64,000 bases of DNA from positions 18,601,379 to 18,665,378 of the forward strand of contig NC_064771.1 in assembly GCF_011397635.1 (NCBI RefSeq). Direction: 5' to 3'. The first letter of the stretch is position 1; each line of letters opens with the position of its first letter. Shown here piece by piece: positions 1-64,000 of the stretch. The position numbers and the translations under genes are program-made. The notes beneath the pieces were generated by a model, which was not told where the DNA came from, did no database searches, and saw only the letters and a list, made by a program, of their open reading frames with translations. The stretch comes from Epinephelus fuscoguttatus. Its lineage: Eukaryota; Chordata; Actinopteri; Perciformes; Serranidae.

Positions 1-3000
1 TCCATCCGTCGCGCCCTGCTGGAGCAGAGGGTTAGAGTCCTTTTGGCGATCACTTCTATGAAAGCAAAGCTCCTTAAAATGTAGAAAAAGCCTCGGGTGA
101 GTTTTAGGAATCCAGTTGGGCTTGCAGAGAAGACTGTTAAGTGAAAGGTAACAGTGGACTGCTGATGTTAGCTGTAGCATTGTTAGCTTCGGTACAAATC
201 AGATATGACTTTTTTTGTCCTAAGTTGAGCCTTATACACTTAACTTTTGAGGGATACCTCAAACACAAAATGACCATTTCTAAATCAAGTACTCACCCTG
301 TGTCACCTTGAATTTGGGAAGAAAACTTTGTTTTTCTCGCATGCCTCCACAGTAAACGGAGAATCCAAAAAAGGTGAATATTCTCCATGAATGAATGCTT
401 CCACAGTAAACAAAGAATCCAAAAACTGATAGAATTCTTGATGAATTAAAGGCATATGGGTCCACACTGAACAACAGCAAAACAATATAAAAACATCTGT
501 TAACAGACTTTTGATATAGTTTTGCTGTTGTTAACCGTGGCACCCAATGACTTTAATTGAAGAGGAATGTTCATCTTTTTTGGATTCTCCGTTCATTGTG
601 GTTGCATGCAAGAGAAACAAAGTTTGCTTCACAAGTTCATGGTAACACATGGTGAGTAACTGATTTATAAATGGTCAATTTAGAGGTGAAGTGTTCTTTT
701 AATAATGGTTTTCACCACACTGTCCTCGCAGTAGCTGTCCTGGAGTTTTCAATCATATCAATAGACGGTGTAAAAAAAAAAGTGGACGTAGCCTGTGGAT
801 CTGAAAAGAGAAACCACTGGTAAAGTGCTTTGTGTTTTCTTTCTAATGGCCAGCAGGGGGCGACTTCACTGGTTTCAAAAAGAAGTCAGATTGTATAGAA
901 GTCTACAAGAAAATAACCCAACTTGTCACTTTATTTATTACCTCAGTACACATTAGAATGTGTACTGAGGTAATGAATAAAGTGACATTGTGTTAGAACA
1001 CAATAACTTGTCAAGTCTTTTTCAATACAGCATGATGTACAGTACAGGCCAAAAGTTTGGACACACCTTCTCATTCAATGCGTTTTCTTTATTTTCATGA
1101 CTATTTACATTGTAGATTCTCACTGAAGGCATCAAAACTATGAATGAACACATGTGGAGTTATGTACTTAACAAAAAAAGGTGAAATAACTGAAAACATG
1201 TTTTATATTCTAGTTTCTTCAAAATAGCCACCCTTTGCTCTGATTACTGCTTTGCACACTCTTGGCATTCTCTCCATGAGCTTCAAGAGGTAGTCACCTG
1301 AAATGGTTTCCACTTCACAGGTGTGCCTTATCAGGGTTAATTAGTGGAATTTCTTGCTTTATCAATGGGGTTGGGACCATCAGTTGTGTTGTGCAGAAGT
1401 CAGGTTAATACACAGCCGACAGCCCTATTGGACAACTGTTAAAATTCATATTATGGCAAGAACCAATCAGCTAACTAAAGAAAAACGAGTGGCCATCATT
1501 ACTTTAAGAAATGAAGGTCAGTCAGTCCGGAAAATTGTAAAAACTTTAAATGTGTCCCCAAGTGGAGTCGCAAAAACCATCAAGCGCTACAACGAAACTG
1601 GCACACATGAGGACCGACCCAGGAAAGGAAGACCAAGAGTCACCTCTGCTTCTGAGGATAAGTTCATCCGAGTCACCAGCCTCAGAAATCACAAGTTAAC
1701 AGCAGCTCAGATCAGAGACCAGATGAATGCCACACAGAGTTCTAGCAGCAGACCCATCTCTAGAACAACTGTTAAGAGGAGACTGCGCGAATCAGGCCTT
1801 CATGGTCAAATAGCTGCTAGGAAACCACTGCTAAGGAGAGGCAACAAGCAGAAGAGATTTGTTTGGGCCAAGAAACACAAGGAATGGACATTAGACCAGT
1901 GGAAATCTGTGCTTTGGTCTGATGAGTCCAAATTTGAGATCTTTGGTTCCAACCGCCGTGTCTTTGTGAGACGCAGAAAAGGTGAACGGATGGATTCCAC
2001 ATGCCTGGTTCCCACTGTGAAGCATGGAGGAGGAGGTGTGATGGTGTGGGGTGTTTTGCTGGTGACACTGTTGGGGATTTATTCAAAATTGAAGGCACAC
2101 TGAACCAGCATGGCTACCACAGCATCCTGCAGCGACATGCCATCCCATCCGGTTTGCGTTTAGTTGGACGATCATTTATTTTTCAACAGGACAATGACCC
2201 CAAACACACCTCCAGGCTGTGTAAGGGCTATTTGACCAAGAAGGAGAGTGATGGAGTGCTGCGGCAGATGACCTGGCCTCCACAGTCACCGGACCTGAAC
2301 CCAATCGAGATGGTTTGGGGTGAGCTGGACCGCAGAGTGAAGGCAAAGGGGCCAACAAGTGCTAAACACCTCTGGGAACTCCTTCAAGACTGTTGGAAAC
2401 CATTTCAGGTGACTACCTCTTGAAGCTCATGGAGAGAATGCCAAGAGTGTGCAAAGCAGTAATCAGAGCAAAGGGTGGCTATTTTGAAGAAACTAGAATA
2501 TAAAACATGTTTTCAGTTATTTCACCTTTTTTTGTTAAGTACATAACTCCACATGTGTTCATTCATAGTTTTGATGCCTTCAGTGAGAATCTACAATGTA
2601 AATAGTCATGAAAATAAAGAAAACGCATTGAATGAGAAGGTGTGTCCAAACTTTTGGCCTGTACTGTACATTTGGTAAACTTAGGCCTCATGTAGGGTAC
2701 GGCCCAAAGTGTGGCTCCACCCTCTCTTCACAATCACTTCTGGCTCCAAAAAACAAGGTGGTGACAGACAAAATGCCAAATTCAGTGCTTTAAGACGGGA
2801 GTCAACAAACCAGTGGGTGATGTCATGGTGGCTACGTCCACTTCTTTTACATAGTCTGTTGTCACATCATACCAGAGGTGGGACCAAGTTGTTGTTTTGC
2901 AAGTCACAAGTAAGTCTCAAGTCTTTGCTCTCAAGTACCAAGTCAAGATAGGCATGTCCCCAATAACGTCCCAAGTCCTAAACTTGGTTATCCAAAGTCC

Positions 3001-5245
3001 TTAACTTCGAATCCTAAACAAGTCATAATGCGCTCTTTAACAAAGGTAATGTAATTTTTTAACAATTTGTTAAAACAAGCATGGCTGAACTTAATCATAA
3101 AAAATGTAGTGCTGACATTGAACTTTAATAGCATATAGCAATATTAACCAGTACCACAACAGAATGTATTTTGTATGTCTCTGCCCTGTCTTGCTCTATT
3201 GAACTAATCTCGTATCGGAAAAATGTCTTTAACCTTCTCTTCCCAAATTGGCTTGGATAGTGTTTTCAAGTCAAAAGGCTCCAGTCCAAGTGAAGTCACG
3301 AGTCCAAGTTAAATTCCAAGTCGAATTGCAAGTCTTTTTTGATTTTGTCGAGTCTTAAGTGATCAAATTTGTGGCCTTGAGTCTAAGTCATGTGACTCGA
3401 GTCCACACAATCACACGATCTTCGCTAGTGGAAGTATTATGCTTTACGGACTTGCCGTCCACCTTAGCTTAAAAGTTGAGATCAAAAGTTTATTCTTGCT
3501 TTTGGAAAAAGCAGCTGTCAAAAAACAATCCCGCCACAGTATATGTCCTGTAGCTTTCATCATCACCTGCCTCAGAAAAAAAATCTCTATCTACTGAGAA
3601 AAGATTGTGCGAATTGATTAAGAGCTCCAAAATGGCTTCTCATTTGTGGTGAGACTGTTTTTGTCAAGAATAAACTTTCAGTATTATGTTGAATTCATAA
3701 TGACAACTTAGTTTTTCTGCGTGCTTCCAAGGTGAATGAAGAATCCAAAAACAGAGAACATTTTTGATGAATTAAAGCCATAGGAGTCCAGCGTTTCTCG
3801 ACAGGAAAACTATATCAAAACATCCTTTTACAAACGCTCACACAACTCGTGCAGTATAATCCAAGTCTCATTTATCCAGTGGTAGTCTATGTTCAGGACT
3901 TCTCGAACAAACTGCCATTTCCAATGGGGAACTGAACTAACAATGAAACATATCTAGGCCCTCTTCAAGGCCAGACTCCATTGACAAAACCAGTAATTTT
4001 ACCTCACTGAACACAGGAGCTTATTGTCTACCACTGCCTTGATCGATAGTTCGTTTGTTATTGCGTGACTTTGGTGAATCTGAACTAAAACTTTAAAACA
4101 CCAAAGTCACACAATAACACAGACTAATTAACTGACCGAGGCAGTAAAGCTCCCTGTCACAGTGGGCTGTCTGTTTGAGAAGTACTGAGCATACAACTGA
4201 ATAAATGAGACTTGGATTATACTGCACAAGTCTTTTGAGAGTTTGTAAGCAGCAAATATTTAAAAAAAAAAAAATACATTTTCTCATGTGTGTTCTGCTC
4301 TTTTCCTAGATCGAAGAAGAGATGCTGTCCCTGCAGAACGAGCGCTCCGAACGAATCCGCACCCTCCTGGAGCGGCAGGCCAGCGAGATCGAGTCCTTCG
4401 ACTCTGAGAGCTTGCGTCTTGGCTTCAGCAACATGGCACTGACCGGCATCCCCAGTGAGGCCTACCCTATGCAGGGCTACGCCAATGTCCAGCCCCCCAG
4501 CTCCCGCTCTGCCGGCCACTGGAGCCACGGCATGCATCCGCAGAACGTGCCTCCGCAGCAGCACTCTCGCCGCAGCCACAACAGCAGCAGCAGCAGCGGC
4601 ATTGGCAGCAGCGGAGCAGGGGACCGCAGAAGTGAGTCCTCCGCTTCCTCCCTGAGCATGGCCCTGGGCCTGAGCCGAGATGGGAGGGAGGTGCACCACT
4701 CATCCCGCTCCTCTGCCTCCTCTTCCTCCTCCTCCTCCTCCTCTTCCTCCCACCACCAACGCCACCACCTGCCCCAGCACTACCACCACCAGAGTACACC
4801 GCAGCTCTACCGCGAGCGAGAGCGGGATCGAGATCGAGAGAGGGAGCGGGAGAAGGAGAGGGAGCGGGAGTGGGCTGGAGTGCGAGGCTCCGGTGGCGAC
4901 CTGGCCCACCCACACCCCCTGCCCTTCTCCCATCACCTGCCCTCACGCTCCTCCTCTCAGTCCCTGGCCATGTTACCTCCCCCACCGCCCGCCCCTCCCT
5001 CCATTTCCGGCCCGTCCTCTTCTTCCTCTTCCTCCTCCTCCTCTCAGGGAGGGATCTATGGTGGCGGCGGGCTGGGTGTGCGTGGTGCCCCCAGCTTGAT
5101 GGCCCTGAGGAACAGCCCCCAGCCTCTGAGGAGGACGGCGTCCGGCGGGGGGCCTGGAGGAGCCGGTGGCAGCGACGGCGTCCTGAGCCGAAGCACCTCA
5201 GTCACTTCCCACATCTCTAACGGCTCCCACCTCTCCTACTCTTAG
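1..5245 (+). CDS. taok2: TAO kinase 2 C-terminal end (partial, two exons)
   Basis: This is the 3' end of a TAO-family Ste20-like MAP3K, which signals to p38/JNK and microtubules. Exons are 1-30 (ten codons of a truncated exon, donor at 31) and 4310-5245 (acceptor ending at 4309, stop TAG 5243-5245). Both junctions are phase 0 and together they read ...[19 protein letters not shown], the end of the TAO coiled-coil. Next come the family motif [15 protein letters not shown] and a low-complexity tail: poly-Ser tracts, a His-rich stretch, a long Arg-Glu/Arg-Asp run and Pro-rich stretches. The end matches the TAO signature ([14 protein letters not shown], then [18 protein letters not shown]). The kinase domain lies outside the window. 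Taok1 was considered because the tail motif is shared; taok2 is preferred because maz, tlcd3b, pagr1, kif22 and prrt2 follow, all 16p11.2 neighbours of TAOK2. The domain and splice reading is direct; the paralogue choice is inference. Confidence 0.88.
924..987. repeat. 64-bp near-perfect palindrome
   Basis: The arms are about 31 bp with one mismatch around a two-base centre (ACACATT-AG-AATGTGT). It lies inside the MITE at 742-2868 and would form a strong hairpin in single-stranded DNA or RNA. No function is evident. Confidence 0.85.
1040..2666 (+). mobile_element. Tc1-like transposon, copy A (1627 bp)
   Basis: TA target duplications flank the element at 1038-1039 and 2667-2668. The terminal inverted repeats are unusually long: 1040-1312 and 2394-2666, 273 bp each, beginning CAGTACAGGCCAAAAG. 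The transposase gene fills the middle and its last codons run into the right repeat. The element lies in sense orientation in a taok2 intron. It is nearly identical to copy B at 53478, differing mainly by small indels and a few substitutions, which implies recent mobilisation. It is broken by two frameshifts, so it is presumably not autonomous. Confidence 0.95.
1453..2503 (+). pseudogene. Tc1-like transposase, copy A, frameshifted
   Basis: This is a cut-and-paste DDE transposase of the Tc1/mariner family. The start ATG at 1453 opens [12 protein letters not shown], followed by an N-terminal paired-like helix-turn-helix ([20 protein letters not shown]), a GRPR hook (RKGRPR) and a second helix-turn-helix. 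The catalytic triad is visible: Asp in WSDESKF, Asp in QQDNDPKH, and Glu in SPDLNPIE (DD34E spacing). A one-base loss in a G run near 2048-2051 and another in an A run near 2396-2398 break the frame relative to copy B, so three frames are needed to read it. The stop is at 2501-2503. Copy A lacks the nonsense codons of copy B. Host-gene function is unlikely. Confidence 0.92.
2873..3411. mobile_element. AAGTC-rich hAT-like non-autonomous element, copy 1
   Basis: The left end CAGAGGTGGGACCAAG matches the element at 32558. The interior is a string of variants of CAAGTC, AAGTCCAAGT and GAGTC words. The right end (about 3411) has decayed compared with the CCACACCTCTG end of the second copy. It lies in a taok2 intron and is non-coding. 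Confidence 0.7.
3828..4248. repeat. Foldback (long inverted repeat) element
   Basis: The left arm (3828-3915) and right arm (4165-4248) are inverted copies; both carry GCAGTATAATCCAAGTCTCA in opposite orientation. A second inverted pair lies inside (4057-4077 against 4101-4121, around the word CACCAAAGTCAC). The hairpin ends 61 bp before the acceptor of the last taok2 exon. Confidence 0.8.
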
Positions 5246-7770
5246 ACGGCAGGGTGGCAGCGTGAAGGGTGGGAGCGATTTAGGAAGGTAGCTATCACAG
5301 GTTGCATCTCAATACTCTCAGCTTGCCACCTTGCCTTGTGTCCTTTCTTGGACTGCTCTCAGAGGATTTAGGGATATCACCCTTTCCTTTTTAACGCACA
5401 GTAAGGCAAAGAGATCAGAGGCAAAGAGAGGACAAACTGACACTATTGAGCTGCACCCTGCTCCTTTAGACTCAGGGTGGGTAGAGAAGTTTTCTCCCAT
5501 TCTCACAGGTACAAAAGAGGGCGGGAGGAATGTAACCACCTGTAATACCACTGGATTAAGGTGATCTTAGATTTAAAAAAAGAGGAGGTTTGTGTTTAAT
5601 GTTTTTATCTTTGTTACTGCTTGTATAAAAGTGAGACAGGAAGTGTGAAAGGAGGGATATTTTGCCCTTTTTTTTTCTCCCAGAGCTGCAGAGAGCGGGG
5701 ACGGCAGCCATGTCTTCTTCTATGATGTTCTATGCTGGAATGGAGAAAGAGAGAGGACAGGGAGGAAGCAAAAAAAAAGGTGTTTTTTGCATTGTGTATG
5801 TACTTGTATGTAGTCTGTAGTGTCCAGATATATCTAGCAAGCACTTGTAACTGTGGCTCTAGAAAGGAAAAAAGGGGAGAATCACAAAAGATGGATGGAA
5901 AACACTTTTTATTGATTTGTTGATGTTTTGTTAATTTTTTTTGTATTAAGTGTTAAAAAAAAGACAAAAAAACACACACAAAAAAATAGTTGCTTGGAAC
6001 GTCACCAATGCCTTTAAGGGGTTCTTAAAGGGATGTTGTGCCATCAAAATTTTTATTTGATGACTGCAAGATGATCTAAAAACAGAATGTTTGTAAAGGC
6101 AAGAGACTTAAAAAAAAATGCAGGTGGGATGAGGAGAAACATTTGTTTGGACGTGTACAAATCCAAAAGAAAAAAGAAAAAAAAAAAGCTTTCCGGCATC
6201 CATGACATATTGAGTATCTAAACAACATCGGTGTCTACGGGAGTCAATCCAATGCATGAGATAGATGTACAAAAAAACACAAAGGAAAAAAAAGAACATT
6301 TGTAAACATGACCAAACCACATTTGAAACGTACCGTACCTGTCCGAGTTTCACTGGCATCGAAGATCACGTGTCCCACATTTTTTTGATCTTTACTGTAC
6401 ATATTTATGGGAATATTAAAAACAAAAAACAAGTCATTGGTTTTATAGAGTAACAAAGATAACGATAGTAATTTTGATATATTCAAATGAGTATTGAATT
6501 CAAGATTTAGAGCGACAACTCCAACTGCATTTTCTATAGGTGTCAATATTACCATAACTAATCCTGATGTAATTGTTGTTGTAATCATGTTCACATTTTT
6601 CTCGCAAAGAAGAAAAGGGCCCACTTTTGACTGTAACAAAAAAAAAAATAGTTAAAAAAAACTGTTGTCAGGTATGGTGTGTGTTCAAGGTGTTAATGAT
6701 TATTAATAAGAGATTATTGATAATCGTTAATGATTCATGTATGTGTGTCGAGCGGTAAAGTCTAGTTCTATTGCCACTTTTTTTTTTAAAAGACAAAACA
6801 ATTTTAAAAAGACACTCCTGCAGCAGCAACACCCCCATGATGAACTCTGACCTCCTCCTCTGGACTCATAGGAAAACAAAAAAAAAAAAAAAAAAAAAAA
6901 AAAGATTTTACAATTGGGCACTGGAATGTAAATGCTGGTTTTTTATTTATTTGTTTTTAGAGTAGGAATAAGTTGCTCTCAAAAGGAAGCATGGACAAAA
7001 AGAGATGTGAAGAGAGACGTGCACAATCCTAGTTGATAAGCTTACTGCTGAGGGGCGCAGCATGCAACCGGTGTGTGTGGAGGAAGAGGAGAAGAAGAAG
7101 TGAGAGGACGTGCGTCGACTGAGCTGCTGTGAACGTGCACCCTCTTGTGCCGGCACAGCAGCAGTGACCGCAGCAGCCCGTCCTCACAGATTAAAGACAC
7201 CAATCAGTGTTTCCTGGTGCACATGATGCTTCTGAAGGAAGATCAGATTTTTTGTTGTTGTTTTTTTTAATTTATTTTAATTGAGAAAAAAGAAGAAAAG
7301 ATAATCACCCTGCTGTTTGTATGACTCAGAAACACCAGCTCAAGACAATTCCCTGTATAACCTACTACTTTATGCTCGGTTGGAATCTCAGTGCATGCAT
7401 AAACTCCTTATATAAACTAAGACTGGTGGGTTTCTGGGACGGCCTTTGTGTTGGGGGGAACTCGGTGTGGTAGTGTTTTTAGACAGGTTGTTGTCAGTGT
7501 CAGAGGTTGTCGGCGAGAGCAGGGAGTCTTGGTTCCTGCGTCGTGCCTGGATGAAAGATGAAGACGAAGAAGCATCACAGGCTCATCTGTGTTTTGCAGA
7601 GTTTTCGGTGGGGGGGAGGGGAGGGGGGCTGAAATCCTTATTAAATATTCCAAATCAGGCTCTTCAAGGCTTGAGGAGGAGAGGGAAGAAGGGTCTTAAC
7701 ACATGTATTGGAAAAGAAATGGGGTGCTTTAAAAAGTAATTTAAAAAAAGATAATAAATTGATATTAACA
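5246..7770 (+). other. taok2: Probable taok2 3' UTR
   Basis: This 2.5-kb stretch follows the taok2 stop. It has many A and T homopolymers, no convincing coding exon and no obvious transposon. The first clear AATAAA is at 7753-7758, just before interspersed repeats begin. Assignment as 3' UTR is inference from position; only transcript data would fix the end. Confidence 0.45.
7753..7758 (+). terminator. taok2: Candidate poly(A) signal for taok2
   Basis: AATAAA hexamer 2.5 kb past the stop codon, at the boundary between unique A/T-rich sequence and repeats. The choice rests on position only. Confidence 0.35.
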
Positions 7771-7829
7771 CATTAACTCGTCTTGATTTGATGTATTTTA
7801 CTCAGATTATTACTGGTGTTTGTTACAGG

Positions 7830-9385
7830 GCAGCAACTCATCAGTTAATTGATTAGTTGATCGTCAGAAAATAAATCAGCAACTATCTGATAACTGATTA
7901 ATCCTTTAAAGGTCCAGTGTATAGGATTTAGTGACATCTAGTGGAGAGTTTGCAGAACTGAAACTTTTGCTGTGTGCCAAGTGTGTAGGAGAACTACAGT
8001 GGCTGAATGTTCAACACACGCCATGTTAAAATCTGCCTGTTACGTGCATTGTCTTCTTTCAAGATACACTTCTGTTTTCACAGGAAATTCACCATTTACA
8101 TACAGTCTCTTTCAAAATACATGCACTATGTCAGTACAACAACGCAAATTGATGTTTTTTTCTGTGGTTGGGTTAAAGAAAAAATATAAAGTTTTGGCTT
8201 TATAATCTGATGTGAACATCACTCTTCCAGGTCAAAGCTGGTGTTTGTTGAACCCATCCACCACCCCTTCCGCATGCCCTATTCAGTATTTCGCCACCTT
8301 AACTTTTGTTATTGTCCCGTCACGTTTCCCCCTGACGCCCCAAAGCACCATTAAACTATAACAGCAACTGGCCGTATCGTGCTGATGTTATAGGACGTTT
8401 TTTTCCATCAGGGTCTGACACCACAAGTCACTACCCAGGCACTGGATTTCGAACGACTTCAGAGTGAGACCAGGTTGTAATGATCTTATATAGAAACAGT
8501 ATTTTGGTTTGTCCAAACAACATGGCAAACTCCGTGGGAGAGGACCCGCCAAGCCCCCAGGTCCAGCACCCAGCTATGAAGCCAAATTGACATAGTGGCC
8601 AAATGTGGAATTACAACTTCTGAGTTCATCACGTGATGGCACAGGGCCCAAAAAGACCTTTTCCCATAGACTTACACTGTGAAAGAGACGTCCGTAAATC
8701 GGTGGATACATTTTTGTGAGCATCACAGCCTTTCTTAAAATGACTCGTCCACCATTGGGATGTGATCCATTTGGTTCAACAGTTATAGAAGAGCTGCAAT
8801 ATTAAACCATTTTTATCTCCATTCAAGTTATCGGAGCATTTAACTGGAAGTTAGCCATTTGGCTGGCAGAAATCTCTAGTGCACCTGCTTTATCGGCTCC
8901 ACAGTTTGGAAGATCCCAGTAATTTCACACCATGGTAAATGAGCTTTTTTGCCTTTATGGGCCACTAAGCATTGCTGTATCCCGTTCTCTTTTCTACATC
9001 CATGGGGCCTGCTCCATATGTATGTATAAAGGCTCAGTCTAAGGTGACGAAAACAATATGATCTTTATTTTCAGTTGATTAGAAACTACTGAAGACTTAG
9101 TTATGAATATTACATGCCATTTTTTGTCAACAGATGCTCCTAAATCCTACACAGTGGACCTTCAAGTCATTTTTAAGAAATAAAAATGCAAATCTCTGCT
9201 CCAGTTTCTCACATGTAAATATTAGCTGGATTTAGTTGATTTTAAACTTGAAGATCATCTGTTTTTTATGTTTGAATATGTCAACATGTGCTTTGGTACA
9301 ACTTTTTAAATATTTTACTAAAATGTATGGACTTAATGATTGATAAATGAAAATAACTGACAGATTTATTGGTTAAAAAAAATCA
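7830..9385. mobile_element. Nested MITEs in the taok2-maz interval
   Basis: An outer element begins near 7830 (AGTTAATTGATTAGTTGATCG) and resumes near 9210-9385. Inside it, 7907-9172 is bounded by inverted GGTCCAGTGTATAGGATTTA (left) and CCTAAATCCTACACAGTGGACC (right as read on +). The same terminus recurs at 12786 and 24119, and the internal CATTGTCTTCTTTCAA segment recurs inverted at 60846-60900 and 61020-61075. No transposase is present. Short open frames here (for example 7972-8205) are repeat sequence, not genes. Confidence 0.65.
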
Positions 9386-9925
9386 TTCATTTCTATATTC
9401 ATGACTCCTGATTAAAATCATGTTGAGCAATGTTGAAATGCTATAGTTATAAAACACAAACAAAATTAATATGTAATACAGTGAAGAATCAGAAAACATG
9501 ATCATTTAATAAAATATCTGCCCATTTTTAAAACTAAACATTTTAAAGCTTTTCATCAGTTGGAATAACTTTTGCCAGTGATCATTCAAAAAATAAACAA
9601 TATCAACATTGTTTATAATCTTCCCAAATAAACATAATCCCATGAAATACAGTTAAAGTTTTTTTTATTATTTTTATTTTGACCTTCCGCAAAGGTACAG
9701 TTTTTTTTCCTTGAACCTCCCTGAGTGACTGGCGAAAATTCATGACCCTCCTCCACCATAAATTAGTTATTAGATATTTACCCATTGATGTTTTGAAGGT
9801 AAATGTTAAAAGTTGAAGACAAAATCCTGGAGATGAAAAAAGCCTCGATTTTTCACTGTTTTCATGTACACTGGTTAGTTCATGCAAACGCTTTATTTTT
9901 GGCCAAATTTTAAATAACATCTAAC

Positions 9926-10097
9926 GGGGCGCCCAGTAGCTCAGTGGTTAGTTGGGGCGTCCCATGTTAAGAGGCACTGTCCCTACCGCAGCGTCTGTGT
10001 GTGTTAGACTCTGCCGCATGCATGCCCTCTTTCTCCCCCCTTCATGCTTAACCTGTCCTGTCAAATAAGGCAAAAGCCAAAAAAATAAAATAAATTT
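9926..10097 (+). mobile_element. tRNA-derived SINE (degenerate)
   Basis: It starts GGGGCGCCCAGTAGCTCAGT, a tRNA-like A-box region, and ends CTGTCAAATAAGGCAAAAG plus an A-rich tail. It shares head and tail with the better-preserved SINE at 22105. The B box is decayed. It is not a functional tRNA gene. Confidence 0.75.
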
Positions 10098-10980
10098 TTA
10101 AAAGTGAGACATTGAATAAAGTGATCTTAATGAAACTGCACTATTTAAAGCTTCTTCTTTTTTTCTGATGCAAGCATTTATCAAACATGACACGTCCAAG
10201 AACTGCCCAAAAATCTGAACAATAATAAAAAATAAAAATATAAAAAATAAAATAATAATAAAAATATAATGTATAATGATAAAATATATATATAAAAAAA
10301 TTGAACGATAATTTTTCCAGTTTCTGGCTAATGATAAATGGTGTAATTTTAAAGAAAACATACCTTCACAAACCTGCATGATTTCTTAATAAATACATAC
10401 AAAATACAAACATTTTAATTTGTATTCCCCTAAGCTGAAAACAAAAAACAAACAAACGTAAGTTTAATTTATAGTTGATAGTTGCACAATTAAAACACCA
10501 AAAAAAAAAAGGGTAAGGAAAAAGAATAATGCAATACAGTGCAGAATTTTCACAAAGTTATTAAAAACTCAAAAGTACATAAAGATAAAGAACAATACAT
10601 AAAATAATACAAGTAATAACAAGTAACTAATAATAACAAACAAAATATGTTTGATTGCAACAACAATTCCTAATAACAAATCCCTCCCCAGTGCTTAAAA
10701 AAAATTATTTGGCATGCCTCCCCATTTTGCACCCCCAGTCAACCCCCTCATAAGTAATGAACAGTCCCTAATAATTTTGTTTATTAGTCCATTACTCGAC
10801 TATAATTTAATCATTTTCAATTAATAATAATTTTATATATAGGTTACGAGTACCTGCGAGATATATATATATATTTGAATATGTATTTTTATGCACATTA
10901 ATTCTGAAGTGTTTGTCATCCATTGTGTGTTTATGCCGAGCAGCTCTCCGTCCTGTGTACTATATCTGACTCTGACATCA
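10098..10980. other. A/T-rich intergenic DNA upstream of maz
   Basis: Long runs of A/T-rich simple sequence (AATAATAAAAAT, ATATATATATAT). No exon, RNA gene or intact mobile element seen. Confidence 0.6.
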
Positions 10981-12078
10981 TTATTATAGGCCGACAGGCA
11001 GGCTCTGTGCGCACTGCCCTTTAAGATGCGTCTGTAATCTGGCCGTTAATGGAAAGTCATTCCTGCTGTTTTCTGCGGTGCAGGCAGGAGATCTGCTCCA
11101 GCTGGCCTCGGGAAGGAGACAGGAAAAAAAACAACCGACCGACACTACCGTGGCGCATTTTGTGTCGGCCCACAAACCCAGGAAGGAAGGGGAGAGGACG
11201 GGCCCCGCCGAGGGAGACGGAAATGAGAGGGGGGTGTCCAAAGAGGAAACCCTATCCCTTTAAGAGCAAGTGGGACATAGCGGTGCGAGAAAAGGAGAGG
11301 AGGGGGAGAAGAAAGAGGAATTAAAAAAGAAAAGGAAGAAAGAGACAGGGAGGGAGGAGGGAGAGCGGGCGATAAAAAAAGAAAGATGACATCCTCGCAG
11401 CTGAACGGCCGAGGTGGAGCGATAGGCTGCGGCCCGGCGAGAGCGCCGCTCGCCGGGGTCAGGGCTTGAATCCAACAACGAGGCTTCGACAAACACCCGA
11501 TTGGCCTATTGGGGGAAATCGGAAAAATAGATTCATAAATTAAAAAACAAAGCATGAGCTGCTGTGCTGCCAGATACGTGTGTTATAACTCATATTTTTC
11601 ATGTTCTCTTGCGTACAAATGCATTTATTTCCCGTAGAGTGGTTTGTGTTTATTGCGAAAGTGTGATAGTGTAAAATGCGCTTTTTGGTGGGCTTTGAGA
11701 GCACTTTGGTTGTGTGATGTGGCGTTTTAGTGAAGGTTGGTGTTTGGTGAATGAAAGTTAGACACCAAAGTGAGAAGAGAAGCAGGCCATTATAGGAGCT
11801 GGCCTGCTCCACTCCTGCCTGTGTGCTGCAGCCTGCGTTAGTCAACAGCTGCGTGCATTTTAATTGACAGCATTAGGCTACCTCAATGAGAAAAACATAT
11901 TTTTGCGGACGACTTTATTCACGTTTCGCAAGAAAATCCAGGAGCCCGGCGTCTCTGCTGCAGGACAGGCGACTGTTTGCGCCTCGATCACCGGTGGGCC
12001 GATCAAAACCATGCAAAGGCTGCCCTCCTCGATCTCAATCAGGAGCTGACGTTATAATCTCCATCGCTGTGGCGCAAA
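10981..12078 (+). promoter_or_regulatory. maz: maz promoter and 5' UTR region
   Basis: Base composition switches sharply from A/T-rich to G/C-rich with purine-rich GAGGAGG and GGGAGG tracts (11170-11480) and a CpG-dense block at about 11400-11470. The first maz coding exon follows at 12079. No start site can be fixed from sequence alone. Open frames here are long only because of the GA-rich composition. Confidence 0.5.
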
Positions 12079-15000
12079 ATGGATGCTGCTTGGAGCAATT
12101 TTCTCTTCCAGGTAGGCTTGCTGAGCATTTCTGGCCTCTCTTTCTGCTCTCATTGTCACTGCGCGCATTTTCTCACATTGTGTACCCCCAGCAGCCCCAC
12201 AGCCCTCACATCTCCTATTTCAACCTAGCACCTCAAGATAATGCTGGGACTTGTGTTTACATTTGGTGATGGCCTTCTGCTTGCTTCTCCAGAATACTCC
12301 CACCCAAAACCAAGTGGAGGGGAGCCTCCAATCAGAGCTCATGCCCGTGCATACGAGTTCTCCCCAAACCCCACCCACAGAGCACATAGCACAGCCTCCT
12401 TCGACTGTGGACACTGCTGCTCTCAGTGAGGAACCCCTGCCTGGTGAGGGACACTGCACTGCATCCTACACCTGTGGAGCTGACAAGAGTAAATACACAA
12501 CACTCTACTCTCATGGGGAGGATTCAGGCAGGTGATATAATCCCAGGGACTTTCATTTTGGTCATTTGCAGGTGAAAAGATGGAATATTTTTGTATATAT
12601 TTCAAGAACCCCAAAAATTCAAATTACGTAAATTCCATGAGATTTATCTGGCTCTAAAAAGTCAGAGTGATCTGGTCGCTCAAATTGGATTTTTTAGATT
12701 TTAGACACCTAAAATTCAACACATGAACATCTGGGTTATCAGGACACGTTGTTCAACATCAATGTTTCTCAGTATTTATTTGATTAAAGGTCCAGTGTGT
12801 AGGATTTATGGGGCTATATTGGCAGAAATAATCACCTGAAAATAAGTATTGTTGTGATTTGTTACCTCAGAATAAGACGTTTATATCTACCTCCTCGCAA
12901 ATTTGCAAATCCTAGGATGGTGAAGGAATAGCCTGCCTCAAGGCCAAAACACACTCCCGGCAAAGGCCTCACATTAAAAAATACATCCCTATTATTTTCA
13001 ATGTACAACCCAAAACCAGTGGGGGCTACATGCACATCGGCACTCCAGGACGCACGGCCCTGTAGCACGCCGCTGTCCTATTTCCAGCTTTGCCACCTCC
13101 AGAATTAAATGCACTCTACTTATACATACAAGCTCCCGTGGCAGCTCTTTTTCTCTGCTCCTATGGTAGCTCGACTCCTCTCCTCACCATTGATGCAAAC
13201 AGAACTCTGTGTGTGACAAAGAATGGATGAGGAGAGACTTGTTGAGGTCGAGAAATATCCCGAGCTAAATGACCCACAATCCCGTCGTTGTAAAGGCAAT
13301 GGCTAAAAAGATATTGCCGGGCCAGTTATGGCTCTCGAGATCGGCTCTTTAGGAGAGAAATCAAGTTTAATCAGGGGCTCTCCACACATGATTTTATGCT
13401 AATGCAAAGATGGAGGAAGTACAGATCTTTTAGTAAAAGTAGTTAACTTTGCTCGGTCGTCTGTTGACGGGCTGCAGCGCAACACGTCCAGTGTGTGCCA
13501 GGGGCGGCATATGATGTGCCGTGCCCCGGTAGCAGCAATGTGTTTTCCTAACCAATCCAACCAGTGAAGGCAACAAGTACTAGCCAATCACAGGAAGAGA
13601 AGGGTAGGTCATTTCTTCGCTATCCTAGGATTCTCAAATTTACATCCTCGTCTATGGATATCGCCATGTTTCGCTCAGTTTTGACTGTTTTCTGAATGTT
13701 TTCTTACTTTTAGCGTAGTTGACTTGTCTATGGTTAAACTTTCAAAAAACGTCATGAAAACTTGATGTAGTTTTCATGACGTTTTTTGATGCTTGATGCT
13801 TTTTAGAGCTACAACCTGTGATTAGAGTTGAAACAATTAGTCGATCAATTTCTCAACAGAAGCGGGTAAAAACTGACCTTGAGGGCATAAAATTTCCAAT
13901 TTCTATTAAAAGATAAATGTGACATTGCTATAACATTACAGGGATGACTTTTTTTCTTGGTCAGTAGCAGAAAACAGCAGAATGACTGTCGTAAACAACG
14001 ATCAGACCAAGCAAAGGAGCGCAGTGTGTACTGGTGTATCAATACTGCGGAAATTGAGTATTGAAAGTTAAAAGAAACTATTTAAAGTTTCTTAACAGCT
14101 TCAGTGTCTCAGATTTGAACATTTAATAGTTTGTGTTGGCCTCTGTGACAGTAAACTGGATTTTATTTTTGATTTGGGACTGTTGGCCAGACAAAATAAG
14201 CAACATAAAGATGTCAACTTGAGTTTTTTCACTATTTTCTCAAATTTAACTGACTAGACGATAAGTTTTGATTATTGTTGCCATTAAACAGTAACAGTTT
14301 CATCTTCAAATTGCTTATTTTATCCAACCAACAGTCTAAAACCCAAAGATATTTAATTAACCCTGATGGAAAACAAGACAGCAACAATTATTTCATTCCT
14401 AGTTTCATGCTTACATATGTGTTCACCTGCAGATTACCAAAACAGGCTTGACTGGGACGATGCTTTACAGCAGCTCATTTTGCTTATTGCTATCTTCATT
14501 GACACATATTGAATATGTCATCTTTGTTTGACTTGTCATTTACTCTCTAAACCTGTTTGTTCACTAGATGTTACTGTTACCAAATTTGCTTGAAAGATTA
14601 CTTTAAATGACTATTTCAAAAATTCAAAATCAATTTACTGGAAATTAACACCTCTCTGTCTCTCCTCCCGCCTCCTTGTGGTCCAGTGAAGCCAGTGTCT
14701 CGGCCGCCCCGCGTGCCCCACATCTGTGCCATCTGCAACAAGCAGTTCAAGAACAACTACAACCTGCGGCGGCACCAGTCGGTCCACACTGGGGTACGCA
14801 TGAAGGACAGGGCCAGAGAGCAGGCGGAGGGGGCAAAGGAGGGAGCAGCCGGCCAGGTTGCGGTGGCGGTGGCGGCCCCGTCGGCGATGGCGGTGGGGGC
14901 CGGAGGGAGGGCGGAGAGGCCCACTGTTCCCCTCTCCCTGCTACACCTCTCCGCACCTCCCACTCTCGCCCCTCCCGGCGTGCTGGCGGGGGCCCAGCAG

Positions 15001-18000
15001 CCTCCCCTGGGTAGTCAGGATGGTGAAGGGGTTGCCATGGCTAACGTAATGGCTAGTGTTAACCCCCATGCTCCGCCTCCTGCTGCTGTCGTCATGGCCA
15101 CAGGGGCGACAGTACAGGTGGGTCAGGGCCTTGTGGAGATGGCTGTCGTCAACCCCAAACCTTCAAGCATGTTGTTTCTCTAGCTGCCTGGCCACAGGGA
15201 CGGTTTGCCATCTTTTTTTTTTTTTGGATCTTACAAGCAGTTACTGTGTGTCTCCTGCTGCATCTGACTGAAACTCTCCTGTGTGTTAAAGTCTACAAAA
15301 TGTCCATGTACAATTATCAGCTCAGGGACCAGTAAATTTCATCCCAGGGTTTGGCATTGGTCCCCAGTTTGAGAAACAACGTGCTAGAAGCCCCCCCACG
15401 CTCCCCTGCATGTTCTCTGTAACACAAACAGTGTGAAAGCAGATAAAGACTTTAAATCCAGTGGGAGGGAGTTAATCTAACACGCGAATCAACTGTCAGA
15501 CATGTTTTGCAACTTTGGTACAAATCAGGCGGAAATATCAGTGTGCATTTGCATGCAACAAAGACATAAAAACATGACAATATGTAACACTGAATGTATC
15601 TAACTGTAATTCTACTTTCCATCTAAACTCTGTAGTTTGTGTATCTGCTTGTTTGTGTTGTCTCAGCGGCCTGCAAATCCCAACCCGAACCCAGTGAGGA
15701 AGAACCACGCCTGCGAGACCTGTGGCAAGGCGTTCCGCGACGTCTACCACCTCAACCGCCACCGCCTGTCTCACTCAGACGAGAAGCCGTTCTCCTGTCC
15801 AATCTGCCAGCAGCGCTTTAAGAGGAAGGACCGCATGAGCCACCACGTGCGCTCCCACCAGGGTGGTGTGGAAAAACCCTACGTCTGCCCCCACTGTGGC
15901 AAGGCTTTCTCCAGGTGACGATGCGGAACAGTTTAAGTCTAAAAACATATAGGGCCCTATCTTAAATCGGGTACTAAGTGTCCCACTGCTACTTTCAGAC
16001 CGACGGTGTTTTAAGTAGCAAATGTACTTTTTCCTGGACGGCACAGTGGACAGTGGTTAGCATTGTCGCTTCACAGCAAGAGGGTTTGCATGTTCTCCCT
16101 GTGTCAGTGTGGGTTTTCTCTGGGTACTCCAGCTTCCTCCCACAGTCCAAAGACATGCAGGTTAATTGGTGACTCTAAATTCCCCGTGTGAATGGTTGCC
16201 TGTCTCTACATGTCAGCCCTGTGATAGTCTGGTGACCTGTCCAGGGTGTACCCTGCCTCTCGCCCAGTGTCAGCGGGGATAGGCTCCACCCCACAGCAAC
16301 CCCTAACAGAATAAGCGATTACAGAAAATGAATGAATGTACCTCTTCCCCTCTGTGTACCCAGGGGCGTGTAGGTCTTAAAATGAGGTGTGTTCACTGGC
16401 ATTGTTGGCGCATTGCTATTTTTAGGTAGCAGAAAGAGATTGACGAACTAAAATGTGGTCTTCCTGCTACTTAAAGGACGCATTATGCAGATAGTAAGAT
16501 GCTAGTTCACAACAAACTCTGCTCGTTACACACCCATGGATTGACGGATGTGTTGTGGATGGGTGAATATTACCTCATCAGTGAGGAAAATTTGATTCTC
16601 TAAAATGTGAACACAGCAGAGAGCAGAGCAGAGCTGCTGTCCAACTCCACACTGAGAGATGCTGGGCGCATTTACACACGAGGAGCAGCACAACTTCAGT
16701 TTAGTTCTGTTTCTTCTGTTAACTTTATAACTATAGTTTTAAGTTTTGCTGCTTATATGTCTCACAATATTTGCTGCAGTGACATCACCGCTCTTACTGC
16801 ATTACTCTCAGCAGAAAATGGCTCGCTTCTCCAGTTTGCTGAATCAGCCATATAATAGCAGAGCCCCAGGTGCGCCTGGCTTTTAAAGGGAATGGAAGAT
16901 GACACTTGAATTGGTTGAAATCATATCTAGAACACACCTATGATTAATTAAGGGACTAAATACAACACCTTTGCCCCTTTGCGCCTTACTTGGTGCCCAG
17001 ATTATGAGCCGGACACGCCAAAAATGCACTTTAGACCATGCGCTATAGATCATTTAAAAAGGGCCCACTCTGTCAGGATCAAGTTCGTCAAGGAGAAAGA
17101 CATCCTTTAGCTTAGCTTAGCATAAAGACTGGAAACAGCTAGCCTGGCTCTGTCTGGACAAAACAAATTCTGCCCACCAGCACCTCTAAATCTCACTAAT
17201 GATAACGTTATATCTCACTCATTTAATCTTTTCAAAAATTAGATGTAGAAATGACGATTTGCTATTATGTGCCTGACTGTTTCTAGACTGGGACCACTAA
17301 CTAAGCTAAGACAGCTGGCTGCTACCTGTAGCTACATATTCAGCACACAGACATGAGAGTGGTATTTATCTTCCTGTCTAAGTCTTGACAAGAAAGCAAA
17401 TACGTGTTTTTTTTCCACTTTAAAGGGAGCCCTATAACTGATAGTGTCCTAACACATTGACTCTCTTTCTCTCTCAAGGCCGGACCATCTAAACAGTCAT
17501 GTCAGACAGGTGCACTCCTCAGAGCGACCCTTTAAATGCCCGGTGAGTCATGTTTACTCTGTAACATTCTCTTCTATCAGCTGCACACAGCGTCGTTTTT
17601 TTTTTCAGTCCATTCATGTTAACAATGGCCGTGTTTACATGCACTGTGTTCCCGATGACTCAAGGTTGAGGTTTTGTACATTGCTGCACTTTAATCTGTG
17701 TCTTCGGCTGATATCTGTTGACATGAGTGAATGAACATTGAGAGCATTACCATGGAAACTGATCTGGATAGAGTACATGTCTTTCTGAAACAGAGTGCAG
17801 CATGTATCTCACTGTGATTGTTGTATTATATTTACATGCAGCAGCTTAAAGTCTGATACTCACCTGAGCATGACAAACATACTCAGTGTGCATACTATAC
17901 ATTATATATGTGTGTGTTACAGTATGTGAGGTTATTTTCCATAAAGAGTTGTAGAGCAGCATTGGTTCTTAAAACTTGGCTGATTTACGTGTGCATTACG

Positions 18001-20521
18001 TGTGCACAGGCTTTTGCTTTTATATGTTTCTCTGCAATCACCCTGTCCTCCGTCTTTTTTCAGACCTGTGAGTCCAGCTTTGCCACGAAGGATCGTTTGC
18101 GTGCACACATGATTCGCCACGAGGAGAAAGTCCCCTGCCACATCTGTGGCAAGCTCCTGTCTGCCGCTTACATCACAGATCACATGAGGGTGCACAACCA
18201 GTCACAGCACCACGCCTGCCATCTCTGTAACCGCAGTAAGTACACATGCTTTAATTTATTAGTTTACATTAAAGCAGCTAACATCAATATTTTTACATTA
18301 ATTGTTAATGTTACTACACGTAATACACCCCGCAGAGAGTTCTCCTCAGCTCTGCAGTTATCCTCAGCTCTGTGGAGCTTTAAAGCATCTTTCACCTGAG
18401 TGTTTTGGTTTTCCAGTCTGTGTCTAATGCCTGTCATACACGACAAGACTTTTAAAGGACTAAAGTCTGACGCCCTCTCATATCTAAAGACATCCCATCC
18501 TGCTTCTGGTCCACAAAAACGCATGACTCGAAACACAAAATAAAATGTGCCATACGTCGACAGTATACTTGTCAATTGTGGATTAATATAATCTAAAAAA
18601 AACCAAAAACTATGTTTTTATCTTTACATATTTGATTTGTCGCCTAAACTCGTGACCAGCCTCCGTTGGTTAGCTGCTCTATTTTAGTGGGAGGAGACCG
18701 TGATAATGAGAGGCAACAAGTTTCAAAAATTAAGATTCCTCCCTAAAATAAGTTCTGGTTGGAGCTTCGGATACACACCACATTAAACACCAGCTCATGT
18801 TCACTTTACAACTTCACCAGTTTCACCTCCTTTTCCACAATACAAAAGAACCTGTTCATGTTCTTTACTGTCTACCCAGTTTGCTGCTTCCCGTTTGGTG
18901 CTGGAGTGAATCCAGCAATCGGTTGTGGACAGTCCTCTTGCCATTGAATTTCAGTATTTGCATGAGCCACGATTAAAACTTAGATAATATTAAACATGTT
19001 TGATTTTATTTGAACATCAGAGAAGATGAGACTGAGTTTTATGATCATTTTACACTCAACAATTGAGATCACAAGAGCCTGCACCAACTGAGGTCAAACT
19101 CTCCTGATTATAATATGATATTAAATCTGCGACAATAAAATAATTTGAAATGTTGTTTGGCATAATGTCGGCATTAACCGTTTCAGTTATTTCCAGCCAC
19201 AGCAGGCAGCTGTTCTCAGTGAAAAAGCGCTGATAAATCCACTGTACATGACCTCCCCAGCACAAAATAACGCACAGACCCAAGTAGGGACTAGCTGGTG
19301 GACATAGTGGAGCTTTTAGCAGCAAAAGAACAGATATTTCCCTCAGGAGGGTGAATATTGTTGTTCTATACCTGCTGGATATGTCAGTCGGCAGCTATTT
19401 GCTAATGAATCTAACATATAAACTTAAAAAGTGGCCAAAGAAATCTTCAGGCTAAAGTGCAGGTAAATTAAGAGTATTTTACTGTATTCAACCTGTAATT
19501 CCAGCCTTTTGTTGTAAATGTGTGTCAAATAGCACGGCTGTTTATCTGTTTCATGATAAGATGAGATGCATTTTCACCACAGACACATTATGAGATGTTG
19601 TTATTTACCTTTAGAGGTCAGTTTTAGTCATTTGTGGCCATGTACTCTGCATAAGCAAGATCAGATGTCAGCAGGTGCTGGGTATCTGTACTCGATACCT
19701 AATAAACGATTCCCAGATCTAGAAGAAAAAAATTCTTCTTCTTATAGTTTTGCTTGCAGCTGTCACCACAAGGGTTCTTTGATTGGCCCACTACCACAAC
19801 AGCTATAGCCCATACAGTTCGTGGTGTGGTGAAGTGGAGCACAGTGTATTTGTCAGAGTTGGAAATTGAGCATGCCGGGATGCAACCAAACTCTACGAAA
19901 ATTATACAACTTTGTAACAAAATAGCTTATTGATTTGGACCAAGCAAGACAACTCTAGGTCTGAAAGCACCTCAAGGGTACTGGTATTGGTACTGGTGTC
20001 ATAATTTTTTAACTGCTCAGCCGTAGACGTCGCTTTATGACTTGTTACTTCATGTTGACAACTGTTTGGATTTGAATTTGCTTGGATCTTCTGTTGGCTC
20101 AGTGCTGAATGAACAAGCTATAACATCTCTATTTCTCACTGAAACAACTAAGAGTCATTTCCACTCTCCTCCCTCAGGTTTCACCACACTGACATACCTT
20201 CGTGTCCATGCCCAGAAGCACCATGGCCAGGAGTGGAAGGATAGTCCGGGCGGATTCGGTGGCACAGCCTCAGGCGGCATACTCGTCTGCCACTTGTGCG
20301 GCGTCCACTGCAAGACACCCACTCAGCTCCAGGGTCACATGGGCACCCATAGCAACAACCAGGGTGCCCCGAGCCCCATCACCTCTAATGTGGCTGCCAG
20401 CAGCTCTGTCTCCCTTAGCAACATGGTGACAGCGCCTACTGTGTATGTCACTGGCAACACGGTGGTGGACCTGCTCGTCACAGACTGCTCTAGCATCGCA
20501 GCACCACAGTCCCACAGTTAG
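12079..20521 (+). CDS. maz: MYC-associated zinc finger protein
   Basis: Nuclear C2H2 transcription factor that binds G-rich promoter sites and has CTCF-like insulator roles in mammals. Coding exons: 12079-12111, 12293-12443, 14687-15117, 15667-15914, 17479-17542, 18064-18235, 20178-20521; 1443 nt, 480 aa (human MAZ is about 477). The first exon encodes MDAAWSNFLFQ, like the short alternative first exon of mammalian MAZ. Exon 2 carries the conserved STVDTAAL. Eight zinc fingers are visible: about 73-95, 221-241, 249-269, 279-300, 308-328, 334-353, 361-381 and 404-424. The core (RKNHACETCGKAFRDVYHLN) is nearly invariant in the family. Residues 96-205 between fingers 1 and 2 are an Ala/Gly/Val-rich linker longer than in human. 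The last exon ends in a Ser/Thr/Val-rich tail, stop TAG 20519-20521. Exon phases agree at all six junctions. VEZF1 and PATZ1 are related, but the finger sequences fit MAZ better. Confidence 0.93.
12784..13110. mobile_element. MITE fragment in maz intron 2
   Basis: It begins with the terminus AAAGGTCCAGTGTGTAGGAT shared with 7907 and 24119. The interior differs from both. No matching right end was found, so it looks truncated. Non-coding. Confidence 0.5.
13742..13789. repeat. Perfect 20-bp inverted repeat with 8-nt loop
   Basis: 13742-13761 (TCAAAAAACGTCATGAAAAC) is the exact reverse complement of 13770-13789. It lies in maz intron 2. The arms contain TGACGT. It could be a short cruciform-forming site or the relic of a small MITE. 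Confidence 0.9.
13810..14400. repeat. Diverged interspersed repeat in maz intron 2
   Basis: Contains AATTAGTCGATCAATT, CCAACCAACAGTC and AAAACCCAAAGATAT words typical of a fish dispersed element. Related fragments occur at 7830-7905 and 32190-32450. Boundaries are approximate. Confidence 0.45.
15947..17066. mobile_element. DNA-transposon relic in maz intron 4, with nested SINE
   Basis: The left end reads TAGGGCCCTATCTTAAAT and the right end AAAAAGGGCCCA, an inverted pair. The inside is non-coding and is split by the SINE-like repeat at 16036-16337. TIR and size suggest a non-autonomous class II element; superfamily not assigned. Confidence 0.5.
16036..16337 (+). mobile_element. SINE-like repeat, GATTACAGAAAATGAATGAATG tail family
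   Basis: The head GGCACAGTGGACAGTGGTTAG resembles a tRNA-derived SINE head. The body has CAGCTTCCTCCCACAGTCCA and the tail ends AAAATGAATGAATG. The same family lies at 39594 (+), 35353 (-) and, as a fragment, at 48533. This copy lacks the usual stretch around the second promoter box. Confidence 0.75.
17104..17370. repeat. Interspersed repeat in maz intron 4
   Basis: Contains AGCTTAGCATAAAGACTGG, AACAGCTAGCCTGGCTCTGT and CCAGCACCTCTAAA, which I recognise as a common dispersed fish repeat. It ends about 110 bp before maz exon 5. No coding potential. Confidence 0.5.
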
Positions 20522-21231
20522 CAGTAGAGAGCGCAGCAATAATAACCTCAGTCCCTTAACAGAGGGCAAGGTTAGAGAAGGTCAAAGTTACGCGTAGATG
20601 CTGATCCGGTTTCAGTTTTGTAATGTCCCCACTTATAGGTAAGGTTAGGATTAAAAGGTGGGGGGAGATTAACTCCAGTCAGCATTCAAGGGCAGTATCA
20701 CCTCAGAGCTGCAGAGCTGGAGCATCGGAGAAAAGGAATCTGTATTAATAGAGCAATGAAGTCATGGAAAGAGGGACCTTTGTGGCTGCAGCGGCTTCAT
20801 TGACACTAACGACAAACATGGATGTGCTGCCCAAATATTCCTGAGTGCTCTCGTGCATTGAGGACTCCAGTGAAACTGTGGTATTGTGAGCATCTACTGT
20901 ATTACTGTCCCCTCTCTGCCCTCTCTCTCTGTCCCTCCCCTCAACCCTGGCATTGGCTGCTCTCTGCAAGTGCACCAAGTACTGTATATCTCTCACCAGC
21001 TCTGATCTTACCTCCATTTTGCAGCTCACTTACTAAGAATCCAAATGGCTTGCGTTAAGAAGTAGTAGGGAGAAAATAGCTCATAGAAAACGTAACGAAG
21101 AAACACTTTAGAGGGGAAGTTGTGTGTTTTGGGTGTGCGTGTAAGTCAGGGCTCTGCTAGCATGTTAGCTTGTTTGTTGACAAAACTAAAATCAACATTT
21201 GATTTTTGCAAAGCTGTAATGCCAGTTTATT

Positions 21232-22794
21232 AAAGGGTAGCTTTGGTATTTCTTTTTCTTACCTGGACCCTTTTTTCCCCACGTTTTTGTGTCTAACTGA
21301 CTAATAGGAACAACAATTCTTGAAACTGGTCCAGTATTAAGCGAGAGCGCTGCAGCTGGCAACAGCAACAGGCTGCAGTGTAATGTTAAGGGCAATTGTG
21401 CACCGTCAATCTACATCAACTAAAAGTGTTTGTGTTTGCCACTGACAGGCTCAGATTAATATTATAAGTGTCTGACACCATTATGAAAAGTATCCCGACA
21501 GAGATAGGCCTTTTTGTTTAACCAGAAACAGCCCTGAAATCGCTATCACCAAACCCACCAGACTCCATTTAAATAAACAGTAATTTTATTATTGTAAAAC
21601 ACTCTTCATTCTAAGGTGACAGAAACAAAATTAACTCATAAAAGTCATCTTGGTTCATCTTTCCACTGTTCCAGCAATGAACAGCTCTGGTTTGGTTGAA
21701 ATCGAATCTTAATTCACCCAGTTAGATGTGAATATATGCTGGATCTATACAGGCTAAAATTACTGTTTATTTAAATGGAGTCTGGTGAGTTTGCCGATAG
21801 CGATTTTGGGGCTGTTTCTGGTCAAACAAAAATGATCTTTTTCCTAAACAAAAACCTCTATCTCTGCAGGGATCCTTTCCACAATGTACAAATACATGGG
21901 ACACAGATTCGGCGCAACACATCTGCAGCATGCCCACAGCAGAGGGCGTCCATTATAATCAACTGAAGCTGCTACACTGACCACAGAGGCAGCGCTTGCC
22001 TAACATTATTTTAACGTAGCTCTTCCTTTTTTTCTGTACACATGGCTCTGCAGCCCTCTAAAGGCGAGTACCGTGTGTTTAAAATGATAAAACTGAATAT
22101 GTTTGGGGCGTCTGTGACTTAGTGGATAGAACAGGCGCCCCGTGTACAAGGCTGTTGCCGCAGTGGCCTGGGTTCGACTCCAGCCTGTGGTCCTTTGCTG
22201 CATGTCATTCCCTCTCTCTCTCTCTCCCCCCTCCACGCCTAACTGCCCTGTCAATTAAAGGCAAAAACACCCCAAAAAATATCTTTTAAAAAAAAAAAAT
22301 TAATACGTCATTATAGAGGTAGAGGTAATGCAAAGCAGCAGAGCAACCGCATTGTTACGTTTCATATTAAATAAATTAAATCAGTGCATTCTGTAGTTAA
22401 AATATTAATTAATTTAGCACCAGTTAATGTAGCCAACACTTCCAGACCCTCCATAATCAGCTGCATCATCACTCATTGCATATCAGTGTGCACACAGAGA
22501 AGCTAACAGCAACCCACATGCTACAAAGACCGTCTGTGTAGCAGGTAAAAAATCCAGCTCAATCTTCCTGGTGCGTCGCCATTGTAATAATAATCTGAGC
22601 CTGTCAGTGGCAAAAACAAGCACTTGTAGTTGTCAATTGACGGCGCACAAATGCCCCAATCGGTTACGTTGCAGCCCATGTCATGGCTTGCTCAATACTG
22701 GACCAATTTCAAAAATGCTATTTCCTGTTTGTCACTCGGCCACAAAAACATGGGACAACAGGGTCCAGGTTGAAAAATACCAAAGTTGCCCTTT
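21232..22794. mobile_element. Foldback element, copy 1 (interrupted palindrome)
   Basis: The outer arms (21232-21470 and about 22575-22794) are inverted copies ending in AAAGGGTAGCTTTGGTATTT-type termini. The inversion continues inward (21490-21600 against 21755-21888) around a centre near 21690. A block at about 21890-22575, including a SINE, interrupts the right arm; without it the palindrome is about 0.87 kb. Two further family members occur at 34854 and 39195. Shared words are CCACCAGACTCCATTTAA and AGCCTGTCAGTGGCAAA. No transposase is present. Confidence 0.8.
22105..22275 (+). mobile_element. tRNA-derived SINE with A and B boxes
   Basis: The head GGGGCGTCTGTGACTTAGTG contains a tRNA-like A box, and GGTTCGACTCC at 22171-22181 is a good B box. 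A CT-rich stretch follows, then CTGTCAATTAAAGGCAAAAA. It sits inside the right arm of foldback copy 1. The tRNA-like part cannot fold as a complete tRNA. Confidence 0.85.
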
Positions 22795-24115
22795 GAGTCT
22801 CCAGAGGGCTGTTTATTGATCAGGACAGAAGGCCATACGTGTTGTGGTCGGTATGGAATTGTGGGATGTACTTGTTTATTTGTTTCCTAAAGGTACAGAG
22901 ATAAGAAAAAAGTTGTGTTCAGGAGTGTCAAGCACCTTAAATAGTTATTGTTTGATTCAGCGAGGATCAAAATGGGTTTGAGATTTCTTGGATTTTCTTG
23001 CTCTGAGTCTTCCTCTCTGAGTCTGGCCATCAAAAAAAAAAAAAAAAAGAGAAAGAAACTGCTAATCAACACTTCAGCTTCTGACATGGCAATTCTTGCA
23101 CCAGAAAACTACCTTTTTGCATGAAAGTAAGCTAGCTCAGTCATGCTTATCGTTAGGGAGCTGTCATGACAAAAGAAACCTTTTTAGCAGTTCCACCGAG
23201 TTAGTTGGCTGTAAACAATAATACTTATAAAAGTGTTGATTTTACTCAGAACATTTTAACATCGTTGGCCATTCATTTGATTGTAACTGTCATTGCCATA
23301 GTCCTTTTTTGTTTTCTGTATGTACCAGTCCAATGAGTGAAACTTATGCATTAGATTTAGTCATTTAACTCTGTATAGCACATAATGCTCCGAACGCAAG
23401 TCATTATCGTTCTACATTAATCACGTGAGGAATGGTCACTTGTCTGTTGGATATCTTTGGTTGCTTTGAGTTTTCTTGTGAGTGGCGTGGTGTCGAGAAA
23501 GGGCTTATAAAGTCATAAGTACAATGGGAGTTTGACAACACCACTTGGTATGCTGTAAACAAATCCTGGTTTTGTACTGGAGTGCTTTTTCAGTTTTGTG
23601 TTAATATGTTACCTTGGAATTTGTAGAGTTGTTTCTTTCTTCCTTTTTCTTTTTCTTTGGAAATGTGTTCTTCCTGTTGAGAAAAGTAGTGATTTATTAA
23701 AAAAAAGTTAATTTTAGGTTTTCTCCATCACACTAAGAAAAAAAAATAATACCTCTACTCTAGGATTCTGTACAGCTCTTGTGATACATCTTAATGCCTT
23801 ATCGTACTCAACTGCATTTTAATTCTTTTATGATGAAATATTTCAAATCTTAGTCATGGATTCATTAAGAATATTAATGGGATGTATTTATATTTATATT
23901 TTTATATTTCTCAACAGTATGCATGTCTAAAAGGTTGTTAGAGCAAAAAAAAAAAATCAATGATGCTTAATACAGTCATAAATATTATGTTATTTTGTAG
24001 ATGAAGTAGAGATCATGTTATTATTTTGTAATTTGGACAATTTAAAGTAAAAAGAGTAAACAGGCTTTGTTTTGTGTGCTGATCTGTTCACCCACTACAC
24101 AGCCATCTTTGTCTT

Positions 24116-25075
24116 GTTAAAGGTCCAGTGTGTAGGATTTAGTGACATCTAGTGGTGAGGTTACAGAACTGAAACTTATCCTGTGTGCCAAGCAGTTCAG
24201 ACCAAAGTTTTGCAACAAGACGAGACGAGTTGAAACAGGGAACTACTTGCAATGCGCCGCTCTGCAACGTTTTAAAACCCTGCTGGTTCACACTGATGCA
24301 ACAAGATGACATGGTGGATCATCTCTATGCAACAACTCTCTGTACTAATGTTCTGATTTCCAGCTTTTAAGGTTTATTTTGTGGCTGAATATAATTTGTA
24401 GCCTCTTAAAATATGAGTTAGGATAGTGATAGTGAGATACTGGCTACAGCTGCATTTGTAGCAGTGATGAAACAGCAAAAAACAAAACGTGTATCAGATG
24501 GATCAGATGGATGGTGTAGCAAGTGAATATGCCATTTTGACTTGATTCACACATTCACTGCTGCAGCTTTTTTCTACACCGTTCTAAAATGGCTTTGTCT
24601 CGTGAATCACTGGTCTAAACTGGATTTGAGACTCCGCTGGTCAAGTCGTTGGCTGCTGGTTTTAGATCGTAAAGCATATCACCTGTTTCTACAGCCAATC
24701 AGCTTGTAGTGAAGTTCGCTGGTCGGGTCAAAATGACTGCAGACAGCGTGTTTGCTTGCTGCAGCATGTGCTCTGTCCCTGCCCAGCCCTCACTGACTGA
24801 TTAATAGACGCTGGTTATATATTATAGTGGTGTGTTTATTATGAATGCAGTCCATCTGATGCTTGTTTTGCTACTGCCAATGCAGCTGTAGCCAGTATCT
24901 CAGTATCACTGTCCTCATTCATATTTTAAGGAGCCACATCCACAAAATAAGCCTGAATAAGCTGGAAATCAGAACAGAAGTACAGAGAGTTGTTGCATAG
25001 AGATGATACACCATCCTATCTAGTTGCATTGGTGTGAACCAGCAGGTTTCTAGAACATGGCAGAATGGCACACAT
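24116..25075. mobile_element. Second foldback-type element (about 0.96 kb)
   Basis: It starts with the AAAGGTCCAGTGTGTAGGAT terminus. The left segment 24265-24480 and right segment 24860-25065 are inverted copies, as seen from TGCTGGTTCACACTGATGCA against TGCATTGGTGTGAACCAGCA, and CTGATTTCCAGC against GCTGGAAATCAG. Non-coding; it lies between maz and tlcd3b. Confidence 0.75.
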
Positions 25076-26740
25076 CCACACAGTCATACATGAGACAGAA
25101 AAGAATCCTTTTTCCCTGCTGCCTCCTACTGCAGTGGTTCCCAGTTGGTGAGTCGTGGTCCAAAAGTAGACCATAAATTCATTCATTCCATTTTATTTTT
25201 AAGTACATTGAATTTCTGGCACCAAGATTTATTTTAAAGTGCTGTTTCCTGCTGTAGAGTGAGTGATTAATGGACAGCTACTTAACAAAGACAGCAAACT
25301 AGCTTGACGACATGGCCAAACGCAAGTATGACGCTGAATATATTTAACTGTGTGGAAGTAAATGACTAAGGAGAAATCTGGACACCGTGGCTGGACCAGT
25401 TGGAAACCACTGTCCTACTGCTCCTAATGGCATTTGCTAGAATCCACTGTAGCTGAAGGAAAACAACCAATCAGAGCCATGGTGGATTCTTGTAAATGCC
25501 TTTAGAGGCAATTCATATTAACACTGTTAATGGAGACACTCCCATGAGAATGTGACTACACATCAACATAAGTCTTGCTTAGGTGCAATAGAAGTTGTCA
25601 AAATATTTCCCAACAATTTCAGAAAAACTGATGTTGATTACCAGAGGTCAGCCTTCTTTCTGGATATAAGATCAGCTCCTGCACTCTCTACTCTACACTC
25701 ATGATAAATGTACTCAGTAGTTTCAGTCAAGTGACAGTTTGAATAAGGTAAGTCAATAAATTCAATGGTGACAGAGTGCAGGATTGGATTTTTGTTACTT
25801 ATTCTCCTGCTCAGCTGTCTCAATACAAAGTGTGCAAAGATCACTTTTCCTGTTTCCTGTGTGAGGTATGTTTAGAAACCATGCAAAGAGATACTAACTC
25901 TCTGCACTGACAGCAGCCAAAACACAGAGCAAAGGAATGAAACACACGCTTTGTGTGTTTGACTTGACAAACTTGTTTTATTACTGTAACTACAGTATGC
26001 TATTATCATCACCATCAGTGTATAGCAAAGCTGAACACAACAAGTTTAGACACGTTCTCTGCACACTGCTGAAAGCAAGTCTGGAGAGGAAATGAAAATA
26101 CTTAAGTTAAAGGAGCACACCAAAAAAAGTTCATTCCAACAAAGTTACTCCTGGAATTCATTTAACCTTGAAACAATTATGTTGTATAGCTGAACTTTTT
26201 TCTTAACATTAACTCTCTTCTTTCACATTTGAGATGTGAATCTTCTTCTCAGTTACAGTGGAACTTTTCATGGTCTTGTAATTCGTAGCGGATGTTTCGT
26301 TCAATTTTACACTCAAGACAAGACAGCTCCTATTTCAACCTCCAAACTGAATGTCTGGTGACTAAAACTGTAACATTGTGCTCAATTTGTCTTACCGGCT
26401 TCTGGTTTGACTTAAAGCACTTTACTGAAGTTTAAATGACATCATTGCAAGTTAGACAGTTCCTGGGATTTCCACAGCAGCAGTGGAGGAGGCTGAAGGT
26501 AAAATGTTCTGCAAACTTTTTGCTGTCTCACAGAGCACTATCTCTCTTCGATCTTACTTTCATATTATTTAATTGAAAGGTTTTATCTCCCAGGTTTGTG
26601 TACTTAAATGATGATTTTTGCTTTTTAATGTTTTTATGTATTTGTTTGTATTTCTTTCACCTACTTGTGTGTTGCATGTACTGATTAAGTCCTTACTACT
26701 ACATATTAGATATGGACACAGTATGTGTTAAGAATTATTT
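25076..26740. other. Intergenic DNA, nothing recognised
   Basis: Unique-looking A/T-rich sequence between maz and tlcd3b. I found no exon, RNA gene or bounded mobile element. A regulatory role cannot be judged from one sequence. Confidence 0.5.
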
Positions 26741-26744
26741 ACAG

Positions 26745-28025
26745 CCGGTATGACCATGGGCAGATTATATGACAATGGACCCCCGGGTACAGACATGCAG
26801 AAGGCCCCACCACCTCTGCTACACAGGAGCAAGAAACTTTAGCCCTTTTTACACTGCTCTTCAAGTTGTGAATTTCACAATGTTATGCAGCCTCACTGTT
26901 CTGTATCAAAGGTACAATTGCAGAATGAGAGGATAGAGTTGTCTCGCCTTTAAGCTGGCATCAGAGGTAGTAACAGAGCCAGAACGACCTCTGTATAAAT
27001 GGGGCAGCTGTCATGGGTGGCTTCTTACCCCCAGAACAGAGGATGAGATCAGCCGCCTTATAACAGGGACGGTAAATGATTTTTATTGCCATGTTAATGC
27101 CAGTGTTATCGTTCAGAAAGCACTGGAGAGCATATGTTACATGTCACACTACAGGCAGACCCTGTTGTGTTACGAATCACACCGTCACGCCTCTTTTGCT
27201 TCCGTGATGCCGGCATGCTGTTCAAGATCACACACTGGAGCAGCACGATGCCACTGTTTTCTGGCTCTGTGTAAAAATGTAAAGGTGGTATGAAGAAGGG
27301 ACTGCATACCGGCCCTATAGTGTGATCTCTGTGTAAAAGGGGCCACAGACTTTAAAGTCGTTTATTATATTTTTTGTTGTGGTTTTGCATCTCTGTGTAG
27401 TTGTCTTATATCTCCTTCTGGTCATTTTGAGTCTCTTTGCAGTTGCTTTACATCTTTTTGCAGCCATTTTGTGTCTCTTTGTGGCTGTTTTTCCATTTTT
27501 ATAGTCTTTTTGGGTTTCTTTGCATTTATTTGTAGTTGTTTTGTGTCTCTTAGTGACATTTTGAGCCTCCTTGTAGTTGCTTTGCCACTCTTTGTAATCA
27601 TTTTGTGTCTTTTTGTGGTTGATTTTCCCCTTTTCATAGTCTTTGTTAGTCTCTGTGTCCCTTTGCAGCTGTTTTGCATCTCCATGTAGCCAATTAGTGT
27701 CTCTTTGTGGTTGTTTTTCCCCTATTTATAGTCTTTTGGGGTTTATTTGCATTTCTTTGTAGTTGTTTTGTGTCTCTTAGTGACATTTTGAGTCTCATTG
27801 TAGTTGCTTTGCCACTCTTTGTAGTCATTTTTGTCTTTTTGCGGTTGTTTTTCCCATTTTGTAGTCTTTGTGAGTCTCTTTGTGTAGTTTTGCAGCTGTA
27901 TTGCATCTCTGTAGTCATTGTGTCCCTCTTTTTAGTCATTTTGAGTGTCTTGCAGGTTGGAACATGTAGTTTGTAAGGGTCAGAGGGCCCTGGGTCTGTT
28001 GCTAGTAGGCCCATTCAGCAATCCA
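26745..28025. mobile_element. Dispersed element with internal minisatellite, copy 1
   Basis: The left end carries GGTACAGACATGCAGAAGGC and the right end GGCCCATTCAGCAATCCATT. Both ends recur around a similar core at 42610-43105. The core (about 27370-27960) is a degenerate array of units like TTTGTAGTTGTTTTGTGTCTC with a higher-order period of about 228 bp (27505 against 27733). The array keeps frames open on both strands (27422-28014), giving Lys/Thr-rich or Val/Leu-rich translations that are not genes. Confidence 0.65.
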
Positions 28026-30563
28026 TTAATGGTTATGATTTTGTAGTAAAGCAGACCAAAAGAAGACATCATATTGAAAAATATACTACATCCTGTAGTC
28101 TGTTACAGAATGTCCCAGTTGTACAAACAGTGAAAACCACTCTAACAGTTTTACCATGTGCTTAACTGTAAGGACAGAGCTGGGTTATCACTGCAAAGCC
28201 TGAACAGTGCTGAACTGATTAGCATGTAATCTGCAAGCTTCCAAACACATCAAGGTTTTCAAGGCTGCAAAATGTCACAACCATGAGGCTGCAAACATAC
28301 CAAGCATCTGTGATAATGTGCAGGTAATGACTGCTGATTGATCAGTTGATTTGCAAATGCTGGTCGATCCAAAAGGTCAAATGACTAACCTGTCAAAGAT
28401 AAACACGTATGTGAGTCTGTACAGACACAACTGGCATGAATGGTTAGGTAACTGACTGACTGGCTGTCTTAATGAAACAGATTTCTGTGAATTAAATGCA
28501 CAAATGCTGAGTCCTTTTGCTTGTGTATGAATTCCTATATTTTTTTTATGTGGACAGACAAATTATGAATGCAGCTTAAGCAGATGCCCTCCTTATGGGG
28601 AATCCATTCAACGTTCCCCTGCAACGACAAAACCCAATTTACAAAATGCAGTGCGGTGACTGGTGCAAATTTCTCGTCATGACATGAGCTGCTGCTGCCT
28701 GGACCTGTAGGAACTAGCTGGCGCAGCAGTCCACAGCGTTGACTCAACGTTGCATCTGCGAGGCTGAGACAGCGGCATCTCTGCTCTGCTGCTGCGAGAC
28801 AGATGAGATGACATAGCGACTGGACGAGCTAGCGCCACCTCGACACCTGGATCAGATCGTGTCTCTGTTTTCCCGTCGTTTTCCCCGTGATTTAATTAGC
28901 TATTTGCTTGAGCTTGCTTAGACCGCAGGCCAGTCACCAATGCTCCCAGTGAGCTGCCCTCACATAGATGTCAATCTAAGTTGCTGCAAGCTAGCGTTAG
29001 CTCGCTGCTGCTACCCTTCAGACATCGAAGTGGCCACATAAACATGCGGATCATCGAGGCGGAGACCCCTGGGACATCTCTAACGTTAAACGCTCTCTGC
29101 AGGACACGAGTCTCGACTAGCCGCTGACTGGACTCTGCAGAGCCTTTGTGTAAATGCTGTTTAAGATTTTTTTTTTCATTTATCCTGAACATGTGTGAAC
29201 TCCAACCTGCTAGCCAGCTAGCCGCGGTTAACTTCCAACGGTCTCGGTTAGCTTAGTTGCTACCGCTAACTGCTACAAACAAATAACAAGCTAACAGAAC
29301 ATTTTAACGTGTCCACGAATGAGTGACAAAATATGCTACATCGTGCATTGAACTATCAGGTGTTGCTTATAGATTGTCACCATCTTGCTAACTACCGTTA
29401 TTTGAATTTGGTCTTAACGGTACAGTTGCTAACTTAACCAGCGGTGACTAACCGTTAGCTAAGTTGCTAGCGTCATTGTTAGCAGGCGATTCAACAGCGC
29501 AGACCGTTAGTCATGCTTACCAGAGCGAGGGATGGCATTTGATGTTAGCAGTATTGTTTGTTTGCTAAATTGACACACTTGCATGCTAGCTGACCCATAT
29601 TTTCCTCCTAACAAGTTGACAACCACATTCCAATTATTGTTAATTTGCGTTACGCGTAGCTTAATGTTAGCTTAACTAGCCGGTGTATTTAACGGTTAGC
29701 GAAGTTAGCGTTAGTTCAGTGTCAACTAAATTTGATGTGTGCACTCAAATGCATAGTAATTTGGACAAAGTTGAGCTAACGCTAACATTAACAGTTAACA
29801 ATATGGCAAACAGTGTCAAAGCTAGAATACTTAAATTATACAGCAACCTACAGGCGGTTTCAATTCACGTATGTGGTTAGCTACCCGTTAATAAATGGAC
29901 CGTTATTTGTTTCTGACACAGGTAACATTAACAGTAACGCTATTGCCAGGAGCTATGAGCACCAGCAGTCCATGCTTATGTCGATATTTTCGACGTCCAA
30001 GATTTTAAAATAGCGCAATGCGTATTTTGCTAATGGACTTCAACTTTTTAATGAGTCAGCTTGTCTAGTGTAAGCAAACCGCGCAACCCTATGAAACTAC
30101 CACATGGTTGCCCCAGGACTACATGGGACAGTGAATACCATGTACAGTGTCATTATATGGACAGAGCAGCATGCTGCACAAAAGGGCCTCTGTGTGATAT
30201 TCGGCCCCTGTCACTGCACTCAGCGTTTATATAGTCTCCCATGCACTGTCCTCTTTCACATTTAATATAAACACCTTTCCCACATTGTGCCTGGGCTGTT
30301 CACCCCGCTTCATATTGTGCATATATCAAAGCCTCAGATGAAGCTAGAACAGTGCATTGCCACATACGGTGGACTGCGATAGTGTGCTTTCTTATCTCAG
30401 TAGGTGCAGCCAGATGTGGGAGTTGCCACCAGTGAGATCAATATAAGCTGTTCAGTCACGCGTTGCTATTTTGTGTGTTTCAGAAAAGGGGAAAGAGCGA
30501 CGGATCTCAAGGACCAGATTGCCCGCGTGAACTTTTTGCCTCTCAGACAGATCGCCAGGGACC
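28026..30563 (+). promoter_or_regulatory. tlcd3b: tlcd3b upstream region and 5' UTR
   Basis: The part to about 28700 is ordinary A/T-rich DNA with nothing recognised. From 28700 CpG content rises, and 29210-29880 is packed with GTTAGC and GCTAAC words, a texture also seen at the pagr1 and kif22 starts. A splice acceptor ending at 30483 precedes a 5' UTR piece (30484-30563) and the ATG. A non-coding first exon near 28700-29200 is therefore likely, but its donor was not fixed. Confidence 0.45.
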
Positions 30564-37305
<6,742 letters not shown>

Positions 37306-37312
37306 GAAGAGT

Positions 37313-37372
37313 GGAGGGGGGGGGGGGGATGGGATGGGACGGGATGGGACGGGACGGGACGGGGAGGGAAGG
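37313..37372 (+). repeat. G-run and GGGAY pentamer tract
   Basis: An uninterrupted G run is followed by about ten repeats of GGGAT/GGGAC, starting a few bases after the tlcd3b stop. Many closely spaced GGG runs make it a strong G-quadruplex candidate in the 3' UTR RNA. The length is likely polymorphic. Confidence 0.85.
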
Positions 37373-38781
37373 AAGGCGAATGTACCAATGAGTATGTAAA
37401 GGAAAGAAAGCTGTGAGGGGGAAAAAAGTGAGACTTGAAACTAGTAGCAATATGAAGAAAGCTACAGACAATGGCCTCAAATCGTGCTGAAGTGTTCGCG
37501 GCCAGCAGTCAAAAAAGATTTGGTTGCTGGCCTCCAATTACTTCAGCGTCCAAGTTTGTAGGAACCAAGCGGAGGGTTAGTGCACTCAGTATTTAAAGAT
37601 GTCATCGGGCACTGTGAAAGATAGGAAAATGCACTGACCTGAGAGGAATTTGCCTGGATGTATAGCGAGCTTAGGTGGCTATTTCCCTCATGTAGATCAA
37701 ATTCAGTCCTCTCTGCCTCACGGTATAGGAAGAGCAGGAAAATAGGAATGTATTATATTGTATGTTAGTACATTTGCTGTAGATGGAAGGCCTCATTCAG
37801 TTTAGTAATGAAGAAGACCTTCAAAAAAGAAAAAAAAATCCCGGCTAAGCAGTATTTTGACTTGTTAGTGTTCAATATCTGTATCCTCTATGTAGTCACT
37901 GTCACTCTAACAAAATGTAACCAACCTGCAGACTGACTCATCTTTAGAAGGGAGATAATCTCGTAAGACTGTATTCTGCTGCCTTATCCCTTTCCCCCCC
38001 ATTCTTTGCAGTTTCTTTCTGTTTTTAATTTATTTTTATCCTCGGAGGGGAAGGAAGAGGAACAACGTGACGGGTGTACATAGCCGATGTAAAATTGTCC
38101 TTATTTCCATGTCAGTATTAGATCAGCGTTGATTTTAACTTATTTTTTCAGGTTCTGTCTCATTTCTGCATCCGATGTTTCGAACATTTCAGCATTGAAA
38201 CATTTCACCGTTTTCCAGCTTAGTGTACGCAAACCTTCCCCAGACGTTAACGACAGTGCTTCTCGTTTCAGTGTAGATATGACTTCATTCCATGTACTGG
38301 TATCACAAAGTGTTTTTTGCATACGAGGAAGTGATGCACAGTAGCAGTCACTTTAAAATGAGTGTTTTGGGTTGTTTTTTTTTTTCTTTTTTCAGTTTGG
38401 TGCTGATATAAATCTCAAACTATCCATTTGATTGGCTGAAGTATTTCAGTGAGGGATTTGAGTATTTATAGCTTTGTCAGGGGACTTGCTTTGTTGCAGT
38501 TTGAAGGGAAACAAAAGACAAATAAGCTCATAGGGAAGCATTCCCTTGTGATTGACATGCGGCACATTTGTCCACGGCAACCTCTGATGACGTTGCTCGT
38601 TTATTTTTTAACCATTGTTATTAAGTCCGACTTGTTTAAAGCCTTTTACATAATTGCTTTGGTCGTTTAGCCGTTTATTTGAGCCGCTGGTTCTATGAAC
38701 CTGTTACGAACAAACTGGCTAGTTTTATCATTTTATGTTTGTTTAAAGCAGCTTCACTGTCCTGGAAATGGGTCAAGAAAA

Positions 38782-38796
38782 AAATAAAAAAATAAA
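38782..38796 (+). terminator. tlcd3b: Candidate tlcd3b poly(A) signals
   Basis: Two AATAAA hexamers (38782 and 38791), 1.48 kb after the stop and before the foldback copy 3. Confidence 0.5.
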
Positions 38797-39194
38797 ACAA
38801 AGCTCAGAAACCATCGAGACAGGGCAGCGTGTGCCAAAAACATCTGGACAACTGTGGGCATGTTGAACACAGAACATCCATTCCCCCCTGTTCCATGAAC
38901 TCCTAAGGTACTGCTTCTTGACAATACTAAAACATTTCAACTGATGTACTGTATATTCCACAAAATGCTCGTTATTTATTTGTAAGTATTTATTTATTTA
39001 TTTATTTGGTTTGTGGTTTTGAATGCATATTTATGCATACATATTATACTATATGCTTCTGAGCCTTATGTGAAGGCTGTATTGTTACTCCAACTTAGCT
39101 AAAATATACTTCTCTGTCCTGAGCCTGCCTCGAGTCTTTTTTTGTTGGTGATGGATAATTCTTTTACAATTATAAACCTAGTTTTGAAGGGAAT

Positions 39195-40310
39195 TTTTTG
39201 CAATTTTTGAACCCTATTTTCATGTTTGTATCTAAGTGACTAATGGAAAGAATAATCTCTGAAATTGCCCCAGTATTGAGTGAGCGTGCTGTGAAATAGG
39301 CTACAATTTAATCGCTTCAGGCACTTATACACCCTCAATTTACGCCACGTTATGCCACTTAAAGACAGAGATTGTAGTCATAAGTGTATGACAACAATCT
39401 CTGAAAAAAGGACCCTAGAGAGAAATTCAACATCTCCTCTTACCTTTCACCAGTCTGGTCTGTGTGTAAACAAGTTTGTGCTGAAGAAGTCTCGTGAAAA
39501 CTTATCCATGTTGTCAAAATCACCTCAATACTTAGCTTTGACTGTGAAAGTCATTTAGATAACACAAAGCTAGGCTAGGCCAGTCCTTCTGTGCCGAGTT
39601 TGCATGTTCTCCCCATGTCAGCATGGGTTTTCTCTGGGTACTCCAGCTTCCTCCCACAGTCCAAAGACATGCAGGTTAATTTGTGACTCTAAATTGTCTG
39701 TAGGTGTGAATGTGAGTGTGAATGGTTGTCTGTCTCTATGTGTCAGCCATGTGATAGTCTGGTGACCTGTCCAGGGTGTACCCCGCCACTTGCCCAATGT
39801 CAGCTGGGATAGGCTCCAGCCCTCCCAGCGACCCCTAGCAGGATAAGCAGTTACGGACAATGAATGAATGAAGAAATGAATAAGCTAGCTTTTTTGTACT
39901 CAGCACCACAAAATATTTCCAGCACTCCTCTCCAACTCTCACTGATGTTTCCACTGTTGTTTTCCCTCCAATAAGTCACTTCTCGCGAGATATCAGAGTG
40001 AGACTTCTCCTTGTGTGAGACTTGGTCACATTAACAAACTGACCAGTGACAGGTAAAGAAAAACATTTCATTTAGGGTCCTTTCTGTAATGTTTTCTTAC
40101 ACTTGAAATAAAAATTTGAGCCTGCTTGTGGCATTAACACTTTTAGTGGATGTAAATTGATGATGCACAATTGCCCGTACTGGTTATACTGCAGCCTGTT
40201 TCTCCAATACAGCTGCAGTGGTGTCACTCAATACTGGTCCAGTTTCAAAAACTGTTTCCATCAGTCACTTAGACACAAAACATGGGTCCAGGTTGAAAAA
40301 CACCTAAGTC
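39195..40310. mobile_element. Foldback element, copy 3 (degenerate)
   Basis: The left part (39215-39420) and right part (40060-40308) are inverted relatives of the arms of copies 1 and 2, recognised by GTATCTAAGTGACTAATGG, the CATAAGTGTATGACAACA segment and ACTTAGACACAAAACATGG. A SINE-like repeat is inserted at 39594-39877. More diverged than the other copies. Confidence 0.65.
39594..39877 (+). mobile_element. SINE-like repeat (5' truncated)
   Basis: Begins within the body (GAGTTTGCATGTTCTCCCC) and ends GGACAATGAATGAATGAAG. Same family as 16036 and 35353. It lacks the tRNA-like head. Confidence 0.75.
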
Positions 40311-40439
40311 TAACATGGCCATCACTGCTCCATCATAAGGTTAAGTGAGCCACTAGAGGGTGCCAGAATCCGTGTAAATATGTAATGATGTTCCTGCTTT
40401 ACTAGCAGCTACAGCAAATATTGGGAAGTGGACTAGATG

Positions 40440-41040
40440 ACACTCTTACAACATGAAACAGCTTTTAATTGCCTGTTTAATTAAACCTCAACCATGGTTC
40501 TATATACTAATTCTAAGATTTGATGGCTAACTCTGAAACCACTGAGTTTTCTAGGAAGATAAAGTTGCTTTGAGCATCTCTTGAAAATATATTCAGTATT
40601 TCCAGAGAAGTCCAGATTGGAGTCAAGAGACGTACCAATGTGTTTCAAATTTTCCAGTTTCAACACGTTGGCCAAAGAGTGAAATCGGCTCTGTCTTCAG
40701 ATCTTGTTTTGTGCAAATAATTCTTTAGTCTTGGCCACATAAACTTCTAACTTGCTGATGTGACACTGTGTTTGGAGGGCCTTAGCGTGGGCGATGTAGG
40801 CTGCTTCATCCGATGGGTCTGTCTGCTGTAAAAGACCAACTAAGGCCATGTCATCAGTAGATTTTAACGATCTAAAATATTTCTCACTGATCATAAATTC
40901 ATTAGTCCTTGTGGGCAACCTGAGCTCACAATGAGCACGATGTATAAATTTTAAACAGGTGTGGCTGACAAAATGTAGACGGTCAACTGTCTCTAGAAGG
41001 TGGCTGAGGGACACGAAACCCCTCAAGCCATGTTTGAACT
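40440..41040 (-). pseudogene. Non-LTR retrotransposon reverse-transcriptase fragment
   Basis: Two minus-strand open segments (41026-40697 and 40675-40481), separated by a stop/frameshift, translate to LINE reverse-transcriptase palm and thumb. The first has STDDMALVGLL, a variant of the catalytic FADD box, and LEVYVAKTKEL. The second has the fingerprint (K)HIGTSLDSNLDF then RLPRKLSGF-like sequence and a tyrosine-rich LVYRTMVEV. It looks like a CR1/L2/Rex-type element truncated at both ends. It lies beyond the pagr1 3' end on the same strand. Dead remnant. Confidence 0.75.
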
Positions 41041-41479
41041 GATGTAGTTAAGGCTGTGTTTTAGTCGCATGCCGAAAAACCAAAACAAAAAAGAAAATAG
41101 AAGGTGATACCTTTAAAATGAAGCCTTATACGTGCACTTTGGCTGTACAGGTCCTTCATTATAAGCTTTTTCTTTTGTGTATACATTATGCAAAAAATAC
41201 AAAAACAGGTGGATGTTAAAAGGTTAGCATCTCTTGGTAGTACTCATAGGCCATCGACGTGTCGGTAACAACTGCTTTATTGCAATTTTTGCATAAATGT
41301 GATAAAATACCTTAATTTCCCAGGTATTTGATTCCATTAGCCAAAAATATACAATCAATAACTTATTTTATCTATGAAGTTGCACGAACTTCCGTTTCTG
41401 TTACAAAGGATTTTTATCCCGAACAGCCACCCTTACCGCACACTGATTACAACCGTTAACATTCTCCAGGGTTAAAATG

Positions 41480-41485
41480 TTTATT
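41480..41485 (-). terminator. pagr1: pagr1 poly(A) signal
   Basis: AATAAA on the minus strand, 121 bp beyond the pagr1 stop codon; a compact 3' UTR. Confidence 0.65.
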
Positions 41486-41606
41486 GCCAACATACAAAAC
41501 ACACATAGAAAACATACAAAACTCGTCACATATAAAAATTCAAGTTTTGCCTGGGAAAGCTCTTGGCCTTAATTTGCCCGCGGGCCAGTCCTCGTCTCTT
41601 AATACT

Positions 41607-44566
41607 TCAGTATCTCCTCTGTCTCGGGGAGAAGATGGTGTTGGGGTTGCTGTCTCGTTCCCTCTCCTTCTCCCGCTCCTTCTGGCTGTTCGGCGAGAGG
41701 GCCTCCTCCAGCTTCTTTTCGCTCTTGAAGAGATCTCGACCCGTGCGCATGATGTGCTCCTCGATTTTGCGGTGGCGCTTCATGTCTGACAGCACTTTGT
41801 CCAGCCGGGCTTCTCTTTTCACGGAAGAGCGGGCTGAAGATCCTGAGAGAGAGGAGGAAACAACGTCAATTGGATTTTCCCAAAACCACATAAATACTTT
41901 TACAGTGCTCTCAGAATATAATGAAACCCAACAGTGAAGGGCTAAGCGAAGGTTTTAAAATTCTCAGTGGTGAGTACCTGGTGTTCTGCGTCTGTTCATG
42001 AAGGCATTTTTCGGAGTGGCTTGTGTTTGCTCTTCATCAAAGTCAAACTCAGTCGGTGTTGGAGGCCTGGAAAAGAAAAGTCACAAGGCTTCACATTACG
42101 TGCACACAAAACAAACCCGTCACAGAAGAAATGATGCGAAACAGCTCGTCTATACTGACCTGCGTTCTCTCTCCTCCCTCTCCCTTTCCTTCGCTGCCTC
42201 CTCCTCCTCATCTCTTTCAGGCGAGGGGGTGCGTTCAGGTGTCGGGGGCCTCCTGGGAAGGGGCACAAAGTTCAGTTCCAGCATCTCCCCTTTAGAGAGG
42301 AGCTCATAGAGTCTTTTGATCTCAGCAGGAGGAGGCATCCAGTTTTTGGGGTCCTCCATTTCCTCATCGCTGTACGCAAGCTCCCATTCGCCATCCTCCC
42401 CTGTGGCCTGCTTTCCCTCTTCACCGTCCACCTCTGTGTCTGCCTGAGGTTCATCCTTGTGTGCTTCTCCTTCTGCTGCATCTGTGTCTCCATCTGAGAA
42501 AGCAGCAAAAATGCTTAGAGTCAGTTTAACAAAAGCAGGATTAAAGCACTTCAGTATATTACATGTTGGTCACATTTATATATGTATATACACAGATAAA
42601 TTATACTGTGATGCTGTACTAGCAGGGGCAGGTAATGAGACAATGCGGCCCCTGTGTACAGACATGCAGATGGCTGCACCACCTCTCCCACATACAGTAA
42701 GAGCAAGACCCACAGACAGCATCTATTTGATGTTGTTTTGAATCTCTTTGTAGTCATTACGCTTCTTTCTGTGGTTTTGTGTCTCTTTGTAGTCATTTTG
42801 TGACCTTATAGTCATTTTGAGTCCCTTTGTAGTTGCTTTCCATCTCTGTATAGTCATTGTGTGGATCTTTGTGGTTGTTTTGGCCCTTTTTGTATTTGCC
42901 ATGTGTCTCTTTGCATGTGTTCCATCTCTTTCATCATCTGTTGCATCTATTTGTAGCAACTGTGAGTCTCTTTGTTGTTATATGATTCTTTTTCATTTTG
43001 AGTGTCTCTGATCAGTTCGTGTTTCTTTGAGTGAAGGCCGGGGGGGGCCCTGACACTTTGAGCCCCTGGGCCTGTGCATAGTAAGCCCACTCAGTAATCT
43101 ATGTTCAGTAGGGCTGGGTATCATTATTCAATACCCTCCAAGGTATTGACCTGAAATAACCTTGTACCAAGTAGTACTGAAACTTTTCTAGCAAAACGGT
43201 AACTGCATTCTATCTTATTTGTACCTGTATCTGAATAAAATGACTGTTTGTATAGTTTAGGTCACATGTGATTGACCCACTACAGATGTAGCTACAACCC
43301 ATACAGTAGATGCAAAAACATACAGGCCAGAAGGCGTATTTGACGGAGTAATTTGTACTCATGTTGTCAACAATATGGATTTATCCATGCAAATCAGTTA
43401 TGAAAATTTTAAACAGTTTCAGTACTCATTTTTTTTGCAGTATCAATACACTGGCACCAGCTGGCCTTTCTCACGCTTACTTACTGTTAGTGTTTATTAC
43501 TGTGATTCTGCTGTTCTCTGCTACCAACCAAGAAAAGGAAAGTGGTGGCTGTCAAGTTATAGCCTTATTATATTTATCTTTTAATACACAAAAAAACAAT
43601 TTTAGGTCGTCGTTATCAATTGCCCACATAGTATGTAAAGTAATATCAAATATCTAGGCTATATTTTTAAAGGTATTGTATTGAAGTTATAAATTCCAGT
43701 ATCATGACAACACTACTACACATAAATCATACTGTGACAAGGACGTATTTTTTGTTTCAATACTGGAGGGAGGCTCCATGATTCGATAGTATCATGATAC
43801 TTCAGTCATGATACAATATTATTGTAATTTTAAACGTGTTGCAATGTGCGTAGTACTGCGATAAAACATATATTTACCTTTATATTATTACCTTTTTTAA
43901 ACTGTAAATTATGTCCTAAAGGAAAACTGTCAGCATCTGTGTTATCTAGTTTTTAGTCTGTTCATCAAACTTATACCATTTTATTTGCAGCAAAATATAT
44001 GTAGCGGACTGAAAAGGCAACTGACTATTTTATTCTAGTAGGATACCTAAAGTTTAATTTGTATTTGCAATATTAATAATTTATATTAATAATTTATAAA
44101 ATAAAACATCGATACCTGGCACTGTGTGACGTTACGATATTATGATACGATATTTATGCACCATTTTCCACCCTTTCTGCATCAATTTATGGTGTATGTG
44201 TCCTCTGCTACGTTCATGTTTTTATTGGGGGAGACAAATGCACATGCTCTAATACTGAGGGAGATGTGTCTCCTCTTAAAACTCTTACACAACTCTGAAT
44301 AAAGACTTTTTCCTTCATGGTAAAACTTTGTCTACTGTGTGTGCTTTTAAGTTGTGTAGCTGCAGATATTAAATGTCTGTCAGTAATTTGGAGTTACCCT
44401 TTTCATCCTTGGTTGCTGTATCCTCCTCTGTGGCAGCTGTCATCTCTGAGTCCTGGTGCTCTGTGCTGTCCTCTTCCTCTATGACTGCTGCGGGTTTCTC
44501 TGTGTCCTTCACACCCAGAGCCTCTATGCCCTCTCTCAGTGTAGTGTCTGTGGCCTCAGCCTGCAT
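41607..44566 (-). CDS. pagr1: PAXIP1-associated glutamate-rich protein 1 (PA1)
   Basis: Nuclear subunit that pairs with PAXIP1/PTIP in the MLL3/MLL4 (KMT2C/D) H3K4 methyltransferase complex and also acts with PTIP in DNA-damage and transcription roles. Coding exons on the minus strand: 44566-44398, 42493-42160, 42066-41978, 41842-41607; 828 nt, 275 aa (human 254). All donors and acceptors are GT-AG with matching phases. The N-terminus is acidic and diverged. The conserved core is [20 protein letters not shown] then EIKRLYELL (about 93-122) and LPRRPPTPE. Exon 3 gives PTEFDFDEE and RRRTPG. Exon 4 gives [18 protein letters not shown] and ends FSPRQRRY, like human PRQRKY. A Glu/Arg-rich linker follows the core. 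An acceptor ending at 44605 and a donor near 44903 suggest a non-coding first exon at about 44904-45050. Confidence 0.94.
42610..43105. mobile_element. Dispersed element with internal minisatellite, copy 2
   Basis: Lies in pagr1 intron 1. The ends match copy 1 at 26745: GTACAGACATGCAGATGGC on the left and GCATAGTAAGCCCACTCAGT on the right. The short internal array of TTTGTAGTCATTTTGTGTCTC-like units (42735-43030) is less expanded than in copy 1. The Thr/Lys-rich minus-strand frames here are repeat translations. Confidence 0.65.
43110..44170. repeat. Diverged repeat-like DNA in pagr1 intron 1
   Basis: Begins GGGCTGGGTATCATTATTCA and has several ATCATGATAC-like words (43790-43812, 44140-44152), resembling a dispersed fish element with GGGCTGGGTAT ends. 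The right end was not identified. No coding exon seen. Confidence 0.35.
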
Positions 44567-44899
44567 CCTTCCTGCTGCTGCTGGTCAACTCTATAGCCAC
44601 GGATCTGCTAAACACAAGCATGGGTTATGAAAAAGATTATACTGAAACTGAAAGTAGGTGAGATAAAAGTTCTTTGAGTGAGCTAGCCAAAAGTAGTGTC
44701 ATGTCTACAACGTTTAACTGCTAACGTTAGCCTAATGAAAGCTGTTAACTTTGCTGAATGGTAAACAGTAAACAAAGACGCATATTAAACGCATTTTTGT
44801 CCCTTTTTAAGTTAACTAGCGAGCTAACGTCAGGCCTAACCGTCAGCTATTTGTAAACAGCAAATTACAATTAGATAAGATACGTGCCTTAAATTGTCA

Positions 44900-45415
44900 T
44901 TACCGAGTGCCCGGCTTGTCGAGGATCACTGTCGTAGCTAAAAGTTATGTCAAATTATCTTCCCCGGCGAATATAATCACCGAAACTCTCCATGAGACTC
45001 GCTAGAGATAATACACGATAATACAGAGACGTAAACATAGCGCCATTTTGGATCAGAGTGCTGTGTGACGATGTACTCGGTTCTGTTACACTGCGCATGT
45101 CCGCTGATAACACGTCATGTGGATAAACCGTCGACAGCGCGAGCGGCCGGCAGCAGCTGATCTGTTTGTAGTAGAGATCTACTTTGCATGACTTCCTGTG
45201 CGGCGCGCAAACGCACACAGGGCTGAATTCATGTCGGCCGAAATTTTAATAAACGTCTTTAACTTCACTTTTAACGACGATTTCTTATTTTAAAATGTCT
45301 ATAAACATGTTTATACACGTAAAGGTTGAATGTTATATTCGATGTACGAGTAAATCTTTTGAATAAGGGCGCTAGACGTCATATAGGCGCCAATGTTTGA
45401 GCGAGTTCTGATTGG
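44900..45415 (-). promoter_or_regulatory. pagr1: pagr1 promoter / first-exon region
   Basis: Moderately CpG-rich block. On the minus strand it has a YY1-like CAAAATGGCGC site (rc of 45041-45051), an NRF1-like CTGCGCATGTC at 45091-45101, and a CCAAT box at 45411-45415 (CCAAT on minus, in GCCAATCAGAAC). GCTAACGTTAGC words lie downstream at 44717. The CCAAT-box segment is duplicated at 47034-47048 by the LINE insertion. Start site not fixed. Confidence 0.5.
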
Positions 45416-45535
45416 CTGTGGCTGGATGCAGCTGGGGGCAGACAAATACGCACAATAGATTATGGTTGTGTAGTATACAACTATATGTACATACTATACT
45501 ATAGTATATGGAGCAGCAGCAAAAACATCACTACT

Positions 45536-46110
45536 AAAAGTGGAAAGGACAATAATATGGTCTCTCCCTGATATATATCTAGTGGTTAACAAAGTTAAAG
45601 AGATTTCCTGTAGGCTCATACATTACCCTGTCAAATCATTTTCAGGTTCAAGAAAGTCATTGACACCATATGCACATTTTGTAACATGCACCCAGAGACT
45701 GTCTCCCATTTGTTCTGGACTTGCAAACACACTCTGAGTCTGTGGCGAGGTATCTGTCACTTTATATTAGACTAAATCTATGATGCTTTTGTACTTTAAA
45801 GTTTTATATCCATAAATATAAAGTGTTAAAAAGTAAAGCCTCTTTCTGTACTTTTAAAAGGGAAGCAGAATCCTACATCAGGACTTGTGCTCCAAGTTTA
45901 AGATTCTATTAGAGTGGTAATTTATCTTGTGGTATAATTTTATTGCATATCTTTTATTTATCTGTGTCACAATTTGTTTGTAACCCCTGGCATTGTTTGT
46001 CTGTTTCTTTATTGTTCCTTAATCTCTGATCTTCCATTATGTTCTCTCATATTATTGTCTCTATGTTCACAAGGAAATGTGAAATAAAGAATATTAAAAA
46101 AAAAAAAAAA
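45536..46110 (+). mobile_element. L1-like LINE 3' fragment with poly(A)
   Basis: Translates in shifting frames to the ORF2 C-terminal end of fish L1 elements: NKVKEIS..LIHYPVKSF, then CTFCNMHPETVSHLFWTC, the Cys/His cluster. A 3' UTR and AATAAAG...poly(A) follow at 46082-46110. The flanks AAAGTGGAAAG (45537) and AAAGTGGAGAG (46109) look like an imperfect target duplication. Frameshifted and non-functional. Confidence 0.75.
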
Positions 46111-46770
46111 GTGGAGAGACTACAGGGAGACTACAGAGACTATAGGGCATTACAGTTATGTATAGGAGCTATTAAGTCAACCCCCATCAATGCAGCACTA
46201 ATAGAAGCAGTAGAGACACCACTGGAGTTGAGAGGAAGTGGGGAGGAAAACCTAGCTAAGAGTCACTGCAGGAGTGTTGGAAAGACTATGTTCCAGGGGT
46301 GTTGGTTTGGATGGAGAATAGAAGAAAGAATGAGGACATATAGAATTGAGGCATCAGAGATCACCAGATCCACCCCGGTAAGTAGCACCTTTGTGCCTTT
46401 TCCCAGGAGTAAAGACAGACAAGAGTATTTAGGAAAAGTCAAGTGAAAGGTAAATGAGTGAAGTAGGAGTTAAAACAAGTGTAAGATCAAGGAATAATTA
46501 TTGCAATTATCTTAAAACCCACACGGATGGCTCTAAGAATAAACAGGAGTGTGTTGGAGACAGTGTGTATATCCCTAGGTTTAAAATGTCTGCTTCCAAA
46601 AGACTGTCTGACCAGTTATCTGTGTATACAACAGAACTATTGGCAGCCATTATTGCTTTACATTGGGTTGAAGAGGTCAGGCCTGATAGGATGGTGGTGT
46701 GCACAGACTCATCAGCTGTTTTGGAAAGCATACAGTCACAACAACTGTCAGAGAAGATTTAATACATATC
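46110..46770 (+). pseudogene. LINE ORF2 remnant: RT C-terminus and RNase H
   Basis: 46139-46446 reads RALQLCIGAIKSTPINAALI then VETPLELR, the thumb region of I-like LINE reverse transcriptases. 46454-46762, in another frame, reads HTDGSK, TTELLAAIIALHW and VCTDSSAVLESIQ, the RNase H domain with catalytic D-E-D positions visible. The part after 46770 is a degenerate C-terminus. Dead copy in sense to kif22. Confidence 0.75.
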
Positions 46771-47033
46771 TAATTGCATTGCACTATGTATGAGATGGAG
46801 AGGGAAAGGTTGAGTAAAATAGTTCTGGAGGCGGGGCAAGAGTGGTATTTGATGGAAAGAGAGGAGGAGGCGGTAAGGGTCACCAGGAAGGCACTTTTTT
46901 TACTTTCTAAAACGACAGAAGAATGTAGGAAATCAGGTAAATTGATATCATGTTATACACTATTGTACAGTAGGTGGCGGTGTGCAGGTAAAGCTCCTTG
47001 CGATCCACCAATAATGGAGAAGAGAAGAAGAAG

Positions 47034-47208
47034 GCGAGTTCTGATTGGTTCGTGGTGGCTTCCGGTTACAGCGCTCCTCATTTGAAAAGGGTTCGGTTAG
47101 ATGTTGAGGGGGGTCCACCGCCATTGTTAAAAGACGGCGTCCGCAATGTTGCCAAAAGTAACATTTGAAAAGTAAAAGTTTTGAACAAGGAGTCCGAAAG
47201 TGATACCG
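47034..47208 (+). promoter_or_regulatory. kif22: kif22 promoter and non-coding first exon
   Basis: Holds an inverted CCAAT (NF-Y) box, CTGATTGGTT at 47041-47050, and a TTTGAA CHR-like element at 47081-47086. The 32 nt between them match the usual CCAAT-to-CHR spacing of G2/M promoters bound by DREAM and MuvB complexes. A YY1-like CCGCCATTGTT lies at about 47119. A donor CCG|GTGAGT at 47209 and acceptor ending at 47506 imply a 5' UTR intron before the ATG at 47532. Motif reading is direct; activity is inferred. Confidence 0.6.
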
Positions 47209-47531
47209 GTGAGTGCTAACGAAACATTAGTGACAGCTCGGTAAAACGGTAACGGACCTTCGCCAGGCGAGTAAAGTTCGTTTGAGAAGAAAGACTAAAC
47301 CGAACGTTAGCTAGCTTGTTGTTAGCCGACTGAAGCTACTGCTGTTAAAGTTAAACATAACTTATCATTGTAGCGATTTGTTTGCGGGAACTCTCAGTTT
47401 ATTTGAAATCTGTCGGTTAACCTCATTTTCAATAAGCTTTAGATGCTTTTGTAAACAGTTAAAACAACAGTTCTGCTCGGCTAACTTGGTTTTTATCGTT
47501 ATCCAGGCCTTTTGTTTTGAGGACTTCAAAC

Positions 47532-50500
47532 ATGGCGCAGCGTGTGGCGGTACAAGATGGAGCAAGCAAGAAGACAGCTAGAGTTCGGGTAGCGGTTCGT
47601 CTGCGGCCCTACATGGGCAAGCTCGATGAGAAAAGCGAGGGCCCGTGTGTCAGAGGCCTGGACGCACAGAATCTGGAAATAATCAACTGGAGAAATGCTA
47701 CAGAAACTGTCAAATACAAGTAGGTGTTCCTGGTATCTTAGCATCTAACTGTCCTTACTCCTGAATTATCTTCTCGTTAATTTTTATAATTATTGTCCAA
47801 CAGCTTTGACGTTTTTCATGGTGAGCAAACAACGCAACAAGACGTTTTCCTCTCATCAGTGAAGCCCATTCTGCCACACATACTGAATGGACAAAATGCC
47901 AGTGTCTTTGCTTATGGACCAACAGGAGCTGGTTTGTTACCCCAATATTTATTTTGTTAAGATATACTTTACTTTGTTGCTTATTAAAGATGGTTGTAAA
48001 GACACATCCAGTCTCCAATTTTTCCTGAACATTTCCTTTAATGACTTTTCGGTATATGAGTGGGATTTTAGATAGGCCTAGTATTATTGTGTTTATTATA
48101 TAATGACATCACTAGTATTCCCATAAACATGTTTTGATTAGAGCACTAATGTTTTTGTTGAGACAGTTTGCTCTGCTCTATTTCCAAAATGCATGTTTTT
48201 TATGTGTGCAACTCACCATGTTTTTTCCCTAGGTAAAACACACACCATGATGGGCAGCTCAGATGAGCCAGGCGTGATCCCCCGCGCTGTTCGTGCCATT
48301 TTCAATATGGTCAAAGCTAAGGATGAGGCTGAAGGATGGGACTACAGTATTGGCATGTCTTATTTGGAAATATACAATGAAAAGGTATGGATTGTTGGCA
48401 GTATTATGTGAGTCGGTAGTTTTATGACTTCTGTTAACGGATAAGAAAGTGAAATAGTGTTATGTTGTAAAGGAGTGAATCAAGGTTGTTACCAATTGTT
48501 CATAATCTGCGTTTTTGAGTTTGTAATTCTGGGCCACACGGTGGTGCAGTGGTTATAGGTTATCTTATTGTTATTTTCCCCTCCCCATGTCAGTGTGGGT
48601 GTTTCCATGTCAGGGTACTTTAGCTTCCTACCACAGTCCAAAGGCCTGCAGGTTCAGATTAAGGTTAATTGGTGATTCTAAAGCAGAACAGCTGATCTGA
48701 GTTAGTTCAGTCAACTCTGAGTATGTCCACTCTGAGTTAAACCGACAATAAAAAGCCATCATCAATGGAGCTCTGACTCCACGATTCAACATGGCAACAG
48801 GTAAATAAAAGACAGCGCCTTCATTTTAATCCAGTGGATGTAAAGATATTAATGCATGTGTAGCAGACGGTGCACGTTTATCTTTAAAAGAAGAGCCTGA
48901 GTCGGAGCGAGGAAAGTGTAAATAAGTTAACCATAAAGTTAATAAAAAAGTTTTATTCAGTGTTGTCCGTTTATTCATCATTTGTCAGACTTACATAATT
49001 CTTAATGAAGATAAAGTGGTGGAATCTGACTGCGTATCAGGCTGTAGATACATTACATTATATTAATATATATTTGTTCAGATTTGATCTGATGAGGAAA
49101 AACACAGGAGGCAGCAACTGAAAAATAGTAAGATTTAAAACATATAGGCTAGGCTATAGATCAAAGACATAAAGACATGACTGTAAACTCACAGTCTGAC
49201 CCAGTAATAATACGTTTGGTGATTTGCACCTGAAAAGACGTTGAGGTTAAAATACAGTAGATTTGAAAATGTTGCACATCTATTTGTATCTTGACTCAAC
49301 AGCATTCAGTGACTTTATTTCAGATACAAATGTAGTAAATTTAAAGACACTGAAATGCTGCACCATTGCTCTCAGAAATATTAACATATAATCCCCAATA
49401 TTAGGCTATTGGAATTATGTTCCATCAGTGCGACCAATGACATCAGTGATAGAGATCATTAGTCATTGATACTACGTGTCTAAAGCTTCATACTGATTTT
49501 TAAAATTTAAATAATTAGATCTACACATTATGTGCAATAAACATGTGGGAGCTGCTCTAACAGACTGACAGTCTGATCCTTGTGCACAGTGTTATAAAAA
49601 ATAATAAATTTAAAAAGGACAGGTTTGATTCTGAGCTGAGGGTGAATTCTCACTGTGTAATATTTGAATGTAAAGACAAAAACCGATGTCCAAAGAAATG
49701 ATTGATGTGCATAAATTCAGTAGCCTAACGTAAGACAGTCCCGAGTAACAAATTAATATCCAGCAGGATTTAGACTGTGACAGACGGTAAATCTCCGCTA
49801 ATTAATGAGCTTCGATACAAGCTTTCACGGACTGAATGAATGAGGAAGTGAAACAGCGTGCAAGAGGGAGGAGACAGAGAAAAACTCAGGGTTTATTGAA
49901 GAAAACCTGTCAGCGAGCAGGTTATGTTCACAGAGTCTGTAACCATGGTGATTGACTTCAGAGTTTCAGTTACCTCTCTTTCTGGGACGGATAACTCAGA
50001 GTTTCCCTCATCTCAGGGTTAACTTACTGAGTTTTCACATAATCCGCTTTCTGGAATACCCCCCAGGAGAGGATCCAAGAGAGGTATGGGCTAAGCCTAG
50101 AAACACCCCTGCGTAAAGCACACGTTAAAAGGGTGGAAAAACAGGCAATTCATTTATTAAATATACTGATAAATATTCATGGTGTTTGCTCATTAACTGC
50201 CCTTTGGCCTCCTGTCATTATGCAAGAGTGGCAGTAGAGTATCCCTGGTGTACCGTGTGAACAAAGTACCAGTAGAGCAATTCTGTCAAAAGCTCATGTC
50301 TAGCATTTATGATACTTAGAAAGAAAAGACTGTCATGCTGCAGTGTTAATATAGTAACATACTGTATACATGTTCAGTTTAAAAGTGGCCATTTCCTGGT
50401 ACATTGTTAGGAAATGGGTAGGCTACAGTGTTTGTATATTTCAATTGGAAATAAAATGCTACGTGCACCTGATTTTTTTTTTTTTTTTTTTTTTAATAAA

Positions 50501-53500
50501 GTGTTGGTGGGAAAGAACTTGTTTGAATAGTAAAAATAAACACAGGTTAATTCTCCTTTTTATCTTTTAAAATAAGAGCCAGACTCCACTCGTAATCATG
50601 TAAATTCCATAAACGTGTCTCCACCTAACCGTCCCCTTTTCATTTGTATAGCTAATGCAGCCTATTGAAAGAACCTTGGGTACACAGAGTTCCTCAACTT
50701 GTCACGCATTCACGTACCTGAAACCATATCCCTCTGTTCTAGGATACAGCTCTCACTCTCCTCAAGTTAATTCAAACCTTTCTCCTAACTGTGCTCCCCT
50801 GCTAATTATCTGCTAGTAAAAGTTTCTTGGGGTTTTGTTAAACCGTCTGATTATTTTATATCTGACAGTGCACGATCTGTCTTTCTTTCTCAGGTGCTAG
50901 ATCTTCTATCACCAGGCTCCCAGGATTTGCCAATCAGAGAGGACAAGGACAAGAACATCCTCATCCCTGGCCTCACTCACACAACCATCACGTCCTTCTC
51001 AGATTTTGACAAACAGTTTGTCCCTGCCAGCCTCAATCGTACCACAGCTTCTACCAAACTCAACCAGCGCTCTAGCCGCAGCCATGCTGTCCTCCTCATC
51101 AAGGTTTGATATGTAGTCTGAGAGTTACTGTTTTCTACACTGAATCTGTGCATGGGTGTCCACTGGGTGGTCAAACAGCATCTTAAACAGGTCGTGGCCT
51201 CTGAGCAGTAGGTCAGGATTTGGTAGCTGGTGCTAAGATCAATTCTCTCTCGCAACACCCCCACTAGCTGCCTCTGGGCTTTCTGGGACTTTACTGGGAG
51301 AGAAACAAACTGGTGTTTTGTGTCCTTTCACTAACTTTGTCATTTTCTGCATTCTTGCTTCCTATTTTGTATCGCTGGATATGTGTGTGTCATATCTATC
51401 AAAAAATGTAAGCCTCTAACTGCCTTGTTTTTGCCTCATTTAACCTTTCCTTACGTCTGACCTCTGTCATTTTTCCTTCTCAAATCTTAATCTTTTCAAT
51501 GATCCAGGTTGTACGGACTCAGCGCGTCCTCCCCCACAGACAGCAAACGGGAAAGCTGTACCTGATAGACCTGGCTGGGTCCGAGGACAACCGTCGCACC
51601 GGCAACCAGGGCATCCGCCTGAAAGAGAGCGGCGCCATCAACCTGTCTCTGTTTACTCTCAGCAAGGTCGTGGACTCCCTTAACTCTGGCACTGCCATCC
51701 GTGTGCCATACAGAGACAGTAAACTGACACGGCTGCTACAGGACTCTCTGGGCGGCTCGGCACACTCTGTCATGATCACCAACATTGCACCAGAGTACAA
51801 GTACTATTTTGATACGTTCAGTGCACTCAACTTTGCCTCCAAATCCAAGCTCATCGTGAACAAGCCCTTCACCTGTGAAACTGTGGCTGTGCCTGCGCTT
51901 CCAGGTAAGAAATACGCTCAATTTTTATTCAGGTGGCTTGTCAGTAGGGTGAAACAATTTGGAAAACCCTGATACTGCAAAGATAAATAAATTCTTGTTG
52001 TCGTCATTGTTGTTGTTTGTGATGTATATTTCAATTTTTTAAAAAAACGAGTTAAGGAATTCAAAGCAGAACACATACAGCACCAGTATTAAGCACAGGT
52101 GTAACCAAAAAACTAACAAATGAGACTTTTCAGGCCAGACAAGGAATAGATGTGAACATTTTTTTCCCCAGCGTGACCTGAATGATGAGCCAATTCAGGC
52201 CATGACTCATATTGCGTCTTCTGCAGTGTCAATATTGTATGAACTTCCGTTGCGATGGTGATTTTTATGAGATTGTCTAGGCCTTCTTGTAAGCGTAGAA
52301 AGTCATGTTATTAGGAAGCTCTGACAGACTGATCTAAGGCCAATAGGGGGCATCTGTGTCACATCCCAGAGGATGATGACTCGGAGTAAACAGCCAGCTG
52401 TCTCACAGCACGATGGGTGTCATTTAAAGAAATGTTTTGAATACCACTCGAGTTTGTTCTTTTAATGCATTTCCCTTACATTTAAGCATCGTCTTAAATA
52501 ACGCTCTTCTCCCTTTGGCTTTAGTTCTGGCACTGCAATGCAGTCTTGACTGATGCTGTGCCATCTTCATCTGTATTGCTTTACACTCCAGAGAACCCCA
52601 CAAACAGTGTTGCTCGAGTGCACTGAATACTAAACTGTTAATTTCCCTTCTGCCTACATCTCCAGTGAAGCGGGCCAGAGAGGACCACGAGGCAGGCGGG
52701 TCTGGCACCGAGCCACAGAAGAAGAGGCAGAAAGACGAGAGGAAAAGTGAACAGGAGGGCTCCTCACCATCTTCACATTTTAACAGGTTAAAAGATCACA
52801 CACAGACTTATTTGGCTAATCAGACGTAGGAACTGTGATGTTTGACTGTAGAGAAAACACATCTGCCCCGAGTGACTACATCAGATTAATTCTGCACAAC
52901 GGCAGTTCAAACAAGCCACAGCCTCGAATCAGTGGGCCAGGATTTTATAGTGTGTGCTAAAAGCAACTCTCTCTGCAGTGCTCCCATTGGCTGCAGCTGC
53001 TCTGTCTACTGGGAACTCTTTAGCAGAGATACAAGCACTGCTTTCTTGCCATCTGTTATCAGGTGTATAAATCTGTCTGTGCGATGAAGCTCTTCAGCTT
53101 GTATTTGTCGGCCTTTTGACTATTGAGTACACTTCAAAGCCCCTGAACAAACGCACCCCCCCTCACTGTCTACCAGCTTTCCCTCTTTCTTGATTTGTTT
53201 GTGTGTGCGTCTCTCTTTCAGTCTGTCACAGCCGTCAGTGATGGACAGGCTAGTAGCTCTGGAGAAGCTGATGATGAAGCGCCAGGACAAAGATGGACTG
53301 AGCGTGCTGAAAGATGTGGCACAGGAGATCCAGGTGAAAACACACGCCTACATCAAAACTTGAGTTTATAGCATCATTATTGTATGCACCATATATGACA
53401 TCCTACTATAAATATGGGACATTTGTCATGACTTTGTAAACGCAGCATAAGTAAAAAAGTAAACCTCTTTATGCATACAGTACAGGCCAAAAGTTTGGAC

Positions 53501-56500
53501 ACACCTTCTCATTCAATGCGTTTTCTTTATTTTCATGACTATTTACATTGTAGATTCTCACTGAAGGCATCAAAACTATGAATGAACACATGTGGAGTTA
53601 TGTACTTAACAAAAAAAGGTGAAATAACTGAAAACATGTTTTATATTCTAGTTTCTTCAAAATAGCCACCCTTTGCTCTGATTACTGCTTTGCACACTCT
53701 TAGCATTCTCTCCATGAGCTTCAAGAGGTAGTCACCTGAAATGGTTTCCACTTCACAGGTGTGCCTTATCAGGGTTAATTAGTGGAATTTCTTGCTTTAT
53801 CAATGGGGTTGGGACCATCAGTTGTGTTGTGCAGAAGTCAGGTTAATACACAGCCGACAGGCCTATTGGACAACTGTTAAAATTCATATTATGGCAAGAA
53901 CCAATCAGCTAACTAAAGAAAAACCAGTGGCCATCATTACTTTAAGAAATGAAGGTCAGTCAGTCCGGAAAATTGCAAAAACTTTAAATGTGTCCCCAAG
54001 TGGAGTCGCAAAAACCATCGAGCGCTACAACGAAACTGGCACACATGAGGACCGACCCAGGAAAGGAAGACCAAGAGTCACCTCTGCTTCTGAGGATAAG
54101 TTCATCTGAGTCACCAGCCTCAGAAATCGCAAGTTAACAGCAGCTCAGATCAGAGACCAGATGAATGCCACACAGAGTTCTAGCAGCAGACCCATCTCTA
54201 GAACAACTGTTAAGAGGAGACTGCGCGAATCAGGCCTTCATGGTCAAATAGCTGCTAGGAAACCACTGCTAAGGAGAGGCAACAAGTAGAAGAGATTTGT
54301 TTGGGCCAAGAAACACAAGGAATGGACATTAGACCACTGGAAATCTGTGCTTTGGTCTGATGAGTCCAAATTTGAGATCTTTGGTTCCAACCGCCGTGTC
54401 TTTGTGAGACGCAGAAAAGGTGAACGGATGGATTCCACATGCCTGGTTCCCACTGTGAAGCATGGAGGAGGAGGTGTGATGGTGTGGGGGTGTTTTGCTG
54501 GTGACACTGTTGGGGATTTATTCAAAATTGAAGGCACACTGAACCAGCATGGCTCCTGCAGCGACATGCCATCCCATCCGGTTTGCGTTTAGTTGGACGA
54601 TCATTTATTTTTCAACAGGACAATGACCCCAAACACACCTCCAGGCTGTGTAAGGGCTATTTGACCAAGAAGGAGAGTGATGGAGTGCTGCGGCAGATGA
54701 CCTGGCCTCCACAGTCACCGGACCTGAACCCAGTCGAGATGGTTTGGGATGAGCTGGACCACACAGTGAAGGCAAAGGGGCCAACAAGTGCTAAACACCT
54801 CTGGGAACTCCTTCAAGACTGTTGGAAAACCATTTCAGGTGACTACCTCTTGAAGCTCATGGAGAGAATGCCAAGAGTGTGCAAAGCAGTAATCAGAGCA
54901 AAGGGTGGCTATTTTGAAGAAACTAGAATATAAAACATGTTTTCAGTTATTTCACCTTTTTTTGTTAAGTACATAACTCCACGTGTGTTCATTCATAGTT
55001 TTGATGCCTTCAGTGAGAATCTACAATGTAAATAGTCATGAAAATAAAGAAAACGCATTGAATGAGAAGGTGTGTCCAAACTTTTGGCCTGTACTGTATG
55101 TTGGTGTGTTCTTTATACTGTGACAGTTTTCCTAAATTTAGATGTACAAATTGCAATAAATCACCATGCTTATAGTATCGGCATATATTGAATCTTGCCC
55201 CCATATCATATCACCAGATTGTTGCCAATACACAGGCCTATCATCCACCTGGGTGTCATGTAACCCTCTATAATATAGCTTCTGCTTTATATACGCACCT
55301 GTTCCAGCCTCTGTCTCTTCTGTCCGTGTGTGATTTACCAGACGCTGATGCTGTCAGATCTACTCTGATTGATCAGCTCTTCATCGCAGATATTTGATAG
55401 CCACTCTCTCTGTTTTTTGCAGGTGCTCAAAGATAGGCAGAGGGAGTTTGAGAGCAAGGCTATGCTGTTAAGTCGGTTGGCTGGAGAAAAGTCCAGTGCC
55501 AAACAGGACGCTGCCTTCAAGAACACCACAGCGCCTCTGCAAAGACGACAGGCAACTGCAACAAAAGTGAATAAACAGCAGGCCGTAGTCCAGCCCCTAC
55601 AAGGTCAGTTAGAAACAGATGGAACTTGATAAATGTTTTACCTTTTCACATTTAGATTCAAGTTGCAAGTGCAAAGACTCACTATATTAAGACTAAAGAT
55701 GTGTCAGATAAGACCATCTTTCAGTCGCCCTTGAAAGAGGATGTGCTATATTAAAAAAAGTGACCCTGGGAAAACTTTTGTCCTGTTCACGTTTCCCTAA
55801 AGAGTAGTCACTCACTAATTCCATCATGTTGAATCACTGGAGGTATCGCTGAGCTGCAATGTAATACAAGAGCTCAGTCTACCATATAGGAGCCAGAAAA
55901 TGTATCCAATGACGATGAGGAGGAATTATTTTTAAACCCCTCAGCAGTTTGGGGATTGAGACGGATACCTTGGTACCTGTCTCACGCTTTTGGCTTGGAA
56001 ACGGCACAAGAGCCCAAACAAGATATGAAATTCTACCTGTTTCAAAGCAAAATTTCCCCCTCAGTAAGAATATTTTTTCTTTGTTGACAGATTGGACTCT
56101 AACAGAGAAATATTATGACAGGGTTAGGAGGTTGTTTGATTTCTAATGTGTAGTATTAAGTTATTTAACATTAATTTGTATGTGTTTTCCTCCCCATCAG
56201 TGTCGCAGCTCCACCCTCTTCAGCAGCTTGCAGTCGTCAAGAAACAGTCCGTCTGCGTCAAGAAGAAAGAGAGGAAGCTTTCAGACCAGGTTGAGGTCAG
56301 CATCCGAGCCTCTACTCTGCTGCGCTTAGCTTGACACATCTGCAGAATTGCAAGCGTCAGATACAAGCTGACGTAGTGCATCAGGTTCAATTTGTGGTTC
56401 GTCTCGACAGACGCTGCAAGATCTCAGATTTATTAGGTCAATATTAACCTCCTGTCCAGACCAATGTGGATGAATAAATCTTGACAGTTAAAGATAAAGA

Positions 56501-58075
56501 TGTCCTTGTGCATTTTCTATACCTGTATAAAAATGCCAACTGTAAATGTAGTCCAGTAAATAACATGAAACTGAAATTATCTGTTCTGTCTCAGCCCCCT
56601 GATGGTAAAGAGAACGTAATAGAGAACTGCTGGGAGTCCCAACTCGACACATCCATGCTCGAGAACTCCACGCAGAAAATCCTGCATGTTCTCAATAACG
56701 GCTCCCTCAAAGAGCTCAAAGGTCTGCAGCAGATTGGTGACAAGAAAGCAAAGCTCATCCTGGGCTGGAGGGAAATACATGGACATTTCACAAGGGTCAG
56801 TAGAGAAAATGTCGAGCTCACATCGTGCTTTACGTGTAACCCACCTCACAACAATAATTTGTCTTCAAAGTTTTTCTTACCGAAGTTTTTAATTTTCTTG
56901 TGGAGACTTGACAAATGGTTTGTTTTTGCAGTTGGAAGATCTGCTGAAAGTCGAGGGAATGACGGAAAAGAGATTTTCCTCCTTCAAGAAGGTAAGTCAG
57001 GTCGTCAGTGGAGGATTTCTCGATTCAAATAGTTCAACAATTGGATGGATTGCCATGAAAGTTTGATATTTGTTTAGTTTTTACTGGATATCTTCAGGCA
57101 AACTGTCAGGTTGACATGTTCAAACATATCACTTATTTTGTTGCCATTCTGTTTTCTTAAATTAATGATGTGGGTTTTTTTTTACTAATTTGTCATATTC
57201 TCAAGAATATCATTATTGCAATAAATTCCCTGAAATGTTATGTTATTTTATTTAATTATTTTGTGTTTTTAATTTATTCTTGCACTAACCTGTTGGCAAA
57301 ATGTAGATTAACCTTACTCAGTCTAATAACTATATTACTACATAAAACCTACTTCTGTATGGGACCACATAGAAGATATTTACATTTACTCCATCTCCAA
57401 ATTTCTGTCTTATTTTCTGTTTTAAATGATCCCAAAGGCCATAAAAAGCATTAAATGTAAGTGTCTGATACCTGCAGACACCCTGTAATGTTATATGCTT
57501 AGTAGAAAATGTTGACATGCTTAGATGGTCACTGCTAAACATCAGGATGTTGGCATTTAGCTGAACGCAGCAAACGTGGCCATAGACCAGGGTGTCAGAC
57601 CCAGCCCAGTTTGATCGCAGGTGGGCGAGACCAGTAAAACCATTGAATAAAGTCCTACATAGAATCCGACATAGAGCCTGTGATGTCTTCAGAGGAATAA
57701 ATGCAGTTTCAACAATATTCCTCAGGTTTTCCACGTTCAGATGACTTCTCACTGTCATCACGTGCATTTTTCTTTACATTTCCACTCCTGTGTAGTAATC
57801 CTAACATCAAAACTTGGTCCTGAAACCTGCCACCTCTTCGCCATTACAAGTGTATCACTATTAGGTGTGCAAGGTCATCCAGTGGGCCAGATTGGACCCT
57901 TTAGTGGGCAGATTCTGGCCCCCGGGCCACATGTTTGACACCCCTGCTGTAGCCTTCATACTTATAAATTGTAGGGGGGGGGAAGAGTAGCTTTTAGAGA
58001 TGATGTTTTCTCAGTGCTAATATTAATTTCTCCTTTTTTTTCCAGGCAAACATCCTGAGTTCCATGGGAAAGTGA
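47532..58075 (+). CDS. kif22: Kinesin family member 22 (kinesin-10, Kid)
   Basis: Plus-end chromokinesin that binds chromosome arms and generates polar ejection force in mitosis. Coding exons: 47532-47719, 47804-47931, 48233-48384, 50894-51103, 51508-51904, 52666-52786, 53222-53333, 55423-55603, 56201-56289, 56595-56795, 56932-56991, 58046-58075; 1869 nt, 622 aa (human 665). Motor domain about 18-345: P-loop GPTGAGKT 101-108, switch I NQRSSRSH 213-220, switch II DLAGSE 247-252. A basic NLS-like [11 protein letters not shown] lies in exon 6 and a coiled-coil in exons 7-8. The C-terminal helix-hairpin-helix DNA-binding region is about 556-613 ([29 protein letters not shown]), ending ANILSSMGK. 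Exon 9 may instead end at 56295 (alternative donor, two more codons). A non-coding first exon probably ends at 47208. Intron 7 holds a Tc1 copy. Confidence 0.95.
48533..48690 (+). mobile_element. SINE-like repeat fragment in kif22 intron 3
   Basis: The head GGCCACACGGTGGTGCAGTG and body (CCACAGTCCAAAGGCCTGCA) match the 16036 family; the 3' half is missing. It abuts a DNA-transposon relic. Confidence 0.65.
48690..50066. mobile_element. Non-autonomous DNA transposon in kif22 intron 3
   Basis: The left end has CTGAGTTAGTTCAGTCAACTC and ACTCTGAGTTAAACC; the right end has AACTCAGAGTTTCCC, GGTTAACTTACTGAG and TTTCTGGAATACCCC, giving loosely inverted termini rich in ACTCAGAGTT. The 1.3-kb interior is A/T-rich without an intact ORF. 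It resembles PIF/Harbinger-type fish repeats; the assignment is tentative. Confidence 0.5.
50067..50893 (+). other. Remainder of kif22 intron 3
   Basis: Intron sequence with a T20-type homopolymer near 50472 and no exon. The acceptor TTTCTCAG ends at 50893. Nothing else recognised. Confidence 0.6.
53478..55096 (+). mobile_element. Tc1-like transposon, copy B (1619 bp)
   Basis: TA duplications at 53476-53477 and 55097-55098. Same family as copy A (1040-2666): identical ends and long inverted repeats of about 273 bp. Inserted in sense in kif22 intron 7. It differs from A by a ten-base deletion near 54553, one extra base at each of two homopolymers, and scattered substitutions. Confidence 0.95.
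53891..54933 (+). pseudogene. Tc1-like transposase, copy B, with nonsense codons
   Basis: ATG at 53891, stop at 54931-54933. It is inactivated by an early TGA at 54107-54109 (a CGA-to-TGA change, CpG-decay type), a second in-frame stop TAG near 54286-54288 (CAG in copy A), and a ten-base deletion near 54553 that shifts frame. It keeps the two single bases missing from copy A, so its C-terminus reads through to YFEETRI. DDE motifs are present. Non-functional. Confidence 0.92.
57225..57485. mobile_element. hAT-like MITE fragment in kif22 intron 11
   Basis: The right end ACCTGCAGACACCCTG and the ACCTGTTGGCAAA segment match the copy at 36308-36718. The left terminus is absent. Confidence 0.55.
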
Positions 58076-58222
58076 TTTTTCTTTTTATTTTTTTATTTTT
58101 TACCGACCCTTATCTAATGTATATGATTTCTATCTCTAAAGCTTTTAATGTCTTTTATGCGGTTTTATGATGTTTTTGTAGTAACCATTGTGTTCCAGCT
58201 GATGGCGCACTACTGCTTTTTA

Positions 58223-58228
58223 AATAAA
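58223..58228 (+). terminator. kif22: kif22 poly(A) signal
   Basis: AATAAA 148 bp after the kif22 stop, followed by a GT/T-rich stretch (GTTTGTGTGTTTATTTT) of the kind expected downstream of a cleavage site. Confidence 0.75.
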
Positions 58229-58559
58229 TGCCTCACGTGTCATTTAAATGTTTGTGTGTTTATTTTATGATGATAAATAAATGTGATCACTTTAAACACA
58301 TGACCAAGTGCACCCTGAACCTCCTGTCAGATGAATCCTCCTCTCTGGGGGGTGTTTCCGGGTTGAAAATCTAATTGGGCTAATTTGTGAACTCTTGGAG
58401 GCACGAGGACACATTTAATCACCGCTGATGTGATGCAGCATCACGGGATAGATATTCAGTGTGAGAAGCTGTTTTGGGTTTTTTTGGGGTTTTTTTGTTT
58501 TGTTTTTAAAGGTGAGGAGAGGAGGACGCTGTAACCCAGCCTCCCCCTCCCTCTTCTCC

Positions 58560-58868
58560 CACAACACGTAGTCTGGTTGATTTCACTTTTCATTTCACAT
58601 ACACACCCCTCCTCCCTGATCCACCCTGCCATCCCGGAGACTCCCCATCCATCCCAGCACACTGCGCTGCCACAAGCCGCTACAACACCACCGCTCCTCC
58701 AGCTCTCACACAGGCTCGTAAAGGATCCTATGCAGACGGTTTACACACACGTCGAGGCTGCAGAGGAGATGTTGGGTCGTGTCTGATGGTTTTATTTTGC
58801 ACCTGAGAATAAGGATGCCACATCCAGGCACGCTCCGGCTGTGTTGAGACAGGCGCTGGATTAAAAAG
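58560..58868 (+). promoter_or_regulatory. prrt2: Candidate prrt2 first (non-coding) exon and promoter
   Basis: A C/T-rich, moderately CpG-containing stretch ends in a good donor, AAAAAG|GTCAGT, at 58868/58869. It lies between the kif22 poly(A) site and the first recognised prrt2 coding exon. Assignment is inferred from position and the donor only. Confidence 0.35.
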
Positions 58869-60160
58869 GTCAGTTTGATTTATCTTTATAGCCTCCTCTT
58901 CCCCCTCTGTGTGTGTTAATATATAAGGCTAATTCAAATATCAGTTCACTCATAATCTGATTTAAACACAACAATCCAACACAAGCTGCGTGATTTTTCT
59001 GCTTATCTTTGCAATGTAGCATCCCTCATCCACTGAATTCAAATCACGAGCAGCAGCAGGCTAATTAATGCTACCCCCTCTTCCTCCTCCTCCTCCTCTT
59101 CCTCCTCCACTCGTCCATCCGACTATTCCTCCTTTGTCCTCATCCTTTTCCCCTCTGTCATTTTCTACCTTTTGTTCTACGCCCGGCCACCATATGCCTT
59201 TAGGCTTGTGTACACATGATGGAATAATGGTATGTACACACCTGCACAGAGACTATGGCCGCTGCTATGGTTTCAAAGCAACCTGCCTCCATCTGCCATG
59301 CCTTTGTACTCCCCATGTCATTGTGACCTGCTTTCACTGTTACCTGAGATAGCAGGTCTGCTATTTTAATATGAGGCCTGATTTACAGCCTGAGGGACAT
59401 GACGTGTGTGTGTGTCTCATGTGTTTACCTCGAGTGTGTTTACAGTTCAACATGGCATGAGGAGTTATCAAAAATGAGGATAGATATGATCTGAAGTCAA
59501 AGTGGATTATAAAGAGGCTTATGGTGATATTGAGCCTGGATACAAACTGTAAATCGGCTAAAGCAGAATGTATTTAGGGACTGTATGAGAGCTGTGGAGT
59601 GAGACGCATGGGCTGAGCCTTATGGTTCATCAGCCTGTTTTGAAAAAATAGGCCTGTGACCCTTTTCCCCTGTATTGATATTTTCTCCGGACCTCCCCTT
59701 GACTTAGAAAAGGACACACCACACCCTCCACTGAGTGTCTCCGAATAGCCAAACAGAACATTTGGCACAGCTAGTTTTGCCATCATTAACAAAGAATTTA
59801 ATGTTTTATTCTGATTTAAAGCACTGCACTCCTAACACTAATTTAAAATGATAAAAATGAATAAATATTAAAACGTGATTTAAAAAATGCAACTGAAACA
59901 GATAATATATATTTTTTAATTTAAAAAAATGTTTAATGTGATAACAAGTGAAGACCAGGGCAGGACATAGAAGCAGACAGGATAAAATTATACAAAATTA
60001 GACTGAGACATACAACAAAAACTAAGACAAAGTGAAATATTGAGGATATAGAAGAAAAACAGAAAAACAAGAAAACAAGGAAAACAAAACAAACAATCTA
60101 ATAAATTTTTTTAAAAATATATACAGTCCTCTTCCTGGCCCCCACATTACACACATCCTG
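58869..60160 (+). other. Probable prrt2 5' intron, first part
   Basis: Non-coding; includes a CTCCTCCTCC tract (59075-59110) and A/T-rich sequence (59800-60120). No exon or bounded element recognised. Confidence 0.4.
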
Positions 60161-60167
60161 AACCTTA

Positions 60168-60775
60168 CCATGTGTTTTTGTTGCCTAAACCCAACCATGT
60201 GTTTCTGTTGCTGAAACCCAACCTCGTGTTTTTGTTGCCTAAACCTAAACACGTGTTTTTGTTGCCGAAACCTAACCATGTGTTTTTGTTGTCTAAACCT
60301 AACCTCGTGTTTTTGTTGCCTAAATCTAACCACGTGTTTTTGTTGCCGAAACCTAACCACGTGTTTTTGTTGCCTAAACCTAACCTCGTGTTTTTGTTGC
60401 CTGAACCTTACCATGTGTTTTTGTTGCTGAAACCCAACCACGTGTTTTTGTTGCCTAAACCTAAACACATGTTTTTGTTGCCTAAACCTAAACACGTGTT
60501 TTTGTTACTTCAAACTAACCATGTGTTTTTGTTTTTCCTAAACCTAACCATGTGTTCTTGTTTTTCCTAAACCTAACCACGTGTTTTTGTTATCTAAACC
60601 TAAACACGTGTTTTTGTTACTTCAAACTAACCATGTGTTTTTGTTTTTCCTAAACCTAACCATGTGTTCTTGTTGCCTAAACCTAACCACGTGTTTTTGT
60701 TATCTAAACCTAACAATGTGTTGTGTTGCCTAAACCCAACCACGTCTTTTTGTTGCCGAAACCTAACCACGTGCG
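60168..60775. repeat. 27-bp minisatellite, about 22 units
   Basis: Tandem array of AACCATGTGTTTTTGTTGCC TAAACCT (27 bp) with C/T and A/G variants at a few sites. Two units near 60530-60570 and 60640-60660 carry TTTTTCC variants. Because 27 is a multiple of three, long open frames appear on both strands (60172-60570 +, 60495-60022 -) with 9-residue periods; they are not genes. It lies in the presumed prrt2 5' intron. Confidence 0.9.
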
Positions 60776-60819
60776 TTAGTAGTTGGGGGAGAAAAACAAA
60801 AGTCAATTTTATTTTGAAA

Positions 60820-61090
60820 GGCACAGTATGTAAAAGTTCAATTTTCTGTGAAAACAGAAGTGTATTTTGAAAGAAGACAATGCATGTAACAAGTGGAACT
60901 TGACATGGCGTGCCAGAACATCAACAACCGACACATCCAGGGTACCTTTCACATTGTATCTGGACGTAGAAGGTCTGTGACCAAACATCAAACTGTGACG
61001 AGGTTGGAGTGAGAATGTGTTGTGAAAACAGAAGTGTATTTTGAAAGAAGACAATGCATGTAACAAGTGGCTTGACATAGCGCGTCCACA
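60820..61090. repeat. Directly duplicated MITE-derived segment
   Basis: TGTGAAAACAGAAGTGTATT followed by AAAGAAGACAATGCATGTAA occurs at about 60847-60895 and again at 61020-61068. The segment is the inverse of part of the MITE at 7907-9172. Confidence 0.75.
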
Positions 61091-61104
61091 TCCAGGGATA
61101 TTTG

Positions 61105-61397
61105 TCCTGGGAATTAATGCTGATTGTAACCTTTCTGATAAAATATGGTTGTTCATTTTTTTTAATATCTGCTTAGACATTAGTTGGTGTAAGTGAATTT
61201 TGCCAGTGGACAGAATTTAGATTTGCGAAAAAAACCCAGCAAGATTCCATATTTCAAGTGATTAATGCTGATTGTAACCTTTCTGATAAAATACAAATAC
61301 CAGACATTAGTTGGTGTAAGTGAATTTTTGCCAGTGGGAAAAGGGAATTTAGATTTTCGAAAAAAAGAACCCAGCAAGATTCCATATTTCAAGTGAT
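61105..61397. repeat. Two-copy tandem duplication (about 140 bp unit)
   Basis: Units of about 61112-61258 and 61259-61397 share TTAATGCTGATTGTAACCTT, GACATTAGTTGGTGTAAGTG and CCCAGCAAGATTCCATATTT. A short telomere-like CCCTAA repeat follows at 61424-61441. Confidence 0.85.
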
Positions 61398-61441
61398 ACC
61401 TTTAACCCAAACCTTTATATTTCCTCTAACCCTAACCCTAA

Positions 61442-62634
61442 CAAAGTGCTTTTTGTGCCTAAACCTAACCTTAACCACAACCACAGCTTTGTTGCACCAT
61501 AAAACAGCAAGACAAGAATATATTGAAGCAGCTCGTGAGAGTTTCACAAATCTAGTGTTACCATCCAGCCACCACCCACTCAGAGATTCTGGTGTGTTAT
61601 GCTAGTAGCAGCAGTTGTACACAAATACGATACAACTATAAAATATGATACTACTAAAACTACTACTATAAATATTCACATATGCAGTAGTATTCTCTAA
61701 CCCCTGTAAACAGACTTCGATGTGTAGTCTCCCTTTATTTAGCAACTGCCAAAATTATGGAAATCATAACAAAATGATGTGACTTGTTAACTTAATAGTA
61801 ACACCTTTATTTATCTCAATCCTCTTGGAATGTTGCTCAGTCTTTAGGAGTGTATGTTAAACTGGTTCAAAACATACATTTAAGGGAGGAAGTCAGTCTG
61901 TGTTTGACAAACATGATCCCCTTTTTGGGGCTACACAAGGGAGCTGCCTCGGTCCATAATTATTCTCCCTGTACACGCTGCCACTTGCTGACATATTAGA
62001 GAACACAGTGTTCGTTTCTATAGTTACGCACAACTGTGCATCTGCTGATCCAAACGATGCTGCAGCCACAAACTCCATTACTACCTGTCTTTTGGCAATA
62101 AATAAATCGATGAGCAATTTCTTAAAGTTAACTTAGGACAAAAGGATTGTAGAGCTCTTTGTGCTGCATTTCTTGTATGAAAGGTGCTATATAATTAAAG
62201 TTTATTGTCATAATTATAGGTGAAGAGCTGTGACTATCACTGTCAAATGGAACACTTAACATTTTTTATTAGAAATAATTAACCTAGAAGCAGAATAAAG
62301 TGAAGGTAGAGGGCTTTTCTACCTAGAAGGCTTTTGTAGGCTAGAGATAAAGAACACGCTCTGTAGAAATATAAGGTTAAATGCTAATAATGACAAAGAT
62401 TCACATCTATTTTATTTCTCAAAACTGACATTGATCTTGTTGTCCTCCCATGGCAAAGCAGATGTTATGAGAACATGTTTTCGAGCCCCATTTCTGAAGC
62501 AAAAAGAAAAGTATCACAATCCTCCCTTTTCAAACCCTTTGTACCACCACAGTAACTTTCATACGCTCCCTAGGCAGATGGGAGTGAGCAGTTTCTGTTT
62601 ACAAAGATGCTAAAAACCATTTTCTGACCCCCAG
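61442..62634 (+). other. Rest of the presumed prrt2 5' intron
   Basis: A/T-rich sequence without recognised exons or bounded repeats. It ends at an acceptor (CCCCCAG) at 62634. Confidence 0.4.
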
Positions 62635-62697
62635 GTGAACTACAGGCAGCACACACAGGACTGGACCACAAACAGAGGCTTCATCTTTGCTGTCAGC

Positions 62698-63647
62698 ATG
62701 GCTGTGAACATGATGCCAGCTCCCACCATTTGGCCGGGAGAGGAACAACCGTCGCTGCTGGACCAGGAGGACACTCTGTCGAGCCAAGCCCCGATCTCTG
62801 TGCCATGCCCACCAGTCAGAGGTGAACCACTCATCCACAGCGGCAGCAGCAGCCCGGTCGGCACACAGCCTCCCCGCAGCAAATCCAAAGGCGAGCTAGT
62901 CATAGTCATCAACGAGAAGCTGAAGAACAGTGAGTTTGACCTCATATTAAGGCAGCGGGTGGGTGGAGGAGGGGGGGGTCATACAGCTGCTTAGTCAGCT
63001 CACTCGGGGAATGTCAAACTCCAGTGCATGAACAAGCTCCACGTAGAGCACACACACATCGTTCCTCCTCCTGTGTTTCAAATATTTGCCCGTCCTTTTT
63101 GTCCCTCATGTGTAGGTAACGGGATCCACCCGGCGCCCGCAGAGAGCACCTCTCCAGTCATCTGCTCTCCTCCCAGAAGACAACACTCCATCTCCTACCC
63201 CCATCACGGCAAGACCAGGAAGGGAAGCAGGGCGAGCTCTATCGGCTACACCGCCTTCTCGCCCCGGCCGTCGCTTTCTCGCCACTCCAGCATCGCCACC
63301 AACCCACCCTTGGACCGGACCAAGGTCAAAGACTACCTCCTTCTGTCCGTGCTGGCCTGCTTCTGCCCCGTGTGGCCCATCAACATTGTGGGATTTGTCT
63401 ACTCCATCATGGTGAGAGCAGGATCTTTTGTTTTTAAATATGCATGTGTATCAAAACCCAAGCTAACAGCTGGTTCGCCCTTCTCTTTCAGTCCAAGAAC
63501 AGCCTCGAGCAGGGAAATCTGGACGGTGCTGTGCGTCTGGGACGCGTCGCCAAGATGCTCTCCATGGTGTCACTAGTAGGAGGGACGGTCATTATCATCG
63601 CCTGCATTGTCAACCTGGCCAGTGAGTGTCCCAAATCTGACCTTTAA
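62698..63647 (+). CDS. prrt2: Proline-rich transmembrane protein 2 (3' end unresolved)
   Basis: Presynaptic dispanin/CD225-type membrane protein that in mammals interacts with SNARE proteins and sodium channels; human loss causes paroxysmal dyskinesia and infantile epilepsy. Exons: 62635-62929 (acceptor at 62634, first ATG 62698), 63116-63411, 63492-63621. Phases agree. The diagnostic C-terminal region is clear: [20 protein letters not shown] then [11 protein letters not shown] (re-entrant segment), [20 protein letters not shown], and a TM helix [18 protein letters not shown]. The N-terminus is much shorter than human PRRT2 (340 aa) and only mildly Pro/Ser-rich. The frame is open upstream of the ATG to 62635, so an earlier start in another exon is possible. 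At 63621 a donor CA|GTGAGT is likely used and the last small exon may lie at or beyond the window edge; without splicing the frame stops at 63647 after SECPKSDL (227 aa). Confidence 0.88.
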
Positions 63648-64000
63648 ACCTTTTTACCTCCCTCCTGTGTGCAGTGATTTGCCCCCCTTGAATTTGTAGC
63701 AGTAGCGCTGCTACCGCTGATCCTCCTGGCCCAAACACCTCCTTCTGTCACTTTCTATCCAATCACAACATCATATTCAACTGTGTCAGCACAGTCTGAC
63801 TGTAATCACTGATATTATTACTCATGTTTGCACAATATCGCACTAGTTACAATGCCTGCACGAGTCTTTATATGCTGCGGCACTTTAGAAACTATATCAA
63901 CGCGACACAAAGATCAGAGCATCTTAAGTACATCAGATTCAAATCTACATTTTCTGACACGTTCCTCTGATTGCACGGGTGGCCTCCAGCTGTAACCAAC
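63648..64000 (+). other. prrt2: Last prrt2 intron or 3' sequence
   Basis: No confident terminal exon. An acceptor-like TGTGTGCAG ends near 63677, and splicing from 63621 would add only a few codons before a TGA, which is weak support. Window ends inside this region. Confidence 0.35.

Follow-up and report, generated by a model that had tools for sequence, protein, structure and literature searches.

In Epinephelus fuscoguttatus a 5'-truncated LINE probably inserted into a CpG-rich divergent promoter shared by pagr1 and kif22. Its target-site duplication carries a CCAAT box, and a second LINE was later nested within the first. We put the probability of this history at about 0.78. The window, that is, the whole stretch of DNA that was analysed, is 64 kb long and all positions are counted from its first base (Table 1).

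Table 1. Features in and around the pagr1-kif22 interval.
Feature	Position	Strand	Basis
pagr1 exons	41610..44584	-	Pfam PAXIP1_C in two exons; 44372-44584 by position and splice signals
Left half of CpG-rich promoter island	44700..45415	.	o/e 1.57 over 45001-45415
Likely non-coding pagr1 first exon and start region	44904..45060	-	motif scan; splice donor by eye
YY1-like CCAAAATGGCGC	45040-45051	-	motif scan; pagr1 start region
NRF1-like TGCGCA, just upstream of pagr1 start region	45092-45097		motif scan
CRE-like TAGACGTCAT (45373-45382) and forward CCAAT (45390-45394)	45373..45394	+	sequence; motif scan
5' copy of target-site duplication	45401..45415	+	ATTGG at 45411-45415
Outer LINE, 5'-truncated, with (GAA)n tail and RNase H piece; holds the nested LINE	45416..47033	+	genome copies and Pfam
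5' copy of nested LINE's likely target-site duplication	45536..45547	+	partner 46107-46118, 11/12
Nested poly-A LINE fragment (zf-RVT), within outer LINE	45548..46106	+	genome copies and Pfam
3' copy of nested LINE's likely target-site duplication	46107..46118	+	11/12 against 45536-45547
3' copy of target-site duplication	47034..47048	+	ATTGG at 47044-47048
Right half of CpG-rich promoter island	47034..47700	.	o/e 1.30 over 47035-47300
CHR-like TTTGAA	47081..47086	+	32 nt after kif22-side CCAAT box (ATTGG 47044)
Likely non-coding kif22 exon 1	47090..47208	+	splice signals by eye; start position predicted

The sequence GCGAGTTCTGATTGG is present in two exact copies, at 45401-45415 and 47034-47048, and these are its only matches in the 64-kb window at up to two mismatches (0.12 expected, and no shuffle gave two). 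An exact 15-mer copy within the preceding 5 kb was found at 443 of the 57,900 positions tested (0.8%, repeats included). The length of the repeat taken alone is thus moderate evidence, and its position at the edges is strong evidence: both copies adjoin LINE sequence (45416-47033) to the base. The recurrence of exact 15-mers lends something to the idea that the repeat arose by chance, or by some rearrangement without a LINE insertion, but the contact of both copies with the LINE and the position of the tail at the 3' end, where the mechanism would place it, make such an origin extremely improbable. The element between them is a LINE, 5'-truncated, that carries an RNase H piece and ends in a (GAA)n tail, and the pair is its target-site duplication. 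A perfect direct repeat flanking a LINE-derived block had been noticed in an earlier, sequence-only reading, and this was borne out, each copy being exact and touching an edge of the LINE.

The edges were located from other copies of the LINE in the same genome (1.05 Gb, 26 contigs), of which the best candidates were scored, and the counts are lower bounds. With positions 46900-47200 as the query, at least 40 matches besides the window itself were found. Base 134 of this query is position 47033, and among the 40 matches 35 stop at base 132-135, two are shorter (115, 129) and three are longer (138, 138, 143). All the 27 copies that were fetched and aligned match up to LINE base 1042-1047 of 1047. 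This second query ended at base 1047, and the stop at 47033 therefore rests on the 46900-47200 query and not on the 27-copy alignment. A GAAGAAG-type tail is present in 7/7 copies printed. At the 5' edge 18 loci were aligned, some of them overlapping; seven distinct places begin at LINE base 1, which is 45416, and the copy L038 begins at base 2. Over the 50 bases upstream of this point, 8/8 copies agree with the host sequence of the window at 13-17 positions, which is about chance, and in seven copies other than that of the window the upstream sequence is, by eye, mutually alike and is unlike the host DNA of the window. As the copies start at 45416 and stop at 47033, the LINE comprises this interval and each of its ends touches a repeat. 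A direct repeat exactly at both edges was found together with 5' truncation and an intact 3' tail, which is the pattern of target-primed reverse transcription.

The outer element, which may be a member of the RNase-H-bearing, I-like LINEs, has a Pfam RNase_H match at 46454-46759 (E 2.2e-5; 25.1 bits, under the curated cut-off of 25.8). Near 46760-46764 it lacks 404-447 bp as compared to seven loci and about 1 kb as compared to L040. It resembles 5'-truncated LINE insertions with target-site duplications in its truncated 5' end, simple-repeat 3' tail, short edge repeat and RNase H piece; the difference is that this LINE lies within a CpG-rich gene-to-gene promoter. Edge repeats were also looked for at other copies. 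L038 (contig C19) has an imperfect one with an exact 8-base core, read by eye as AGCTCTATACAG/AGCTCTATGCAG, and at L037, whose 5' edge is uncertain, no edge repeat of at least 8 bases was found. L038 (C19:17736901) and the LINE of the window (45416) are seemingly truncated within 1-2 bases of the same internal position, and their flanking repeats differ by eye. The common truncation point is perhaps due to chance or to a shared short source.

The 1.6-kb block had been described as derived from a LINE. Its LINE origin holds, but it is not a single element and consists of two nested LINE insertions. Copies of the poly-A LINE that reach its ends match from 45551-45557 and up to 46104-46106, and copies of the outer LINE match from 45500 to 45541-45547 (three rows). 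Once the poly-A part is omitted, the outer-LINE copies L037, L040, L041, L044, L046, L047 and L049 align across it, and the poly-A LINE is therefore nested. Its Pfam zf-RVT match (E 2.6e-5; 25.2 bits) is under the curated cut-off of 27.5. In the 3' copy of its likely target-site duplication, the first four A's are indistinguishable from the poly-A tail (46096-46110).

The block separates two genes that were earlier placed head to head, pagr1 on the minus strand and kif22 on the plus strand, and the domain matches confirm this arrangement. Minus-strand exons at 42153-42569 and 41610-41954 match Pfam PAXIP1_C (E 9.6e-24 and 4.6e-10), and the gene, judged by this domain, is pagr1. A minus-strand ORF at 44372-44584 has no Pfam match and is likely the N-terminal coding exon of pagr1, with an acceptor near 44605 by eye. 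The plus-strand exons have a kinesin motor match in Pfam, and their best PDB match is KIF22 (6nje at 1.3e-55, the next match being at 7.6e-29; 2edu at 1.1e-17). The plus-strand ORF at 47532-47720 has no Pfam match and was assigned to kif22 by position. By eye, the putative exon 1 of kif22 has a donor CCG/GTGAGT at 47209, and the intron ends at 47506, ahead of an ATG at 47532. Motifs and splice signals place the putative start sites near 47090 for kif22 and at 45050-45060 for pagr1. It had been suggested that removal of the block would bring the two 5' regions to within a few hundred bases. A distance of 2,304 bp separates the putative exon-1 donors, and it shrinks to 671 bp once the block and one repeat (1,633 bp) are taken out; the starts would be about 400 bp apart, a distance that depends on their predicted positions.

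Two further genes may be present in the window. An ORF with a CD225 domain at 62995-63573 (E 3.9e-9) would fit prrt2, and ORFs at 14.6-20.5 kb, whose weak C2H2 zinc-finger matches all stay below cut-off, would fit maz. We take prrt2, maz, pagr1 and kif22 together to be the neighbourhood known from human 16p11.2.

The distribution of CpG shows how the block sits in the interval. When the 64 kb were scanned for CpG in 400-bp windows at steps of 50, the 16 highest all lay in or overlapped the flanks, with starts at 44651-45201 or 47001-47201. CpGs reach 45402, nine are scattered through the 1,618-bp block, and from 47035 onward their density is high once more; the observed/expected ratios of the block, taken in three parts, are 0.20, 0.07 and 0.19. 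The edges of the island thus coincide with the edges of the insertion, as expected of an insertion inside one island. Joined without the block, the flanks of this one genome would form one CpG-rich island of about 1.3 kb by the o/e ratio only, the G+C of the island being about 0.43-0.47. The left flank, which is host DNA, matches only itself in the genome, and the right flank at 47044-47200 gave no second match in the same genome; as judged on these two segments, an empty second copy of the promoter was not found there. The low CpG of the block was also considered as a sign of decay by methylation and this was rejected, as body matches of the LINE family at eight other loci are equally CpG-poor (o/e 0.04-0.16). 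CpG poverty is a property of the family, and the low CpG of the block is therefore silent on methylation here.

The proposal of an ancestral shared promoter split by the LINE is strengthened by the interruption of a CpG-rich stretch precisely at the repeats, and on the reading of this one genome a former shared promoter is likely. It should be noted here that two touching CpG islands, one for each gene, would resemble one shared island. The LINE could also have hit a spacer between two close but independent promoters, with nothing functional being split. Such an arrangement would agree with the putative pagr1 start region and its YY1- and NRF1-like motifs lying about 350 bp from the repeat, and with the CCAAT and TTTGAA of kif22 being wholly on the kif22 side. 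However, CpG is dense right up to both repeats, no CpG-poor spacer remains, and with the block taken out only about 400 bp would separate the predicted starts. A mere spacer is a possible but doubtful target.

Both copies of the repeat are full matches to RRCCAATSRS, presumably the NF-Y-type CCAAT consensus, which was used for the site scan and has 11 sites in the 64 kb. On the minus strand the 3' copy reads AACCAATCAG and the 5' copy AGCCAATCAG, and the outer AG of the latter is supplied by the first two bases of the LINE. The duplicated target was said to contain a full NF-Y site; both copies fit, but the case is weaker for the 5' copy with its LINE-derived outer bases. On the kif22 side, the CCAAT box and the CHR-like TTTGAA near the putative start would be fitting for the layout of a G2/M gene promoter. 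The usual CCAAT-CHR spacing is near 32-33 nt. When a CCAAT box and a TTTGAA hexamer were searched for together (either orientation, 28-36 nt, either side), two pairs were found in the window, the other one at 40204. In the open-licence literature, among the matches listed, a stated value for the spacing was not found, and the available parts of PMC4747163 and PMC3641139 gave none. TTTGAA is described as the canonical CHR in a paper reporting 210 CHR/DREAM targets, and human KIF22 appears in its gene table (PMC4705690). For G2/M promoters, CCAAT elements are reported to act in cooperation with CDE-CHR elements (PMC7793273), and in the Ki-67 promoter mutation of the CCAAT reduced activity, with cell-cycle control unchanged (PMC8629999). 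As in the G2/M promoters described in these sources (PMC4705690, PMC7793273), a CCAAT followed by TTTGAA lies here just 5' of a mitotic kinesin gene; the difference is that binding of NF-Y and DREAM at this kif22 is a prediction from motifs.

The pagr1-side copy of the repeat is about 350 bp from the predicted pagr1 start. The motif TAGACGTCAT (45373), which we take to be CRE-like, and a CCAAT (45390) lie on the same side; before the insertion they would have been near kif22, and they are now 1.6 kb further from it. Since this CCAAT stays on the pagr1 side, pagr1 would retain a CCAAT even without the duplication. In the start region of pagr1, CCAAAATGGCGC is presumably YY1-like, and just upstream of it TGCGCA is presumably NRF1-like. 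The suggestion that each gene keeps its own copy of the box is therefore lopsided: on the kif22 side the copy is near the putative start, but on the pagr1 side it is far off. A benefit of the duplicated CCAAT to pagr1 is not indicated, because of this distance, the motif bases supplied by the LINE and the other CCAAT at 45390.

Private substitutions of the LINE were counted against four close relatives, in columns with agreement between two or more of them. The LINE of the window has 38 in 442 columns (8.6%; tree branch 0.094), and three of the four relatives have similar private rates. At 8.6% the chance of 15/15 identity under neutrality is 0.067 (0.025-0.149 when the rate is varied across its 95% interval); it is 0.052 at 9.4% and 0.208 at 5.1%. 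The identity of the repeats leans toward constraint. As a proof of selection it was rejected, being too weak (neutral P about 0.07). It could be argued that both CCAAT copies have been kept by selection and that the duplication was adaptive or needed for survival of the insertion, as the repeats are identical over 15/15 bases against about 8.6% private substitutions in the LINE and both fit RRCCAATSRS. But the neutral probability is 0.067, the time since insertion is at most that given by the private substitutions, and the pagr1-side copy is far from the predicted start, with another CCAAT beginning 21 bp away; selection on both copies is thus unlikely. The same low probability is given to a rescue of the insertion by its 15-bp duplication, in which the CCAAT closest to kif22 was copied and one divergent promoter became two self-sufficient ones, both selectively kept. 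If that were true, target-site duplication would be a general route to the lossless splitting of shared promoters.

Insertion of the LINE into one divergent promoter, which is the preferred reading, would have proceeded as follows. pagr1 and kif22 would have been head to head over a CpG-rich promoter of a few hundred bases. The LINE would have landed inside the island by target-primed reverse transcription, with staggered cuts duplicating 15 bp that by chance held a CCAAT box. Truncation at the 5' end would have left a dead LINE fragment, into which the poly-A LINE inserted later. kif22 would have retained the CCAAT and the CHR-like TTTGAA beside its start, enough for an ordinary G2/M layout, and pagr1 its start region about 350 bp away plus the CRE-like site and the upstream CCAAT, and both halves could be active at present. 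The insertion was probably tolerated because it lay outside both core promoters, and the duplication spared the proximal CCAAT box of kif22. This mechanism is standard and ordinary, and the locus is a tidy example of it. It is a clean natural case in which a divergent gene pair was moved apart by an insertion whose duplicated target holds a control motif, and the CpG profile reveals the split from one genome alone. With its states before and after the insertion, it also lends itself to testing what share of a divergent promoter each gene requires.

Bidirectional promoters are defined as those of head-to-head genes less than 1 kb apart (PMC2713978) and are often CpG-island promoters (PMC2777200). 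The present interval resembles them, a medaka set (PMC11676430) included, in its divergent genes, its richness in CpG and the CCAAT boxes between; the difference is that pagr1 and kif22 are now 1.6 kb further apart. The main text of the medaka paper has no mention of kif22 or pagr1. Kalitsis and Saffery (PMC2777200) describe transposable elements hijacking CpG-island promoters, and here too an element has inserted at a CpG-rich promoter. In that paper the element gains transcription and is kept, whereas here it is a truncated, interrupted and CpG-poor fragment. In the open-licence literature, among the matches listed, there was no report of the pagr1-kif22 locus, nor of a target-site duplication splitting a bidirectional promoter.

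Elsewhere in the 64-kb window Rfam gave no match at gathering scores. Tc1-like transposase ORFs are present at 1345-2420 and 54532-54930, with Pfam HTH_Tnp_Tc3_2 for 1345-2100 and resemblance of the translation for the others. At 27427-27909 and 42736-42872 there are degenerate, TTTTGTGTCTCTTTGTAGTC-like repeats about 20-21 bp long. A tandem array with a 27-bp unit, CCTAAACCTAACCACGTGTTTTTGTTG, is located at 60157-60773 (22.7 copies, 82% matches), about 3 kb past the last recognised kif22 exon.
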